Assembly (NCBI RefSeq): GCF_015461835.1
Contig: NZ_JACOPX010000002.1
Location: 124,001 to 188,000, forward strand
Direction of reading: 5' to 3'
DNA from: Pseudomonas neuropathica
GTDB taxonomy: Bacteria; Pseudomonadota; Gammaproteobacteria; Pseudomonadales; Pseudomonadaceae
DNA: 64,000 nt
The position numbers and the translations under genes were made by a program. Shown in pieces: positions 1 to 64,000 of this stretch; the first letter of the stretch is position 1; every line of letters begins with the position of its first letter. The notes under the pieces are model-generated. The model was given only the letters and a program-made list of their open reading frames with translations, ran no database searches and had not been told where the DNA came from.

Positions 1-494
1 TCTATGCGGTGGCCGGTGCCGACAAGTACAAATTGCTCTACAACCTGGTCAACGATAATGGCTGGGAGCGGGTGATGGTCTTCGCCAACCGCAAGGACGA
101 AGTGCGCCGTATCGAAGAGCGTCTGGTGCGTGACGGTGTGAATGCGGCGCAGTTGTCCGGCGACGTGCCGCAGCACAAGCGCATCAAGACCCTGGAAGGT
201 TTCCGCGAAGGCAAGATTCGCGTACTGGTCGCCACTGATGTGGCCGGTCGCGGCATCCACATCGACGGCATCAGCCACGTGATCAACTTCACCCTGCCGG
301 AAGTTCCGGACGACTACGTACACCGCATCGGCCGGACCGGTCGTGCTGGCGCCGATGGCGTGTCGATCAGCTTCGCCGGTGAGGACGACTCCTACCAGTT
401 GCCGTCCATCGAAGAGAAGCTCGGTCGCAAGATCAGTTGTGAAACGCCGCCGACGCATCTGTTGCGCGCGGTTGAGCGCAAGCGTCCGCAGTAA
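1..494 (+). CDS. rhlB: ATP-dependent RNA helicase RhlB, C-terminal part (5' end outside window)
   Basis: The reading frame is open from the first base, so only the C-terminal RecA-like domain of a DEAD-box helicase is visible. Helicase motif IV (VMVFANRK), motif V ([17 protein letters not shown]) and motif VI ([10 protein letters not shown]) are intact. The tail, with [19 protein letters not shown], matches the RhlB type rather than RhlE or DeaD. RhlB unwinds structured RNA, in enterobacteria as a partner of the RNase E degradosome. In P. aeruginosa rhlB also directly precedes dauBAR, as here. The gene is closed by a terminator at 509-544. The symbol rests on the tail and synteny; helicase function is certain. 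Confidence 0.88.
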
Positions 495-508
495 ACGACG
501 TTTAAAAG

Positions 509-544
509 AAAAGCGCAGCCGGCAACGGTCTGCGCTTTTTTTTT
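509..544 (+). terminator. Rho-independent terminator after rhlB
   Basis: A 10-bp stem (AAAAGCGCAG/CTGCGCTTTT) with a GC-rich loop runs into nine T residues 15 bases after the rhlB stop. It separates rhlB from the dau genes. Confidence 0.88.
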
Positions 545-624
545 GCCCGGTGTTTCATCAGGTGCTTGCGAGAGGAAACTAAATGTCCATAATGGACAAA
601 TAAGTTTATTTTTCGGAGCCTGAT

Positions 625-1569
625 ATGTCCAGTACGCCCTACGTGATCGACCAGCATCAGGCCCGTGAGCTGCTGGCGCGCATTGATGTGCCGCAAATCC
701 TGCGCAAGCTGTTCCGTGATCTTGCGGCGGGTAACGCCGTGCAACCGGCGCAGCAACTGGTGGAATTTCCGCAAGGTGCCGGCGACTTCATCAATTATCT
801 GGGCGTGCTGGCCGACGACGGCGTGTACGGCGTGAAGACCTCGCCGTATATCGTTCGCGAACAAGGTGCACTGGTGACGGCATGGACCTTGTTGATGTCG
901 ATGAAAACCGGTCAACCGCTGCTGCTCTGCGATGCCGGTGAATTGACCACCGCGCGCACCGCCGCGACCACGGCTGTGGCGGTCGACACCCTCGCTCCGA
1001 CAAACGCCACGCGACTGGCAATCATCGGGAGTGGCAAGGTTGCGCAGGCGCATCTGCACTATGTAAAAGGTCTACGCGACTGGCAGAGCATCAGCCTGTA
1101 TTCGCCAAGCCTGTCCGCCGACGCTCAAACCAAGGCACTGTTGAAAGCCATCACTCCCAACCTGAGGATCGTTGACAGCCGTGACGCCGCCCTCGTCGAG
1201 GCCGACGTGATCATGCTCTGCACCTCGTCCGCCGGCCCGGTAATCGATCCGACCGCGCTGAGCAAACCAGCCCTGATCACCTCGATCAGCACCAACGCTC
1301 CGCGCGCCCATGAAGTGCCGCCGCAGAGCCTCAACGACATGCAGGTGTTCTGCGACTATCGTCTGACCACGCCGGGTTCGGCAGGTGAGATGCTGATTGC
1401 CAGTGAACAGCATGGCTGGAGCAAGGATTCGATTGTCGGCGACCTCGCCGATCTACTCAGCGAGAAAGTGCTGCGCCCGGGTTACGACCGTCACGTGTTT
1501 TTCCGCTCAATTGGCCTCGGCCTGGAAGACATCGCCCTGGCCAATGCGGTTTATCACCTAGCTAACTAA
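625..1569 (+). CDS. dauB: DauB, ornithine cyclodeaminase-family NAD(P)H-dependent L-arginine dehydrogenase
   Basis: The 314-residue protein belongs to the ornithine cyclodeaminase/mu-crystallin family, with a Rossmann nucleotide site at residues 135-140 (GSGKVA). In P. aeruginosa the orthologous DauB reduces 2-ketoarginine with ammonia to L-arginine, completing D-to-L racemisation begun by DauA. The context rhlB-dauB-dauA-dauR is the P. aeruginosa order, which supports DauB over a true ornithine cyclodeaminase. A TATTTTTCGGAGCC ribosome-binding region precedes the ATG. A family B repeat lies between this gene and dauA, so the two may not be tightly co-translated. The exact substrate is inferred from synteny, not from residues I can check. 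Confidence 0.82.
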   Translation: MSSTPYVIDQHQARELLARIDVPQILRKLFRDLAAGNAVQPAQQLVEFPQGAGDFINYLGVLADDGVYGVKTSPYIVREQGALVTAWTLLMSMKTGQPLLLCDAGELTTARTAATTAVAVDTLAPTNATRLAIIGSGKVAQAHLHYVKGLRDWQSISLYSPSLSADAQTKALLKAITPNLRIVDSRDAALVEADVIMLCTSSAGPVIDPTALSKPALITSISTNAPRAHEVPPQSLNDMQVFCDYRLTTPGSAGEMLIASEQHGWSKDSIVGDLADLLSEKVLRPGYDRHVFFRSIGLGLEDIALANAVYHLAN

Positions 1570-2847
<1,278 letters not shown>

Positions 2848-2940
2848 TTGTCCCTGCGGATGACGCGCCCAACGGATTGCGGCACACTCGCAACGCCTCC
2901 TGATCACGGAGGCGTTGACGCTGCCTGGAGCTCCACTGTC

Positions 2941-3567
2941 ATGACTGCCCCTGAATTCGAACCGGCGCTGGATAATTTCCGCGCCGTCGCCGACGCCATC
3001 GCCACGCTGTTCTTTCCCCACGCCGAAGTGGTGCTGCACGACCTGCGCACGCAAAAGGTCGACTACATCGCCAACAACCTGTCCAAGCGCGAGATCGGCG
3101 ACGACTCGTCACTGGAGGACATGCTCAGCGAGGATGTCAGCGACCGCAATATCGGCCCGTACGAAAAGCTCAATTGGGATGGCCAGAAGATTCGCAGCCT
3201 GAGCACCGTGCTGCGCGACAGCGAAGGCCGGCCACTGGCAGTGCTGTGCATCAATCTGAATATTTCGCTGTTCGAGAACGCCAAGGCCGCGCTGGACCTG
3301 TTTCTCTCGCCGAGCAAACTGATCCCGCAACCGGACTCACTGTTTCGCGATGACTGGCAGGAACGCATCAACACCTTCCTCCACGCCTGGCTGCGCGAGC
3401 GGCAACTGAGCCTGAATCTGCTGACCCGCGATCACAAGCGCGAACTGGTGCTGGCGCTGCACGCCGAGGGCGCGTTCAAGGGCAAGAGCGCCTCGAACTA
3501 TGTGGCCAATGTGCTGAACATGGGGCGAGCGACGGTGTACAAGCATTTGAAAGAGCTGAAGGGCTGA
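2941..3567 (+). CDS. dauR: DauR, YheO/PAS-type transcriptional regulator of the dau genes
   Basis: A 208-residue protein with a YheO-like PAS domain over roughly residues 8-125 and a C-terminal helix-turn-helix (about 155-205, ending NMGRATVYKHLKELKG). In P. aeruginosa DauR represses dauBAR and is released by 2-ketoarginine. It lies third in the cluster, as there. The ATG at 2941 has GGAG ten bases upstream; the frame is open further upstream but without another good start. Its stop is two bases from a family A palindrome shared with the convergent gene. Confidence 0.82.
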   Translation: MTAPEFEPALDNFRAVADAIATLFFPHAEVVLHDLRTQKVDYIANNLSKREIGDDSSLEDMLSEDVSDRNIGPYEKLNWDGQKIRSLSTVLRDSEGRPLAVLCINLNISLFENAKAALDLFLSPSKLIPQPDSLFRDDWQERINTFLHAWLRERQLSLNLLTRDHKRELVLALHAEGAFKGKSASNYVANVLNMGRATVYKHLKELKG

Positions 3568-3568
3568 A

Positions 3569-3648
3569 GATCAAAAGATCGCAGCCTGCGGCAGCTCCTA
3601 CAGGAGCACGCATTCCCCTGTAGGAGCTGCCGAAGGCTGCGATCTTTT
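3569..3648. repeat. Family A inverted repeat between convergent genes
   Basis: GATCAAAAGATCGCAGCCTGCGGCAGCTCCTACAG is followed by its inverse. It begins two bases after the dauR stop and ends four bases before the stop of the opposing binding-protein gene. It fills the whole gap and probably serves as a two-way terminator. Confidence 0.87.
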
Positions 3649-3651
3649 CTA

Positions 3652-4428
3652 TCAGTCGCCGTAGATGTCGGACTTGAAATACTTCTCGGAAATCTTCTGG
3701 TACTCGCCACTCGCGCGAATGCCATCGATGGCGCCATTCAGCTGGCTGACCAATTCTGCATTACCCTTGCGCACTGCAATCCCTGCGCCCTCGCCCACGT
3801 ACTTCGGATCCTTCAACTCAGGCCCGACAAACGCATAACCCTTGCCACGCGGCATCGACAAAAAGTCATTCAGCGGAATGGTGTCGGCAAAAATCGCATC
3901 AAGCCGCCCCGCTGCCAGGTCCATGTAGATTTCTTCGTTGTTGCTGTAGCGCTTGACGTTAATGCCCTTCGGTTCGAACACCTCGGTGGCATAACGATCG
4001 GTGGTGGTCGCACGCTGCACGCCGACATTCTTGCCCTTGAGGCTGGCGTATTGATCGTCGACCGTGGCGCCTTCCTTCATCACCAGTCGTGACGAAGTGA
4101 AGTAGTACTTGTGGGTGAAATCCACCGACTTCTTGCGGTCTTCGTTGATGGTCATCGAGGACAGCGCCATGTCGATCTTTTTCACTTTCAGCGAAGGAAT
4201 CAGACCGTCGAACTCACCTTCGACCCACACACACTTGACCTTCATCTGCGCACACAGGGCATTGCCGATGTCGTAGTCGAAACCGACGATTTCGCCTTTG
4301 TCGGTTTTCGACGCAAATGGCGGGTAAGCGGCTTCGATGCCGATGCGCAGGGTTTGCTCGGCGGCGAACACGCTGACAGAGGCCAACAGGCTGAGAGCCA
4401 GACCGGTGATGAGGGGGAGTTTCTTCAT
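3652..4428 (-). CDS. Periplasmic basic-amino-acid-binding protein (ABC transporter)
   Basis: A 258-residue type 3 extracellular solute-binding protein. Residues 1-22 form a signal peptide ending SVFA, and the mature start [12 protein letters not shown], with FDYDIG and the CAQMKVKC cysteine pair, is typical of lysine/arginine/ornithine-binding proteins. It lies convergent to dauR, and P. aeruginosa has an amino-acid-binding gene at the same place. It probably captures arginine or a related amino acid that feeds the dau pathway. No permease or ATPase genes are next to it, so it must share a transporter encoded elsewhere. Ligand identity is inferred. Confidence 0.82.
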
Positions 4429-4579
4429 GTTCGTTCTCTCGCGGGTTGTTGTTGGTTTGGCAAGATGAAGAAGAGCAGCTGCTAGCGGGGAGCTACGAGC
4501 GGCAGGATTGAAGCTTTTTTTGTACTTGGAAATCCATCTTGGACTTATATGTACAAATCGTCAATTCGGGGCAGAAGCA

Positions 4580-4658
4580 AAAAGATCGCAGCCTTCGGCA
4601 GCTCCTACAGGGGTATGCCGACCCAATGTAGGAGCTGCCGAAGGCTGCGATCTTTTGA
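4580..4658. repeat. Family A inverted repeat after moaE
   Basis: Two opposed copies of the GATCGCAGCCTTCGGCAGCTCCTAC arm separated by about 20 bases. The repeat abuts the moaE stop codon on the minus strand. Confidence 0.85.
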
Positions 4659-4659
4659 T

Positions 4660-5112
4660 TTACTTTTTCCAGCGATCCGCCGCTGCATGATCACTGTCGC
4701 GCCCCTCAACCCAACGCGGGCCGTCACTGGTGTTTTCTTTCTTCCAGAACGGCGCGCGGGTTTTCAGGTAGTCCATGACAAAGGCGCAGGCATCGAAGGC
4801 GGCCTGGCGGTGGGCGCTGGCGGCGCCGACAAACACGATGGGTTCGCCCGGCTCCAATGCGCCGATGCGGTGCAGCACTTCCAGTTTCAGCAACGGCCAG
4901 CGCTGTTCGGCTTCGATGGCGATTTTGCCGAGGGCTTTTTCGGTCATGCCCGGATAGTGTTCAAGGAACATCCCGGCCACATCCAGCCCATCATTGAAAT
5001 CACGCACGTAGCCGACAAAACTCACCACCGCGCCGACGCCGACATTGGCCGCATGCATCGCGTTGACTTCAGCGCCCGGATCGAATGGCGTGGCCTGCAC
5101 GCGAATCGCCAT
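4660..5112 (-). CDS. moaE: Molybdopterin synthase catalytic subunit MoaE
   Basis: 150 residues, the usual MoaE length. MoaE converts cyclic pyranopterin monophosphate to molybdopterin using the thiocarboxylated tail of MoaD. The family motifs GYVRDFN, LEHYPGM and the catalytic lysine pair in APFWKKE are present. It is the last gene of moaC-moaD-moaE, three bases after moaD. This is the cytosolic cofactor pathway that supplies molybdoenzymes such as nitrate reductase or formate dehydrogenase. Confidence 0.95.
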   Translation of the reverse strand: MAIRVQATPFDPGAEVNAMHAANVGVGAVVSFVGYVRDFNDGLDVAGMFLEHYPGMTEKALGKIAIEAEQRWPLLKLEVLHRIGALEPGEPIVFVGAASAHRQAAFDACAFVMDYLKTRAPFWKKENTSDGPRWVEGRDSDHAAADRWKK

Positions 5113-5115
5113 GGA

Positions 5116-5358
5116 TCAGCCTCCGGTCACGGTAGGGAAAAACGCCACTTCGTCGCCATCGACCACCGGCTCATCGAGTTGGCAGAGGTCTTCGTTGCGT
5201 GCGCACATCAGGTTCTGCTCGCTCAGCACCTCGGCGCCGTCACGTTGCGCGAGCAGTGCGCGAACGTCCTCGACGGTGGCGAAATCACCTTCAACCTTTA
5301 CCGAGTCCACGCCCAGCGCTTCACGGTAACGGGCAAAAAACTTCACGGTCAGGTTCAT
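5116..5358 (-). CDS. moaD: Molybdopterin synthase sulfur carrier MoaD
   Basis: An 80-residue ubiquitin-like protein ending in the diglycine required for thiocarboxylation (VTGG). It overlaps moaC by four bases (ATGA), which implies translational coupling, and lies three bases before moaE. MoaD donates sulfur to MoaE during molybdopterin formation. Confidence 0.94.
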
Positions 5359-5828
5359 GGCTGCTCCGCTTGAAAGTGTCCGCTCTTACCGCCGACTTTC
5401 TCCAGCAGACGCACGCTTTCAATGGTCATGCCGCGATCGACGGCTTTGCACATGTCGTAAATGGTCAGGGCGGCAACACTGGCAGCGGTCAACGCTTCCA
5501 TCTCAACGCCGGTCTGCCCGGACAGCTTGCAGCGGGCAACGATGCGCACGGTGTCGTCGCCATCAGCACTGAGTTCGACTTTGACGCCGGTGAGCATCAG
5601 CGGATGGCAGAGGGGAATCAGATCGCTGGTTTTCTTCGCCGCTTGAATGCCGGCAATGCGCGCCACGGCGAACACGTCGCCCTTGGGATGGCCACCGCTA
5701 ACGATCATCTGCAGCGTTTCGGGGAGCATGCGCACCAGCGCTTGGGCCGTCGCTTCACGGAACGTCACGGCTTTTTCGGTGACGTCGACCATGTTGGCGC
5801 GACCTTGGGAATCGAGATGAGTCAGCAC
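5355..5828 (-). CDS. moaC: Cyclic pyranopterin monophosphate synthase MoaC
   Basis: 157 residues. It carries the MoaC signatures [24 protein letters not shown] and GVEMEALTA. With MoaA it converts GTP to cyclic pyranopterin monophosphate; no moaA or moaB lies alongside. The start is GTG with AGGAG about seven bases upstream; I see no ATG in a better position. It heads the moaCDE operon. I see no molybdenum-cofactor riboswitch in the short leader, only a family A repeat about 75 bases upstream. Confidence 0.93.
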
Positions 5829-5904
5829 GGGATTACTCCTGATCAGGAGCGACGATTGTAAACCTGCGGGTCAAATTTCCGCACGCACGAATATGGTGTT
5901 CATC

Positions 5905-5990
5905 GTGTAGGAGCTGCCGAAGGCTGCGATCTTTTGACTTTGATTTTTAAAAACAAGATCAAAAGATCGCAGCCTTCGGCAGCTCCTACA
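5905..5990. repeat. Family A inverted repeat
   Basis: GTAGGAGCTGCCGAAGGCTGCGATCTTTTGA and its inverse are separated by an AT-rich 25-base spacer. It lies between the end of the PhoH-like gene and the start of moaC. Confidence 0.86.
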
Positions 5991-6012
5991 TTGGGATTTG
6001 TGCAGGGGCATA

Positions 6013-6046
6013 AAAAACCGGACGGCTTTTGGGGCCGCCCGGTTTT
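6013..6046 (-). terminator. Rho-independent terminator of the PhoH-like gene
   Basis: Read on the minus strand, AAAACCGGGCGGC pairs with GCCGTCCGGTTTT around a CCCAAAA loop, with one mismatch, and ends in a run of T. It lies 11 bases after the stop. Confidence 0.8.
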
Positions 6047-6056
6047 GGGTGAAGGG

Positions 6057-7451
6057 TTACAAATGCGATTCGGCGTATTCAGCCAGAATCGAGCGAGGCA
6101 CCCCTTGCAGGGTGATATGCACACCGTTAGGGAAATCCTTGAAGCGTTCGGTCAGGTAGGTCAGCCCGGAACTGGTCGCGGACAGGTAAGGGGTGTCAAT
6201 CTGTGCGAGGTTGCCCAGGCACACCACTTTCGAACCGGCGCCGGCACGGGTGATGATGGTTTTCATCTGGTGCGGCGTAAGGTTCTGGCATTCGTCGATC
6301 AGGATCAGGCTCTGCTGGAAGCTGCGACCGCGAATGTAGTTGAGCGATTTGAACTGCAACGGCACTTTGCTGAGGATGTAATCGACGCTGCCATGGGTGT
6401 TTTCGTCATCCATGTGCAAGGCTTCGAGGTTGTCGGTAATGGCGCCCAGCCACGGCTCCATTTTTTCCGCTTCGGTGCCGGGCAGGAAGCCGATTTCCTG
6501 GTCCAGGCCCTGCACGCTGCGAGTGGCGATGATGCGACGATAACGCTTGCTGACCATGGTCTGCTCAATCGCCGCGGCCAGGGCCAGAATGGTTTTACCG
6601 GAGCCTGCCGCCCCCGACAGGTTGACCAGATGAATGTCCGGATCGAGCAGCGCGTACAGCGCCAGACTCTGGTAGATGTCGCGTGGCTTCAGCCCCCAAG
6701 CTTCTTGATGCAGCAGCGGCTCCTGATGCAGGTCGAGGATCAGCAGCTTGGCCTCGTCGATCTCCTTGATCCAGCCGACAAAGCCCTGTTCATCAATGAT
6801 GAATTCGTTGATGTGCACCGCCGGCAGGTTGTCGATCAGTTGCACTTGATGCCAGGTACGGCCGTGATCCTGGCGGGTGTCGACCTTGCTCACGCGGTCC
6901 CAGAAGGAGCCAGTCATGTTGTGGTAGCCGTTGGGCAGCAGGGACACGTCATCGACCAGTTGGTCGGTGCTGTAATCCTCGGCATCGATACCGCAGGCGC
7001 GCGCCTTGAGGCGCATGTTGATGTCTTTGGTGACCAGCACCACAGGCTTTTTCGGATCGCGGGTGTGCAAATCGATCAGTTGGTTGATGATTTTATTGTC
7101 GTTCAGGTGCTCGGGCAGAATCAGATTCGATTCGGCCTGCTTGCTCATCAGAATTGACAGCAAGCCCTTCGGCCCGCCTTTACCGCGCTGGATCGGCACA
7201 CCCAGCTCGACGTCTTCAGGGGAAGCGTCGCCCAGGGTCTTGTCGATCAGCCGGATGGCCTGACGGCATTCGGCGGCAACGCTGTGATGCCCGCTCTTGA
7301 GCTTGTCCAGCTCTTCAAGCACGGTCATCGGGATCGCGACGTGGTGTTCTTCGAAATTCAGCAGGGCATTTGGATCGTGAATCAATACGTTGGTATCGAG
7401 TACATAAAGGATTGGCTGGTTGGAGGAAGGGCTACGTCCGTGATCATCCAT
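6057..7451 (-). CDS. PIN domain-PhoH ATPase fusion (PhoH2-type RNA helicase/nuclease)
   Basis: A 464-residue two-domain protein. The N-terminal PIN domain (about residues 13-150) keeps the acidic metal residues D19 (YVLDTNVLI), E47 and D143 (TKDINMR). The C-terminal PhoH domain has Walker A GAAGSGKT at 280-287 and a Walker B LILIDECQN. Mycobacterial PhoH2 proteins of this build unwind and cut RNA using ATP. P. aeruginosa has the same gene directly upstream of moaC. It is monocistronic here, with its own terminator. The in vivo role in Pseudomonas is not known to me. It is distinct from the single-domain PhoH/YbeZ. Confidence 0.88.
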   Translation of the reverse strand: MDDHGRSPSSNQPILYVLDTNVLIHDPNALLNFEEHHVAIPMTVLEELDKLKSGHHSVAAECRQAIRLIDKTLGDASPEDVELGVPIQRGKGGPKGLLSILMSKQAESNLILPEHLNDNKIINQLIDLHTRDPKKPVVLVTKDINMRLKARACGIDAEDYSTDQLVDDVSLLPNGYHNMTGSFWDRVSKVDTRQDHGRTWHQVQLIDNLPAVHINEFIIDEQGFVGWIKEIDEAKLLILDLHQEPLLHQEAWGLKPRDIYQSLALYALLDPDIHLVNLSGAAGSGKTILALAAAIEQTMVSKRYRRIIATRSVQGLDQEIGFLPGTEAEKMEPWLGAITDNLEALHMDDENTHGSVDYILSKVPLQFKSLNYIRGRSFQQSLILIDECQNLTPHQMKTIITRAGAGSKVVCLGNLAQIDTPYLSATSSGLTYLTERFKDFPNGVHITLQGVPRSILAEYAESHL

Positions 7452-7689
7452 ACTCGGTCACCTTTGTCAGAGCCATTGGACGCAATACCTGAGCGGTGCT
7501 GCGCCTCGAAGTGACTGCCGAAATCTCACCTGCGGAGATTCAAGTGACTGCAAACAAACGGGTCTTGGAAGACGCCACCTGTGTTGCAGGTTTCGGCGGT
7601 CTGTCTTCGTAATACTCCAAAACCGATGACATAAAAAAGTACTTTGACGGTTTTTTTAAGTTTATTTTGCAGAGTGACGAAAAGCCCTT

Positions 7690-7783
7690 GGCGGACTGCC
7701 CAGACCCCGCTAAAGTCGGAAGTCCGCCTGCATCGAACTCTTCAAAAAAATCGCCCCAAGCCCAATGTTTCCGGGCTTTTTTT
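7690..7783 (+). ncRNA. Candidate small RNA (two hairpins, the second a terminator)
   Basis: A perfect 8-bp stem (GGCGGACT at 7690-7697 with AGTCCGCC at 7721-7728) is followed by an A-rich single strand and then a terminator-type hairpin (AAGCCC/GGGCTT at 7758-7778) with seven T residues on the plus strand. No plus-strand ORF leads into that terminator. A TTGACG lies at 7644-7649 but no convincing -10 is seen. The second hairpin may only be the terminator of the minus-strand deacetylase gene, which would explain part of the signal. Confidence 0.3.
7758..7783. terminator. Terminator hairpin, possibly two-way
   Basis: AAGCCC-N9-GGGCTT is followed on the plus strand by TTTTT. On the minus strand a T7 run follows eight bases after the stem. 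It lies five bases past the stop of the minus-strand deacetylase gene. Confidence 0.65.
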
Positions 7784-7788
7784 GTTTC

Positions 7789-8928
7789 TCAGCGAAAAGC
7801 GTCCTGACAGTCTTCCCAACCGATACCGCTCTGCGCGGTCTGCGTGATCAACCACGGTAACGAGGTCTTCACCGCGTCCTGTTTCATGTTGAAATTGATC
7901 ACCCCGTGTCGCCACAGCAGCATCAGGGTCAGTACCCTCTGCGCGCTCGCTGAGCCCTTGAGTTTGCCGGCGCCGTCCTGGGCATCGATGTCCCACAGCG
8001 CCACTTGCAGGCCTTGTGTGTTGAAGAAACCTTGCGCATCGCTGCGGCGCTGCCCTTCCGGCGGACGAAACAGCGGCACATAGTTTTCCGGCAACTTGTT
8101 TTTCACCAGATCAGCACTGCGTCGCACCGAATCCTGCCAGTCCTGCCAGTGACTGTGGGAACGGAACTCCCAACCTTGAACGCCGACGCACTGTTTCGAG
8201 AACTCTGCTTGCAGGCTGCTGACCGAGCGATCAGCCAGTCGCGCCTGAATATCCTTTCCCAGCACAAAGAATGTGCCGCTCAGGTTTGCCTTGCGCAGGT
8301 ATTCGGTTAGCCAACCGGAGTTGTCCGGTTGCAGATTGGCGGCGCTGTCGAAGGTCAGCAGGAACAGCCGGTCGTGCATCTCGTCGCCATTACGCTCGTA
8401 GTCACCGAAACGATCGAATTCGTTGCTGCTCTGCGGCGACAACGCGGCCTTGCGCAACAACTCGTCGAGGTACTGCACATGGAAGATCCGGCTCGGCTCG
8501 GCCCACTTGGTGTAATAACTGTCGTCACTGACGACGAACTTGGCAGCTTGCTCGCGCAGCGTTGGCAAGTCTTCTACAAGGAAGCAGAAAGAAGCGTCCT
8601 GATCGCAGCTTTGCTGGGCGAAGTTGTAGTTGGCCAGCAGGCGCTGCCAGAGGCGTTGGCGCAGGCCGTTGATCGCGTCGATATTGACCGTGCGCAGGCC
8701 CAGACGCTGCGCCAGAGCGGCCTCGTCCATCGACTCGGTGCCCAGCAGGACACGGGCGAACATCAGGATTTCCGCCCGGGACGCCACGTCAAACAGGGTC
8801 GGATTGCTCAGTTGCTCCGGCCAGGTGCTGCGATCCAGCGTCGCCACATCGCCCGGCGCCGCGACGGCACCGAAGCTCAACAGCCACGCGGTGAATAAAA
8901 GAACAATGCGCAAAAGGGATGTCTCCAT
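7789..8928 (-). CDS. Exported polysaccharide-deacetylase (NodB-like) family protein
   Basis: 379 residues with a signal peptide (about 1-23, ending AVAA). The first half is not a domain I recognise. The NodB-like fold spans about residues 185-345, with TFDSA (D194), SHSH (257-260), FRPPEGQR (287-294) and WDID (312-315). Classical members have two aspartates in the first motif (TFDDGP), and the second one binds the metal. Here it is Ser195, so the activity may differ or be lost. The family removes N- or O-acetyl groups from polysaccharides in the envelope. It is transcribed alone, and a family C repeat lies upstream. Confidence 0.72.
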   Translation of the reverse strand: METSLLRIVLLFTAWLLSFGAVAAPGDVATLDRSTWPEQLSNPTLFDVASRAEILMFARVLLGTESMDEAALAQRLGLRTVNIDAINGLRQRLWQRLLANYNFAQQSCDQDASFCFLVEDLPTLREQAAKFVVSDDSYYTKWAEPSRIFHVQYLDELLRKAALSPQSSNEFDRFGDYERNGDEMHDRLFLLTFDSAANLQPDNSGWLTEYLRKANLSGTFFVLGKDIQARLADRSVSSLQAEFSKQCVGVQGWEFRSHSHWQDWQDSVRRSADLVKNKLPENYVPLFRPPEGQRRSDAQGFFNTQGLQVALWDIDAQDGAGKLKGSASAQRVLTLMLLWRHGVINFNMKQDAVKTSLPWLITQTAQSGIGWEDCQDAFR

Positions 8929-8977
8929 AACAAAACCCGCGCGGCACTATAGCTGATGTGCGAGATTCACGGACGCT

Positions 8978-9125
8978 ACCCTCACCCCAGCCCTCTCCCA
9001 GAGGGAGAGGGAGCCGATCTGTGTGGATTTCAAAATCAGCATTCAACTCGATAGCTCAGGTCGGCGGATATCGACAGTACACGCGGTCAGTCCCCTCTCC
9101 CTCTGGGAGAGGGTTAGGGTGAGGG
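8978..9125. repeat. Family C repeat (CCCTCACC arms)
   Basis: The outer arms CCCTCACCCCAGCCCTCTCCC and its inverse, ending GGGTGAGGG, flank about 100 bases with internal inverse segments. It lies between the divergent deacetylase and yaaA genes. Confidence 0.85.
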
Positions 9126-9242
9126 AAAAAAATCCACCAACCGTCGCAAATGCCCCTGCTAACCCCGACCTATAACCCCGATAGCTGGAGTCAACACCGA
9201 CAACCCCCTAGAATCGCCCCCACGATTAAAGGAGACGACTTC

Positions 9243-10022
9243 ATGCTGATGGTGATTTCCCCCGCCAAGACCCTCGATTACGAAACACCGCCGGCGACCC
9301 AGCGCTTCACTCAGCCGCAATACCTCGACCATTCCCAGGAACTGATCCAGCAACTGCGCGACCTGACCCCGGCGCAGATCAGCGAACTGATGCACGTGTC
9401 CGACAAGATCGGTGGGCTCAACGCCGCGCGCTTCGGCAGCTGGACGCCTGCCTTCACCCCGGAAAACGCCAAACAGGCACTGCTCGCGTTCAAGGGCGAT
9501 GTCTACACCGGTCTCGACGCCCAGTCCTTCAGCGAAGCCGATTTCGATTACGCGCAAAAACACCTGCGCATGCTCTCCGGTCTCTACGGGCTGCTGCGCC
9601 CGCTCGACCTGATGCAACCCTATCGCCTGGAAATGGGCACCAAACTGGCCAACGCCCGTGGCAAAGACCTGTACGCCTTCTGGGGCACGCGCATCAGCGA
9701 ATGGCTCAACGAAGCGCTGGCCGATCAGGGCGACGACGTGCTGCTCAACCTCGCCTCCAATGAATACTTTTCGGCGGTGAAACGCACAGCCCTGAACGCG
9801 CGGATCATCAACACCGAGTTCAAGGACCAGAAGAACGGTCAGTACAAGATCATCAGCTTCTACGCGAAAAAAGCCCGGGGCCTGATGAGCCGTTTCGTGA
9901 TCCAGGAAAAGATCAACGATCCGGCCCTGCTCAAACAGTTCGATGTGCAGGGTTATCGCTACAGCGTCGAACAGTCGAAACCCGACAATCTGGTGTTTTT
10001 GCGCGACCACGCCCCGGAATAA
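9243..10022 (+). CDS. yaaA: YaaA family peroxide-stress protein (DUF328)
   Basis: 259 residues starting [14 protein letters not shown], the family signature. [38 protein letters not shown] and the lysine/arginine-rich [13 protein letters not shown] segment are typical. E. coli YaaA is induced by OxyR and lowers free intracellular iron, limiting oxidative DNA damage; the fold binds DNA. The ATG at 9243 has AAAGGAGA upstream; a longer frame beginning at 9150 lacks family sequence. P. aeruginosa has the same gene just upstream of algD. Confidence 0.9.
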
Positions 10023-10033
10023 AGCATGCCCAA

Positions 10034-10063
10034 TGCACGACTCTTTCTATAAAGAGTCGTGCA
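10034..10063. terminator. Strong hairpin after yaaA (no U tract)
   Basis: TGCACGACTCTTT pairs perfectly with AAAGAGTCGTGCA across CTAT, a 13-bp stem. It lies 11 bases after the yaaA stop. No T run follows, so intrinsic termination is uncertain; it could block processing or back-transcription instead. Confidence 0.5.
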
Positions 10064-10097
10064 GCTCGCACGATGTCAAAAAACCCTCGCACTATTT

Positions 10098-10113
10098 CGC
10101 CATTTTAATGGCG
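10098..10113. promoter_or_regulatory. Perfect palindrome, candidate AmrZ-type operator
   Basis: CGCCATT-TT-AATGGCG is a perfect 7-bp inverted repeat about 220 bases upstream of the algD -35 box. In P. aeruginosa AmrZ binds a GGCCATTACCAGCC site far upstream of algD; the GCCATT half-site is shared. The assignment is by resemblance only. Confidence 0.45.
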
Positions 10114-10164
10114 CCAAAAAATTCTCCCTGTCTTTTCTAATATTAGTTTCACTCGACACTGATC

Positions 10165-10209
10165 ATTTTTTTCAGTAGTGGCACCTAAATTTTTTCAGCG
10201 TAGTGGCAC
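10165..10209. promoter_or_regulatory. Two direct repeats, candidate activator sites for algD
   Basis: TTTTTTTCAG-TAGTGGCAC and TTTTTTCAGCG-TAGTGGCAC recur 25 bases apart (TAGTGGCAC at 10176 and 10201), with a further inverse copy (GTGCCA) near 10280. The factor is unknown to me. Confidence 0.45.
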
Positions 10210-10332
10210 AAAACTATCTAACGTGATTTTTCGCCTGTTATTAAAGGTCGAAAACGAAAGTGCTATCAAATTGAGACCAGTGCCATCTCTGACAATATTT
10301 CAAGAAATTTCAGATTTCGCGATGAGCGGACA

Positions 10333-10360
10333 GGAACTTCGTTCGAATGCATAGCTCATA
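10333..10360 (+). promoter_or_regulatory. AlgU (sigma-22, RpoE-like) promoter of algD
   Basis: GGAACTT at 10333-10339 and TCATA at 10356-10360 with a 16-base spacer match the AlgU consensus GAACTT-N16/17-TCtgA. This promoter would give a leader of about 465 bases before the algD ATG. Confidence 0.72.
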
Positions 10361-10685
10361 CCACCGGTAACGATTCTCGCCGAGTTTGTACGAGATAACT
10401 TACGCAGAGCAGATAGCCATGTAACCAAGTTGTCACAGCAACTTGCCTAGATGACTAACTAGTCTCAAAACAGACGGTGGACAGGAGATACGCACCATTT
10501 ATATCCCCTACAAAGGCCATGGCCGCGCCCTGATAAACGTGCTCGCCTGAGCACCCAACCGCTTGATTTACAGGACTTTCATCCTGACATCGAGCGCGCA
10601 AGACGATTGCACAAGAGTCTTCTCCAAAGAGGATCGGCTGCATAACAGGGCAAGTCATAACAACAAGGCCTGGTTGCGCACATCT

Positions 10686-10769
10686 TGAGTGCACTTATTT
10701 AGACACTCGAAACTTAGTATGCCTGCACACGGCATTGTGGCGCCTGCGTGCCGCACTTTCGAGTGCACT
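10686..10769 (+). other. Structured segment of the algD leader
   Basis: CACTCGAAA (10704-10712) pairs perfectly with TTTCGAGTG (10757-10765), enclosing further complementary segments. The palindromic octamer AGTGCACT occurs twice (10688 and 10762) in the context GAGTGCACTWA. It could be an RNA hairpin, an operator pair, or both. Confidence 0.45.
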
Positions 10770-10831
10770 AATGAACGCTGAACACCATTAACTCCGGCCT
10801 CTAAGGCCTGATATATACAGAGGTAATTGCG

Positions 10832-12148
10832 ATGCGCATCAGCATATTTGGTTTGGGTTACGTTGGCGCAGTATGTGCCGGTTGCCTGTCTGCACGGGGC
10901 CATGACGTAGTTGGCGTCGATGTTGCCAAAGACAAGATCGACATGATCAACGCCGGCAAGTCGCCGATTGTTGAACCCGGCCTGGGCGAACTTCTGCAAC
11001 AGGGTATCCAGACCGGTCGTCTGCGTGGCACGACCAACTTCGCCGAGGCGATTCGCGACACCGACCTGTCGATGATCTGCGTGGGTACGCCGAGCAAAAA
11101 GAACGGCGACCTCGAACTGAACTACATCGAAGCGGTATGCCGCGAGATCGGTTTTGTCCTGCGTGAAAAAACCACCCGCCACACCATCGTCGTGCGCAGC
11201 ACCGTGCTGCCGGGCACTGTCGCCAACGTGGTGATCCCGATTCTCGAAGACTGCTCGGGCAAGAAGGCCGGTGTCGACTTCGGCGTTGCGGTCAACCCGG
11301 AATTCCTGCGTGAATCCACCGCCATTGCCGACTACGACCTGCCACCGATGACCGTCATCGGCGAGTTCGACAAGGCCTCGGGCGACGTTCTGCAATCGCT
11401 GTACGAAGAACTCGACGCACCGATCATCCGCAAGGACATCGCCGTCGCCGAGATGATCAAGTACACCTGCAACGTCTGGCACGCGACCAAAGTGACCTTC
11501 GCCAACGAGATCGGCAACATCGCCAAAGCCGTCGGCGTCGATGGCCGTGAAGTGATGGAAGTGGTCTGCCAGGACAAGACCCTCAACCTGTCCCAGTACT
11601 ACATGCGCCCGGGCTTCGCTTTCGGCGGTTCGTGCCTGCCGAAAGACGTGCGCGCCCTGACCTACCGCGCCGGTTCGCTGGACGTCGAAGCGCCGCTGCT
11701 CAACTCGCTGATGCGCAGCAACGAATCGCAAGTGCAGAACGCCTTCGACATCGTGGAAAGCCACGACAAACGCAAAGTCGCCCTGCTCGGTCTGAGCTTC
11801 AAGGCCGGCACCGACGACCTGCGCGAAAGCCCGCTGGTAGAACTGGCCGAGATGCTGATCGGCAAGGGTTACGACCTGAGCATCTACGACAGCAACGTCG
11901 AGTACGCCCGTGTTCACGGCGCGAACAAAGACTACATCGAGTCGAAGATCCCGCACGTGTCGTCCCTGCTCAATTCGGACTTCGATTCGGTGATCGATAA
12001 CTCCGACGTGATCATCCTCGGCAACCGCGACGAGAAGTTCCGCTCGCTGGCTCAGGAAGCACCGCACGGCAAACAGGTCATCGACCTGGTGGGCTTCATG
12101 GCCAAAGCCACCGACACCGGCACTCGCACCGAAGGTATCTGCTGGTAA
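10832..12148 (+). CDS. algD: GDP-mannose 6-dehydrogenase AlgD
   Basis: 438 residues (P. aeruginosa AlgD has 436). It performs the NAD-dependent four-electron oxidation of GDP-mannose to GDP-mannuronate, the committed step of alginate synthesis in the cytosol. The NAD motif GLGYVG is at residues 7-12, the catalytic Cys268 lies in GGSCLPKD, and the C-terminal domain carries LGLSFKAGTDDLRESP. It is the first gene of the twelve-gene operon, with an AGAGG ribosome-binding site. Unlike in many relatives, a family A repeat separates it from alg8. Confidence 0.97.
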   Translation: MRISIFGLGYVGAVCAGCLSARGHDVVGVDVAKDKIDMINAGKSPIVEPGLGELLQQGIQTGRLRGTTNFAEAIRDTDLSMICVGTPSKKNGDLELNYIEAVCREIGFVLREKTTRHTIVVRSTVLPGTVANVVIPILEDCSGKKAGVDFGVAVNPEFLRESTAIADYDLPPMTVIGEFDKASGDVLQSLYEELDAPIIRKDIAVAEMIKYTCNVWHATKVTFANEIGNIAKAVGVDGREVMEVVCQDKTLNLSQYYMRPGFAFGGSCLPKDVRALTYRAGSLDVEAPLLNSLMRSNESQVQNAFDIVESHDKRKVALLGLSFKAGTDDLRESPLVELAEMLIGKGYDLSIYDSNVEYARVHGANKDYIESKIPHVSSLLNSDFDSVIDNSDVIILGNRDEKFRSLAQEAPHGKQVIDLVGFMAKATDTGTRTEGICW

Positions 12149-12155
12149 AGCAGCC

Positions 12156-12254
12156 CTGTAGGAGCTGTCGAGTGAAACGAGGCTGCGATCTTTTCGGGAA
12201 CACCAAAATCCCAAGCGAAAGATCAAAAGATCGCAGCCTTCGGCAGCTCCTACA
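12156..12254. repeat. Family A inverted repeat inside the alginate operon (algD-alg8)
   Basis: CTGTAGGAGCTGTCGAGTGAAACGAGGCTGCGATC faces GATCGCAGCCTTCGGCAGCTCCTAC. The left arm has the variant head TCGAGTGAAACGA in place of CCGAAGG, as does one arm at 59721. It starts seven bases after the algD stop. Confidence 0.85.
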
Positions 12255-12317
12255 TGTCCTTGCAAGTTTTTGTAAGCCTGCCTTAACCCCATCGGGCCCG
12301 GCCCGAGATACAGACGG

Positions 12318-13808
12318 ATGCAGATTATGCACAGGCTAAAACACGGCCTACTTCAGGCCGCCGGTTGGCTGTTCTACCTAAGTTTGTTGATGGGCCTGGC
12401 CTTGATGCTGCCCACGTCCACATTCGACTCCGAGTCGAAGGACTTCATTTTCCTGATTGGCGCCGTGGGTATCTGGCGCTACTCGATGGGTGCAACGCAC
12501 TTTGTGCGCGGCATGATTTTTCTCTACATCGTTTACCCGCACCTGCGCCGCAAAGTGCGCAAGCTGGGTAAAGCGGCGGACCCGTCGCATGTGTTCCTGA
12601 TGGTCACCAGTTTCCGTATTGACGCGCTGACCACTGCGCAGGTCTACAGCTCGGTGATCCGCGAAGCCATCGACTGCGAACTGCCGACTACCGTGGTCTG
12701 CTCGATCGTGGAAATGTCCGATGAGCTGCTGGTCAAGGCGCTGTGGGCACGGATGAATCCGCCAGAACGCGTGAAGCTCGACTTCGTGCGCATTCCCGGC
12801 ACCGGCAAACGCGATGGCCTGGCCTACGGTTTCCGCGCGATCTCCCGTCACCTGCCGGACGACCGCGCCGTGGTGGCCGTGATCGATGGCGACACCGTGC
12901 TCGGTGAAGGCACCGTGCGCAAGACCGTGCCGTGGTTCCAGCTGTTCGGCAACGTCGGCGGCCTGACCACCAACGAGTTCTGCGAAGTGCGCGGCGGCTA
13001 CATCATGAGCGAATGGCACAAGCTGCGTTTCGCCCAGCGCCACATCAACATGTGCTCGATGGCCCTGTCCAAACGCGTGCTGACCATGACCGGTCGTATG
13101 TCGGTGTTCCGCGCCACCGTGGTGACCAACCCGGAATTCATTGCCGACGTGGAAAGCGACTCGCTGCAACACTGGCGTCTGGGCCGTTTCAAGTTTTTGA
13201 CCGGCGACGACAAGTCGAGCTGGTTCAGCCTGATGCGCCTCGGTTACGACACTTTCTACGTGCCTGACGCAGCGATCAACACCGTTGAACACCCGCCGGA
13301 AAAGAGCTTCATCAAGGCCAGCCGCAAATTGATGTTCCGCTGGTACGGCAACAACCTGCGGCAGAACTCGCGAGCGCTGGGCCTGGGTGTGAAACGCCTT
13401 GGCGCCTTCACCTCGGTGGTGCTGTTCGACCAACGCGTATCGATGTGGACCTCGCTGCTCGGCCTGACCGTGGCGATGATCGCCAGCTTCAAGTACGGCA
13501 CCGCGTTCATCCTGGTTTACCTGCTGTGGATCGGCATCACCCGCTTGATTCTGACGTTGCTGTTGTCGTGTTCCGGTCACCGCATCGGCCCGGCTTACCC
13601 GGCGATTCTCTATTACAACCAGATCGTCGGTGCGCTGGTGAAGATCTACGTGTTCTTCCGCCTCGACCAGCAATCCTGGACTCGCCAACCCACTTCCCTG
13701 ACCCGTGATCTCGCCAGCTTTCAACGTTGGTTCAACACCTGGTCGTCTCGGACCATGACCTTCTCCGCCGGCAGCATTTTCGTCGCCGTGCTGCTGATGA
13801 TGGTCTGA
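12318..13808 (+). CDS. alg8: Alginate polymerase Alg8 (family 2 glycosyltransferase)
   Basis: 496 residues, an inner-membrane processive glycosyltransferase that joins mannuronate from GDP-mannuronate. N-terminal membrane segments (about 10-30 and 40-75) precede the catalytic domain with [13 protein letters not shown] and QHWRLGRFK; further membrane segments lie at about 380-460. The start at 12318 ([10 protein letters not shown]) or ATG 12327 are both possible; P. aeruginosa Alg8 has 494 residues and does not settle it. It works with the c-di-GMP receptor Alg44 encoded next. Confidence 0.95.
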
Positions 13809-13843
13809 CCTGCCCCTATTGAATTAACAAGGAAATCGCTCCC

Positions 13844-15013
13844 ATGAATACCGCCGTCAACGCCAACGTAGTGCATGAATCCGAAGCCCAGCGCCAACAC
13901 GCCCGCGTGAAAATCCCGGCCAAACTGCGTTTCTTCGGCCCTGACCGGACGCCGGTCGAAGCGCGGGTCATCGACCTGTCGGCCGGTGGTCTGGCCTTCA
14001 ACGCCGGGCAACTGCCGCTGACCATCGGCCAGGTGTACAAGGCGCGTCTGCAATTTGTCATCGACAACCTCGGCATCGCCATGGACGTTGAATTGCAGGT
14101 GCGTTCCTTCGACCGCCAGACCGGCCGCGCCGGCTGCCAGTTCCAGAATCTGGAACCGCAGGATATTTCCACCCTGCGCCACTTGATCACCTCGCACCTG
14201 GCCGGCGACATCGTCAGCATCGGCGAAGTGCTGGCGACCCTGCAGCGCGACAACTTCACCAAGGCGCGCAAGGTCAAGGACGGCGGCTCCGGCATGACTC
14301 CGTTCGGTCGCCTGAAAGCAGTGACGTTCAGCGCCGGCATCTTCGCCGTTGGCCTGGTCGCGGCGGGTTTCATTTTCAAATCGGTGTACAGCATGTACTT
14401 CGTCAGCCACGCGCAGGCCGGTCTGGTCAGCGTGCCGGGGATGAACATCACCATGCCGCGTGACGGCACCGTGCAGAGCCTGGTCAAGTCCGACGGCGTT
14501 GCAGCGAAAGGCGCGCCACTGGCGACCTTCAGCACCAGCATGCTCGACGTGCTCAAGGGCCATCTGGAAGAAGATCAACTGTCGCCGGCCAAGGTTGAAG
14601 AACTGTTCGGCAAGCAAATGACCGGCACCCTGACCTCGCCGTGCGATTGCACCGTGGCCCAGCAACTGGTGGCTGACGGTCAGTACGCCAGCAAGGGCGA
14701 TGTGATCTTCCAACTGGTGCCGCGCAACACCCAGGCCACCGTCGATGCACGCTTCTCCTATCGCCAGTTCGGCGACGTGCGTCCCGGCACCCCGGTGAGC
14801 TTCCAGATTGCCGGCGAAGACAAGACCCGCACCGGCAAGATCGTCAGCAGCACCAGCCTGAAGAGCGCCGACCTGTCCTCCGACATCCGCGTACAGATCC
14901 AGCCTGACGAGCCGCTCGACAGCAGCTTGGCCGGCCGCCCGGTGGAAGTGAACAGCGACCGTGGCCCGAACCTGAACTGGCTGATCGACAAAGCCATGGC
15001 TGCCGGTCTTTAA
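13844..15013 (+). CDS. alg44: Alginate co-polymerase Alg44 (PilZ domain, c-di-GMP receptor)
   Basis: 389 residues. The N-terminal PilZ domain has the c-di-GMP-binding residues R17 and R21 (RQHAR) and D44 and S46 (DLSAGG), in the numbering known for P. aeruginosa Alg44. A membrane segment at about 160-185 leads to a periplasmic HlyD-like domain thought to bridge to the export porin. c-di-GMP binding switches on polymerisation by Alg8. GGAAAT precedes the ATG. Confidence 0.96.
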   Translation: MNTAVNANVVHESEAQRQHARVKIPAKLRFFGPDRTPVEARVIDLSAGGLAFNAGQLPLTIGQVYKARLQFVIDNLGIAMDVELQVRSFDRQTGRAGCQFQNLEPQDISTLRHLITSHLAGDIVSIGEVLATLQRDNFTKARKVKDGGSGMTPFGRLKAVTFSAGIFAVGLVAAGFIFKSVYSMYFVSHAQAGLVSVPGMNITMPRDGTVQSLVKSDGVAAKGAPLATFSTSMLDVLKGHLEEDQLSPAKVEELFGKQMTGTLTSPCDCTVAQQLVADGQYASKGDVIFQLVPRNTQATVDARFSYRQFGDVRPGTPVSFQIAGEDKTRTGKIVSSTSLKSADLSSDIRVQIQPDEPLDSSLAGRPVEVNSDRGPNLNWLIDKAMAAGL

Positions 15014-15028
15014 GTCGAGGATATGCCT

Positions 15029-16528
15029 GTGACTACTCCTATCTTCAACACACCGCCGACCCTGTGGGAGCGAGCTTGCTCGCGATGGGAGCGCCGCGGT
15101 TTGTCTGATGTACCGAGTTGCCTGAATCGCGAGCAGGCTCACTCCTACATGGGAACAGTGTGTGCCTTGGCATTGGCGGTGAGTCTGGCCGGTTGTGCCG
15201 GCCTGCCCGATCAGCGTCTGGCCAACGAAGCGCTCAAACGTGGCGACACCGCCACCGCTGCGCAGAATTATCAGCAACTGGCCGATCTCGGTTACAGCGA
15301 AGCGCAAGTCGGCCTCGCCGATATCCAGGTCGACAGCCGCGACCCGGCGCAAATGAAACAGGCCGAAGCGACTTACCGCGCCGCCGCCAGTGTTTCGCCG
15401 CGTGCTCAGGCCCGTCTCGGCCGCTTGCTGGTGGCCAAGCCGGGTTCCACCGAAGCCGAGCACCACGAAGCCGAAAGCCTGCTGAAAAAAGCCGCCGCCA
15501 ATGGCGAAGGCAACACGTTGATCCCGCTCGCGATGCTGTACCTGCAATACCCGCACAGCTTCCCGAACATCAACGCTCAGCAGCAGATCGATCAGTGGCG
15601 CAAATCCGGTTACCCGGAAGCCGGTCTGGCGCAGGTGCTGCTGTATCGCACTCAGGGCACCTACGACCAGCACCTGGATGACGTGGAAAAGATCTGCAAA
15701 ACCGCGCTCAACACCACCGACATCTGCTACGTCGAACTGGCCACGGTCTATCAGAAACGTGCCCAGCCAGAGCAACAGGCCGAGCTGATCAAGCAGATGC
15801 AGGCCGGTTACAGCCGTGGCACCGTCACCGCACAACGCGTCGATTCCGTCGCCCGTGTATTGGCCGACTCGACCCTCGGCAAGACCGACGAGAAAACCGC
15901 GCAGTCGCTGCTGGAGCCGATCGCTCCGGGTTACCCGGCGTCGTGGGTGACCCTCGCACAACTGCTCTACGACTACCCGGAACTGGGCGACGTCGACCAG
16001 ATGATGAAGTACCTCGACAACGGCCGCGCCGCCGACCAGCCACGCGCCGAGCTGTTGCTGGGCAAGCTCTACTACGAAGGCAAACTGGTCCCGGCCGACG
16101 CCAAAGTCGCCGAAGAACATTTCCAGAAAGCCGTTGGCCGCGAAGTCGCCGCCGACTACTACCTCGGCCAGATCTATCGCCGTGGTTACTTGGGCAAGGT
16201 CTATCCGCAGAAGGCCCTCGACCACCTGCTGACCGCTGCGCGCAACGGCCAGAACAGCGCCGACTTCGCCATCGCCCAGCTGTTCTCCCAAGGCAAAGGC
16301 ACCAAGCCCGACCCGCTCAACGCCTACGTGTTCAGCCAATTGGCCAAAGCACAAAACACCCCGCAAGCCGATGAGCTGGCGACCACCCTCGCCGCGCAAC
16401 TGCCGCCCGAGCGTCTGGCCGAAGCCCAGCGTCTGCTGCAACAAGAGCAAGCCAGCCGTGGCGCTCTGAACCCGAACACGCTGCAACTGCACGCCCTGCA
16501 AGAAGAAGACGGCGAGGAAAAATTATGA
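15029..16528 (+). CDS. algK: Alginate export lipoprotein AlgK with repeat-derived N-terminus
   Basis: AlgK is an outer-membrane-anchored lipoprotein of TPR/Sel1 repeats that helps assemble the AlgE porin and links it to the periplasmic scaffold. The body from [22 protein letters not shown] onward is typical. The N-terminus is not. After [13 protein letters not shown] a family B palindrome (15063-15150) is read through in frame and adds about 28 residues rich in Arg and Glu, before the hydrophobic core [14 protein letters not shown]. This puts the lipobox cysteine at residue 56 instead of about 20-28. The GTG at 15029 was chosen over the ATG at 15023 because GAGG lies eight bases upstream. An ATG inside the repeat at 15148 could give a short signal peptide without positive charge. 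The length of 499 exceeds P. aeruginosa AlgK (475). Confidence 0.9.
15063..15150. repeat. Family B inverted repeat inside algK
   Basis: TGTGGGAGCGAGCTTGCTCGCGAT on the left and ATCGCGAGCAGGCTCACTCCTACA on the right, about 40 bases apart, lie wholly inside the 5' coding part of algK and are open in its frame. Confidence 0.87.
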
Positions 16529-18006
16529 AGTTGAATCCATTCGTGAAGGCCGGCATTGGCCTTTCGTTCGCGCTGATCTGGTCTTGCCCGACACTGGCCG
16601 CGATGACTGAAACCAAGAACTTCGGCCTGGAAGTGAAAGTCACCGGCCAGTCCGAAGACGACCGTGACCTCGGCACCGCCGGTGGCGGCGACGTCAATGG
16701 CGTCGGCCTCGACCTGCGTCCATGGATCTACGGCGAAAGCGGCGCGTGGAGCGCCTACGCCATGGGCCAGGCCGTGACCTCGACCGACATCATTGAAACC
16801 GACACCCTGCAACAATCCGACGGTGAACAAGCCACCGACAACAGTGATCGCAAAACCAAGAAAAACTACCTGGCGATGCGCGAGTTCTGGGTCGGCTACA
16901 GCGGCCTCACCCCGTACCCGGGCGAGATGCTCAAGTTCGGTCGCCAGCGTCTGCGCAATGACGACGGCCAATGGCGCGACACCAATATCGAAGCGCTGAA
17001 CTGGACCTTCGACACCACCCTGTTGCGCGCCAACGCCGGTGTTGCCGAACGCTTCAGCGAATACCGCACCGACCTCAAAGAGCTGGCGCCGAAAGACAAG
17101 GATCGCCTGCACGCCTACGCCGATGCCGCTTACCAGTGGACGCCGGGGCAATGGGTCGGCATTCGCGGTCATCACACCCACGATGACGGCAAACTCGATT
17201 ACGCCGAACCGGGCGTCCCGCGCGATTCGCTGGATAAAACCCAGAACGGCGACATCAGCTGGCTCGGCCTGACCGCCGACAGCGACGCCTACAACTGGCG
17301 CAACACCAACACCGTCAACTACTGGGGCAGCATCACCGGCATGAGCGGCGACCGTGACACGGTCAATGCGCTGAACGCCGATGGTTCGCGCCCGGCGCAA
17401 GCCAAGCGCAGCGATGACGTCAACGGCTGGGCCACCGACATCGGTGTGCGCCTGCGCCTCGATCCGCAATGGCAAGTCGGCGGTGCCTATGCCCGCGCCA
17501 GCGCCGATTACGAACAGAACGGTCTGGAGAGCAACCGCTCCAACTACACCGGTACTCGTTCGCGTGTGCACCGTTTCGGTGAAGCCTTCCGTGGCGAAAT
17601 GAACAACATGCAGACCGCCACCCTGTTCGGTTCGTGGATGGTCAACGATGAGTACGACGCCAGCCTGATCTACCACAAGTTCTGGCGTGTCGACGGCAAC
17701 AAGCCGGTGGGCAGCAACGGCATCAATGCCGTGGAAAACAACACCGACGACGCCACCGGCGCGATTCTCTCCAGCACCTCGCTGCCGCTTGAAGACGGCA
17801 ACAAGGACCTGGGTCAGGAGATGGACCTGGTTGTCACCAAGTACTTCAAGCAAGGCCTGTTGCCGGCGGCGTTGAGCCAGTCGATCGACGAGCCTTCGGC
17901 CCTGGTGCGCTTCCGTGGCGGTGTGTTCAAACCGGGCGATGCCTACGGCAAGCAGGTTGATTCGTACATGCACCGCGCGTTCATCGACGTGATCTGGCGC
18001 TTCTGA
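16525..18006 (+). CDS. algE: Alginate outer-membrane porin AlgE
   Basis: 493 residues (P. aeruginosa AlgE has 490). A signal peptide ends at about residue 26 (CPTLAA), followed by an 18-strand barrel with alternating polar and apolar strands and a terminal phenylalanine (VIWRF). It is the electropositive outer-membrane pore through which alginate leaves. The ATG overlaps the algK stop by four bases (ATGA), implying coupled translation with its assembly lipoprotein. Confidence 0.96.
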
Positions 18007-18032
18007 TGCAAACCGCCAAGGGAGTGCCCGAC

Positions 18033-19604
18033 ATGATCAGCACCAGGATAGGCTCACTCAGCCTGCTGGCCGGCGCGATGCTGCTGGCCAGCGCAGGCGC
18101 CTTCGCCAATGTGGAGCCGGCAAAGCCTGCGACCACGGCCAAAGAGCTGCAACAGGCCAAGACGTACACCGTCAGCAGCGCACCCACCGACGCGCTGAAT
18201 CTGGCCGCGCCGAAACTGCCCGACCTGTCCGGCTTCACCGCCGAGGCCGCTGCGGCGAAAATCGTCCGCAGCAAACCGGGCAAGATCAGCGTGCGCCGGA
18301 TGATGCAGGAAGACGCCCTTAAGGACTTCATCGGCGGCGATAACAAGATGGCCGAATGGGTGGTGCGTCAGCACGGCATCCCGCAGGCGATCTTCGTCGA
18401 CGACGGCTACATGAACCTCAAGGATCTGGCGCAGAAACTGCCAAAGCAGTATTTCAGCGAGACCGCGCCGGGCGTTTACCTGGCGAAGTTGCCGATCGTC
18501 GTTGGCCGTAAAGGCATCCTCGAAATCGACGGCCAGACCCAGGAATTGCGCCTGTCGCAAGAAGCCGGCTCGTTCCTGGTCAACGACGGCCAGTTGTTCG
18601 TACGTGACACCAAAATCACTGGCTGGCGCGAGAAGGACAACGGCCCGGCGACCTTCCGTTCGCCGAAGGAATTCCGTCCGTTCCTGCTCGCCTGGGGCGG
18701 CACCGAGACCTACATCGTCAACAGCAAGATGGCCAGTTTCGGCTACGCCAACAGTAAGTCGTACGGGGTGAGTATTTCCCAGTACACGCCGAACATGGCC
18801 AAGGTGCTCAAGCGTCCTGAACCGACCGGCTGGATCGTCGGCTCCGAATTCTCCGACATGTGGTACGGCTTCTACTGCTACGAGACCCGCGACTTCGTGG
18901 TCAAGGGCAACACCTACAAAGACAACATCGTCTACGGCATCGACCCGCACGACCGTTCCCACGGCCTGATCATTGCCGAGAACACCGTTTACGGTACGAA
19001 GAAGAAGCACGGGATCATTATTTCCCGTGAGGTCAACGACAGCTTCATCTTCAACAACAAAAGCTACGACAACCACCTCTCAGGCCTGGTGATCGACCGT
19101 AACAGCGTCAACAACATCATTGCCTACAACGAGATCTACAAGAACCACACCGACGGCATCACCCTCTATGAGTCCGCCGACAACCTGCTGTGGGGCAACA
19201 AGGTCATCAGCAACAAGCGCCACGGCATCCGCATTCGTAACAGCGTGAACATCCGCCTCTACGAAAACGTCGCCATGGCCAACGGTTTGACCGGTGTCTA
19301 CGGCCACATCAAAGACCTCACCGACACCGACCGTGACATCAAGCTCGACCCGTTCGATGCACAGGTGTCGCTGATCGTCGTCGGCGGTGAGCTGGCGGCG
19401 AATGGCAGCGGCCCGCTGTCGATCGATTCGCCGTTGAGTGTCGAGCTGTATCGCGTGTCGATGCTGGCGCCGACCAAATCCAGCGGCATCAGCTTCAATG
19501 GCATCCTCGGCGAGCGCCAGGATGAAATTCTCGACCTGCTGGTGCGCCAGCAGAAAGCCGTGCTGATCGACCCTGTCGAACGCCAGACCGAAATGCGGGA
19601 CTGA
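18033..19604 (+). CDS. algG: Mannuronan C5-epimerase AlgG
   Basis: 523 residues from the start at 18033. It converts mannuronate residues to guluronate in the periplasm and belongs to the secretion scaffold. A signal peptide ends at AGAFA (residue 25). The right-handed beta-helix carries the catalytic DPHD at 304-307. AAGGGAG lies eight bases upstream of 18033. An alternative ATG at 18006 overlaps the algE stop but would lengthen the signal peptide without adding charge, so it is less likely. Confidence 0.94.
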   Translation: MISTRIGSLSLLAGAMLLASAGAFANVEPAKPATTAKELQQAKTYTVSSAPTDALNLAAPKLPDLSGFTAEAAAAKIVRSKPGKISVRRMMQEDALKDFIGGDNKMAEWVVRQHGIPQAIFVDDGYMNLKDLAQKLPKQYFSETAPGVYLAKLPIVVGRKGILEIDGQTQELRLSQEAGSFLVNDGQLFVRDTKITGWREKDNGPATFRSPKEFRPFLLAWGGTETYIVNSKMASFGYANSKSYGVSISQYTPNMAKVLKRPEPTGWIVGSEFSDMWYGFYCYETRDFVVKGNTYKDNIVYGIDPHDRSHGLIIAENTVYGTKKKHGIIISREVNDSFIFNNKSYDNHLSGLVIDRNSVNNIIAYNEIYKNHTDGITLYESADNLLWGNKVISNKRHGIRIRNSVNIRLYENVAMANGLTGVYGHIKDLTDTDRDIKLDPFDAQVSLIVVGGELAANGSGPLSIDSPLSVELYRVSMLAPTKSSGISFNGILGERQDEILDLLVRQQKAVLIDPVERQTEMRD

Positions 19605-19614
19605 GGATAATTTT

Positions 19615-21075
19615 ATGCACCCACACTTGATCAGATTACTCAGCCTGTCGGCCCTGACCGTGGGCATTCTCGCGGCCAGCAACGGCGCCCGCGCCGATGA
19701 AGGCGCCGCGGCCACACCGCCGAAGTTCAGCGCCGAACCGTGCTGCAACCTGTGCCCGGCGGCGCATGACGCGAAGAATTACACCACGCGTTATCAGCAA
19801 AACTTCACCACCCTGGTGCAGGCGCAAGGCGACTGGTTGTTCCGCACGCAGGAAGACCTGCGCACCGAATTCAACACCACCCCGGCCGGCTACAAACGCC
19901 TGCAACAACTGCACGATGCGTTCAAGGCCAAAGGCGTCGAGCTGGTGATCGTTTACCAGCCGACCCGTGGTCTGGTGAACCGCAACAAGCTCAATCCGCA
20001 GGAAAAAGCCGCGTTCGATTACGAGAAAGCGCTGGGTAATTACAAGACCATGCTCGGCCGTTTCGCCAAGATGGGTTACGTGGTGCCAGACCTGTCGCCG
20101 CTGACCAACGAATCGCTGCCGGACACCCTGCCCGCCCACGATTTCTACTTCCGCGGCGACCAGCACTGGACCCCTTACGGCGCACAGCGCACGGCGAAAA
20201 TCGTTGCCGAGAAGGTCAAGCAGATCCCGGCCTTCGCCGACATTCCCAAGCGTGAATTCGAAACCAAGCGCTCCGGGCGCATGGGCAAGACCGGCACCCT
20301 GCACAACATGGCCGGGCAACTGTGCGGCACCAGTTACGCGATCCAGTACATGGATCAGTTCACCACCGAGCCGAAAGGCGAAGCAGGCGATGGCGACCTG
20401 TTCGGCGATTCCGGCAACCCGCAAATTACCTTGGTCGGTACTTCGCACAGCGGCAAGAACTACAACTTCGCCGGCTTCCTCGAAGAAGCCATCGGCGCTG
20501 ACATTCTCAACGTCGCCTTCCCCGGCGGTGGCCTGGAAGGTTCGATGTTGCAGTACCTGGGCAGCGACGAATTCCAGAAGACCCCGCCGAAAATTCTCAT
20601 CTGGGAATTCTCGCCGCTGTATCGCCTCGACCAGGAGACCATCTATCGCCAGATGATGTCCCTGCTCGACAACGGCTGCGAAGGCAAAGACGCACAGATG
20701 TCCGCGAGCACCACGCTCAAGCCGGGCGGCAAACAAGAACTGCTGGTCAACAGCAAGAACCTGAACCTGCAGAACAGCAGCCATCAGGTCGACATCCGCT
20801 TCGCCGACCCTTCGGTGAAAACCCTGCAAGCCACCCTCTGGTACATGAACGGTCGCCACGAGGACATCAAGATCGAGAAACCGGAAACCTCCGACACCGA
20901 CGGTCGTTTCGCCTTTGAGCTGCGCACGGACGAAGACTGGGCCTCGCAAAACCTGCTGGCGGTCGAAGTCCAGGGTCCGGAAGCGGGCACCGCGCCGCAG
21001 AAAGTCGAAGCGAAAATCTGCAAACGCAACGTATTCCCGGGCGCTGGGCAACAAACCGCTCAGGTCGGGCAATGA
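19615..21075 (+). CDS. algX: Alginate O-acetyltransferase AlgX
   Basis: 486 residues. A signal peptide ends at about residue 27 (GARA). The N-terminal SGNH-hydrolase-like domain has the catalytic Asp182 and His184 (GDQHWTPYG) and the nucleophile Ser277 (GTSHSG). The C-terminal part is the carbohydrate-binding module that grips alginate. AlgX puts the acetyl groups passed on by AlgI, AlgJ and AlgF onto the polymer in the periplasm. The short 11-base gap after algG shows tight operon packing. Confidence 0.95.
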
Positions 21076-21083
21076 GGTCTGCT

Positions 21084-22208
21084 ATGCGAAACTCGAAACT
21101 GAAAACTCTTTTAGCGCCGACGCTGCTCGGGCTGGCGATCTTCGCCGGCACCGCGCAGGCCGCCGCGCCACTGCGTCCACCCCAGGGCTATTTTGCGCCT
21201 GTGGATAAATTCAAGACCGGTGACAAAAGCGAAGGCTGCGACGCGATGCCGACGCCGTACACCGGGCCGCTGCAATTTCGCAGCAAATACGAAGGTTCGG
21301 ACAAGGCTCGCGCAACGCTGAACGTGCAGTCAGAAAAAGCCTTTCGCGACACCACCAAAGACATCACCACGCTGGAACGCGGCACCGCCAAACGGGTGAT
21401 GCAGTTCATGCGCGACGGTCGTCCGGAACAGCTCGACTGCACACTGAACTGGCTGACCGCGTGGGCCAAGGCCGATGCGTTGATGTCGAAAGACTTCAAC
21501 CACACCGGCAAGTCGATGCGCAAATGGGCGTTGGGCAGCATGGCCTCTTCGTACATTCGCCTGAAATTCTCCGACTCGCATCCGCTGGCGCAGCATCAGC
21601 AGGAAGCGCAGTTGATCGAGGCGTGGTTCAGCAAAATGGCTGACCAGGTCGTCAGCGACTGGGACAACCTGCCGCTGGAAAAAACCAACAACCACTCGTA
21701 CTGGGCCGCCTGGTCGGTGATGGCGACGTCAGTCGCGACCAACCGCCGCGACCTGTTTGACTGGGCAGTGAAGGAATACAAGGTCGGCGTCAATCAAGTC
21801 GATGCCGACGGCTTCCTGCCGAACGAACTCAAGCGCCAGCAGCGCGCCCTCGCCTATCACAACTACGCCCTGCCGCCACTGGCGATGATCGCCAGTTTCG
21901 CCCAGGTCAATGGTGTCGATCTGCGTCAGGAAAACAACGGCGCGCTGAAACGTCTCGGTGACCGGGTGTTGTCGGGGGTGAAAGACCCGGACGAATTCGA
22001 GAAGAAGAACGGCAAAGAGCAGGACATGACCGATCTGAAAGAGGACATGAAATTCGCCTGGCTCGAACCGTTCTGCACGCTCTACACCTGTGCGCCGGAT
22101 GTGATCGAGAAGAAGCACGGCATGCAGCCGTTCAAGACCTTCCGGCTGGGTGGCGACCTGACCAAGGTCTATGACCCGTCGCATGAGAAGGGCAACAAAG
22201 GCTCATAA
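21084..22208 (+). CDS. algL: Periplasmic alginate lyase AlgL
   Basis: 374 residues, polysaccharide lyase family 5. A signal peptide [20 protein letters not shown] ends at about residue 23 (TAQA). The family core [16 protein letters not shown], the catalytic [10 protein letters not shown] and [13 protein letters not shown] are all present. AlgL clears alginate that fails to exit the periplasm. The start at 21084 has GAGG six bases upstream; an ATG at 21072 overlapping the algX stop gives four extra residues and cannot be excluded. An unusually long gap with a family C repeat follows before algI. Confidence 0.95.
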
Positions 22209-22472
22209 AGCAAAAGCCCCTCACCCTAACCCTCTCCCAAAGGGAGAGGGGACTGACCGAGGTGGCTGTACGAGTTACGCCGAAATGAAATACCGAGTTG
22301 ATCTCAGGTGTTGAAAAAACAACCGAGATCAGGCGGCACAGAAATACCGAGTCGATCTCAGGTGTTGAAAAACAATCGAGATCAGGCTGCACAGAAATAC
22401 CGGGTCGATCTCCATTTTTGAAAACCATGGAGATCAGGCTCCCTCTCCCTCCGGGAGAGGGCGGGGGGTGAG
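22209..22472. repeat. Family C repeat with three 54-bp tandem units, algL-algI gap
   Basis: CCCTCACCCTAACCCTCTCCC at the left and GGGAGAGGGCGGGGGGTGAGGG at the right enclose three tandem units starting GAAATACCG at 22287, 22341 and 22394. Each unit folds as GATCTC...GAGATC; the third has a 9-bp stem. The repeat lies wholly within the alginate operon. Confidence 0.85.
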
Positions 22473-22591
22473 GGGCGCGGTCTGAAGGCCTCCCCGAAAC
22501 CTCAAGCAGACACGCATCACCCCTCCACTACCACGGGGGGTTTGGGGGGGCTTTGGCCCTTGACTGTTGGTTCAAACATGGAGAGATCGGG
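22473..22591. other. Remainder of the algL-algI spacer
   Basis: Together with the preceding repeat this is a 383-base gap in an otherwise compact operon. It holds a run of Gs near 22540 and the GGAGA ribosome-binding site of algI (22580), and no clear promoter. Confidence 0.4.
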
Positions 22592-24157
22592 ATGGTATTT
22601 TCATCCAACGTGTTCCTGTTTCTGTTCTTGCCGATCTTTCTCGGCTTGTACTACTTGAGCGGGCAACGCTATCGCAACCTGCTGCTGCTGATCGCCAGCT
22701 ACGTGTTCTACGCCTGGTGGCGTGTGGACTTCCTCGCGCTGTTCGCGGCCGTCACGCTGTGGAACTACTGGATCGGCCTTAAAGTCGGTGCCGCCGGTGT
22801 GCGGACCAAACCGGCGCAGCGCTGGCTGTTGCTTGGCGTCGCGGTGGACCTGTGCATCCTCGGCTACTTCAAGTACGCCAACTTCGGCGTCGACAGCATC
22901 AACGCGATGATGACGTCGGTCGGTCTTGAGCCGTTCATCCTCACCCACGTGCTGTTGCCGATCGGTATCTCGTTCTACATCTTCGAGTCGATCAGCTACA
23001 TCATCGACGTGTATCGCGGCGACACCCCGGCCACGCGCAACCTGATCGACTTCGCGGCATTCGTGGCGATCTTCCCGCACCTGATTGCCGGCCCGGTGTT
23101 GCGTTTCCGCGACCTCGCCGACCAGTTCAACAACCGCACGCACACCCTCGACAAGTTCTCCGAGGGCTGCACGCGGTTCATGCAGGGTTTCATCAAAAAG
23201 GTCTTCATCGCTGACACCCTCGCGGTGGTCGCTGACCATTGCTTCGCCCTGCAAAACCCGACCACCGGCGACGCCTGGCTTGGCGCGCTGGCGTACACCG
23301 CGCAGCTGTATTTCGACTTCTCCGGTTACAGCGACATGGCCATCGGTCTGGGCTTGATGATGGGTTTCCGTTTCATGGAAAACTTCAAGCAGCCGTACAT
23401 CAGCCAGTCGATCACCGAGTTCTGGCGTCGCTGGCACATCAGCCTGTCGACCTGGCTGCGTGACTATCTGTACATCACCCTCGGCGGTAACCGTAAAGGC
23501 ACGCTGATGACCTATCGCAACCTGTTCCTGACCATGCTCCTCGGCGGTCTGTGGCACGGCGCGAACATCACCTACATCGTCTGGGGCGCCTGGCACGGCA
23601 TGTGGCTGGCGATTGAAAAAGCGCTGGGCCTGAACACCTCTCCGCGCAGCCTCAACCCGATTCGCTGGGCGCTGACCTTCCTGCTCGTGGTCATGGGCTG
23701 GGTAATCTTCCGTGCCGAAAATCTGCACGTTGCCGGTCGTATGTACGGCGCAATGTTCAGCTTTGGCGACTGGTCGCTGTCGGAACTCAATCAGGCCAGC
23801 CTCACCGGTCTGCAAGTGGCGACTCTGGTTGTTGCGTACGTGACGCTGGCGTTCTTCGGTCTGCGTGATCTGTACACCAATCAGCCGCCAGCCAAGACCA
23901 AGCCTGAAGTCAACGTCGAGGCCAACGGCCCTGCCACCGCGACCCCGGGAATGATCAAAGCCGCACCCGGCGAAAACCCGGCGAGCATCCATGAGCCTGG
24001 CTACACCGTCGGCGTCGAAGCCCAGGTGCAACCGGCCTACTGGAGTGCGGACTGGTCGCGCTACGTGATGCGCGGCCTGATCCTGCTGCTGTTCATCGCC
24101 TCGATTCTCAAACTCTCGGCGCAAAGCTTCTCGCCGTTCCTTTACTTCCAGTTCTGA
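22592..24157 (+). CDS. algI: Alginate O-acetylation protein AlgI (MBOAT family)
   Basis: 521 residues, a polytopic inner-membrane acyltransferase that moves acetyl groups across the membrane. It has the MBOAT signatures SFYIFESISYIIDVYRG, FWRRWHISLSTWLRDYLYI and the catalytic histidine region LLGGLWHGANITY. The start at 22592 follows GGAGAGATCGGG; a longer frame from 22553 has no family sequence. The segment of about residues 435-480, rich in Pro, Ala and Glu, is a soluble loop. It forms the acetylation set with AlgJ, AlgF and AlgX. Confidence 0.95.
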   Translation: MVFSSNVFLFLFLPIFLGLYYLSGQRYRNLLLLIASYVFYAWWRVDFLALFAAVTLWNYWIGLKVGAAGVRTKPAQRWLLLGVAVDLCILGYFKYANFGVDSINAMMTSVGLEPFILTHVLLPIGISFYIFESISYIIDVYRGDTPATRNLIDFAAFVAIFPHLIAGPVLRFRDLADQFNNRTHTLDKFSEGCTRFMQGFIKKVFIADTLAVVADHCFALQNPTTGDAWLGALAYTAQLYFDFSGYSDMAIGLGLMMGFRFMENFKQPYISQSITEFWRRWHISLSTWLRDYLYITLGGNRKGTLMTYRNLFLTMLLGGLWHGANITYIVWGAWHGMWLAIEKALGLNTSPRSLNPIRWALTFLLVVMGWVIFRAENLHVAGRMYGAMFSFGDWSLSELNQASLTGLQVATLVVAYVTLAFFGLRDLYTNQPPAKTKPEVNVEANGPATATPGMIKAAPGENPASIHEPGYTVGVEAQVQPAYWSADWSRYVMRGLILLLFIASILKLSAQSFSPFLYFQF

Positions 24158-24167
24158 GGGATCTGAC

Positions 24168-25343
24168 ATGACCCGCTCATTACGCATCTTCTACATCGCC
24201 CTGTTCCTGGTGACCCTGTTGGTCCTCGGTGTGTGGTCGGTTCGCAGCTTCTTCGGCTTCAGCACCAATGCCGAGGCGACGGTGCTTAACGGCCGCTGGA
24301 CCAAGGCTGTGGAAACGCATTACGACGATGAATTCCCGATCAAGCGTCTGGGCACCAACCTCTGGGCCGCGCTGGATTTCAAACTGTTCAACGAAGGTCG
24401 TCCGGGCGTGGTGCTCGGTCGCGATCAGTGGTTGTACAGCGATGAGGAATTCAACCCGATCGTCAACGAAGAGCTGAACCTGCAAGGCAACTACGCGCTG
24501 GTCGAAGGCGTACGCCAGACCCTGAAAGCGAAAGGCGTGAAACTGGTGATGGCGATCGTGCCGGCCAAGGTTCGTCTGTACCCGGAGCATCTGGGTGAAG
24601 TGAAACCGGCGAGCATCCACGAAAACCTCTATCAGGATTTCCACCAACGTGTGGCGGCCGACAAGATCCTCGCCCCGGACCTGCTCAAGCCATTGCAACA
24701 GGCCAAGCAGAACGGTCAGCAAGTGTTCCTGCGCACCGACACCCACTGGACGCCGGAAGGCGCCGAGATCGCCGCCAACACCCTGGCGAAAACCATCGCC
24801 GACAAGTTCCCGCTCAGCGGCGAGCCGCAGCGCTTCGTCACCACGCCAGCCGAGAAGGTCACGCACAAGGGCGACCTGCGTCTGTTCCTGCCGCTTGATC
24901 CGCTGTTCGAAAACCTGATGCCGGCGCAAGAGCCACTGCAAAAGCGCAATACCGTCGCAGCGGGCGATCAGCCTGTCGGTGACGACGCGCTGTTCGCCAG
25001 CAATGAAGTGCCGGTGGCACTGGTTGGCACCAGCTACAGCGCTAACCCGAACTGGAACTTCGTCGGTGCACTGAAACAAGCGCTGCACAGCGACGTGGTG
25101 AGCTACGCCGAAGACGGCCACGGCCCGATCCTGCCGATGCTCAGCTACCTGAAAAGCGATGACTTCAAGAACAGCCCGCCACAGGTGCTGATCTGGGAGT
25201 TCCCTGAACGATATCTGCCTGTGAACAACGAAATCGGCGACGCCGACCCGCAGTGGGTCGCAGAGCTTAAACAAGCCGGCGCGCGCCAACAAAACGTAGC
25301 AATCAACACTAAATCCGAGACGCCCGATCGGGCGCAAAACTGA
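24168..25343 (+). CDS. algJ: Alginate O-acetyltransferase AlgJ
   Basis: 391 residues, related to AlgX. An N-terminal signal anchor (about 7-28) leads to a periplasmic SGNH-like domain with TDTHWTPEGA supplying the Asp-His pair and GTSYSANPNW the serine. It accepts acetyl groups from AlgI and works in the periplasm. It starts ten bases after algI. Confidence 0.94.
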   Translation: MTRSLRIFYIALFLVTLLVLGVWSVRSFFGFSTNAEATVLNGRWTKAVETHYDDEFPIKRLGTNLWAALDFKLFNEGRPGVVLGRDQWLYSDEEFNPIVNEELNLQGNYALVEGVRQTLKAKGVKLVMAIVPAKVRLYPEHLGEVKPASIHENLYQDFHQRVAADKILAPDLLKPLQQAKQNGQQVFLRTDTHWTPEGAEIAANTLAKTIADKFPLSGEPQRFVTTPAEKVTHKGDLRLFLPLDPLFENLMPAQEPLQKRNTVAAGDQPVGDDALFASNEVPVALVGTSYSANPNWNFVGALKQALHSDVVSYAEDGHGPILPMLSYLKSDDFKNSPPQVLIWEFPERYLPVNNEIGDADPQWVAELKQAGARQQNVAINTKSETPDRAQN

Positions 25344-25357
25344 AAGAGAGGTACACC

Positions 25358-26014
25358 ATGACTTTCACGACTACTCCTCGTCGTCTCGCTAAAAGCTTCG
25401 CACTGGTTGCTGGCCTCAGCGTGCTCTCCGTCCCAGCCTTCGCCGGTGGCGATGCCGCGCTGTACGGCCCGACCGCACCGAAAGGCTCGACCTTCGTGCG
25501 TGTCTACAACGCCAGCAACGCTGAAGTCAGCGCCACCGTTGGCAGCACCAACCTGAGCGACGTTGCGCCACTGGCCAGCAGCGACTTCAGCTTCATGCCG
25601 GGCGGTGATTACAGCGCCAAGGTCGGCAGCCAGACCCTGCCGGTGAAACTCGCCGGTGACCACTACTACACCCTGGTCAACAACGCTTCCGGCGCGCCGC
25701 AACTGATCGAAGAGCCGCCGTTCAAGAACAAGCAGAAATCCCTGGTGCGCGTGCAGAACCTCAGCGACAAGCCGCTGACCCTGAAGACCGCCGACGGCAA
25801 GACCGACGTGGTGCCGAACGTGGCCGCCAAGGGCCGTGGCGAACGTGAAATCAACCCGGTGAAAGTCAGCCTGGCGCTGTACGAAGGTGACAAGAAAGTC
25901 GGCGACGTGAAACCGGTCGCCCTGGAGCGCGGTGAAGCGGCGGTGCTGTACGTCACCGGCAGCGGCAGCAGCCTGTCGCCAGTCTGGGTGAAACGCCCGG
26001 TATCGACTCGCTAA
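25358..26014 (+). CDS. algF: Alginate O-acetylation adaptor AlgF
   Basis: 218 residues (216 in P. aeruginosa). A signal peptide ends at about residue 28 (VPAFA), followed by two beta-sandwich domains seen as repeated VRVYNAS / VRVQNLS segments. AlgF is periplasmic, lacks a catalytic motif, and is thought to link AlgJ and AlgX. AGAGAGG precedes the ATG. Confidence 0.94.
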   Translation: MTFTTTPRRLAKSFALVAGLSVLSVPAFAGGDAALYGPTAPKGSTFVRVYNASNAEVSATVGSTNLSDVAPLASSDFSFMPGGDYSAKVGSQTLPVKLAGDHYYTLVNNASGAPQLIEEPPFKNKQKSLVRVQNLSDKPLTLKTADGKTDVVPNVAAKGRGEREINPVKVSLALYEGDKKVGDVKPVALERGEAAVLYVTGSGSSLSPVWVKRPVSTR

Positions 26015-26040
26015 TCATTTTTCCGATGAGACGCTGACCC

Positions 26041-26128
26041 CTGTAGGAGCTGCGGCACGCTGCGATCTTTTGACTTTGTTTTTGAAGATCAAGATCAACA
26101 GATCGCAGCCTTCGGCAGCTCCTACAGG
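26041..26128. repeat. Family A inverted repeat inside the alginate operon (algF-algA)
   Basis: CTGTAGGAGCTGCGGCACGCTGCGATC faces GATCGCAGCCTTCGGCAGCTCCTAC across an AT-rich spacer. The left arm is degenerate. Confidence 0.83.
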
Positions 26129-26221
26129 GGAATGCGGCGGCCTCTCGGTACGAGACAAAAACAAGAGTGAAACGACACAGCGTTCGTGCCTCTAACCAAT
26201 CGATTTTATGGAGTAAACAAT

Positions 26222-27673
26222 ATGATTCCGGTGATCTTGTCAGGTGGTAGCGGTTCGCGTCTCTGGCCGCTTTCGCGTAAGCAGTTCCCTAAGCAATTCC
26301 TCGCCCTGACCGGCGAACACACCCTGTTCCAGCAGACCCTCGAGCGCCTGGTGTTCGAAGGCATGGACACCCCGATCGTGGTCTGCAACAAGGATCACCG
26401 CTTCATCGTCAACGAGCAGTTGGCCAATCGCAATCTGGAATGCCAACGCATCCTCATGGAACCGTTCGGCCGCAACACTTCGCCGGCCGTAGCGTTGACT
26501 GCGATGATGCTGGTCAATGAAGGCCGTGACGAACTGATGCTGGTGCTGCCGGCCGACCACGTGCTGGAAGACCAGAAAGCGCTGCAACGCGCCCTCGCTC
26601 TGGCCACCGTCGCCGCCGAAAACGGCGAAATGGTCCTGTTCGGCGTGCCGGCAACCAAACCGGAAACCGGCTACGGCTATATCAAATCCACCGGCGACTC
26701 GCTGCTGCCCGAAGGCGTCAGCCGCGTTTCGCACTTCGTCGAGAAACCTGACGTCAAACGTGCCACTGAGTACGTCGAGTCCGGCGGTTACTACTGGAAC
26801 AGCGGCATGTTCCTGTTCCGCGCCAGCCGCTTCCTCGAAGAACTGAAAAAGCACGACCCGGACATCTACGACACCTGCCTGCTGACCCTCGAGCGCAGCC
26901 AGCAGGACGCCGACACCATCACCTTCGACGAAGCCACCTTCGCTTGCTGCCCGGACAACTCCATCGACTACTCCGTCATGGAAAAAACCCAGCGCGCCTG
27001 CGTGGTGCCACTGACCGCCGGCTGGAGCGATGTCGGTTGCTGGTCGTCGCTGTGGGAAGTCAACGAGAAAGACGCCAACGGCAACGTCACCAAAGGCGAT
27101 GTGGTTATTCAGGACAGCAAGAACTGCATGATCCACGGCAACGGCAAACTGGTGTCGGTGATCGGTCTGGAAAACATCGTCGTGGTCGAAACCAAAGACG
27201 CCATGATGATCGCCCACAAAGACAAGGTTCAGGGCGTCAAGCAGATGGTCAACACGCTCAACGAGCAAGGCCGCAGCGAAACCCAGAACCACTGCGAGGT
27301 CTATCGTCCGTGGGGTTCGTATGACTCGGTGGACATGGGCGGGCGTTTCCAGGTCAAGCACATCTCGGTGAAACCGGGCGCATGCCTGTCGCTGCAGATG
27401 CACCACCACCGCGCCGAGCACTGGATCGTGGTCAGCGGCACTGCTGAAGTGACCTGCGATGAAAACGTGTTCCTGCTCTGCGAGAACCAGTCGACCTACA
27501 TCCCGATCGCCTCGGTGCACCGCTTGCGCAACCCGGGCAAGATCCCGCTGGAAATCATCGAAGTGCAATCGGGTTCGTACCTGGGTGAAGACGATATCGA
27601 ACGTTTCGAAGATATCTACGGTCGCTCCACCCCGATCGAACGCGGCGTGTCGGTGAAGACCATCGCGCAATAA
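26222..27673 (+). CDS. algA: Mannose-1-phosphate guanylyltransferase / mannose-6-phosphate isomerase AlgA
   Basis: 483 residues, bifunctional. The N-terminal nucleotidyltransferase carries GGSGSRLWPLSRKQFPKQFL and FVEKP; the C-terminal cupin isomerase carries QMHHHRAEHWIVVSG with metal-binding histidines. It supplies GDP-mannose to AlgD, so the pathway begins and ends within the operon. The ATG at 26222 has GGAG about ten bases upstream; a frame extension from 26186 is not family sequence. The last gene of the operon, followed by a strong terminator. Confidence 0.96.
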   Translation: MIPVILSGGSGSRLWPLSRKQFPKQFLALTGEHTLFQQTLERLVFEGMDTPIVVCNKDHRFIVNEQLANRNLECQRILMEPFGRNTSPAVALTAMMLVNEGRDELMLVLPADHVLEDQKALQRALALATVAAENGEMVLFGVPATKPETGYGYIKSTGDSLLPEGVSRVSHFVEKPDVKRATEYVESGGYYWNSGMFLFRASRFLEELKKHDPDIYDTCLLTLERSQQDADTITFDEATFACCPDNSIDYSVMEKTQRACVVPLTAGWSDVGCWSSLWEVNEKDANGNVTKGDVVIQDSKNCMIHGNGKLVSVIGLENIVVVETKDAMMIAHKDKVQGVKQMVNTLNEQGRSETQNHCEVYRPWGSYDSVDMGGRFQVKHISVKPGACLSLQMHHHRAEHWIVVSGTAEVTCDENVFLLCENQSTYIPIASVHRLRNPGKIPLEIIEVQSGSYLGEDDIERFEDIYGRSTPIERGVSVKTIAQ

Positions 27674-27690
27674 CTGATCGATAAAACAAG

Positions 27691-27751
27691 AAGCCCCCGT
27701 CCAGCCCGCTGCGTCCCCTATCCGCAGCGGGTTGGGCGGGGGCTTTTTTTT
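27691..27751 (+). terminator. Rho-independent terminator of the alginate operon
   Basis: A stem of more than 20 bp (AAGCCCCCGTCCAGCCCGCTGCG and its near-inverse) ends in eight T residues, 17 bases after the algA stop. Confidence 0.92.
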
Positions 27752-27758
27752 AGAATCA

Positions 27759-27837
27759 GAAGATCGCAGCCTGCGGCAGCTCCTACAGGACAAACGCGTT
27801 CCAACTGTAGGAGCTGCCGCAGGCTGCGATCTTTTGA
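27759..27837. repeat. Family A inverted repeat after algA
   Basis: AGATCGCAGCCTGCGGCAGCTCCTACAG and its inverse lie just beyond the operon terminator. Confidence 0.86.
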
Positions 27838-27910
27838 CTTTGCCCTGCCCATCGCCAACCTCACCTACGCTTAGGTAGGATGACCCTCTCTCTTTTCGAG
27901 GTTGTGCGAC

Positions 27911-28375
27911 ATGTTCATCGGCATTCTGCTGGTCATCACCTGGCTGATCCTCCTGCTGCGCTATCCGGCCAAAGCCCTGCCGGTGTCGGTGGCGGCGGCG
28001 ATTGGCCTGGGTTTCGTGGCCATGTGGGTGGTGTGGCTGGACAACCGCGAGATCAAGCAACTGGCGCGCCTTGAGATGCGTATCAGCTATGCACCGGACC
28101 AATGCCCGGCAGATCGTCCGCTGCAACTGAAAATGAAAAACGGCAACGACGTGCCCCTGACCGAACTGCGCTGGCGCATTGCAGCCTATGCGCCGGGCGA
28201 CACGGTCAATCTGGCCGACAACCAATACACCGCCCCGCGCTATCGTGGCCCCGGCGAATTGCAGGCCGGCGGCGAATGGGAAGACTGCCTGCCGATGCCG
28301 CCCCTGCGCCCCGGTTATCGCCCGCAAACCCTGGAGTTTCGCGCCGAGCGATTGCAGGGTAGTTTCTCCGACTAA
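27911..28375 (+). CDS. Small membrane protein of unknown function
   Basis: 154 residues. Two hydrophobic segments (about 2-20 and 25-45) are followed by a soluble domain of about 105 residues with TELRWRIAAYAPGDTVNLA and PRYRGPGEL, resembling a beta-sandwich. I do not recognise the family with confidence. It begins 73 bases after a family A repeat, with GAGG nine bases upstream of the ATG. A TTG nine bases earlier is less likely. The short gap to the next SDR gene suggests co-transcription. No function is assigned. Confidence 0.65.
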   Translation: MFIGILLVITWLILLLRYPAKALPVSVAAAIGLGFVAMWVVWLDNREIKQLARLEMRISYAPDQCPADRPLQLKMKNGNDVPLTELRWRIAAYAPGDTVNLADNQYTAPRYRGPGELQAGGEWEDCLPMPPLRPGYRPQTLEFRAERLQGSFSD

Positions 28376-28410
28376 TCCCCCTCCCCCATTTGTTGCACAA
28401 GGAATGCGCC

Positions 28411-29235
28411 ATGCCCGTTGCGTTGATTACCGGTTGTTCCAGCGGCATCGGCCGCGCCCTCGCCGATGCGTTCAAAACCGCCGGATACGAAGTCTGGGCC
28501 AGTGCGCGCAGGACTGAAGACGTGGCGGTGCTGGCGTCAGCCGGGTTCACCGCCGTGCAACTCGACGTCAATGACAATGCGGCGCTGGAACAACTCGCCG
28601 AGCGGATCAACCAGCAACACGGCGGCCTCGATGTGCTGATCAACAACGCCGGCTATGGCGCTATGGGACCGCTGCTCGATGGCGGTGTGACGGCCATGCA
28701 GCGCCAGTTCGAAACCAACGTGTTTTCGATTGTCGGCGTCACCCGCGCGCTGTTCCCGGTGCTGCGCCGGGCCAAGGGGCTGGTGGTGAATATCGGCAGT
28801 GTTTCAGGGGTTCTGGTCACACCGTTCGCCGGTGCGTACTGCGCCTCGAAAGCGGCAGTGCATGCTTTGAGCGATGCCTTGCGCATGGAACTGGCACCAT
28901 TCGGCATTCGCGTCATGGAGGTTCAACCGGGGGCAATCCAGTCGAGTTTTGCCAAGAACGCCGGGCATGAAGCCGAACAGTTGATCAATGAACAATCGCC
29001 GTGGTTTCCACTGCGTGAGGGCATTCGCGCGCGGGCCAAGGCGTCGCAGGACAAGCCGACCCCGGCCAGTGAGTTTGCCGCTGAACTGTTGAAGGCTGTG
29101 CAGCAGAGCAAACCGCCGCGGTTGATCCGCATTGGTAATGGCAGCCGGGCGTTGCCGTTGTTGGCGGCGTTGCTGCCTAAAGGGTTGCTGGAGTCGACAT
29201 TGATGAAGCGGTTCGGGTTGCGCGCAAAGCTCTGA
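28411..29235 (+). CDS. Short-chain dehydrogenase/reductase
   Basis: 274 residues, classical SDR. The cofactor motif TGCSSGIG is at residues 7-14, NNAG follows, the active-site serine lies in NIGSVSG, and the catalytic tyrosine-lysine pair in YCASK. An N-terminal ARR after strand 2 suggests NADPH preference. AAGGAA precedes the ATG at 28411. The substrate cannot be read from sequence. It is probably transcribed with the preceding small membrane protein. Confidence 0.85.
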   Translation: MPVALITGCSSGIGRALADAFKTAGYEVWASARRTEDVAVLASAGFTAVQLDVNDNAALEQLAERINQQHGGLDVLINNAGYGAMGPLLDGGVTAMQRQFETNVFSIVGVTRALFPVLRRAKGLVVNIGSVSGVLVTPFAGAYCASKAAVHALSDALRMELAPFGIRVMEVQPGAIQSSFAKNAGHEAEQLINEQSPWFPLREGIRARAKASQDKPTPASEFAAELLKAVQQSKPPRLIRIGNGSRALPLLAALLPKGLLESTLMKRFGLRAKL

Positions 29236-29250
29236 GACCGGGTTGACGCT

Positions 29251-29270
29251 TTCGCGAGCAGGCTCGCGGA
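29251..29270. repeat. Degenerate half of a family B repeat
   Basis: TTCGCGAGCAGGCTCGCGGA lies between the SDR stop and the convergent LysR gene. Only the inner core of a family B arm is left. Confidence 0.55.
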
Positions 29271-29288
29271 GGCCAGATCAGCCAACAC

Positions 29289-30170
29289 TCATCCCCAGCC
29301 TTTCATGAAATCAATGAACGCCCGCACTTTCAGCGGCAAATGCCGGGTGTCCGGGTACAGCGCATACACCCCCTGCTGCGCAAACCGGTAATCCACCAGC
29401 AAACGCTGCAAACGCCCGGCATCGAGATCGTCCTGAATCAACCATTGCGGCAGTATCGCCACACCCTGCCCAGTCAATGCAAAGGCCCGCAGCGTTGCCG
29501 AGTTATCCGCAACAATCGCGGTGGTCCCCGGTTTAGGCTGATAGAAATGCTCCACGCCGGCCGGATCGCTCACGGTCATTTCCGGCACCCGCCCATGCCC
29601 TAACGTCGGCATCGACTCCAGCGTGGCCAGCGTGGCCACCGGCGCAAAGCGTTCGACCAACCCCGGCGCCGCCACTGCAAATACCTCGAACGTCGATAAC
29701 TGCACCGCGCGCAGATTGGAGTCGTGCATGCGCCCCAGACGAATCGCCAGGTCAAACCGCTCGGAAATCAGGTCGGCATGGGTCGATGATGTGGACAAAT
29801 GAATATTCAGTTGCGGTTGCTGCTGGCGAAACACTTCCAGCGCCGGCACCACCTGGGCCAGGGCAAATTCGACAGTCGTGGTGATGCGCAATGTGCCCTT
29901 GAGTTGTGCGTGCTCCGAACGCGCCTCTTCGATCGCCAGCCGCGCCTCATCCAGCGTGCGCAAACAGCGTCGATAAAAGCGCTCACCGGCATCGGTCAGC
30001 GCCAGTTGCCGCGTATTGCGGGTGAGCAAGGTCACGCCCAGCTCCTCCTCCAGGCGCTTGAGATTGAAACTGACCACGGCACGCGTTTGCCCCAATGTGT
30101 CGGCAGCAGCCGTGAGTGATCCCGCCTCGACCACCGCTTTGAAGGTGTCAAACCGATCCAGACTGACCAT
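29289..30170 (-). CDS. LysR-family transcriptional regulator
   Basis: 293 residues from ATG 30170 (MVSLDRFDTFKAVVEAGSLT). The N-terminal winged helix-turn-helix has GSLTAAADTLGQTRAVVSFNLKRLEEELG; the effector domain follows from about residue 87. It is divergent from an MFS exporter 110 bases away, and a perfect 21-bp palindrome sits between them, so it very probably controls that exporter. An upstream in-frame TTG at 30191 overlaps the palindrome and is unlikely as a start. The effector is unknown. Confidence 0.87.
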   Translation of the reverse strand: MVSLDRFDTFKAVVEAGSLTAAADTLGQTRAVVSFNLKRLEEELGVTLLTRNTRQLALTDAGERFYRRCLRTLDEARLAIEEARSEHAQLKGTLRITTTVEFALAQVVPALEVFRQQQPQLNIHLSTSSTHADLISERFDLAIRLGRMHDSNLRAVQLSTFEVFAVAAPGLVERFAPVATLATLESMPTLGHGRVPEMTVSDPAGVEHFYQPKPGTTAIVADNSATLRAFALTGQGVAILPQWLIQDDLDAGRLQRLLVDYRFAQQGVYALYPDTRHLPLKVRAFIDFMKGWG

Positions 30171-30184
30171 ATCCAAGGCACCAC

Positions 30185-30205
30185 TTGTCAAAATAATTTT
30201 GACAA
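30185..30205. promoter_or_regulatory. Perfect 21-bp palindrome, probable LysR operator
   Basis: TTGTCAAAAT and its exact inverse ATTTTGACAA flank one central base. It lies 15 bases upstream of the lysR start and 75 upstream of the MFS gene, and contains a TTGACA in each direction. Confidence 0.7.
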
Positions 30206-30279
30206 ACTAGCAGCCAAACCAGCGTTTTCCTATGACCAGAAGCGCCCTACCCTGCACGTCTCATCACAGGGAAGCTGCC

Positions 30280-31650
30280 ATGGCTTATCGCTCGAAAGTC
30301 GCGCTGGTGTATTTGTTGGGCTTCGCGCTCGACTTGCTGAACATGTTCGTCGCCAGCATCGCCTACCCCGACATCGCGCAACAACTGCACGCCTCGGTCA
30401 CGCAACTGGCGTGGATCAGCAACGCCTACATGTTGGGCCTCACGCTGATCATTCCGCTGAGCGTGTGGCTGGCGACCCGGATCGGAGAGCGGCGCTTGAT
30501 CCTCGCCTCGCTGCTGCTGTTCGGTGTGGGTTCGGCACTGGTGGCACAAGCGGGATCGATTGAAAGCCTGATTGCCTGGCGACTGCTGCAAGGCCTCGGT
30601 GGCGGACTGCTGCTGCCGGTGGGCCAGGCCTTGGCGTATCGACAGTTCCCGGCGACGCAACGCGCGCACTTCACCGGAGTGGTGTTGCTGGTGGCGCTGC
30701 TGGTGCCAGCACTGTCGCCGGCGGCCGGTGGCTTGATTGTTCAGACGTTGTCCTGGCGCTGGATTTTTTACCTGAATCTGCCGGTGACGCTGCTCGCACT
30801 TGGGCTTGGCCTGCTCTGGTTGAAAGCCGATCAACCGTTGACTGAACGCCCGACGCTGGACGCGCGCGGCCTGCTGCTGGCAGCCTCGGCGCTCAGTTTA
30901 CTGTTGATCGCCATCAGTCTGTTGAGCGACGCCGACACCCGTAACCTCGGCATCGCTGGCCTGCTGCTGAGCCTTCTGACCCTGTGCATTTACCTGCGCG
31001 ATGGCTGGCGCAAACCCGGCGCGATTCTCGACCTGCAACTGATCAAGCACCCGTCGCTGCGCCTGGCGATGCTGATCTACCTGTGCGTGCCGGGGGTGTT
31101 CACCGGCACCCACATGATTGCAGTGTTGTACCTGCACAACCTCGGTGTCGGCGCGGCACAAACCGGCGCGCTGATGTTGCCGTGGGCAGTCGGCTCGGGG
31201 GTGGCGATCATGCTTGGCAAGCGCAGCTTCAACCGCATCGGCCCCAAGCCATTGCTCAGCGCCGGCATGCTCGTGCAATGCCTGGGCATCGTTTTGCTGA
31301 TGCGCAGCGAACAACCCGCCAGCACGCCGCTGATCATCGCCTATGCCCTGATGGGGCTGGGCGGTAGCCTGTGCAGCGTCACCGCGCAGACCTTGGCCTT
31401 TGTTGGCATCGCGCCAGAAAAAATGGGTCACTCCAGTGCCCTGTGGAACATCAATCGCCAACTCGGTTTCTGCCTCGCGGCGGCGCTACTCGGTTCACTG
31501 CTGGGCGCCTTGGGCGGTGTGGGTTTCCAAGCCTGTTTTATCACTGCTGCGCTGCTCACGCTGTTGCCGATGGTCGCCGTCCTGCGTTTCGACTCGACCC
31601 ACGTGCTGGCGCTATTGAACCCGACTGCCCTTGAGGAAAAAATTGCATGA
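30280..31650 (+). CDS. Major facilitator superfamily drug exporter (DHA2-like)
   Basis: 456 residues with about 13-14 hydrophobic segments. The N-terminal half has LDLLNMFVASIAYPDIA and LAWISNAYMLGLTLIIPLS, typical of the DHA2/EmrB group of proton-driven drug exporters, and WRLLQGLGGGLLLPVGQAL (motif C region). It is divergent from a LysR gene with a shared palindrome, and overlaps the next small gene by four bases. AGGGAA precedes the ATG at 30280. The substrate is unknown. Confidence 0.85.
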   Translation: MAYRSKVALVYLLGFALDLLNMFVASIAYPDIAQQLHASVTQLAWISNAYMLGLTLIIPLSVWLATRIGERRLILASLLLFGVGSALVAQAGSIESLIAWRLLQGLGGGLLLPVGQALAYRQFPATQRAHFTGVVLLVALLVPALSPAAGGLIVQTLSWRWIFYLNLPVTLLALGLGLLWLKADQPLTERPTLDARGLLLAASALSLLLIAISLLSDADTRNLGIAGLLLSLLTLCIYLRDGWRKPGAILDLQLIKHPSLRLAMLIYLCVPGVFTGTHMIAVLYLHNLGVGAAQTGALMLPWAVGSGVAIMLGKRSFNRIGPKPLLSAGMLVQCLGIVLLMRSEQPASTPLIIAYALMGLGGSLCSVTAQTLAFVGIAPEKMGHSSALWNINRQLGFCLAAALLGSLLGALGGVGFQACFITAALLTLLPMVAVLRFDSTHVLALLNPTALEEKIA

Positions 31651-32045
31651 ACGACGCCACGCCCTACCTGGACGAAGTGATCCAGGCGCACGAAGCCATC
31701 GAACGATGGTTTGCCGTAGAAGAAGATGACGCCGCGCTGCAGCGCTTGCTGGCGCGTTTTTCGCCACGCTTTTCCATGGTGACGCCGTTGGGCCGAGCCC
31801 TGGATGTCGATGCCTTGCACCTGCTGTTCCGAGGCGCAGGCGGGCAGAAGAAAGGTTTCAGAATCCAGCTCAGTGAGTTACGTGTGATTGCCTTGCATCA
31901 GCGCGGCGCGACCGTGAGTTACCGCGAACAGCAGAGCGATGCGAGCGGTGTGCACACGGATCGGCGTTCGACCGTGGTGTTTGAAAAACTCGAAACCGGG
32001 CGGGTGTTCTGGCTGCATTTGCAGGAGACGTTTTGCGCTGAGTGA
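31647..32045 (+). CDS. Small SnoaL/DUF4440-like protein
   Basis: 132 residues with an NTF2-like pattern: an N-terminal helix (AHEAIERWFAVEEDDAALQRLL), then FSPRFSMVTPLGRALDVDALHLLF, and a closing beta-sheet. It overlaps the MFS exporter gene by four bases (ATGA), so the two are translated together. It may be an accessory or binding protein for the exporter's substrate, but no catalytic residues can be assigned. Confidence 0.7.
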   Translation: MNDATPYLDEVIQAHEAIERWFAVEEDDAALQRLLARFSPRFSMVTPLGRALDVDALHLLFRGAGGQKKGFRIQLSELRVIALHQRGATVSYREQQSDASGVHTDRRSTVVFEKLETGRVFWLHLQETFCAE

Positions 32046-32082
32046 GTGCTTACGGTATTGGTCTGATACACCGGGTTGTCCT

Positions 32083-32160
32083 TATCGCGAGCAGGCTCAC
32101 TCCTACAGGGGATCTCCGGTGTGACACAGATCCAGTGTAGGAGTGAGCCTGCTCGCGATG
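32083..32160. repeat. Family B inverted repeat between convergent genes
   Basis: ATCGCGAGCAGGCTCACTCCTACA faces TGTAGGAGTGAGCCTGCTCGCGAT, filling the gap between the DUF4440-like gene and the convergent efflux adaptor gene. Confidence 0.86.
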
Positions 32161-32176
32161 CAGACGACACGGTCTG

Positions 32177-33043
32177 TCAGTTATCCACCGTGCTCTGATT
32201 CACCACTACCGTGCAAGTAATCCCCGCCGCCAAAAGAACACCTTCCGGCACTTCATCAATATGAATCCGCACCGGCACCCGTTGCGCCAACCGCACCCAG
32301 TTGAAAGTCGGATTCACATCGGCAATCAGCTCGCGGCTTTCCGGGTTGTCGCGGTCATAAATGCCGCGCGAGATGCTCTCCACGTGGCCCTTCAAGACTT
32401 CGCCGCTCATCAACTGCATGTCGGCCTTGTCACCCACTTTGACGTGGGGCAGTTTGGTCTCTTCGAAGAAGCCGTAGACCCAGAACGAGTTCATGTCGAC
32501 CACGGCCATTTTCGCCTCGCCGATGCGCGCGTAGTCGCCGCGATGCACATTGAGGTTGGTCACATAACCGTCGACCGCCGCGCGTACTTCGGTGCGTTTG
32601 AGGTTGAGTTCGGCGGCTTCCAGTTGCGCCTGAGCGTGTTGGTAATCGGCCAGGGCGGCGTCGGCGATGTTGCTGGCGTCGTCGCGGTTTTCCTTGGAGA
32701 TCACCAGGTTGTCGAGGTCGGCGCGGCGATGGGCGTTGACCTTGCGCATCTCCCACGTCGACTTGCGCGAGGCGACCAGCGACTGCGCCTGCTTCACCGC
32801 GATGCGGTAGTGCTCGGGGTCGATCTGCATGAGCAGATCGCCCTTCTTCACTAACTGGTTGTCGCGCACCGGCACATCAATCACTTCACCGGTAACGTCG
32901 GCGGCGACATTGATGATGTCGGCACGCACGCGACCGTCGCGGGTCCACGGCGTGTTCATGTAGTGCTCCCACAACGTGCGGCCGATCCACAGCGCCAGGG
33001 CCAGCACCAACAGGGTCGCGAGCAGGCTGAAAAACTTTTTCAT
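32177..33043 (-). CDS. HlyD/EmrA-type membrane fusion protein (AaeA-like)
   Basis: 288 residues. An N-terminal membrane anchor (about 5-25) is followed by a biotinyl-lipoyl-like domain (ADVTGEVIDVPVRDNQLVKKGDLL), a short alpha-hairpin (about 80-150) and a beta-barrel (GYVTNLNVHRGDYARIGE, FFEETKLPHVKVGDKADMQL). It is the periplasmic adaptor of the downstream-to-upstream cluster FUSC pump-DUF1656-adaptor, the layout of the E. coli AaeXAB hydroxybenzoate exporter. Substrate in this organism is inferred only. Confidence 0.86.
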   Translation of the reverse strand: MKKFFSLLATLLVLALALWIGRTLWEHYMNTPWTRDGRVRADIINVAADVTGEVIDVPVRDNQLVKKGDLLMQIDPEHYRIAVKQAQSLVASRKSTWEMRKVNAHRRADLDNLVISKENRDDASNIADAALADYQHAQAQLEAAELNLKRTEVRAAVDGYVTNLNVHRGDYARIGEAKMAVVDMNSFWVYGFFEETKLPHVKVGDKADMQLMSGEVLKGHVESISRGIYDRDNPESRELIADVNPTFNWVRLAQRVPVRIHIDEVPEGVLLAAGITCTVVVNQSTVDN

Positions 33044-33053
33044 CGGGACGTTC

Positions 33054-33254
33054 TCAACGGTAGACAGTCAGCGCCATGGCGCCGAACAGACAGGTAAACA
33101 GACTCAGACGCAGCAGCGCCGGGTGCCAGAAAAAACGGTACAGATCGAACCCCGACAAGAAGCGGTCCACCGCCCAGGCCAGTGCCGCAGCGATGAAAAA
33201 CATCAAGGTCATGGTCGGCATGTACACGCCGTGGAAGGCGATTTCACGAGGCAT
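33054..33254 (-). CDS. DUF1656 small inner-membrane protein (AaeX-like)
   Basis: 66 residues with two hydrophobic helices (about 10-28 and 42-60) and the N-terminal PREIAFHGVYMP typical of the family. It overlaps the end of the FUSC pump gene by 11 bases and is ten bases from the adaptor gene. A GAAGGA sequence about eight bases upstream of the ATG at 33254 supports this start. E. coli AaeX is a companion of the AaeAB pump with no known separate activity. Confidence 0.84.
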   Translation of the reverse strand: MPREIAFHGVYMPTMTLMFFIAAALAWAVDRFLSGFDLYRFFWHPALLRLSLFTCLFGAMALTVYR

Positions 33255-35454
33255 GGGCAAGTCCTTCGGGCTTGGCGATGGCGTAGGCAGCGAGTGGAGA
33301 TTGCGGGTCGAGCAGCGAAGTGCGGATGAAGTGCAGATAGCTTTTCACCCGCCGCAACGCCGAAGTATCGAAGTGCGGCGCGAACGGTTCATCGGTGGCA
33401 GCGACACGGCTGATCGCATGGTCGACCGCGACCAGTGCGCGTTCGAGATTGCTGGCGTTCGGTTGCAGGAACAGCCGCACCAGCGCGCGCCCCATCACGC
33501 GGATCGCCTGGCGCCACGGTTGCGATTCGGCATAGGCCGGGTGCACCGGCAGAATCGCCTGTTCCTTGCGCAACTCGATGATTGCGTGGCCGACTTCCAG
33601 GACCACGAACATCCAGCGCAGCAGGTTCTTCTGCACCTTCGGCTGCCCGGCCGCGAGACCGTAAGCCTGGTGCAGCAAATCACGGGTGCGACTCTCGAAA
33701 CTCGACGCCAGGCCTTTGAGCTTGCCGCTGATCGCGTAAACCACTTGGCCACGCAGATCCTGCTCCAGCCGTTTCCACAACCAGCGGCTGTTCGGCGGCA
33801 GGATAATTGCGCCGGCAGCGGCGCAGACCAGCATGCCCATGACCATGGCGATGTAGTCGTTGATGAAGGTGTACGGGTTGTAAATGGTCAGGTTGTCCGG
33901 CACCGAACCGGTGCTGAAGAAGATCAGTAAACCTAGGCCGACACCGGCGTATTGCGGGCGCGACGTGAGGAACGAACCGAGCACGATCACCGGCGCGAGC
34001 ATCACGCACAACAGCGGAAAACCGTCGATCCACGGGAAGATGAAAAACATCTCGATGAAGCCGATCAGCGCGCCGAGAAACGTACCGCACGCCATTTGAA
34101 AAGCCATGCGTTTCGGGTTCGGCGTGGCCGCCGAGAGGCCCACGGTGGCCGCAGCGATCAGGGTCATCGTCGCGCCACTTGGCCAAGCGGTCGCGACCCA
34201 ATAACTGCCCAGCACGATGAGGATGAACGAGGCGCGAATCCCCGAAGCCGCTGCCGCCCACCAGTTGGTTTGCGGGGTGAATGGCTCGTCCCAGCGCTCG
34301 CGTTCGTGGCGGTGATCGGCCAATGACGCGTGGGTCTGTGCATAACTGTGCAGGTCGTCGACGAAGCGATAAAGCAGTTCGTACGCAGTGTGGAAATCCA
34401 GTTGTTCGGCGTCGCTTGGATCGGTTTCCTGGAAAATTGCTCGCAAGCTTCGAACCCGTGCCGGCAGCCCCTCCTTGTAGGTCGCCAGCGCTGTCGCCAA
34501 ACGGGCGGCGTCGGGGCTGGTCAGAGCACGACCGCTGAAGCCGTCGAGCACTTCGGCGAGATCCTGCAAACCCGGTCTGATCGCGGCAACCACATGTTCT
34601 TCGCCATTGCCGCGCAAGCGTTCAAGCAACTGATGCAGCGCGTTGAAGCGCGTGGTGATGCCCATGAATTCGCTGTTCAAACGGCTCAGGCGACCGTTGC
34701 GCCGACGCATGTGCGGGTCTTCGAACACAGTCACGCTGCGCAGCCCTTCGAGGCCCACGGCTTCGGCGATAAAGCGCACGTTGCTCGCCTCGAAAGACTC
34801 GGCTTTGCTGCGCCCGCGCAGACCATCGGTGACGAACAGCGCGAACACACCAAAGCGCTGATACAAAGCGTTGCGCATGGCCGCGCTGGCGGTTTGCGGC
34901 AGGATCGCGGCGCTGATCAGGGTTGAGCAGAGAATCCCCAGCGAGATCTCCAGCACCCGCCAAACCGCGGCCATGAACGCGCCGTCCGGGTGCGCCAACG
35001 CGGGTAATCCGACCATCGCTGCGGTGTAGCCGGCGAGGACAAAACCGTAGGCGCGGAAGTTGCGGCAACGTGCGGCACCGGCCGAGCAGATACCGACCCA
35101 GATCGCCAGCGAGCCGAGGAACAGCTCGGTGTTTTGCGCAAACAATGCGATCAACGTGACCATCATCGCCGACCCGGCCAACGTACCGAGGAAGCGATAG
35201 AAACTTTTGGCAAACACCTGACCGCTTTGCGGCTGCATGACGATGAACACGGTGATCATCGCCGTGCGCGGTTGTGGCAATTCCAGGCGCATGGCCAGCC
35301 ACAGCGTGAGGAATGCGGCGATCAACACCTTGAAGATGTAAACCCAGGTCACGCCATCGCTGCGCGCCCAGTCGAAGAAACCACGGCGCCATTCCAGGGC
35401 GTAGAGCCAGCGCAGAGGTGCGGGCAAGGAAGTCATTTTTGTACTCAAGAACAT
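33244..35454 (-). CDS. FUSC-family inner-membrane efflux pump (AaeB-like)
   Basis: 736 residues in two FUSC repeats. Each has a group of hydrophobic helices (about 40-185 and 400-535) followed by a soluble region. Typical pieces are TVFIVMQPQSGQVFAKSFYRFLGT and the second-half GTFLGALIGF. E. coli AaeB exports p-hydroxybenzoate and related aromatic acids. ATG 35454 gives MFLSTKMTSLPAP; ATG 35436 is an alternative, and neither has a strong ribosome-binding site. It lies upstream of DUF1656 and the adaptor in one operon, with an outer-membrane factor gene behind. Confidence 0.87.
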   Translation of the reverse strand: MFLSTKMTSLPAPLRWLYALEWRRGFFDWARSDGVTWVYIFKVLIAAFLTLWLAMRLELPQPRTAMITVFIVMQPQSGQVFAKSFYRFLGTLAGSAMMVTLIALFAQNTELFLGSLAIWVGICSAGAARCRNFRAYGFVLAGYTAAMVGLPALAHPDGAFMAAVWRVLEISLGILCSTLISAAILPQTASAAMRNALYQRFGVFALFVTDGLRGRSKAESFEASNVRFIAEAVGLEGLRSVTVFEDPHMRRRNGRLSRLNSEFMGITTRFNALHQLLERLRGNGEEHVVAAIRPGLQDLAEVLDGFSGRALTSPDAARLATALATYKEGLPARVRSLRAIFQETDPSDAEQLDFHTAYELLYRFVDDLHSYAQTHASLADHRHERERWDEPFTPQTNWWAAAASGIRASFILIVLGSYWVATAWPSGATMTLIAAATVGLSAATPNPKRMAFQMACGTFLGALIGFIEMFFIFPWIDGFPLLCVMLAPVIVLGSFLTSRPQYAGVGLGLLIFFSTGSVPDNLTIYNPYTFINDYIAMVMGMLVCAAAGAIILPPNSRWLWKRLEQDLRGQVVYAISGKLKGLASSFESRTRDLLHQAYGLAAGQPKVQKNLLRWMFVVLEVGHAIIELRKEQAILPVHPAYAESQPWRQAIRVMGRALVRLFLQPNASNLERALVAVDHAISRVAATDEPFAPHFDTSALRRVKSYLHFIRTSLLDPQSPLAAYAIAKPEGLAHAS

Positions 35455-35471
35455 TCAGGTAAAACGCGGTC

Positions 35472-35563
35472 CCTGTAGGAGTGAGCCTGCTCGCGATGGC
35501 GATTTCATATTCAACATTTCTGTCGACTGATACGCCGCTATCGCGAGCAGGCTCACTCCTACA
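35472..35563. repeat. Family B inverted repeat in the efflux cluster
   Basis: CTGTAGGAGTGAGCCTGCTCGCGATGGCG faces its inverse ending ACTCCTACA. It lies between the outer-membrane factor gene and the FUSC pump gene, both on the minus strand. Confidence 0.86.
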
Positions 35564-35576
35564 ATGGGTTGTGTGT

Positions 35577-37076
35577 TCAACGCAGGAGAACCGGGGTTTT
35601 CGGTGCCTGGGTTTTCTCGGCGGTCGGCACATCGTTGCCTGCCCCCAGTCCACCACCCAACGCCGTCACCAGTTCGGCATGCGCACTCAACCGCGCCGCT
35701 TGCACCTGCTGCTGCACCTGCTGCTGCTTGAACAGCAACGTCTGCGCATTGAGCACGTTGAGGTAATCGGTGAGGCCGCGCTGATAAGCGATCATCGCGA
35801 TGTCGTAAGTCTTCTGCGCCGTCGCTACCGACTCGGCGGCAAAGCCTTGTTGCTTGTCCATCGACTCGCGGCGAATCAACTGGTCGGAAATGTTCTTCAG
35901 TGCATTCACCAGCGTCTGGTTGTAATGCGCCACGGCGATGTCATAACCGGCGGAGGCTTCACCCAGCTCTGAGCGCAAACGGCCACCGTCGAAGATCGGC
36001 AGCGAGATCGCCGGGCCGACGTTGTAGTTGAGTTTCTTGCCGGTCAAAAACTCCAGCGCGCCCCCGCCGGTAGCCATGTAGCCGAGGCTGCCGACCAGAT
36101 CGACGTTGGGGTAAAACCCGGCATGCGCCACATCGATACCGCGCGCCTGCGCCGCCACTTGCCAGCGACTGGCGACCACATCGGGCCGCTGGCCGAGCAA
36201 TTCGGCGGGCAATGCCGATGGCAGTTTCAGCGCAGCACCGAGGGACAATGTCGGGCGCTGCAACTGTGCGCCCGCCCCCGGACCTTTGCCGGCGAGCGCG
36301 GCGATCTGGTTGCGACTCAGGGCGATTTCTTCATCCAGCGCATCGAGCTGACGATGGGTTTCCGGCAGTGGCGTTTCCGCCTGGCTGACTTCGAAGTGCG
36401 TGCCGATCCCGCCGTTCAAGCGCTTCTGCGCCAGATCGAGAATCTGCTGTTGCTGCTTGAGCGTTGCGGCGACGATGTCGCGCTGCGCGTAATGCAATGA
36501 CAGTTCGATGTAGGCGCGAACGATGTTGTTCTGCAATTCAAGCTGCGCCAGCCGCGCCTCGGCGGCGCTCATGTGCGCCAGATCCACCGCGCGTTCACTG
36601 GCATTGCTTTCGCGACCCCAGAGGTCGAGGGCGTAGCTGAAACCCAATGCGGCGTTGTTGTCCCAGGTGGTGGTGTTGGCCAGATCGCCCGGGCCGTAGA
36701 ACTGATCGGTCGGCCAGTTGTGGCGTTTGAGGGTCGACTCGCCATTGATCTGCAATGACTCGGCGGATTCGGCGACACCGGCCATGGCTTTGGCTTGACG
36801 TACTCGCGCAGCAGCCATGGCCATGGTCGGGCTGCCTTGCACGGCGAGGTCGATCCAGCGATTGAGTTGCGGGTCGCCGTAGGCTTGCCACCATTGCGCG
36901 GTGGGCCAGTTGGCGTCACGGGCGGCGTGGGCGATGGCATCGTCGGTGGCCAGTGTATTGGCCTCGATTGCCATGCCTTGTGGAGCAATTCCGTCCGTTG
37001 AGATGCAGCCGCCAAGACCCAGGGTAAAAGCCAGAACACTGAGCGGCAAAAGCGCTCTGTTGATGCGACGCGGCAC
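35577..37076 (-). CDS. Outer-membrane efflux lipoprotein (NodT/OprM family)
   Basis: 499 residues. A lipoprotein signal ends at the lipobox LGGC (Cys24). Two outer-membrane efflux protein repeats form the trimeric channel-tunnel, with the typical LDLWGRESNASERAVDLAHMSAAEARLAQLELQ and its second-half counterpart ISLPIFDGGRLRSELGEASAGYDIAVAHYNQT. It supplies the outer-membrane exit for the FUSC/HlyD pump encoded next. Poly-Gln/Val stretch near residue 455 (KQQQVQQQVQ). It is divergent from a LysR gene. Confidence 0.88.
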   Translation of the reverse strand: MPRRINRALLPLSVLAFTLGLGGCISTDGIAPQGMAIEANTLATDDAIAHAARDANWPTAQWWQAYGDPQLNRWIDLAVQGSPTMAMAAARVRQAKAMAGVAESAESLQINGESTLKRHNWPTDQFYGPGDLANTTTWDNNAALGFSYALDLWGRESNASERAVDLAHMSAAEARLAQLELQNNIVRAYIELSLHYAQRDIVAATLKQQQQILDLAQKRLNGGIGTHFEVSQAETPLPETHRQLDALDEEIALSRNQIAALAGKGPGAGAQLQRPTLSLGAALKLPSALPAELLGQRPDVVASRWQVAAQARGIDVAHAGFYPNVDLVGSLGYMATGGGALEFLTGKKLNYNVGPAISLPIFDGGRLRSELGEASAGYDIAVAHYNQTLVNALKNISDQLIRRESMDKQQGFAAESVATAQKTYDIAMIAYQRGLTDYLNVLNAQTLLFKQQQVQQQVQAARLSAHAELVTALGGGLGAGNDVPTAEKTQAPKTPVLLR

Positions 37077-37114
37077 AGCTGCGAATTCCTGAGAGAGGGG
37101 TAGATCGAGAACCC

Positions 37115-37201
37115 GTGTTGGAGCTGCCGCAGGCTGCGATCTTTTGATCTTGATTCCCTTAAAACAAAATCAAAAGATCGCAGCCTTCGGCAGCTCCTAC
37201 A
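37115..37201. repeat. Family A inverted repeat between divergent genes
   Basis: GTGTTGGAGCTGCCGCAGGCTGCGATCTTTTGATC faces its inverse ending CAGCTCCTAC, about 40 bases upstream of the outer-membrane factor gene start. Confidence 0.85.
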
Positions 37202-37351
37202 GAGATCGGCGCAATTCTATGGAAGGCCCCGTACGGCGATAAGCTGGGATTTCTGTGAATCTTTGTTACGGTTAACGAGATAATCCCTTGGTCGGGGGTC
37301 TCGCCCCTGAAACTTCGTGTCACAATTTGCCATCTCCCTTGAGAGCACCCC

Positions 37352-38320
37352 ATGGACACTTTGCAAAACATGCGCGCCTTCAGTTGCGTGGCCGAAGCCG
37401 GCAGCTTCACCGCCGCCGCCGTGCAACTCGACACCACCACCGCCAACGTCTCGCGCGCGGTCTCCAACCTGGAAGCCCACCTGCAAACCCGTTTGCTCAA
37501 CCGCACCACGCGACGCATTGCCCTCACCGAAGCGGGCAAGCGCTACCTGCTGCGCTGCGAACAGATCCTCGCCTACGTCGAAGAAGCCGAAGCCGAAGCC
37601 AGCGACGCCCATGCGCGCCCGGCCGGGCAGTTGAAAGTGCACACCATGACCGGCATCGGCCAGCACTTCGTCATCGACGCCATCGCCCGCTACCGCAAAA
37701 CCCACCCGGACGTGACCTTCGACCTGACCCTGGCCAACCGCGTGCCGGACCTGCTCGACGAGGGCTACGACGTGTCCATCGTGCTCGCCAGCGAACTGCC
37801 GGATTCGGGTTTTGTTTCGCAACGCTTGGGCATCACCTACAGCATCGTCTGCGCCTCGCCGGCCTACGTGAAAGCCAACGGCGCCGCGCAAAAGCCCAGC
37901 GACCTGCTCAACCACGCCTGCCTGCGCCTGGTCAGCCCGGTGATCCCCCTGGAAAAATGGGCCTTCGACGGCCCGGAAGGCCAGGAAATGGTCACCATCA
38001 ACAGCTCGCCGTTTCTGGTGAACTCCGCCGACGCGATGAAAACCGCGATCACCAGTGGCATGGGCGTGGGCGTGTTGCCGGTGTATGCGGCGATCGAAGG
38101 CTTGCGCAACGGCACATTGGTGCGGGTCATGCCGAACTACCGCTCGCAAGAGCTGAACCTGTATGCGATCTACCCGTCGCGGCAATATCTGGATGCGAAG
38201 ATCAAAACGTGGGTTGAGTATTTGCGCGGGTCGTTGCCGGAAATTCTCGCGGCGCATCAGGCGGAATTGGCCGCCTACGAACTCAGCGGCAGCCTCGCCG
38301 GCGCGCGCGTCGCCAACTGA
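37352..38320 (+). CDS. LysR-family regulator, probably of the adjacent efflux operon
   Basis: 322 residues. The winged helix-turn-helix is at about residues 6-62 (GSFTAAAVQLDTTTANVSRAVSNLEAHL) and the effector-binding domain follows. It is of the AaeR/CrgA-like type. It lies divergent to the aromatic-acid-type efflux operon, the position of aaeR in E. coli, which suggests it activates the pump when aromatic acids build up. Inducer unknown. Confidence 0.85.
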   Translation: MDTLQNMRAFSCVAEAGSFTAAAVQLDTTTANVSRAVSNLEAHLQTRLLNRTTRRIALTEAGKRYLLRCEQILAYVEEAEAEASDAHARPAGQLKVHTMTGIGQHFVIDAIARYRKTHPDVTFDLTLANRVPDLLDEGYDVSIVLASELPDSGFVSQRLGITYSIVCASPAYVKANGAAQKPSDLLNHACLRLVSPVIPLEKWAFDGPEGQEMVTINSSPFLVNSADAMKTAITSGMGVGVLPVYAAIEGLRNGTLVRVMPNYRSQELNLYAIYPSRQYLDAKIKTWVEYLRGSLPEILAAHQAELAAYELSGSLAGARVAN

Positions 38321-38340
38321 TTTTCAACACACCACGAAAC

Positions 38341-38421
38341 CTGTAGGAGCTGCCGCAGGCTGCGATCTTTTGATCTTGTTGTTTAAAAACCAACAGATCG
38401 CAGCCTACGCCTGAGCCTACA
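38341..38421. repeat. Family A inverted repeat after the LysR gene
   Basis: CTGTAGGAGCTGCCGCAGGCTGCGATC with a partly decayed right arm (CAGCCTACGCCTGAGCCTAC). It begins 20 bases after the LysR stop and may act as its terminator. Confidence 0.8.
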
Positions 38422-38462
38422 GAAACGGCGATTTCGCGGATGTTTCCGACAGGTTTTGCAGG

Positions 38463-38491
38463 TTGTCCGTCGGAAGTGCGCTGGCTAGGAT
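38463..38491 (+). promoter_or_regulatory. Candidate sigma-70 promoter of the DUF6124-type gene
   Basis: TTGTCC at 38463-38468 and TAGGAT at 38486-38491 with a 17-base spacer. Initiation seven bases downstream would start the RNA exactly at the first hairpin (38498). Confidence 0.5.
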
Positions 38492-38497
38492 TTGGGT

Positions 38498-38701
38498 GTC
38501 GCTGACGAATCAGCGACCGGACTTGGTCGTCCGGGTTTAGAATGGCGCACTTTTTCAGCTTGCTTAATGGCGAACTGTGCGAGGGAGGGCTTTGGCCCTG
38601 CCGGGTTTCCATTCCCTGGTCGACCAACCCACGTACAGTTCGCCACCCTACTGCTTGGTCGCAGTGCGTGACGAACTCCACATCCCGAATGGAGTTTCAC
38701 C
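38498..38701 (+). ncRNA. Structured 5' leader RNA with sequestered ribosome-binding site
   Basis: Four strong elements follow each other. Hairpin 1 is an 8-bp stem with a CGAA loop (38498-38517). Hairpin 2 is CCGGAC/GTCCGG (38517-38534). A 14-bp long-range stem (38568-38581 with 38632-38645, one wobble) encloses AGGGC/GCCCT and other pairs. The last hairpin, AACTCCA/TGGAGTT (38674-38696), contains the GGAG ribosome-binding site of the gene starting at 38702. This looks like a cis-acting regulatory RNA; the ligand or signal is unknown. Confidence 0.6.
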
Positions 38702-39076
38702 ATGTTCAAACCAACGCCCAATCCACCTGAAACCGAAGACACCACCCCCTACGAATTCCCTGGTTCAAAGAAATTCCACGAAGCCGCCGAACGCGCCCTC
38801 GACCACTACCTCAAACCCAACGCCCTCACCCTGCGCTTCCACAAACCCAGCACCATGTTCCAGGTCGCCCCCGATCAGGACAGCGAAAGCCTGCTGGTCC
38901 ACGCCTGCGAATCACTGGCCCAGGCCAGCCTCATGACCAGCGACATCGCCGCCTACATCGACCTGCCGCAGCGACGGACGATTCTGGCGATTCAGCAGAT
39001 CATCATGCTCGCCGAACTGGCCGTGAACCGCGTGCTGGATAACCACGAAATCCCGAAATCTCCGGCACACAACTAA
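38702..39076 (+). CDS. DUF6124/DUF3077-like small protein of unknown function
   Basis: 124 residues beginning MFKPTPNPPE, a Pro-rich acidic start followed by helical segments (FHEAAERALDHYL, ESLLVHACESLAQASLMTSDIAAYID, RRTILAIQQIIMLAELAVNRVLD). Small Pseudomonas proteins of this type often occur in several copies per genome and have no known role. There is no signal peptide or membrane segment. GGAG lies seven bases upstream of the ATG but within a hairpin. A family C repeat follows at once. Confidence 0.75.
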   Translation: MFKPTPNPPETEDTTPYEFPGSKKFHEAAERALDHYLKPNALTLRFHKPSTMFQVAPDQDSESLLVHACESLAQASLMTSDIAAYIDLPQRRTILAIQQIIMLAELAVNRVLDNHEIPKSPAHN

Positions 39077-39078
39077 AA

Positions 39079-39365
39079 ACCCCTCACCCTAACCCTCCCG
39101 AAACGTCGGACCGCCCGTAGGGAGAGGGGACTGATCGTGGTGTTTGGGAGAGTTACGCCGACTTGAAATACCGAGTCGAACTCAGGTTCTGAATCAGATC
39201 AAAAGCCCCTCACCCTAGCCCTCTCCCGGAGGGAGAGGGGACTGAACGCGGTGTTTGGAAAAGCTACGCCGACGTGCGATACCGAGTTGAACTCAGACTT
39301 TGAAAAACTCACAAATCGGCTCCCTCTCCCTCGGGAGAGGGCTGGGCGGGCGGCGTTCCGATGAG
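39079..39365. repeat. Family C repeat, compound
   Basis: Three stretches of CCCTCACCCTA / CCCTCTCCC arms (39082, 39209, 39320) alternate with inner segments containing TACCGAGTCGAACTCAG. One arm carries an insertion of GAAACGTCGGACCGCCCGTAG. It is a nested or decayed multi-copy element. Confidence 0.8.
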
Positions 39366-39413
39366 GGGCAGCAACAACGCAAATCAAAAGCCGAACACCC
39401 ACGCTCTTCACCA

Positions 39414-39715
39414 CTCAATAGGCCGAGTGCCAGCTCGCCTGCTTTTGATCTTGATCCACGGGCGACATCGGAAGGCTGAGTGGAGGGATTGATCCGGGCG
39501 TGGGAGCGCAGCGACCGTTTGGCGAAGCCAAACACAGCGAGAGGAGGTGCAGCGAAGCAAACCGTAGACGCTGCGCCCGGATCGATCCCGCAGCGAAGGA
39601 ACCCCGAGCCCCAGCGAGCGGGCCGCACGTAGGAGCAAGCCTTTTGGGTTACCTTTTCGGCGTTTGGAAAAGGTGACCCGCCGTAAGGGCGGAACCCTAA
39701 GCCGCCATTACCCAA
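39414..39715. repeat. Long non-coding dispersed element (about 300 bp)
   Basis: No credible gene, but rich in structure: GATCCGGGCG (39491) is inverted as CGCCCGGATC (39574); GTTTGGC-GAA-GCCAAAC is at 39517-39533; and GGTTACCTTTT pairs with AAAAGGTGACC at 39647-39678, followed by a CCGCC/GGCGG hairpin. The sequence resembles a long intergenic repeat I know from P. fluorescens genomes; only one copy lies in this window, so that part is recollection. Confidence 0.6.
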
Positions 39716-39832
39716 AAAACGGATATACACACAAAACCACCCAAAGCCCGGTCGGCCCAGAGGCCGCCAAGACAACCCCAAGCCAGAAATGTTAGCGTGC
39801 TTAGTATCAAGCCCGAACAAGAGCCAAAAACG

Positions 39833-40807
39833 ATGAAAAAGACTGTCCTGGCCTTCAGCCGCATCACCCCACCCATGATCGAACGCCTGCAACAAGAATT
39901 CGACGTCATCGTCCCCAACCCAAAAAACGGCGACATCAACGCCCAATTCAATGAAGCCCTGCCCCACGCCCACGGCCTCATCGGCGTCGGCCGCAAACTC
40001 GGCCGCGCACAACTGGAAAACGCCGCCAAACTGGAGGTGGTCTCAAGCGTCTCCGTCGGCTACGACAACTACGACCTCGACTACTTCAACGAACGCGGGA
40101 TCATGCTCACCAACACCCCGGACGTACTCACCGAAAGCACCGCCGACCTCGCCTTCGCCCTGATCATGAGCAGCGCCCGCCGCGTCGCCGAACTCGACGC
40201 CTGGACCAAGGCCGGCCAATGGCAAGCCAGCGTCGGCGCACCACTGTTCGGCTGTGACGTCCACGGCAAAACCCTCGGCATCGTCGGCATGGGCAACATC
40301 GGCGCCGCTGTCGCCCGCCGTGGCCGCTTCGGCTTCAACATGCCAATCATCTACAGCGGCAACAGCCGCAAGACTGAACTGGAGCAGGAACTCGGCGCGC
40401 AATTTCGCAGCCTCGATCAACTGCTCGCCGAAGCCGATTTCGTCTGCCTGGTGGTGCCTCTCAGCGACAAGACCCGCCACCTGATCAGCCATCGCGAACT
40501 GGCGCTGATGAAACCCGACGCCATTCTGGTGAACATCTCCCGTGGCCCGGTCGTCGATGAACCGGCCCTGATCGAAGCCCTGCAGAACAAGCGCATTCGT
40601 GGTGCCGGCCTCGACGTTTACGAAAAAGAACCGCTGGCCGAATCGCCGCTGTTCCAGTTGAGTAACGCCGTGACCCTGCCGCACATCGGCTCGGCGACGA
40701 ATGAAACCCGCGAAGCCATGGCCAATCGTGCACTGGCCAATCTGCGCAGCGCCTTGCTCGGCGAACGTCCGCAGGATCTGGTCAACCCGCAAGTCTGGCG
40801 CGGATAA
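39833..40807 (+). CDS. D-2-hydroxyacid dehydrogenase (2-ketogluconate / hydroxypyruvate / glyoxylate reductase type)
   Basis: 324 residues. The NAD(P) motif lies in GKTLGIVGMGNIGAAVARRG, and the catalytic Arg, Glu and His lie in NISRGPVVDE, LDVYEKEPL and LPHIGSATNETR. SGNSRK after strand 2 suggests NADPH use. It resembles TkrA/KguD and GhrB enzymes that reduce 2-ketogluconate, hydroxypyruvate or glyoxylate. It lies alone, away from ketogluconate genes, so the broader reductase name is safer. The ATG at 39833 matches the family start MKKTVLAFSRI; a GTG at 39797 would add 12 unrelated residues. Confidence 0.86.
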   Translation: MKKTVLAFSRITPPMIERLQQEFDVIVPNPKNGDINAQFNEALPHAHGLIGVGRKLGRAQLENAAKLEVVSSVSVGYDNYDLDYFNERGIMLTNTPDVLTESTADLAFALIMSSARRVAELDAWTKAGQWQASVGAPLFGCDVHGKTLGIVGMGNIGAAVARRGRFGFNMPIIYSGNSRKTELEQELGAQFRSLDQLLAEADFVCLVVPLSDKTRHLISHRELALMKPDAILVNISRGPVVDEPALIEALQNKRIRGAGLDVYEKEPLAESPLFQLSNAVTLPHIGSATNETREAMANRALANLRSALLGERPQDLVNPQVWRG

Positions 40808-40813
40808 AAAAAT

Positions 40814-40846
40814 ACGGGCAAGTGCAACATCGCACTTGCCCGTTAG
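40814..40846 (+). terminator. Rho-independent terminator
   Basis: ACGGGCAAGTGC and its perfect inverse form a 12-bp stem around AACATC, preceded by A8 and followed by TTAGTTATT. It lies six bases after the dehydrogenase stop. The A run on the left makes it better in the minus direction, but no minus-strand gene ends here. Confidence 0.72.
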
Positions 40847-40955
40847 TTATTGCCATACACAACTTGAAATTGAACAACAAACCAATTCAAACAACAGCGT
40901 TATAAGCTCTGCCTGGCTGCCGAATAATCGACAAGCGCTATGGAGAGCCAAAACC

Positions 40956-41465
40956 TTGAACACCCTGACCACCGACAAACTTATCCGTTACAGCAAAGTT
41001 ATATTGATGGCCTACATCAGCTTCTTTGGCCTGTTGGTGATGATCCACAACTTCACCGACTATGATTCAAACTACACTTACGTGGCCCATATCCTGAGCA
41101 TGGACACCACCACTGCCAGCGAAACCATCAAGTATCGGGCCATCGAGTCGCCGATGATTCATCACCGGATTTACTGGTTCATCATTACTTTGGAAGTCAC
41201 CTATACCGTGCTATGCCTGATGGGTACCTATCAGTTGTTGCGCCATATCAATGCCCCTGCCGAGGTATTCCATGAGGCAAAGAAGTTCTCGATCATGGGC
41301 ATACTCGCGGCCATCTTCATATATTACGTGTGCTTGCAAACCGTGGGTGTGGAATGGTTCGACATGGACACTTCGCAATCATGGAATGCCAAGGACTGGG
41401 CGCGACATATCGTTGATTTCATCTTCCCGGTGATGATTTACATCACCTTGAAAGTCGAGCGCTGA
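40956..41465 (+). CDS. DUF2165 family membrane protein
   Basis: 169 residues with four hydrophobic helices (about 11-32, 72-95, 115-135, 148-165) and the family pieces FTDYDSNYTYVAHILSMDT and NHG-like SQSWNAKDW. It has no assigned function. The start is TTG at 40956: GGAGAG lies ten bases upstream, and no ATG or GTG precedes the first helix. The frame is open much further upstream but that part overlaps the dehydrogenase gene. The codon use is less GC-biased than in neighbouring genes. Confidence 0.75.
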   Translation: MNTLTTDKLIRYSKVILMAYISFFGLLVMIHNFTDYDSNYTYVAHILSMDTTTASETIKYRAIESPMIHHRIYWFIITLEVTYTVLCLMGTYQLLRHINAPAEVFHEAKKFSIMGILAAIFIYYVCLQTVGVEWFDMDTSQSWNAKDWARHIVDFIFPVMIYITLKVER

Positions 41466-41484
41466 CGTTCAGCGCTCGTTTATT

Positions 41485-42387
41485 TCAAGCCAACTTTCCC
41501 TGTACTGGCGGCACCACTGCTTTCGGTTTACGAAACACCAGCACATTGCCCAGCATCACTAACACCAGACCGACCAGCGCCGGCGCTGTCCATTGGTAAC
41601 CTTCAGCAAACGCCGAAACGTTGAGCGCCACCACCGGAAAAAGCACCGTGCAGTAAGCCGCACGCTCCGGCCCCATGCGCCCGACCAGCGTCAGATACGC
41701 GGTGAAACCAATGACGGAACCGGGGATCACCAGATACAGCAGCGCACCGACGTAACGCGGGCTCCAGTCCATGTCGAATGGAATGCCTTTGACCAGGCAC
41801 CACACCGACAACATCGCCGCGCCATAGGCCATGCCCCAAGCGTTGGTAGTCAGCGGTTTGAGACCGGCCTTCTGCTGCAGACTCGAGAGCATGTTGCCCG
41901 CCGAGAAACACAAGGTGCCGCACAAGGCCAGGCCGAGTCCCAGCAAGGTTTGTGGGCTGGCGTGATGCCCGGCCAGTTCCGGCCAGAACAACATGCCCAG
42001 GCCGAACAGCCCCAGCGCACCGCCCATCAGCACATTGCGCGCGATGCGCTGGCCAAAGAACACCCGCGCATTCAGCGCGTTCCACAGCGTCGCGGTGGAA
42101 AACACCACCGCGACCAGACCGCTGGGGATCCACTGACTGGCGGTCAGGAAACACATGAAGTTGACGCAAAACAGGCACAAGCCCTGAGCCACGCAGATCA
42201 AATGCCCACGGCGGTTCATCGGTTGCAGCCGTCGGCTGAGCAGCAACAACGCAAACAGCACCAGCGCGGCGAGCCCGAAGCGATAGACGATCGACACCGG
42301 AATCGCCACCACGCCAAGCTGCCATTTCAGGGCAATCCAGGTGGTGCCCCAGATCAGCACGGTCAGCAAATACAACGACAGGTTCAT
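41485..42387 (-). CDS. EamA/DMT-superfamily transporter
   Basis: 300 residues with ten hydrophobic helices in two EamA repeats. The start MNLSLYLLTVLIWGTTWIALKW is typical of the drug/metabolite transporter superfamily. AGGAG lies eight bases upstream of ATG 42387; the longer frame reaching 42537 is an artefact of the intergenic region. It is divergent from an AraC-type regulator 140 bases away, its likely controller. Such proteins usually export amino acids or small metabolites; the substrate cannot be read. Confidence 0.85.
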   Translation of the reverse strand: MNLSLYLLTVLIWGTTWIALKWQLGVVAIPVSIVYRFGLAALVLFALLLLSRRLQPMNRRGHLICVAQGLCLFCVNFMCFLTASQWIPSGLVAVVFSTATLWNALNARVFFGQRIARNVLMGGALGLFGLGMLFWPELAGHHASPQTLLGLGLALCGTLCFSAGNMLSSLQQKAGLKPLTTNAWGMAYGAAMLSVWCLVKGIPFDMDWSPRYVGALLYLVIPGSVIGFTAYLTLVGRMGPERAAYCTVLFPVVALNVSAFAEGYQWTAPALVGLVLVMLGNVLVFRKPKAVVPPVQGKLA

Positions 42388-42526
42388 GGCACACACTCCT
42401 CGATAGGCCTTGAGTGTCTGCCCGGATCTGGTTTGTGCGCTTGCAGATTCTTGCGCTTTTGTCTGGCGGCAGGCTGGCAGCGCGGTGTCTACGGAGTAGG
42501 ATGCAAGGCGTTGAAGAGAACCGACC

Positions 42527-43402
42527 ATGGCCGCCATCGATACCCTGCAAGTCTTTCAAGCGTTGAACAGCTCGCCGAACGCACGCCTGGTGCACAGCGC
42601 CGAGCTCGGTGACGGCTTGTCTGCCGCTTTGTGGACCAACCACCACGATGCGCAGGATTATGAAGCGCCGAGCCACCACACGCTGTCCTGCTACATCGCC
42701 GGTGGCACCGGCACATTCCGTCGCGATCAACCCGGTCAAAAAGGTGGCCCGGACAAGCTGTGCATTCTGCCGGCGGATCACCAATCGGGCTGGGTGATCA
42801 ACGGCGATATCCGCCTGGCGCACCTGTATTTCAGCGCCGAACAATTCGCCCTCGGTTGCGTCACGCTGCTCGATCGCGAACCCCGCGAGATGCAGTTGCG
42901 CGAGCAGACCTTTCTCGAAGATCCGCAACAGGCGCAACGCTTCCGGCAGTTGCTGACGCTGAATTGGGACGAGCCTGCTGAACGCTTGCTGACCAGCAGC
43001 CTCGCCCATGAATTGATCAGCCACACCTTGCTCAGTCAGGTCGGCGCGCGTCAGGGTTTGCGATTGAAGGGCGGACTGGCACCACACCAGCGTCGGCAAC
43101 TGGTGGAGTTCATCGACAACCAGTTGGCCGAGCCGATCAGCCTGGGTCAATTGGCCGGATTGTGTGCGCTGTCGGAATACCACTTTGCGCGGATGTTTCG
43201 CACCAGTTTCGGCCTGCCGCCGCATCAGTATGTGCTGGCGCGGCGCTTGAGCCGGGCACGGGAGTTGTTGCGCGGGACGGCGTTGCCGTTGGGTGAGATT
43301 GCGCTGGCGTGCGGGTTTGCCAGCGCCAGTCATTTCACTAATCGGTTCAAGCAGGTGTTGGGCGGGACGCCGGGGGAGTATCGGCAGGCGTTTTTGCGTT
43401 GA
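42527..43402 (+). CDS. AraC-family transcriptional regulator
   Basis: 291 residues. An N-terminal cupin-like sensor (about 30-170) is followed by two C-terminal helix-turn-helix units (about 190-290) with LGQLAGLCALSEYHFARMFRTSFGLPPHQYVLARRL and LGEIALACGFASASHFTNRFKQVLGGTPGEYR, the AraC signature. It lies divergent to the DMT transporter gene and probably activates it. Confidence 0.87.
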   Translation: MAAIDTLQVFQALNSSPNARLVHSAELGDGLSAALWTNHHDAQDYEAPSHHTLSCYIAGGTGTFRRDQPGQKGGPDKLCILPADHQSGWVINGDIRLAHLYFSAEQFALGCVTLLDREPREMQLREQTFLEDPQQAQRFRQLLTLNWDEPAERLLTSSLAHELISHTLLSQVGARQGLRLKGGLAPHQRRQLVEFIDNQLAEPISLGQLAGLCALSEYHFARMFRTSFGLPPHQYVLARRLSRARELLRGTALPLGEIALACGFASASHFTNRFKQVLGGTPGEYRQAFLR

Positions 43403-43408
43403 ACCTTT

Positions 43409-43724
43409 CCCCTCACCCCAGCCCTCTCCCAGAGGGAGAGGGGGCCGACCGAGGTGTCTGGCGTTGTACATCGACCTGAATGACCGAGTCGATTATGGAT
43501 TCGGTAAAGATCGATCACGTCGGCGCAGTTCTCCAATATCCCCCAATCAGTCCCCTCTCCCCCAAAGAGAGGGGGCCGACCGAGGTGTCTGGCGTTGTAC
43601 ATCGACCTGAATGACCGAGTCGATTATGGATTCGGTAAAGATCGATCACGTCGGCGCAGTTCTCCAATATCCCCCGGTCAGTCCCCTCTCCCCCCGGGAG
43701 AGGGTTAGGGTGAGGGGCTTTTGA
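43409..43724. repeat. Family C repeat with a 131-bp tandem duplication
   Basis: Outer CCCTCACCCCAGCCCTCTCCC and its inverse enclose two nearly identical 131-base units (about 43437-43567 and 43568-43698), each with GTACATCGACCTGAATGACC and GGTAAAGATCGATCACGTCGG. The whole 329-base gap between the AraC gene and the receptor gene is repeat. Confidence 0.87.
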
Positions 43725-43731
43725 TCTTGCC

Positions 43732-46161
43732 TCAAAATTCCAACGTACTCGACAGCGAAACCTGCCGCGAATCCCCCATCGACACAAAGAACCGGCTCGC
43801 CGCCGAGGTGTAGTACGTGCGGTCAAACAGGTTCTTCACATTGAGCTGAAACTTGACCTTCTGCCCTTCGACCCGAGTGTCGTAAGTGGCAAACGCATCG
43901 GCCACGGTATAGCTCGGCAGATCAAAATCATTCACCGCGTTACCCGCTCGTTCGCCGACATAACGCGCCCCGGCGCCGACGCGCAATTGATCGCCGCCGA
44001 TCACGCTGCCGAAGTCATACACCGCCGACAACGAACCGGAATTCTTCGCTACGTTCTGCAGACGCTTGCCTTTGTAATCCGGGTCTTCAGTCACCTCCGC
44101 ATCGGTGTACGCGTAGCTGCCGATCATGCTCCAGTGGTCGCTCAACTGACCGGTCAGGTCCATTTCCAAACCCCGCGAACGCACCTCACCGGCCGCGCTG
44201 TAGATCGTCGTCGGGCCTTCGGAATTGGCCACCAGCACGTTGCGCTTCTTGATGTCGAACAACGCGATGTTGCCGGTGACACGCCCCGGCATGTCCAGCC
44301 GCGCACCCAGCTCCCACGACTTGGCTTCTTCCGGCGCGATGCTGCCGTCGAGCACGGTGCTGCTGCCACTCAGCGGGGCGATGGTCGAGTTGGGTTTGAA
44401 CGATTCGGTGTAGCTGCCGTAGAACGACAAGGCGTCGGTGTAGCGATACACCAGACCTGCGCGCGGGACGAACTTCTGGCCGTTGCTGTCGGTGTTGGCC
44501 TTGAACGGCACGCCTTTGCCGGCGTACTGGTCGTATTCCTGGAAGCGCCCGCCGGCGACCAGAATCCACTGCTCGTTGAGGTGAATCGAGTCCTGCAGGA
44601 ACACCGAATCGCTGCGCAGTTCATCGGTCTGCGCGCTGTCGGGAGCGCTGACGGTCGTGCCGGCGACTTCGCGGCCGTACACCGGATTGAGGTAGCTGAA
44701 GGTGGTCAGGCTTTTCTGGCGGATCAAGTCCTCGCGGTAGATCTTGCGGTACTCGTCATCGACGCCGAACACCAAGTCATGCTGCATGCCCAGCACATTG
44801 ACCTTGCCTTCGAGGCTGGCAGTGGTGAAACGGTCGGTGCTGATCGCGTTCTGGGTGCCGTCCATGCTGCGGGTCAGCGTGCCCTTTTTGGTGTCGATGG
44901 CGGTCACGCGAACCTGGCTGGCGTCGTAGGTTTCGCGGTTCCAGCTGTAGCCGAAGTGCGCTTTCCAGTCGTCGTTGAGCTCGTGATCAGCTTCGAAGTG
45001 ATACAGGTCCGAACGGCCTTCCATGTTATTGAACGGCTCGTCGAGACGCTCCTTGCGCGAGATGTCCAGCGGATGATTGGTGCGCGGATCGATCAGCGTG
45101 CCACGGTCGAACGGCGTGAGAAACTCGCGGTGCTCGTAGGCGAACAACAGCTTGGTGGTCTCGCCGAACCAGGCCAGCGACGGCGCGATCAGGGTTTCAC
45201 GGTGGGTGCCGAAGTTGCGCCAGTAATCTTCGTCTTCGTGGTCGAGCACCATGCGATAGGCCAGCCCGGAATCGCCCAACGGGCCGGTGCTGTCGAAGGT
45301 GCCGCCGCTGCCGTTTTTGCCGTCGCCGTAAGTCGAACCGCGCAAGGTCAGCGCATTGTATTGAGTAAGTTCAGGCTTCTTGCTGACCAGGTTGACCACG
45401 CCACCCGGGTCTTGAATCCCGTAGAGCAACGAGGCCGGGCCTTTGAGCACTTCGACGCGATCCACCGTGGCATTCATGCCGCGCCCCTGCACGATCGGCA
45501 TACCGTCGCGCATGATCGAGCCATTACGGTTGTCACCGAAACCGCGCGTCATCACCGAGTCCTGGGTGCTGCCCAAAGTGTTGCCTTGGGTGATGCCGCT
45601 GACATTGGCCAGGGCGTCATCCAGATTGCGCGGCGCCTGATCGCGGATGACTTGCGCCGGGATGACATTGACGGTCTGCGGGACTTCCTGCAACGACGCC
45701 GAGGAACGCATCACCGAACTGGTTTCCGGCGGCTGATAACTCATCGATTCGTCACGGGTCGAGGTGATGGTGGTGGCGCCGAGGTTCAACGCACCTTCGG
45801 TGGGCTTCGGCTCCAGCGCCAGCGTGTGGCTGTCGGTGCGGCGGAAGTTGAGACCGGAGCCGCTGAGCAGACGTTGCAGGGCCTGTTCGGCACTCATCTG
45901 GCCATTGACGGCCGGCGCCGTCAGACCGTACGGCGCTTCGTCGGTGTAGACCACGCTCTGCCCGGTGACGCGGCTGAAGTCGCTCAAGGCTTGCGGCAGC
46001 GGTTTGGCGACCAGGGAAAAGTTGAACTGCTTTTGCGCCTGGCTGCTGACGGTTTCAGCGGCGAGCGCGACGCTCAGCGGCAACAGCGCCAATGCCGAAA
46101 AGCTCAGTGCCGAAACGCCTAACCATTGTTTGACCGAACCCGATTTTGCCCTGGACTTCAT
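43732..46161 (-). CDS. TonB-dependent ferric-siderophore receptor with signalling domain
   Basis: 809 residues. A signal peptide (about 1-34) is followed by a secretin/TonB short N-terminal (STN) domain (about 45-118; FNFSLVAKPLPQALSDFSRVTG), the mark of a transducing receptor that talks to a FecR partner. The plug carries VPQTVNVIPAQVIRDQ and DRVEVLKGPASLLYGIQDPGGVVNLV, and the barrel ends in Phe (SSTLEF). The matching FecR and sigma factor are encoded upstream. The layout sigma-antisigma-receptor matches FiuIRA and FoxIRA of P. aeruginosa (ferrichrome, ferrioxamine), but the siderophore cannot be read from the sequence. Confidence 0.88.
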   Translation of the reverse strand: MKSRAKSGSVKQWLGVSALSFSALALLPLSVALAAETVSSQAQKQFNFSLVAKPLPQALSDFSRVTGQSVVYTDEAPYGLTAPAVNGQMSAEQALQRLLSGSGLNFRRTDSHTLALEPKPTEGALNLGATTITSTRDESMSYQPPETSSVMRSSASLQEVPQTVNVIPAQVIRDQAPRNLDDALANVSGITQGNTLGSTQDSVMTRGFGDNRNGSIMRDGMPIVQGRGMNATVDRVEVLKGPASLLYGIQDPGGVVNLVSKKPELTQYNALTLRGSTYGDGKNGSGGTFDSTGPLGDSGLAYRMVLDHEDEDYWRNFGTHRETLIAPSLAWFGETTKLLFAYEHREFLTPFDRGTLIDPRTNHPLDISRKERLDEPFNNMEGRSDLYHFEADHELNDDWKAHFGYSWNRETYDASQVRVTAIDTKKGTLTRSMDGTQNAISTDRFTTASLEGKVNVLGMQHDLVFGVDDEYRKIYREDLIRQKSLTTFSYLNPVYGREVAGTTVSAPDSAQTDELRSDSVFLQDSIHLNEQWILVAGGRFQEYDQYAGKGVPFKANTDSNGQKFVPRAGLVYRYTDALSFYGSYTESFKPNSTIAPLSGSSTVLDGSIAPEEAKSWELGARLDMPGRVTGNIALFDIKKRNVLVANSEGPTTIYSAAGEVRSRGLEMDLTGQLSDHWSMIGSYAYTDAEVTEDPDYKGKRLQNVAKNSGSLSAVYDFGSVIGGDQLRVGAGARYVGERAGNAVNDFDLPSYTVADAFATYDTRVEGQKVKFQLNVKNLFDRTYYTSAASRFFVSMGDSRQVSLSSTLEF

Positions 46162-46367
46162 TGCTCAATGACCTGTGTAGAACCGCAACGGATGCGAATG
46201 ACTCGCAGTTTCAGTCACTACACGGATGGGGCAGATGTTTACCTCACCAACATTTGAAAATTATTTTTTGTGGTGTTCGATCGGGCGCCATCGCGAGCAG
46301 GCTCACTCCTACATTTGGAATGCGTTCCCCTGTAGGAGTGAGCCTGCTCGCGATGGCTTTAGCCGCC
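46162..46367. other. Spacer between fecR-like and receptor genes, likely ECF promoter side
   Basis: This 206-base gap contains a family B repeat next to the fecR stop and then an AT-rich 120-base stretch directly upstream of the receptor. The sigma factor encoded upstream probably starts receptor transcription here. I could not assign a clear -35/-10 pair. Confidence 0.4.
46287..46358. repeat. Family B inverted repeat
   Basis: GCCATCGCGAGCAGGCTCACTCCTACA faces its inverse ending CGCGATGGC. It lies ten bases from the stop of the fecR-like gene and separates it from the receptor gene in the same direction. Confidence 0.86.
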
Positions 46368-47357
46368 TCAACGCAAAATAATCAGATGCCCCAACACCTG
46401 ATGCTGCTCAAATCCCATCACCCCTTTCAGCGAACTCAACACCGCCTGCGGATCCTTGCTCGGAAAACTGCCACTGACCTTGCGCGCCGCCAGCTCATCG
46501 TTGAGCAGCACAATCCGCCCGGGGTAATAACGGCGCAGATCCTCCACCACATCGGCCAGCGTCGACTTGTAATAAGTCAGCCAGCCCTGACGCCAGGCCA
46601 GTTGCGCGTCGCTGTCCACCGCATGCAGTTTTTCTGCCGTGCCCTCAGCGTAAGCAACCTGCTGCCCGGCCGTAAGAATCTGTTGTTCACCTCCACGATC
46701 CGCGGTCACGCCAACGCGCCCCGACAACACCGTGACCTGCGCACCATGCGGTTGCAGGCGCACTTCGAACTGCGTCCCGAGCACTCGCGCCTGACCTTTC
46801 TCGGCCTCGACCACAAACGGCTCGCCGGTGTGCGTAACCGTGAAAAACCCGGCACCACGGCGTAGCTGGACATGCCGCTCGCCACGGCTGAAATCCACGG
46901 CAATCGCACTGTCAGCATCCAGCGTTACTTGCGATTGATCAGCCAGGGTCACGGTGCGAATTTCCCCCGGCGCTGAAACGTAATCCGCGCCCAGATCATC
47001 GATCCAGCGCTGCGGCTGCCAGCCGGTGCCGAGGCTGACCATCAACAACAGACACGCGGCCATCGCCAGCGCGCCCGACCAGCGCAAAACGGGCGAACGA
47101 CGCGGGCGGTCCATCGCATTAAGGTAATCCTGCAACGCGAAGGATTCTTCATCGGCCAATGTTCGCGCCGGGCCTTCACTCAACTCCCACACAACCTGAG
47201 CCTGTGCGTAAGCTTCGGCGTGCGCCGGATCGGCGCGCAGCCATTGGCTGAACGTCAGTTGATCGCCGGCGCTGGGCCGATCGTGCAACAGGCTCAACCA
47301 GGCAAACGCGGCCTGCTCTTGCGCGGGCGTGGGGATGACGGAATCGGAGGGCTTCAC
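46368..47357 (-). CDS. FecR-family anti-sigma regulator
   Basis: 329 residues. A cytoplasmic N-terminal domain (DUF4880, about 12-60; FAWLSLLHDRPSAGDQLTFSQWLRADPAHAEAY) binds the sigma factor. One membrane helix (about 90-108) leads to the periplasmic FecR domain (DADSAIAVDFSRGERHVQLRRGAGFFTV) that senses the loaded receptor. The start overlaps the end of the sigma gene by four bases (ATGA). Confidence 0.89.
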   Translation of the reverse strand: MKPSDSVIPTPAQEQAAFAWLSLLHDRPSAGDQLTFSQWLRADPAHAEAYAQAQVVWELSEGPARTLADEESFALQDYLNAMDRPRRSPVLRWSGALAMAACLLLMVSLGTGWQPQRWIDDLGADYVSAPGEIRTVTLADQSQVTLDADSAIAVDFSRGERHVQLRRGAGFFTVTHTGEPFVVEAEKGQARVLGTQFEVRLQPHGAQVTVLSGRVGVTADRGGEQQILTAGQQVAYAEGTAEKLHAVDSDAQLAWRQGWLTYYKSTLADVVEDLRRYYPGRIVLLNDELAARKVSGSFPSKDPQAVLSSLKGVMGFEQHQVLGHLIILR

Positions 47358-47920
47358 GGTGCTTTCCCTGGCAGGCGTGGCGCGGGGTCGCGCAGGCTGG
47401 CCTTGCAGGCCTCGAGGGCGCGCATCATATGTTTTTCCACGGCACTTTGGGACAAGCCCATGGCCTTGGCGATGTCCGCATACTTACGGCCGTGGATGCG
47501 ATTGAGCAAAAAGATCTGTCGGGTGCGCTCGGGCAAGGCTCGCAGCGCCGCTTCGACATGCTTCAGATCATTGCCCGCTTCCAGCGCGGCTTGCGGTTCG
47601 CTGCCGTGGCTGTGCGGCGCGTCCGGTTGCCAGCCCTCGTTGACCCGCGTGCGCGTGCCTTCGCTGCGCAGATGATCGATCGCGATATTGCCGGCGCAGC
47701 GCAACAGATAAGTGCTGAGTTCTTCGACCTGCACCAGCGGCCGCCGCCAGAAACGCAGAAACAGATCCTGCACCAGGTCCGCCGCCGTCGCCCGACAACC
47801 GACGCGCCGGTTCACCAGTGCTTCCATTTGCGAACGCTGGGACAGGAACACCTGAAGAAAATGCGCACGGGCGCCACGCGGCTCGTCGTCGCGGGATTCC
47901 GGTGGCAGACCGATCAGCAC
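47354..47920 (-). CDS. ECF sigma factor, FecI family
   Basis: 188 residues. Region 2 (about 20-90) has TAADLVQDLFLRFWRR and the YLLRCAGNIAIDHLR core; region 4 (about 125-175) has LRALPERTRQIFLLNRIHGRKYADIAKAMGLSQSAVEKHMMRAL. It should transcribe the adjacent receptor gene once FecR is triggered. The start is GTG, one base after the stop of the DUF3325 gene, so it lies in the same transcript as the three membrane proteins and the divergent Fur box. Confidence 0.88.
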   Translation of the reverse strand: MLIGLPPESRDDEPRGARAHFLQVFLSQRSQMEALVNRRVGCRATAADLVQDLFLRFWRRPLVQVEELSTYLLRCAGNIAIDHLRSEGTRTRVNEGWQPDAPHSHGSEPQAALEAGNDLKHVEAALRALPERTRQIFLLNRIHGRKYADIAKAMGLSQSAVEKHMMRALEACKASLRDPAPRLPGKAP

Positions 47921-47921
47921 T

Positions 47922-48248
47922 TCAGCACTGCGCCCATGCGGCGACCGGGCTGGCCAGCAGACTGACCCCGGCCAGCGCCAATACGAAACGCGGGCGATAC
48001 GGCAGCAACAAGACCAACGCCAAGGCGCTGAGCATCAGCACGGCGAACCAGTCGACCAGACCGAAGCTCCAGCCATTGGCCTTAACCGCCGCCCAAAGCG
48101 ACAAACACAGCAATAACCATCCGCCAACTTTCAGGCCCTGACGGCGACGCGTGGACGGTTTGTGACCGAGCAATTCATCGTGGTGACGCGGCATCGACAG
48201 GCACAACGCGGTGAGTCCGGTGTAGGTGAGCAACAAGGGCAAGAGCAT
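47922..48248 (-). CDS. DUF3325 small membrane protein
   Basis: 108 residues with four hydrophobic segments and SMPRHHDELLGHKPS, a feature of DUF3325 proteins found beside PepSY-type iron reductases. It overlaps the PepSY gene by three bases and is followed after one base by the sigma factor gene. It is presumably an accessory inner-membrane subunit for iron release from siderophores. No catalytic role is known. Confidence 0.8.
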   Translation of the reverse strand: MLLPLLLTYTGLTALCLSMPRHHDELLGHKPSTRRRQGLKVGGWLLLCLSLWAAVKANGWSFGLVDWFAVLMLSALALVLLLPYRPRFVLALAGVSLLASPVAAWAQC

Positions 48249-49834
48249 CAGTTCGCCCCTTGTTCAAGGGTGATCGGGCGGGCCTGTTCGCGGCGGGGCT
48301 TTTTAATGCTGACGTTGCTGCCGGCACGCTGCATTTTCCATGCGGCCCAAGCCAGGAAGAAACCGGTTGCGAGGCACGTCAGATCAAACCCGGCTAACGC
48401 CCAATCGCCCTGCATCAGGCTGACGGCGAGATTCCACGGGGTGGTCAGCGCATTGACCAGCGGCACCGCGACAAACAGGGCGGCGCTCAGGGTGAGTTGC
48501 TCAACCCAGGCCTTTCGTCCCGGACGCAGCAGCGCGTGCAACACACTCAAAGCCCAAGCGATAAAGAACGCATTCACCTCCCAATCTGCGCGCTCGGCGA
48601 AGCTCACTGACAACAGTCGATTGGCCAGGAAAAATACAGCCACCGCCGCAACCAAGCCGGCCATGCTGGCGATGTTCAGCACTTCCACCAGCCGCAGCTC
48701 GAACGGCATCACGCCGCTCTTGGCGTGTTTGAGTTGACGCTTGCCCAACCAGATCACCAGGCCGGTGCCGATCATCGCCGTGCCGGCCAATCCGCAAATG
48801 AAATACAGCCAACGCAGGAGCGGCCCGGCGAAGTGGCCCATGTGCAAGCCATAGAACGCACCACCCACCGCCATCGCCATTGGCTGCTCCGGTGTGCTGC
48901 CGAGCATCTGCCCGGTCACCCCGTTGAACGTCACGGCGCGGCCAAAATCATGCACCACACGGTCGCCCGCACGGGACAGCACCACCGTGGCATTGGCATC
49001 CCCCGGATTGCTCACTGACAGACGCGACGTGTGGCCGCCCGACCATTGCTCGCTGGCCTTGCTCAACAGCGGCGCCATGGCCGCCAACGGTGCCGCGCTG
49101 TCGGCGCGTTCGGGCGTTTTCGAGGCGGGGAAAACTTCGTCATAAAACGTGCGCACGTCACTGCCGTACGACGCGACGATGCTCGCCGGCATGACCATCG
49201 ACATGAAAATCACCAGGCTGCTGTAGGTGATCATCAAATGAAACGGCAACACCAGCACACCCACCGCGTTATGCCCGTCGAGCCAGGAGCGCTGACCCTT
49301 GCGCGGGCGGAAGGTGAAGAAGTCCTTAAAGATTTTCTTGTGGGTGATGATCCCGGTGATCAGCGTAACGAACATCACCATCGCGGCAATCGTCGCCAGC
49401 CAGCGGCCCCAGGGATAAGGCATTTGCAACTGGAAGTGAAAGCGATAGAAGAACTCGCCGCCCATGCTGTCGCGGCCCTGCACTTCGGCGCCGGTCTGCG
49501 CGTCGAGGGTTTTCGACTCGAAACGCCCTCGCTCGCCTGGTTTAGCCGGCGCTGGCTGCCAACGCACGGTCAGGCCGGGATCTCGGGCATCAGGCAAATC
49601 GATCAGCCAGCGTGAGGCGCCGGCCGCGTGTTGCTGCAGATAATCCTGGGCCAGCGTCAGGCTCGTCTCGGCACTCACCGATCGCGCGGGGATTTCCGGC
49701 TGCATCCAGTGGCTGATCTCATCCTTGAAATACGCCAGCGTCCCGGTCAGAAAAATCGCGAACAGCAACCAGCCGAACACCAGCCCGGCCCAGGTGTGCA
49801 GCCAGGCCATTGCCTGACGAAAGCCCTCTTTCAT
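48248..49834 (-). CDS. PepSY-associated membrane protein (siderophore-iron reductase type)
   Basis: 528 residues with about eight hydrophobic helices and a large periplasmic loop. Conserved histidines lie in WLHTWAGLVFGW, THKKIFKDFF, DGHNAVGVLVLPFHLMITYSS and GLHMGHFAGPLLRW, the heme-binding pattern of the PepSY_TM family. Homologues FoxB and FpvG of P. aeruginosa reduce siderophore-bound iron at the inner membrane. The ATG at 49834 overlaps the DUF3649 stop (ATGA). The frame continues upstream but into the DUF3649 gene. Confidence 0.85.
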   Translation of the reverse strand: MKEGFRQAMAWLHTWAGLVFGWLLFAIFLTGTLAYFKDEISHWMQPEIPARSVSAETSLTLAQDYLQQHAAGASRWLIDLPDARDPGLTVRWQPAPAKPGERGRFESKTLDAQTGAEVQGRDSMGGEFFYRFHFQLQMPYPWGRWLATIAAMVMFVTLITGIITHKKIFKDFFTFRPRKGQRSWLDGHNAVGVLVLPFHLMITYSSLVIFMSMVMPASIVASYGSDVRTFYDEVFPASKTPERADSAAPLAAMAPLLSKASEQWSGGHTSRLSVSNPGDANATVVLSRAGDRVVHDFGRAVTFNGVTGQMLGSTPEQPMAMAVGGAFYGLHMGHFAGPLLRWLYFICGLAGTAMIGTGLVIWLGKRQLKHAKSGVMPFELRLVEVLNIASMAGLVAAVAVFFLANRLLSVSFAERADWEVNAFFIAWALSVLHALLRPGRKAWVEQLTLSAALFVAVPLVNALTTPWNLAVSLMQGDWALAGFDLTCLATGFFLAWAAWKMQRAGSNVSIKKPRREQARPITLEQGAN

Positions 49835-50136
49835 GCCAGGCCCAATCCACGTGCTGCGCCAGAGATTGTCGCCAGAATCACGCTTGGCACCAGCAAACCG
49901 ACCCAGGCCGACCACGCCGTACGACAGGCGAAACACCAGAGCACCGCCACCAGATAGACCAGAAAGGAAATGGTCATGCCGGTCACCACCGCTTCGGCGC
50001 GGCTCAACGGCAGCCACAGCGTCAGGGTGACACTGGCCAGCGCCGCGACGAGATAGCCGCCAAACACCGCCGCCAACACCCGTGAGGTGACGGCCAGACG
50101 ATAGGACATGGGAAGTGTGGCGAGTTTGCCTTTCAT
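49831..50136 (-). CDS. DUF3649 small membrane protein
   Basis: 101 residues with three hydrophobic helices and SYRLAVTSRVLAAVFGGYLVAALAS, the family signature. It is the first gene of a five-gene minus-strand run DUF3649-PepSY-DUF3325-sigma-FecR, beginning about 60 bases from the Fur box. Often annotated as iron-uptake related; no activity of its own is known. Confidence 0.8.
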   Translation of the reverse strand: MKGKLATLPMSYRLAVTSRVLAAVFGGYLVAALASVTLTLWLPLSRAEAVVTGMTISFLVYLVAVLWCFACRTAWSAWVGLLVPSVILATISGAARGLGLA

Positions 50137-50194
50137 GTTTCGACCCTGAAACGAAAAACGTCCGGCCGATCAGCCGAACCTACAGGCGAGCAAT

Positions 50195-50213
50195 ATTAAT
50201 GATAAATATTCTC
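50195..50213. promoter_or_regulatory. Fur box shared by two divergent iron operons
   Basis: ATTAATGATAAATATTCTC matches the Fur consensus GATAATGATAATCATTATC at 14 of 19 positions. It is the only good match in the 190-base gap between the minus-strand membrane/sigma operon and plus-strand fecI. Confidence 0.72.
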
Positions 50214-50326
50214 ATACGCAAAAGCATCTGATTGCCGGTTGAGCGTTTCGCCCCTTACAATGCGAACAGTTCTTGTTCTCTAACGCATACTCTCTACCGC
50301 GCCACCAAGCGCCCGGAGTAATACCG

Positions 50327-50815
50327 TTGTCGTCCGCCCATCCCGTCGAATCGCTCTATCAGACCCATCACGGCTGGCTCACCGGCTGGCTGCGGCGCCG
50401 ACTCGGCTGCCCGGACAGCGCAGCGGATCTGGCGCAAGACACTTTTATCAAGGTGCTGACCGCCCGCGAATCGCCGGTGATCATCGAGCCACGCGCCTTT
50501 CTGACAACGTTGGCCAAGCGCGTTCTGTTCAATCATTACCGCCGTCAGGATGTCGAACGCGCTTACCTCGACACCTTGGCGCAGATGCCGGACATGGTCG
50601 CGCCGTCGGAAGAAGACAAGGCGATCATCCTGCAAACCCTGATGGAGCTGGATCAGTTGCTCGACGGTTTGCCGCGTCAGGTCAAACGCGCCTTTTTGCT
50701 GGCGCAGGTCGATGGCCTGACTTATCCACAGATCGCCGCTGAACTGGGCATATCCGTGGCTACGGTCAAACGTCATCTGAACAAAGCCGCCATGCGCTGC
50801 TACTTCGCCCGATGA
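50327..50815 (+). CDS. fecI: ECF sigma factor FecI
   Basis: 162 residues, closely similar in pattern to E. coli FecI: ESLYQTHHGWLTGWLRRRLG, DLAQDTFIKVL, PRAFLTTLAKRV and FLLAQVDGLTYPQIAAELGISVATVKRHLNKA. It activates fecA transcription when ferric citrate signals through FecA and FecR. The start is TTG at 50327, with GGAG nine bases upstream, giving MSSAHPVESLY; the longer upstream frame lacks a ribosome-binding site. It is under the divergent Fur box. Confidence 0.92.
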   Translation: MSSAHPVESLYQTHHGWLTGWLRRRLGCPDSAADLAQDTFIKVLTARESPVIIEPRAFLTTLAKRVLFNHYRRQDVERAYLDTLAQMPDMVAPSEEDKAIILQTLMELDQLLDGLPRQVKRAFLLAQVDGLTYPQIAAELGISVATVKRHLNKAAMRCYFAR

Positions 50816-51744
50816 ACCGCGCGCCGGATTTCTCCTCGCAAGTGGCTGAGCAGGCCGTGCATTGGCTGATGGAAATGCAGCAGGGCACGCTCTCCCCGCG
50901 CCAGCAACAGGCCTGGCAACAATGGCTGGAGGCACACAGCGAACACCGGCGGGCGTGGGAGCATATTCAGCGGGTCAATCAGCGTCTGCGCGGTGTGTCG
51001 TCGCCGCTGGCACACGCGGCGTTGAACGGGCCGAAGTCCGGCAGCCGTCGTCAGGCGCTGAAACTGTTGCTGATTCTCGGCGCGGGCACGGCGGTCACTT
51101 GGGGCATGCGCGAGCACAATCCTGTGCCGTCGCTGCTCGCCGATTACCGCAGCCCGCTGGGGCAGCGACGCAAAATTTCCCTGGGTGGCGGTGATAAGTT
51201 GCAACTCAATACCGCCAGTGCCGTGGACGTCGACGGTGCGCAGCGATTGATCCGCTTGCTCGAAGGCGAAATCCTCCTGACGGCCGCGCAATCCTTCGAA
51301 GTGCACACGGCTCAGGGCCTTCTGAAAGCACAGGGCGCGCGCCTCAATGTGCGCCAGTTTGCCGATCGCACGCAGATTGCGCTGTTCGAAGGTCGCGTCG
51401 AACTGAGCGGTAATGGACGCGCGCCGATGTTGCTGCCGGTCGCGCGTCAGCTCAGTTTCACCTCGGCATCGGTCAGCGAGGCCAAACCGCTGGATGCCAA
51501 CAGCGGCGCCTGGGCCGACGGCATGCTGGTAGCGGCGCACATGCGCCTGGGCGATTTCCTCGATGAGCTCGGCCGCTATCGTCGCGGCCAGCTCAATTGC
51601 GACCGGAACGTTGCCGACCTGTTGATTTCCGGAACTTACCCGCTGGACAACAGCGAGCGGATTCTTGATCTGCTGGAAATCAGTTTGCCGGTGAAGGTGA
51701 GGCGTTTTACCCGCTACTGGGTGACCGTCGAAGCGCGGGTTTGA
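50812..51744 (+). CDS. fecR: FecR, ferric citrate signalling regulator
   Basis: 310 residues, coupled to fecI by a four-base overlap (ATGA). The N-terminal DUF4880 region (QVAEQAVHWLMEMQQGTLSPRQQQAWQQWLEAHSEHRRAWEHI in sense, split here: QVAEQAVHWLMEMQQGTLS then RQQQAWQQWLEAHSEH) is followed by a membrane helix (about 82-98) and the periplasmic sensor part. It relays the state of FecA to FecI. Confidence 0.91.
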   Translation: MNRAPDFSSQVAEQAVHWLMEMQQGTLSPRQQQAWQQWLEAHSEHRRAWEHIQRVNQRLRGVSSPLAHAALNGPKSGSRRQALKLLLILGAGTAVTWGMREHNPVPSLLADYRSPLGQRRKISLGGGDKLQLNTASAVDVDGAQRLIRLLEGEILLTAAQSFEVHTAQGLLKAQGARLNVRQFADRTQIALFEGRVELSGNGRAPMLLPVARQLSFTSASVSEAKPLDANSGAWADGMLVAAHMRLGDFLDELGRYRRGQLNCDRNVADLLISGTYPLDNSERILDLLEISLPVKVRRFTRYWVTVEARV

Positions 51745-51834
51745 AAAAACTCAAAAATAAATGAGCCGTTTTTCAGATCTGGCGTGACAGAGAAGGAAAG
51801 CCCCCTTGATTCAACCTTCTCAGGATCATCCACC

Positions 51835-54168
51835 ATGCACCCCACCCGCCTCACGCCACTGGCCCGCAGCCTGCGCAATCTCGTCCTCGGCGCCAGTCTG
51901 AGTTTCAGCGCCCTGCCCGCCGCACTGGCCGCTGAAGCCAAGCCTTATCACATCGCGCCGTCGTCGCTGGAAAACGCCCTCAACCAGTTTGGCCGTGAAG
52001 CGGGCGTGCTGATTTCGTTTGGTTCGCAAGTCACCAGCGGCGTGCAAAGCCGTGGCCTGGAAGGCAGTTACACCGCAGAACAAGGTTTGAACGCATTGCT
52101 CGAAGGCACCGGTCTGCAAGCACGCGCCGAGGGCAATAACGCGTTCAGTCTGCAACCGGTGGCGGATGCCGCGCTAGAGCTGGACACCTCAACTGTCGTC
52201 GGCGACTGGCTCGGCGATGCGGCGCAGATCAATGTGTTCGAACATCCCGGTGCGCGCGATGTGATCCGCCGCGAAGAGTTCGAGCGTCAGGGCGCGACGC
52301 AGGCGCGCGATGTGCTCAACCGCATCCCCGGCGTCAACGCCCCGGAAAACAACGGCACCGGCAGCCACGACATGGCGCTGAACTTCGGCATTCGTGGCTT
52401 GAATCCGCGACTGGCCGCGCGCTCGACGGTGTTGATGGATGGCATCCCCGTGCCGTTCGCGCCTTATGGCCAACCGCAGTTGTCGTTCGCGCCGATCAGC
52501 ATGGGCAATATGGACGCAGTGGACGTGGTGCGCGGCGGTGGCGCCGTGCGTTATGGTCCGCAGAACGTTGGCGGCGTGGTCAACTTCGTGACCCGGGCGA
52601 TTCCTGACGAGCCAACGGTCAAGGGTGGCTTCCAGACTGAAACCAGCCCATCGTCGAGCCACGACGGCTTCAAGACCAGCGCCAACCTGCTGGCCGGTGG
52701 CACTAACGCCAATGGCCTCGGCGGTGCGTTGCTCTACTCCGGCACGCGCGGCGGCGACTGGCGCGAACACAGCGACACTGAAATCGACGACTTGATCCTC
52801 AAGGGCAAATACCAGCTCGACGAAGCCAATAGCTTCAACGCCATGGCCCAGTATTACGAAGGCAAGGCTGACATGCCCGGCGGTTTGAACGTCGCCGATT
52901 ACGACGCCGACCCGTACCAATCGACACGGCCGAAAGACCAGTTCTGGGGCCGCCGCACGATGTTCAATTTTGGCTATCGCTATCAGGAAGATCGCCGCGA
53001 GTTCACTGCCAACACGTTCTTCACCAAGACCTTGCGCAGCGGTTATCTGGATCAGGGCACCTTCCTTTCGCTGTCGCCGCGCGAGTATTGGGTGCGTGGC
53101 CTGGAAACCCGATTCGCCCAAGGTTTCGACCTCGGCCCGACCAGCCACGAAGTCGGCGTCGGCTACCGCTACATCAACGAGGCTGGCCACGAACTGCGCT
53201 ATCGCACGCCGATCGCCAGCAACGAATACCCGACCACCAACAGTCGCAATGACCGCGACACCCGTGGCGGCACCGAGGCCAATGCGTTCTTCGTCGACGA
53301 CCGCATCGACATCGGCAAATGGACCATCACCCCGGGCGTGCGCTACGAGATGATCGAGTCGCAGCAGACCAACAACCTGACCAACGTCAAATACAAGGGC
53401 GACTACAACACCGCACTGCCAGCGTTGAACGTGCTCTATCACCTGACCGACAGCTGGAACCTGTACGCCAACACCGAAGGCTCGTTCGGCAGTGTGCAAT
53501 ACAGCCAGATGCCCAACCGGGTGACCAGTGGCGAAGTAAAACCGGAGAAGGCGCGTACGTGGGAACTCGGCACGCGCTATGACAACGGCGCGTTGCGCGC
53601 GGAGATCGGCGCGTTCCTGATCAACTTCGACAACCAGTACGAAAGCAACCAGACCAACGACTCGGTAATTGCCCGAGGCGAAACCCGCCATCAAGGGATC
53701 GAAACCAGCGTCAATTACGCGCTGGATGACTTGAGCCCGGTACTCGCCGGTTTCGATGTCTACGCGACTTACGCTTATGTTGACGCGACTATCCGCGAAG
53801 ACGGACCGAACAAGGGCAATCGCGTACCGTTCTCGTCGAAACACAAAGGCACGATTGGCGTCGGTTACACCGAAGGGCCGTGGAAGTTGAATCTGGACAG
53901 CAGCTTCCAGAGCGACCAGTTCGCTGACAACGCCAATACCTCGAAAGAAAGTGCCGATGGCAGCACCGGCAAGATCCCGGGCTACATGCTGTTCAGCAGC
54001 CGCGCGGGGTATGACTTCGGGCCGCAGTTGTCGGACTTGAATGTGGCGGTGGGCGTGAAGAACATCTTCAACACGCAGTACTTCACGCGCTCGTTTGATG
54101 ACAACAACAAGGGTAAGTATGTGGGGGAACCGCGCACGGTTTATGTGCAGACTTCTGTGGCGTTCTGA
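51835..54168 (+). CDS. fecA: FecA, TonB-dependent ferric dicitrate receptor
   Basis: 777 residues. A signal peptide (about 1-33) leads to the STN signalling domain (about 38-115; HIAPSSLENALNQFGREAG). The plug begins STVVGDWLGDA and includes the diagnostic NRIPGVNAPENNGTGSHD and GIRGLNPRLAARSTVLMDG, which match E. coli FecA almost word for word. The barrel ends in Phe. It imports ferric dicitrate across the outer membrane and triggers FecR-FecI. The start at 51835 gives a normal signal peptide; an upstream start in the same frame would spoil it. Confidence 0.95.
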   Translation: MHPTRLTPLARSLRNLVLGASLSFSALPAALAAEAKPYHIAPSSLENALNQFGREAGVLISFGSQVTSGVQSRGLEGSYTAEQGLNALLEGTGLQARAEGNNAFSLQPVADAALELDTSTVVGDWLGDAAQINVFEHPGARDVIRREEFERQGATQARDVLNRIPGVNAPENNGTGSHDMALNFGIRGLNPRLAARSTVLMDGIPVPFAPYGQPQLSFAPISMGNMDAVDVVRGGGAVRYGPQNVGGVVNFVTRAIPDEPTVKGGFQTETSPSSSHDGFKTSANLLAGGTNANGLGGALLYSGTRGGDWREHSDTEIDDLILKGKYQLDEANSFNAMAQYYEGKADMPGGLNVADYDADPYQSTRPKDQFWGRRTMFNFGYRYQEDRREFTANTFFTKTLRSGYLDQGTFLSLSPREYWVRGLETRFAQGFDLGPTSHEVGVGYRYINEAGHELRYRTPIASNEYPTTNSRNDRDTRGGTEANAFFVDDRIDIGKWTITPGVRYEMIESQQTNNLTNVKYKGDYNTALPALNVLYHLTDSWNLYANTEGSFGSVQYSQMPNRVTSGEVKPEKARTWELGTRYDNGALRAEIGAFLINFDNQYESNQTNDSVIARGETRHQGIETSVNYALDDLSPVLAGFDVYATYAYVDATIREDGPNKGNRVPFSSKHKGTIGVGYTEGPWKLNLDSSFQSDQFADNANTSKESADGSTGKIPGYMLFSSRAGYDFGPQLSDLNVAVGVKNIFNTQYFTRSFDDNNKGKYVGEPRTVYVQTSVAF

Positions 54169-54177
54169 GGATTGAAA

Positions 54178-54370
54178 AGCCCCTCATCGGAACGCCGCCT
54201 AGCCCTCTCCCTGCGGGAGAGGGGACTGATTTGGGGATGCTTCAGAAATTCATCGACCTGCAAGTGCTTTGTCGAATCCATAATCGACTCGGTCTGTCAG
54301 GTCGATGTAGCCCGCAAAACACCTCGGTCGGCCCCCTCTCCCGGAGGGAGAGGGCTGGGGTGAGGGGAAT
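54178..54370. repeat. Family C repeat after fecA
   Basis: CCCCTCATCGGAACGCCGCC-AGCCCTCTCCC on the left and GGGAGAGGGCTGGGGTGAGGGG on the right. The inner core pairs CATCGACCTG with CAGGTCGATG. It starts ten bases past the fecA stop. Confidence 0.85.
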
Positions 54371-54415
54371 GGGCTACAGTGAAATATCAAACCAACTTCA
54401 CAAGGATCGTGAAGC

Positions 54416-54784
54416 ATGCAAACCCGCCCCACCCTCGCCCAATTCGCCCGCCAGTTACACGTCAACCAAACCGATTGCGAACAGCTGCTCTGGCAAAAAC
54501 TCCGCTCCCGCCAAATCGCCAATCTGAAATTTCGCCGGCAGTTTCCCTGTCCGCCCTATGTGCTGGACTTTTACTGTGCCGAGCTGAAGTTGGCGATTGA
54601 ACTGGATGGCGGTCAGCACTTTGAAACGCAGGAACTGATTCATGACCAACGCCGGACGCACTATCTGAATCAAAAGGGCATTGAAGTCGCGCGTTTCAGT
54701 AATCTCGAGGTGATCCAGCAGATGGACGATGTGCTGGAGCAGATCATAAGAATTGCGGCGAATCGAAAAATGCCCTCACCCTAA
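54416..54784 (+). CDS. DUF559 endonuclease-like (Vsr-fold) protein between two repeats
   Basis: 122 residues with the DUF559 core KLRSRQIANLKFRRQFPC, YVLDFYCAELKLAIELDGGQH and VARFSNLEV, a restriction-endonuclease-like fold related to the mismatch nuclease Vsr. The acidic residues of DFYC and ELDG are candidate metal ligands. AAGGA lies nine bases upstream. The gene sits between two family C repeats. Its last three codons and stop (CCC TCA CCC TAA) are the first bases of the right-hand repeat. Biochemical role unknown; possibly linked to DNA cleavage or repeat spread. Confidence 0.82.
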   Translation: MQTRPTLAQFARQLHVNQTDCEQLLWQKLRSRQIANLKFRRQFPCPPYVLDFYCAELKLAIELDGGQHFETQELIHDQRRTHYLNQKGIEVARFSNLEVIQQMDDVLEQIIRIAANRKMPSP

Positions 54785-55079
54785 CCCTCTCCCAGAGGGA
54801 GAGGGGACTGATTGGGGGATGCTTGCGAGGTACGCCGACCTGATTCTGCTTTGCCGAATCCATAATCACTCGGTCTTTCAGGTCGATGTACAACGCCAGA
54901 CACCTCGGTCGGCCCTCTCCCGGAGAGAGGGGGACTGATTGCGGGATGCTTCAGAAATACATCGACCTGAAAGTACTGTGCCGACTCCATAATCGACTCG
55001 GTCTTTCAGGTCGATGTACCTCTTCTGACACCTCGGCCGGCCCCCTCTCCCGGAGGGAGAGGGCTGGGGTGAGGGGCCG
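54773..55079. repeat. Family C repeat, compound
   Basis: CCCTCACCCTAACCCTCTCCC at the left and GGGAGAGGGCTGGGGTGAGGGG at the right enclose two inner units, each with ATAATC...ACTCGGTCTTTCAGGTCGATGTAC. The left end overlaps the 3' end of the DUF559 gene. With the next terminator it fills the 387-base gap to the HPF-like gene. Confidence 0.86.
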
Positions 55080-55111
55080 CTTTCTTATGCCCTGCGCAAA
55101 AACCGCCACAA

Positions 55112-55141
55112 ACAAAAACGGGCCTGCATTCGCAGGCCCGT
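55112..55141 (-). terminator. Rho-independent terminator of the HPF-like gene
   Basis: On the minus strand ACGGGCCTGC and its inverse (10 bp, four-base loop) are followed by TTTTTGTTTG. It lies about 30 bases past the stop. Confidence 0.83.
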
Positions 55142-55171
55142 TCTCATTGGGTGGCTTATGAAATCAGCGCA

Positions 55172-55576
55172 TCAACTGTTGATCGCTGCCTGTTCGTTCT
55201 CAAGAAATTCTTCCTCCAGCAGAGCGTCATTCGCCTTGCTAAATGGCACCACAGCGGCACGTGGCTTACCTCGCAGTTTGCCGAAAAGGTGCTCCAGTGC
55301 GTGCTCGAGTTTTTCGGCAGCGCCGTCGATAGCTAGTTCCAGCGAATCGGCCTTGTGGGTCACGGAAATCGGTTGATGGCGTTTTGGCCGCGCTTCCAGT
55401 TGGCAGCGCATGTCATGGGGACCTGGTTTGTCACCGTTCTCGTCGGCCAGATGGACTTCGACGCGGGTCAGGTCTTCTTCATAACGTTCGAGCGTGCTCT
55501 CAATGGTTGTACGTACCCACTCCTCCAGTCGTTGACTACTTTGAATATGGTTATCGCTGTTGACTTGGATTTGCAT
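55172..55576 (-). CDS. HPF/RaiA-family ribosome-associated protein
   Basis: 134 residues. The HPF-type fold covers about residues 1-105, beginning MQIQVNSDNHIQSSQRLEEWVRT (in two parts: MQIQVNSDNH, IQSSQRLEEW) with LTRVEVHLADENGDKPG and KRHQPISVTHKADSLELAIDGAAEKLEHAL. Such proteins bind the 30S subunit and promote hibernation or protect against miscoding in stress. It is longer than enterobacterial HPF (95) but lacks the long dimerisation domain. It is transcribed alone, not beside rpoN as canonical hpf, so it is a second paralogue. Confidence 0.85.
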   Translation of the reverse strand: MQIQVNSDNHIQSSQRLEEWVRTTIESTLERYEEDLTRVEVHLADENGDKPGPHDMRCQLEARPKRHQPISVTHKADSLELAIDGAAEKLEHALEHLFGKLRGKPRAAVVPFSKANDALLEEEFLENEQAAINS

Positions 55577-55776
55577 AGTTCATCCCTTATTTCAGCTAGC
55601 TCGTGAGAGGCCTTGAGTTGAATTTCCTGACCTCCTGGTTACAACAATCGGCCCGACCGGCGAACATTTCAACCCCTGAAAAAAGATAAATATTCATTCG
55701 CAAAAAAAGCCGGACAACCGGGCAAAGCACTGGTAAGGTCGGGAGTTGGGTCGCTTGGCAATGTTGCAAAATTTGC

Positions 55777-56724
55777 TCACAACTGCCCGTCGTTCAACGG
55801 GTGCAAACTGCGAAATATCCCCGCCTCTTCGACCAGCCAATCATGCACCGCACGCACACCCGGATGGCTTAAAGCCCCCGGTGCATAGAGCAACACATAG
55901 CGTTTGTGATTAGGCACCGACAGGCCAAACGGCACAATCAACGTCCCTCGCTCCAATTCATCGTTAAGCAAGGTGCGGCGGGCAATCGCCACGCCCATGC
56001 CGGCAATCGCCGCTTCGATGGTCAGATGATTGCGATTGAAGGTATGCCCACGCCGTACGTCGGCGCCCTCAAAACCAATCGCGTTCAAATAGAATTCCCA
56101 TTCCGCGTATTCATAACTGCCACGCCACGCGGTGATGTCGTGCAGTACCGGGAAATGCACCAGATCCGCCGGCCCGTGCAACGGTGGTCGCCCGCGCAAC
56201 AGGCTCGGTGCGCACACCGGGAAAATCTGCTCGTCGAGCAAGGCTGTGGATAACAATCCCGGGTAGCTGCCGTCGTTCAAATCGATCGCCAGATCAAAAT
56301 CGCCTTCGTGCAAGGGCACGCTGCTGTCCTCTGCCACCAAGCGCAACTGAATGTCCGGATAGCGTTGCTGCAGGCGTGGCAAGCGCGGTGTCAGCCACTT
56401 GCTGAGAAACGACGGAATCGAGCGCACACGCAAAATCCCGCTGATCATCCCGGCGTCCAGTCGGCGTAGTTCGGCATCGATGCTGCCATACGCCTCGTTG
56501 ACCGTGATAGCCAGCCGCTGCCCCTCCGCACTCAGCTCCACACCACGCGCGCGCCGATGAAACAGACGGAAACCAAGTCGTTCTTCAAGTTGACGAATTT
56601 GCTGACTGACCGCCCCCGGGGTGATGTGCAGTTCTTCGGCACAACGGGTGAACGACAGGTGCCGCGCGGCACAGGAAAACACCTGCAGCCAGACATAGGT
56701 CTGGGCATGCAATTGACGGCTCAT
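55777..56724 (-). CDS. LysR-family regulator (GcvA-like), probably of serine catabolism
   Basis: 315 residues. The N-terminal winged helix (about 8-68) has HLSFTRCAEELHITPGAVSQQIRQLEERLG, the GcvA/AmpR subgroup pattern. The effector domain follows (FLSKWLTPRLPRLQQRYPDIQLRL). It is divergent, 135 bases away, from the L-serine dehydratase gene, and probably controls it and sdaC in response to serine or glycine. The inducer is inferred. Confidence 0.86.
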   Translation of the reverse strand: MSRQLHAQTYVWLQVFSCAARHLSFTRCAEELHITPGAVSQQIRQLEERLGFRLFHRRARGVELSAEGQRLAITVNEAYGSIDAELRRLDAGMISGILRVRSIPSFLSKWLTPRLPRLQQRYPDIQLRLVAEDSSVPLHEGDFDLAIDLNDGSYPGLLSTALLDEQIFPVCAPSLLRGRPPLHGPADLVHFPVLHDITAWRGSYEYAEWEFYLNAIGFEGADVRRGHTFNRNHLTIEAAIAGMGVAIARRTLLNDELERGTLIVPFGLSVPNHKRYVLLYAPGALSHPGVRAVHDWLVEEAGIFRSLHPLNDGQL

Positions 56725-56859
56725 CGTTTAGTCCTGCTAAAGGCTTACTTAGGAAGTTTCGTTAGTCACGTTGGACCGAGGTAGGCAGTATCGCCGACAT
56801 TGCGCTTGTCCTACAAAAAATGGCAGCGATTCCTACTCCATTGCTTGTAAGGGTTTAGC

Positions 56860-58236
56860 ATGGCTATCAGTGTTTTCGATCTATTCAAAGTCGGCATCGG
56901 CCCGTCCAGTTCCCACACCGTAGGCCCGATGCGCGCCGCCGCGACCTTCGCTCAGGCGCTGATTGATCAACGTTTGTTGAACGATGTGCGCCGTGTGGAA
57001 ATCCGTTTGTACGGTTCGCTGTCCGCGACGGGCGTTGGTCATGCCACTGACCGCGCCACCGTGATGGGCCTGATGGGTGAATGGCCGGACAGCATCGATC
57101 CGGCGACCATCGATCCACGTATCCAGCAACTGCGCGAGACAGGCCAACTGTCCCTCGCCGGTCAGAGAGAAATTGCCTTCGACTGGCAACGTGATCTCCT
57201 GCTGCTGGATGAGAGCTTGCCCTACCACCCCAACGCCATGTCGCTGACAGCCTTTGGCGAAACGGCCGAGCTGTTCGAGCAGACCTACTACTCGGTTGGC
57301 GGCGGTTTCATCATCGAAGCGGCAGAAGCCGAGTCCGGTGTAGCCCCGGCCGGTGACGTGGCGTTGCCATACGACTTCTCCAGCGCCGCCGAACTGCTAT
57401 CGCTGTGCAAACAGCACAACCTGCGCGTCTCCGAGCTGATGATGGCCAACGAACGCGCGTGGCGCACTGACGCGGAAATCCGCCAGGGCCTGCTGCACAT
57501 CTGGTCGGTGATGCGTGAGTGCGTCGAACAGGGTTTGCGCCACGAAGGCATCCTGCCCGGTGGTCTGAATGTGCCGCGTCGTGCAGCGAAATTGCATCGC
57601 AGCCTGTTGGAAATCGGCAAGCCCAACGTGATCAGCTCAACGCTGTCGGCGATGGAATGGGTCAACCTGTTCGCCCTCGCCGTCAACGAAGAGAACGCCG
57701 CCGGCGGGCGCATGGTCACCGCGCCGACCAACGGTGCAGCCGGGATCATCCCGGCGGTTCTGCACTACTACATGAAATTCAATCCCGACGCGTCTGACGA
57801 TGACGTGGTCGCTTTCTTTCTCGGTGCGGCCGCCGTCGGCATTCTGTGTAAGAAAAATGCTTCGATCTCCGGCGCCGAAGTCGGCTGCCAGGGCGAAGTC
57901 GGTTCGGCCTGTGCGATGGCCGCTGCTGGCCTGGCCGACGTGCTCGGTGCCACCCCGGAGCAACTGGAAAACGCCGCCGAAATTGGCCTGGAACACAACC
58001 TTGGCCTGACCTGCGACCCGGTCGGCGGCCTCGTGCAGGTGCCGTGCATCGAGCGCAACGCCATCGCCGCCGTGAAAGCGATCAACGCCACGCAAATGGC
58101 CCTGCGCGGCGACGGCAAACACTTCATCTCCCTCGACCGGGTGATCCGCACCATGCGCGATACCGGCGCCGACATGCACGACAAATACAAAGAGACTTCA
58201 CGGGGCGGCCTGGCCGTGAGCTGGGTGGAATGCTGA
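56860..58236 (+). CDS. sdaA: L-serine ammonia-lyase, iron-sulfur dependent (single chain)
   Basis: 458 residues. It deaminates L-serine to pyruvate and ammonia using a 4Fe-4S cluster. The beta domain ([21 protein letters not shown]) is fused to the catalytic alpha domain. Cys343 (VGCQ), Cys385 (LTCDP) and Cys396 (VPC) are the cluster ligands, and the last residue Cys458 is the tail that fills the fourth iron site in the Legionella enzyme of the same length. AAGG precedes the ATG. With sdaC downstream it forms a serine uptake and degradation operon. Confidence 0.94.
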
Positions 58237-58322
58237 GGCGCATTCCCTGACCGCCCCGGCAGGCCGCACGAAGCCGCCTGCCAACCGTGAGCCCGAGCAA
58301 AAATAATAACGAGGCGATACCG

Positions 58323-59624
58323 ATGACCGATGTACGTACACCTGCTGCCGAAAATCCCGCTGTAGACCGCACACGCAATGCAGAAACGGCTCACAAGGGC
58401 TGGAACAAATTCGACACCACCTGGATGCTCGGCCTGTACGGCACTGCGATCGGTGCTGGCACCTTGTTCCTGCCGATCAATGCCGGCGTCGGCGGTTTCT
58501 GGCCTTTGCTGATTCTCGCCGTACTGGCTTTCCCAATGACGTTTTTTGCCCACCGTGGGCTGACCCGTTTCGTGTTGTCCGGGCGCTCCGGGGACATCAC
58601 CGAAGTGGTCGAAGAACACTTCGGCATCGGTGCCGGGAAGCTGATCACGCTCCTGTATTTCTTTGCAATCTTCCCGATTCTGCTGGTGTACAGCGTGGCG
58701 CTGACCAACACCCTGAGCAGTTTCCTCGAGCATCAATTGCACATCGCCCCGCCACCACGGGCGATTCTCTCGCTGGTGTTGATCCTCGGTTTGATGGCGA
58801 TTGTGCGCTGTGGTCAAAGCGTCATCGTCAAAGCCATGAGCGTGCTGGTTTATCCATTTGTTGCCGCATTGCTGCTACTGGCGCTCAGCCTGATTCCAAA
58901 CTGGAACGGTGCGTTTTTTGCCAGTGCCCAAGAAACCATGCCAATGTCCGCTTTCTTCAAGACAATGTGGCTGGCGATTCCGGTGATGGTGTTTTCGTTC
59001 AACCATTCGCCGATCATTTCCGCGTTCGCGGTTGAGCAGAAACAACGTTACGGCGAGCAGGCCGAACGCAAAACCAGCGGCATCCTCGCCATGGCTCACG
59101 GCATGATGGTCGTCACGGTGATGTTTTTCTGCTTCAGCTGTGTGCTGGCGCTGTCGCCGGCGGATCTGGCAGCGGCCAAGGCGCAGAACATTTCGATCCT
59201 TTCCTACCTGGCCAACCACTTCCAGACCCCGGTCATCGCTTACGCCGCGCCGCTGATTGCGCTGGTGGCGATCACAAAATCCTTCCTCGGCCACTACATC
59301 GGCGCCAGTGAAGGCTTCCAGGGCATGATCGTCAAAAGCCTGCGCAGCCGTGGCCGGGTGATGTCAGCGAGCTGGCTGAACCGTGCGACCGCCGTGTTCA
59401 TGATCCTCAGTTGCTGGGCCGTGGCAACGTTCAACCCAAGTATCCTCGGCATGATCGAAACCCTCGGCGGGCCGGTGATTGCCTGCCTGTTGTTCCTGAT
59501 GCCGATGTACGCCATCCGCCGCGTGCCGGCCTTGCGCCAGTATTCGGGGCAGGTGTCCAACGTGTTTGTGGTGCTGATCGGCCTGATTGCACTGTCAGCG
59601 ATCATCTACTCGGTTCTGCCCTGA
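58323..59624 (+). CDS. sdaC: SdaC-like serine transporter (HAAAP family)
   Basis: 433 residues with 11 hydrophobic helices. NKFDTTWMLGLYGTAIGAGTLFLPINAGVGG at the start (split: TAIGAGTLFLPINAG) and the SFNHSPIISAF motif are typical of the hydroxy/aromatic amino acid permease family, SdaC branch. It imports serine with protons at the inner membrane to feed the dehydratase encoded 86 bases upstream. The start at 58323 has GAGG upstream. It is followed by a strong terminator. Confidence 0.9.
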   Translation: MTDVRTPAAENPAVDRTRNAETAHKGWNKFDTTWMLGLYGTAIGAGTLFLPINAGVGGFWPLLILAVLAFPMTFFAHRGLTRFVLSGRSGDITEVVEEHFGIGAGKLITLLYFFAIFPILLVYSVALTNTLSSFLEHQLHIAPPPRAILSLVLILGLMAIVRCGQSVIVKAMSVLVYPFVAALLLLALSLIPNWNGAFFASAQETMPMSAFFKTMWLAIPVMVFSFNHSPIISAFAVEQKQRYGEQAERKTSGILAMAHGMMVVTVMFFCFSCVLALSPADLAAAKAQNISILSYLANHFQTPVIAYAAPLIALVAITKSFLGHYIGASEGFQGMIVKSLRSRGRVMSASWLNRATAVFMILSCWAVATFNPSILGMIETLGGPVIACLLFLMPMYAIRRVPALRQYSGQVSNVFVVLIGLIALSAIIYSVLP

Positions 59625-59634
59625 AAACGGGCCA

Positions 59635-59669
59635 TTAAAAAAGGCGAGCCGCTTGGCTCGCCTTTTTTA
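59635..59669 (+). terminator. Rho-independent terminator after sdaC
   Basis: AAAAAAGGCGAGCC-GCTT-GGCTCGCCTTTTTT, an 11-bp GC-rich stem between A and T runs, 12 bases after the stop; works in both directions. Confidence 0.9.
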
Positions 59670-59720
59670 TCCCCGTGTTCATTGTTCGACAATTTTCCCG
59701 GCACAGCCCTTGCTACTCCC

Positions 59721-59822
59721 CTGTGGGAGCTGTCGCAGGCTGCGATCTTTTGATCTTCATGATCGTAATCAAAACACCGAAGATCAAAAGATCGCAGCCT
59801 CGTTTCACTCGACAGCTCTACA
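59721..59822. repeat. Family A inverted repeat after sdaC
   Basis: CTGTGGGAGCTGTCGCAGGCTGCGATC faces GATCGCAGCCTCGTTTCACTCGACAGCTC; the right arm has the variant head also found at 12156. With the preceding terminator it fills most of the 303-base gap before the DUF3509 gene. Confidence 0.84.
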
Positions 59823-59927
59823 TGAAGCAACAAATACAGGCCACGGAATGGCCGATGATCCGGTTGGGCGAACCAACCCGATCACGGCCGGTCAACAACT
59901 GCACGTTCAATCAGGCGGTGACGCATC

Positions 59928-60245
59928 ATGGACAATCCTTTTCAGATCATTACCGATGCCTTCGCGCCGGACTATCAGATCAACCTGAGCATTCAAGGCC
60001 TGGACGGCAGCATCATGCTGACCCTGTCCAACAGCGGCCGGATCGTGGCCAAGCGCATGATCAGCGCCGAGCAGCGCAACGACCCCGCGCGCCTCAAGCG
60101 CCTGGTGCAAAGCATCCAGTTCGGCATAGCCATCGAGCAAGGCCACAGCGCCATGGCAATCCTCGAAGCGATGACCAGCGGCGACGGGCTGACCCCGCCA
60201 CCGCCACGCGTCATCGGCCAGCCCGGGCAAGCGGCCGGGCTTTAA
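59928..60245 (+). CDS. DUF3509 family protein
   Basis: 105 residues beginning MDNPFQIITDAFAPDYQINLS, the start typical of DUF3509, a Pseudomonas family of unknown function often present in several copies. No signal peptide or membrane segment. The C-terminal tail is Gly/Pro rich (GDGLTPPPPRVIG). Its stop codon overlaps that of the convergent psiE gene by three bases; GGTG eight bases upstream of the ATG is a weak ribosome-binding site. Confidence 0.78.
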   Translation: MDNPFQIITDAFAPDYQINLSIQGLDGSIMLTLSNSGRIVAKRMISAEQRNDPARLKRLVQSIQFGIAIEQGHSAMAILEAMTSGDGLTPPPPRVIGQPGQAAGL

Positions 60246-60742
60246 AGCTCACCCTTCTCGACTTCCGGATGCTCGCTGGAACCGGCACCAAGTTTGCGCT
60301 GCGGTTTCTCGATCTTCACCGAGGGGAATTGTGACGAGGCGTAACGCACGACCAGAATCGAGAACGCCAGCAACAGAATGCCGCCGCACAGGTAGATGAT
60401 GCCCATGTCCGGCGGATTGTGGTGCGAGACGTTGGAGATCAGCAAACGGGTCAGCGCGGTGATCGCCACGTAGATCAGGAAGCGCACCGGCATGTGGTTG
60501 GTCTTGAAGTAGATCCCGACCATTGCCCCCAATTCGAGATAGATGAACAGCAGCAGAATGTCATCGATCTTGATATGGCCTTCCTCGAGCATCCCGAGAA
60601 ATTCCATCACCGCCGCCCATGCCGTCACCGCACCGATGGCGAACAACGCCAGATAGTGGAAGGTTTCGACGAACAGGTTGCCCAGGGACTCGGCCAGTTG
60701 ATGCACGTTCTGCCGCAGTTTCTCGGCCCAGTTGATTTTCAC
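60242..60742 (-). CDS. psiE: PsiE-family inner-membrane protein
   Basis: 166 residues with four hydrophobic helices (about 25-50, 62-80, 88-105, 118-140) and the family pieces FLGMLEEGHIKIDDILLLFIYLELGAM (seen as HIKIDDILLLFIYLEL) and HHNPPDMG. E. coli psiE is induced by phosphate starvation; the biochemical role is unknown. The start is GTG 60742, with AAGGA nine bases upstream; no ATG fits. A frame extending to 60958 runs through a repeat half and is rejected. Confidence 0.82.
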   Translation of the reverse strand: MKINWAEKLRQNVHQLAESLGNLFVETFHYLALFAIGAVTAWAAVMEFLGMLEEGHIKIDDILLLFIYLELGAMVGIYFKTNHMPVRFLIYVAITALTRLLISNVSHHNPPDMGIIYLCGGILLLAFSILVVRYASSQFPSVKIEKPQRKLGAGSSEHPEVEKGEL

Positions 60743-60907
60743 GATGATGTTCCTTAGCTCGAATGCGAGCGGATGATGCGTGTTGGACGTGACGGTTTTC
60801 TGCACGTAACGGTTTTCATGCAGAAAAGAGGCCACGCCATCATGGCGAGCCGCCGCCAAACCCGCGCCGTGGCGTTTGGTCGCAGGCCCCGGTTTTTTGC
60901 ACAATCC

Positions 60908-60935
60908 CTGTGGGAGCGAGCTTGCTCGCGAATGC
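60908..60935. repeat. Single family B arm
   Basis: CTGTGGGAGCGAGCTTGCTCGCGAAT without a facing partner arm nearby, so a solitary REP-like unit. Confidence 0.7.
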
Positions 60936-61023
60936 AGACGATAAGGTCCATCTGACAAACCCGAAATCCGGTCTACATTGAAAAGCCACTACCCATGGCG
61001 CAGGGATTCGCTTATCCTTTTCG

Positions 61024-61039
61024 CTGTATATGGATACAG
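61024..61039. promoter_or_regulatory. LexA box (SOS operator) of yebG
   Basis: CTGTATATGGATACAG fits the LexA consensus CTGT-N8-ACAG exactly. It lies 43 bases upstream of the yebG start. Confidence 0.88.
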
Positions 61040-61082
61040 TAGTCGTCAAGACAACTTAATGTGAAGGCATGTGAGGTGGTGA

Positions 61083-61418
61083 ATGGCCGTCGAAGTGGTA
61101 TACCGCAGCAGCCGAGATCTGGAGCGCTTGTTCATGGATAAAGCCGAAGCTGACCGTCATGACAAAATGCTCGAACTGGCCGAATATCTGGCCGATGTCC
61201 TGCAAAAAGCCGTTCCGTCCCTGACTGAACAGCAAGTGGAAGAAGCCGGGATCTACATGGCGAAGAATCGCGATGTGTTCGCCCGGGCGTTCAAGAGCCA
61301 GCCGGATGCATTGTCTGAGCTGCTCAACGCACCCGCTGAACCGGTCGAAATAGCTGAAGTGGCAGAACCTGCTGAAGCCCCGGTGAAGCCGGTCAAAGCG
61401 GCGAAAGCTGCAAAGTAA
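61083..61418 (+). CDS. yebG: YebG, SOS-regulated DNA-binding protein
   Basis: 111 residues beginning MAVEVVYRSSRDLERLFMDK, with KAEADRHDKMLELAEYLADVL, matching E. coli YebG, a small DNA-damage-inducible protein. The C-terminal 30 residues are low in complexity (EPVEIAEVAEPAEAPVKPVK, Lys/Ala rich), as in histone-like tails. The LexA box upstream supports the assignment. GAGGTGG precedes the ATG. Confidence 0.87.
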   Translation: MAVEVVYRSSRDLERLFMDKAEADRHDKMLELAEYLADVLQKAVPSLTEQQVEEAGIYMAKNRDVFARAFKSQPDALSELLNAPAEPVEIAEVAEPAEAPVKPVKAAKAAK

Positions 61419-61434
61419 GCGATGACCAAATTGA

Positions 61435-61469
61435 ATAGGCCCTGAGTCGAATGGCTCAGGGCCTTTTTC
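61435..61469. terminator. Two-way terminator between yebG and the convergent dehydrogenase
   Basis: AGGCCCTGAG and its perfect inverse form a 10-bp stem with an eight-base loop, followed by TTTTT on the plus strand. It fills the gap between two convergent genes. Confidence 0.85.
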
Positions 61470-61482
61470 ATGTCTGTGAAAC

Positions 61483-62502
61483 TCATCGATACAAAACTTT
61501 CTCCGCCAACTCATCCGCCACGCGCGCCGGCGAACGTTTTTCCGCCTGTGCATGGGCAAATACTTCGGTGAGTCGAGAGCTGATCTTCGACAGATGCGCG
61601 GTAATGGTGGTCAGTTCTTCGCCGCGATGCTTGAGCGAAACGTAGATCAGGCCTCCGGCATTGATCACATAGTCCGGCGCATACAGAATCCCGCGCCGCT
61701 CCAGTTGATCGGCCACATCCAGGTGCGTCAGTTGATTGTTCGCCGAACCCGCCACGGCCGAGCAACGCAGTTGCGTGACCGTATGGCTGTTCAAAACCCC
61801 GCCCAGACCACACGGCGCGAGGATGTCACACGGCGTACTGAGCAACGCGTCGTTAGCGATCGGGTGAGCGTTGAGTTGTTCCATCGCCAGTTGCACTTTG
61901 CCGTGGTCAATATCGCTGACCAGCAGTTCTGCCCCGGCGGCGTGAAGTTGCTCGGCCAATGCGTAACCGACATTGCCCAGGCCCTGAATCGCGATGCGCA
62001 AGCCTTCGAGGTTGTCGCTGCCCAGCCGCGCCATGGCCGTTGAGCGAATGCCGGCAAATACACCCATCGCGGCATGCGGAGCGGGGTCGCCGGCCGAGGT
62101 GGTGCTGGTGACATGCTGAGTCTGTTGGGCGATGCAATCCATATCCGCCACCGAGGTGCCGCTGTCGATGGCGGTGATGTAGCGACCGTCGAGCTGTTCG
62201 ATGCAACGACCAAAAGCTTCGAACAGCGAGCCACGGTTTTCCACATGAGCCGGGCGCACGATCACTGCCACGCCACCGCCCTGCGACAGCCCCGCCAGCG
62301 CAGCCTTGTAGCTCATGCCCTGAGCGAGGCGAATGGCATCTTCGACGGCGGATTCGTCATTGGGATAGGCGAGATAACGACATCCGCCCAAGGCTGGCCC
62401 GAGGCGACTGTTATGGATGGCAATGACCGCCTTCAACCCGGTGACCGGATCAACGCTAAGGTGCAGCGATTCCAGGCGAGTGCTTTGCATGAGCGCAAAC
62501 AT
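61483..62502 (-). CDS. Leucine-dehydrogenase-like protein lacking the catalytic lysine
   Basis: 339 residues of the Glu/Leu/Phe/Val dehydrogenase family. GLKAVIAIHNSRLGPALGGCRYL, the substrate-site lysine K66 (GMSYKAALAG), the aspartate in AIDSGTSVADMD and the NAD motif IQGLGNVG are present. The glycine-rich catalytic motif, normally GGGK, reads GGGVAVI here, so Val78 stands at the place of the proton-transferring lysine. Normal enzymes deaminate branched-chain amino acids with NAD. This one may be inactive or have another role. It is monocistronic, and the ATG lies 185 bases from the divergent SirB1 gene. Confidence 0.85.
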   Translation of the reverse strand: MFALMQSTRLESLHLSVDPVTGLKAVIAIHNSRLGPALGGCRYLAYPNDESAVEDAIRLAQGMSYKAALAGLSQGGGVAVIVRPAHVENRGSLFEAFGRCIEQLDGRYITAIDSGTSVADMDCIAQQTQHVTSTTSAGDPAPHAAMGVFAGIRSTAMARLGSDNLEGLRIAIQGLGNVGYALAEQLHAAGAELLVSDIDHGKVQLAMEQLNAHPIANDALLSTPCDILAPCGLGGVLNSHTVTQLRCSAVAGSANNQLTHLDVADQLERRGILYAPDYVINAGGLIYVSLKHRGEELTTITAHLSKISSRLTEVFAHAQAEKRSPARVADELAEKVLYR

Positions 62503-62687
62503 CGTTGGGCTCCCGAATCACTTCTTGTAGAACGCCAGTATAGGCCTGCGCCTGAAAATTGCTGGAGCGCGCCGGAATAAGCGCCCGCGCCGACAACGGC
62601 TTTGCGGCATAACCCGATACCTGCGCAGCGGGGGACTGGACGAATCTTGCGGGCGGGGCTAAAACGAGGCATTCCCCGGAGATTTCG

Positions 62688-63491
62688 ATGAGTGCGCGTC
62701 AACGTTTTTTCGAATGCCTGCACCGTTCACCGCCTGCGCTGTTCGAAGCCGCGCTGTGGATGGCGGCCGAGCACGAAAAAACGGTCGATCCCGTCGCGCT
62801 GTTACAAGAATTCAAAGACCTGCAACAACGGGTCAGTTACGGCTTGCCGATGTTGCCGGTCAGTGAACTGGCGCAGCCCCTGTTGCGCCGCATGACTGAT
62901 CTGGGCTTTGCCCAGGACCACTTCCTGCCGCTGCGCCCGCAGGCGGCGCTGTTGCACAAAGTGTTGCAGACCCGTCGCGGCCAGCCGTTGGCATTGGCGC
63001 TGATTGCCCTGGAGCTGGCGCGTGGCCTGGAGATTCCGCTGGTCGGGGTCAACTTCCCCGGACACTTCCTGTTGCGGGTGCCCGGCGCTGATCACTTGCT
63101 GGATCCGTGCGGCGGCCGGCGTTTGTACCCAAACGATTGTCGCGAACTGTTGCAGCGCCAGTACGGGCCGAACATGAAGCTGACCGCCGAGCATCTGCTG
63201 ACCGCCAGCCCCAAACAGATGCTCCAGCGCCTGTCGCGCAACCTGCGCCAGTTGCACCTGACTCATGATGATTTTATCGCCGCGCTGATCGACGCCGAAC
63301 GGGTGCTCGAACTGGGTGACGCCGGCGCCGCCGATTACCTGGCACGGGCCAGTCTTTATCAGCGGCTCGACTGCCCGAATGCCGAGCGCTTTGATCTGGA
63401 GCATGCGCTGATGCTCAGCGACGACCCGATTCAGCGCCTGCGCCTGACTGAACGCCTCAGCCATCTACCGCCAAACTCCGTCGTCCACTGA
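62688..63491 (+). CDS. SirB1/transglutaminase-like family protein
   Basis: 267 residues. The N-terminal transglutaminase-like part has RRGQPLALALIALELARGLEIPLVGVNFPGHFLLRV (split: GQPLALALIALELARGLEIP) and DPCGGRRL, followed by a TPR-like helical end (LIDAERVLELGDAGAADYLARASLYQRLDCPNA). SirB1 proteins have no defined activity; the catalytic cysteine of true transglutaminases is not evident. P. aeruginosa has a similar gene next to its leucine dehydrogenase. Confidence 0.8.
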   Translation: MSARQRFFECLHRSPPALFEAALWMAAEHEKTVDPVALLQEFKDLQQRVSYGLPMLPVSELAQPLLRRMTDLGFAQDHFLPLRPQAALLHKVLQTRRGQPLALALIALELARGLEIPLVGVNFPGHFLLRVPGADHLLDPCGGRRLYPNDCRELLQRQYGPNMKLTAEHLLTASPKQMLQRLSRNLRQLHLTHDDFIAALIDAERVLELGDAGAADYLARASLYQRLDCPNAERFDLEHALMLSDDPIQRLRLTERLSHLPPNSVVH

Positions 63492-63500
63492 ATACGATTT

Positions 63501-63591
63501 TTGTAGGAGTGAGCCTGCTCGCGATAGCGGTAGGTCAGTCAGATCATTAGTGCCTGACACACCCTCATCGCGAGCAGGCTCGCTCCCACAG
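63501..63591. repeat. Family B inverted repeat between convergent genes
   Basis: TTGTAGGAGTGAGCCTGCTCGCGATAGCG faces ATCGCGAGCAGGCTCGCTCCCACA. It fills the gap between the SirB1 gene and the convergent MFS gene. Confidence 0.86.
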
Positions 63592-63613
63592 GGTTCAGCG
63601 CAGAGCCAACACA

Positions 63614-64000
63614 TCAGCCTCCCACAGGGGATTGCGCTGTTTCAGTGGGCGAACGCACCTGAATAATCAGCAACGCGGCGATGACCGCCGGGATCGCACA
63701 GAAGAAGAAAATCTGCGCCACTGGAATATGCATCGCCAACAACAGGCTGCCAAACAGCGGCCCGAGAATCGAACCGAAACGCCCCACGCCCAATGCCCAA
63801 CCGGTGCCGGTCGCACGCACATGCGCCGGGTAGAAATTACTGGCAAACGCATTCAGCGTCAGTTGCCCGCCAATGATGCAGAACCCGGCGGCGAACACGC
63901 AGGCGACCAGATAACGCGGATTGTCATGATTGAGTCCGAGCAAAATCGTGCACAGCGCTGCACCTGCCAACACCGCCGACAGCAAACGCACCTTGCGCTT
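63614..64000 (-). CDS. MFS transporter, aromatic acid:H+ symporter type, C-terminal part (start outside window)
   Basis: The frame is open to the window end, so only the last 128 or so residues are present. Four hydrophobic helices and NFYPAHVRATGTGWALGVGR followed by FGSILGPLFGSLLL are typical of the PcaK/BenK/MhpT group that imports benzoate-like acids. The substrate cannot be read from this part. Confidence 0.8.
   Translation of the reverse strand, partial: KRKVRLLSAVLAGAALCTILLGLNHDNPRYLVACVFAAGFCIIGGQLTLNAFASNFYPAHVRATGTGWALGVGRFGSILGPLFGSLLLAMHIPVAQIFFFCAIPAVIAALLIIQVRSPTETAQSPVGG

Follow-up and report, generated by a model that had tools for sequence, protein, structure and literature searches.

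A REPIN lying in frame in the signal-peptide n-region of Pseudomonas AlgK, probably carried as a tolerated passenger

The alginate operon is present in the window (the whole 64,000-nucleotide stretch of Pseudomonas neuropathica DNA that was analyzed), and within its algK gene a REPIN, an inward-facing pair of REP sequences, lies in frame between the start codon and the hydrophobic region (h-region) of the lipoprotein signal peptide. Most of the Pseudomonas relatives examined have such an element at the same spot, in numerous versions; thus, the element looks like a long-tolerated passenger rather than a fresh injury. The explanation that we favor, and consider probable, is that the REPIN sits in a disposable part of AlgK, the n-region of its signal peptide, where it is translated, tolerated, and repeatedly refilled. 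REPINs are inverted REP pairs, a kind of element thought to be mobilized by RAYT transposases. The probable point of entry into the AlgK n-region is an ancestor shared by much of the P. fluorescens complex, and the element would since have been carried along as a translated passenger that is neutral for the cell. The ribosome would begin at GTG 15029, cross the element, and then reach the h-region and lipobox; all of the extension would stay on the signal peptide, and signal peptidase II would cut at Cys56. Signal peptidase II discards the extension that lies ahead of the lipid Cys of a lipoprotein. Because the AlgK extension would be removed in this way, its sequence should hardly matter. Selection would mainly hold the frame open and keep the h-region and lipobox intact, while the REP arms may be swapped for those of other REP families, through either conversion or fresh insertion, with the genome's hundreds of copies as the source, and the spacer drifts.

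The features of the locus, in window coordinates, are:

13844..15013, + strand: alg44 (PilZ/HlyD-like), taken from the list of open reading frames (ORFs), with Pfam PilZ and HlyD_3 domains; directly 5' of algK and named from its position and domains
15017..15021, + strand: GAGGA, a Shine-Dalgarno-like motif read from the sequence, preceding the algK start
15029..15031, + strand: GTG, the likely algK start codon, given its spacing to GAGGA; the other candidate is the ATG at 15023-15025
15064..15085, + strand: left REP arm, core CGAGCTTGCTCG
15086..15126, + strand: REPIN spacer, 14 residues in translation
15127..15148, - strand: right REP arm, core TGAGCCTGCTCG, a variant of the left core
15149..15151, + strand: internal ATG put forward as an alternative start; not conserved (Met in 70/132 inward copies)
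15158..15193, + strand: h-region and lipobox residues of the signal peptide, ahead of the Cys
15194..16525, + strand: mature AlgK, beginning with the lipid Cys (NF038194; the alignment to the PDB 3e4b chain begins one residue past the Cys)

The algK gene spans GTG 15029 (or ATG 15023) to 16528. Its product scores 811 bits against the AlgK equivalog model NF038194 of NCBIfam (cut-off 700) and matches PDB 3e4b with an E of 5.6e-253. In P. aeruginosa, AlgK is described as a lipoprotein of the outer membrane, and deleting it compromises the secretion of alginate (passages of PMC9734138). The reading frame is already open from the alg44 stop codon onward. Translation probably starts at GTG 15029; the upstream ATG is missing in 9 of the 196 rows of the alignment of relatives that have a GTG at the equivalent place. 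Numbered from this GTG, the lipid Cys is residue 56, in agreement with the first-pass annotation of this DNA. The n-region, which that annotation had described as about 40 residues rich in Arg and Glu, is 43 residues long, and its net charge is +1. An h-region (best 10-residue hydropathy 2.69) and a lipobox, LAGC, follow.

The element itself has the structure of a REPIN: two inverted REPs, each with a GTRG head and a palindromic core. The inward arms, 15064-15085 and 15127-15148, lie between the N-terminal dozen residues and the hydrophobic core, as had been proposed from the sequence alone, and the inverted stretches that contain them (15060-15086 and 15126-15152) are 85% complementary and 39 nt apart. 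With up to 3 mismatches allowed, the REP head pattern is found 13 times in the window versus 0 in 100 shuffles. In the genome the degenerate head has 1065 matches (534 on the plus and 531 on the minus strand; 0 for the reversed-pattern control), and 22 inward pairs occur in 463 kb, as expected of a high-copy REPIN. Other REPs of the same family within the window form inward pairs at 1584-1673, 35474-35563, and 63502-63590 and outward pairs at 32084-32159 and 46290-46354, and a single one lies at 60910-60931. The genome also contains two matches above the cut-off to PF01797 (RAYT-type Y1 transposase), at G000:C49:41713-42027 and G000:C48:38908-39219 (L340 and L341), either of which might serve the algK REP family. 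REP-like reading frames lie within ~200 bases of the second of these matches. The location of the algK element is inside a reading frame and not extragenic; we still call it a REPIN because an extragenic site is the usual location of these elements, not part of their structural definition. Its heads, GTGG and GTAG, place it outside the CGTC-tagged Rickettsia repeats, and a search of the plasmid collection gave no match.

The algK 5' ends of relatives came from two sources: 80 named records, the top 80 among 249 relatives, and 200 genomes out of the 398 searched in the genus, own genome included, for which the best AlgK matches were taken first and more distant ones were then chosen by hand. 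Some genomes enter from both sources, and identical sequences were merged. From 281 loci, 280 of which are algK, 276 were kept and 242 are distinct; the rows dropped are L002 (not algK), L207 (partial), L214 (frameshifted), and L272 and L280 (first mature residues unaligned). In L214 (G034:C1:2057208-2058583) algK is split across two frames within the mature part, through a frameshift or a sequencing error. Among the 241 distinct 5' ends that were classified, by peptide and motif together, 185 have a REP-derived extension in the n-region (8 of these lack the strict motif), another 2 are extended at length but contain no REP, and 54 have no extension, apparent deletions of the insert included; since the sample is weighted to near relatives and partly chosen, these fractions are not genus frequencies. 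By the strict motif, 177/242 have at least one REP in the n-region, comprising 133 inward pairs, 38 single REPs, and 6 outward pairs. Named carriers include P. koreensis DSM 16610, P. jessenii DSM 17150, P. reinekei MT1, P. moorei, and P. migulae NBRC 103157. The insertion is therefore not peculiar to this genome, a point on which the first-pass annotation is not borne out. Relatives without the element, which it had proposed to look for by alignment, do exist, and the assembly error that it had named as a possible refutation is very unlikely because many separate assemblies show the insert. Apparent in-frame losses of the insert are seen in L060, L094, and L129, that in L060 lying between two CTGTG repeats. 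In L109 (P. mandelii 6A1) an N stands near the algK start where relatives have the REPIN, probably marking an assembly gap at the repeat; this row, with its N inside the element, was left out of the tree described below.

The type of REP found at this one site has turned over. Arm cores of several types occupy the algK slot (CGAGCTTGCTCG, CGAGCCTGCTCG, CTGGCTTGCCAG, CGGGCTTGCTCG, CGGGCTTGCCCG, CCAGCCTGCTGG, and CCGGCTTGCCGG), and the two cores of a pair are non-identical in 48 of the 133 inward pairs. Spacers that resemble one another closely are found with differing arms, a pattern suggesting replacement of the arms around an inherited spacer. The architecture varies as well: the repeat is in another frame in 17 rows, what appears from flanking remnants to be a newer REPIN is nested in an older one in 6, outward pairs or their remnants are present in 9, and three rows at ~72-74% AlgK identity carry separate inserts of their own. 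On a FastTree phylogeny of the mature part there are at least 39 changes of architecture and at least 21 changes of presence (the 2 long rows with no REP scored as present), counts that recombination at algK may inflate, this being a single-gene tree. Five of the rows with outward pairs or remnants (L163, L195, L204, L205, and L271), from distant lineages, have in common a stem, ALDR(E/G)Q, after EC or ECx; the insertion behind this stem may be older than the inward one. Because one slot has stayed filled for so long and has been occupied anew, it could be of use or be a target that insertions prefer, which would count against the favored reading.

Alternatively, the element might be retained for what it does as RNA or DNA between alg44 and algK, such as forming a hairpin that slows ribosomes, setting AlgK dosage, or marking a point of mRNA decay, with coding being incidental. 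We regard this as unlikely. The occupation of the slot by different REP families and the identity of the two cores in 85/133 copies are compatible with it, as is the predicted folding: the window element folds at -66.3 kcal/mol versus a shuffle mean of -47.6 (z -4.4), and L003, with arms of two REP families, folds at -62.1 kcal/mol (z -2.5). A hairpin, however, is expected of any REPIN, and several relatives have apparently lost the element. Moreover, the predicted hairpin runs from ~15060, ~31 nt past the GTG, with the start codon outside, and the predicted openness near the start is 0.48 (sd 0.06) in the 133 inward-pair rows versus 0.51 (sd 0.07) in 33 motif-free rows. Because the hairpin leaves the start free and openness is alike, no block of initiation is indicated, contrary to the earlier suggestion of a hairpin over the translation start; the folding model leaves room for effects on elongation or decay.

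The translated passenger that we favor calls for a frame that stays open, and this is what is observed. In the inward copies the AlgK frame is stop-free in 133/133, versus 72/133 and 22/133 for the other two frames. When the 22 inward REPINs from 463 kb of the own genome (algK's copy included) are read on both strands, the AlgK frame is stop-free in only 4/44 readings and both stop-free and in register in 3/44; the other two frames are stop-free in 31/44 and 27/44. The algK rows share ancestry, and thus 133/133 does not represent 133 independent trials and yields no simple probability. Still, the difference from the genomic readings makes it probable that the algK REPIN is translated from an upstream start. 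Indeed, all 185 REP-bearing rows, whatever the frame, orientation, or nesting of the repeat, have an upstream start codon and one open frame to the Cys. It had been proposed instead that the real start is the ATG at the end of the repeat (given as 15148; its position is 15149), which would make the REPIN an untranslated leader. An ATG is present there in 70 of 132 inward copies, and PMC3733652 cautions, in a passage that includes P. putida, that numerous REPs annotated as the 5' ends of genes may really belong to the leader. In the other 62 copies, however, the codon specifies Arg (20), Lys (17), Ile (11), Thr (11), or Ser (3), and 11/132 lack any ATG, GTG, or TTG from the repeat to eight codons before the Cys. 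By eye, no clear Shine-Dalgarno motif lies at the usual spacing from 15149, a signal peptide begun there would have no Lys or Arg, and the upstream frame is open far more often than in the genomic sample. We consider a start at 15149 very improbable.

A passenger of this kind should be under little selection as a peptide, and the sequence comparisons suggest that the REP-encoded residues are hardly constrained. The spacer shows no third-position excess across 103 ungapped copies, and 52 of 205 spacer changes between close pairs are synonymous (25% versus the 25.6% expected for random changes). For the 30 pairs whose mature AlgK differs by 0.05-0.1 at third positions, the differences are 0.148 in the spacer, 0.085 in the arms, and, within the mature part, 0.085 at third and 0.006 at second positions. 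In the widest distance bin the spacer difference is 0.244 versus 0.330 for third positions; because the spacer lags behind at larger distances, it is not wholly free. Two of its residues are nearly fixed (Gly 101/103 and Pro 96/103). Downstream of the insert the signal peptide is preserved. A lipobox, [LM]xGC, is found in 242/242, and the mean h-region hydropathy is 2.63 where the extension is long (185 rows, 2 of which lack a REP) versus 2.54 where there is no long extension (52 rows). The idea that the repeat has remade the export signal of AlgK is thus right for the n-region, most of which the repeat supplies; the h-region and lipobox are intact.

It is highly unlikely that the n-region was lengthened as an adaptation for targeting, in the manner of the extended signal peptides through which export is slowed or redirected. 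The insert is widespread, and the mean n-region charge is +3.2 with a long extension versus +1.3 without (L158, L231, L245, and L281 being left out of this count), as such an extension might have; yet the charge is 0 or below in 4/185 extended n-regions, close-pair spacers are without amino-acid constraint, losses occur, and the Cys lies anywhere from residue 35 to residue 86 (18 to 34 without a long extension, starts being located by pattern). Damage to AlgK by the insertion, or its attenuation, is likewise highly unlikely for this strain; a 43-residue n-region with a net charge of only +1 speaks for it, but relatives, named species among them, share the architecture and have an intact mature AlgK, and the operon ORFs adjoining algK are uninterrupted. 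Loss, attenuation, and tolerance had all been envisaged as possible effects; judged from the sequence, tolerance would fit best, and the intact mature part, h-region, and lipobox argue against loss.

According to PMC3686654, REPs lie almost only between genes; in SBW25, 14 of 1067 REP 16-mers overlap genes, and REPINs are described as extragenic (PMC3116915). The algK element resembles the P. fluorescens REPINs of the latter account in its two inverted REPs, GTRG head, palindromic core, hundreds of copies per genome, and RAYT-type genes, but it differs from them in its place within a gene whose frame is kept open. Intragenic GTAG/CGTC REPs, as surveyed in the main text of PMC3733652, also lie wholly within ORFs, many coding for 20-30 residues and some N-terminal. 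They are gene-by-gene cases, however, and most of the N-terminal ones are suspected of being untranslated, whereas in algK one site in one gene is filled across many species and the open frames speak for translation; algK may itself be in that survey's list. The Rickettsia palindromic elements (RPEs), as outlined in the review PMC10969869, are likewise palindromes tolerated in frame in protein genes. The algK insert behaves as such an in-frame palindrome, being absent from 54/241 5' ends and leaving one open frame with the Cys in 185/185 REP-bearing rows, but RPEs belong to another repeat family and host and are spread over many unrelated genes rather than returning to one signal peptide. Intragenic REPs and RPEs are already known; what looks new is that one signal peptide is occupied again and again, by REPs of switching families. 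In the open-access literature searched, no paper on REPs in algK was found; the passages searched of PMC3390384 do not mention algK, and those of PMC4392301 hold nothing on coding REPs.

More broadly, signal-peptide n-regions might be a coding safe harbor in which REPINs can persist, because the encoded peptide is thrown away after export, and can be refilled by new REP families or even nest within a secretion gene that is otherwise conserved, provided that the frame remains open, AlgK having been colonized several times independently in Pseudomonas. We put this forward tentatively, as a reading that may hold. REPs are called extragenic almost by definition, and algK is a site where REPINs seem to be translated across a species complex. 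The switching of arm families under an open frame offers a natural test of REPIN movement, conversion, and tolerance in coding DNA. For annotators, a long AlgK N-terminus is probably real, and the length and sequence of a lipoprotein n-region can be nearly free.

REP sites were also scanned for open frames in 485 kb of the own genome and in 13 further stretches, some of them around the RAYT matches. Most other candidates for a REP within an ORF are, in our own reading, intergenic REPs running into a neighboring frame; a few, for example L370, are undecided as in-frame REPs, and only one, in cobN (TIGR02257, 1373 bits), is convincing. This second in-frame REPIN lies mid-gene on the minus strand, at G000:C1:196509-196595 (L323:18509-18595). 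The same cobN site has an in-frame REP pair with other arms in one further genome (G011) and a longer insert without a REP motif in another (G005), and it is shorter in two (G004 and G010).
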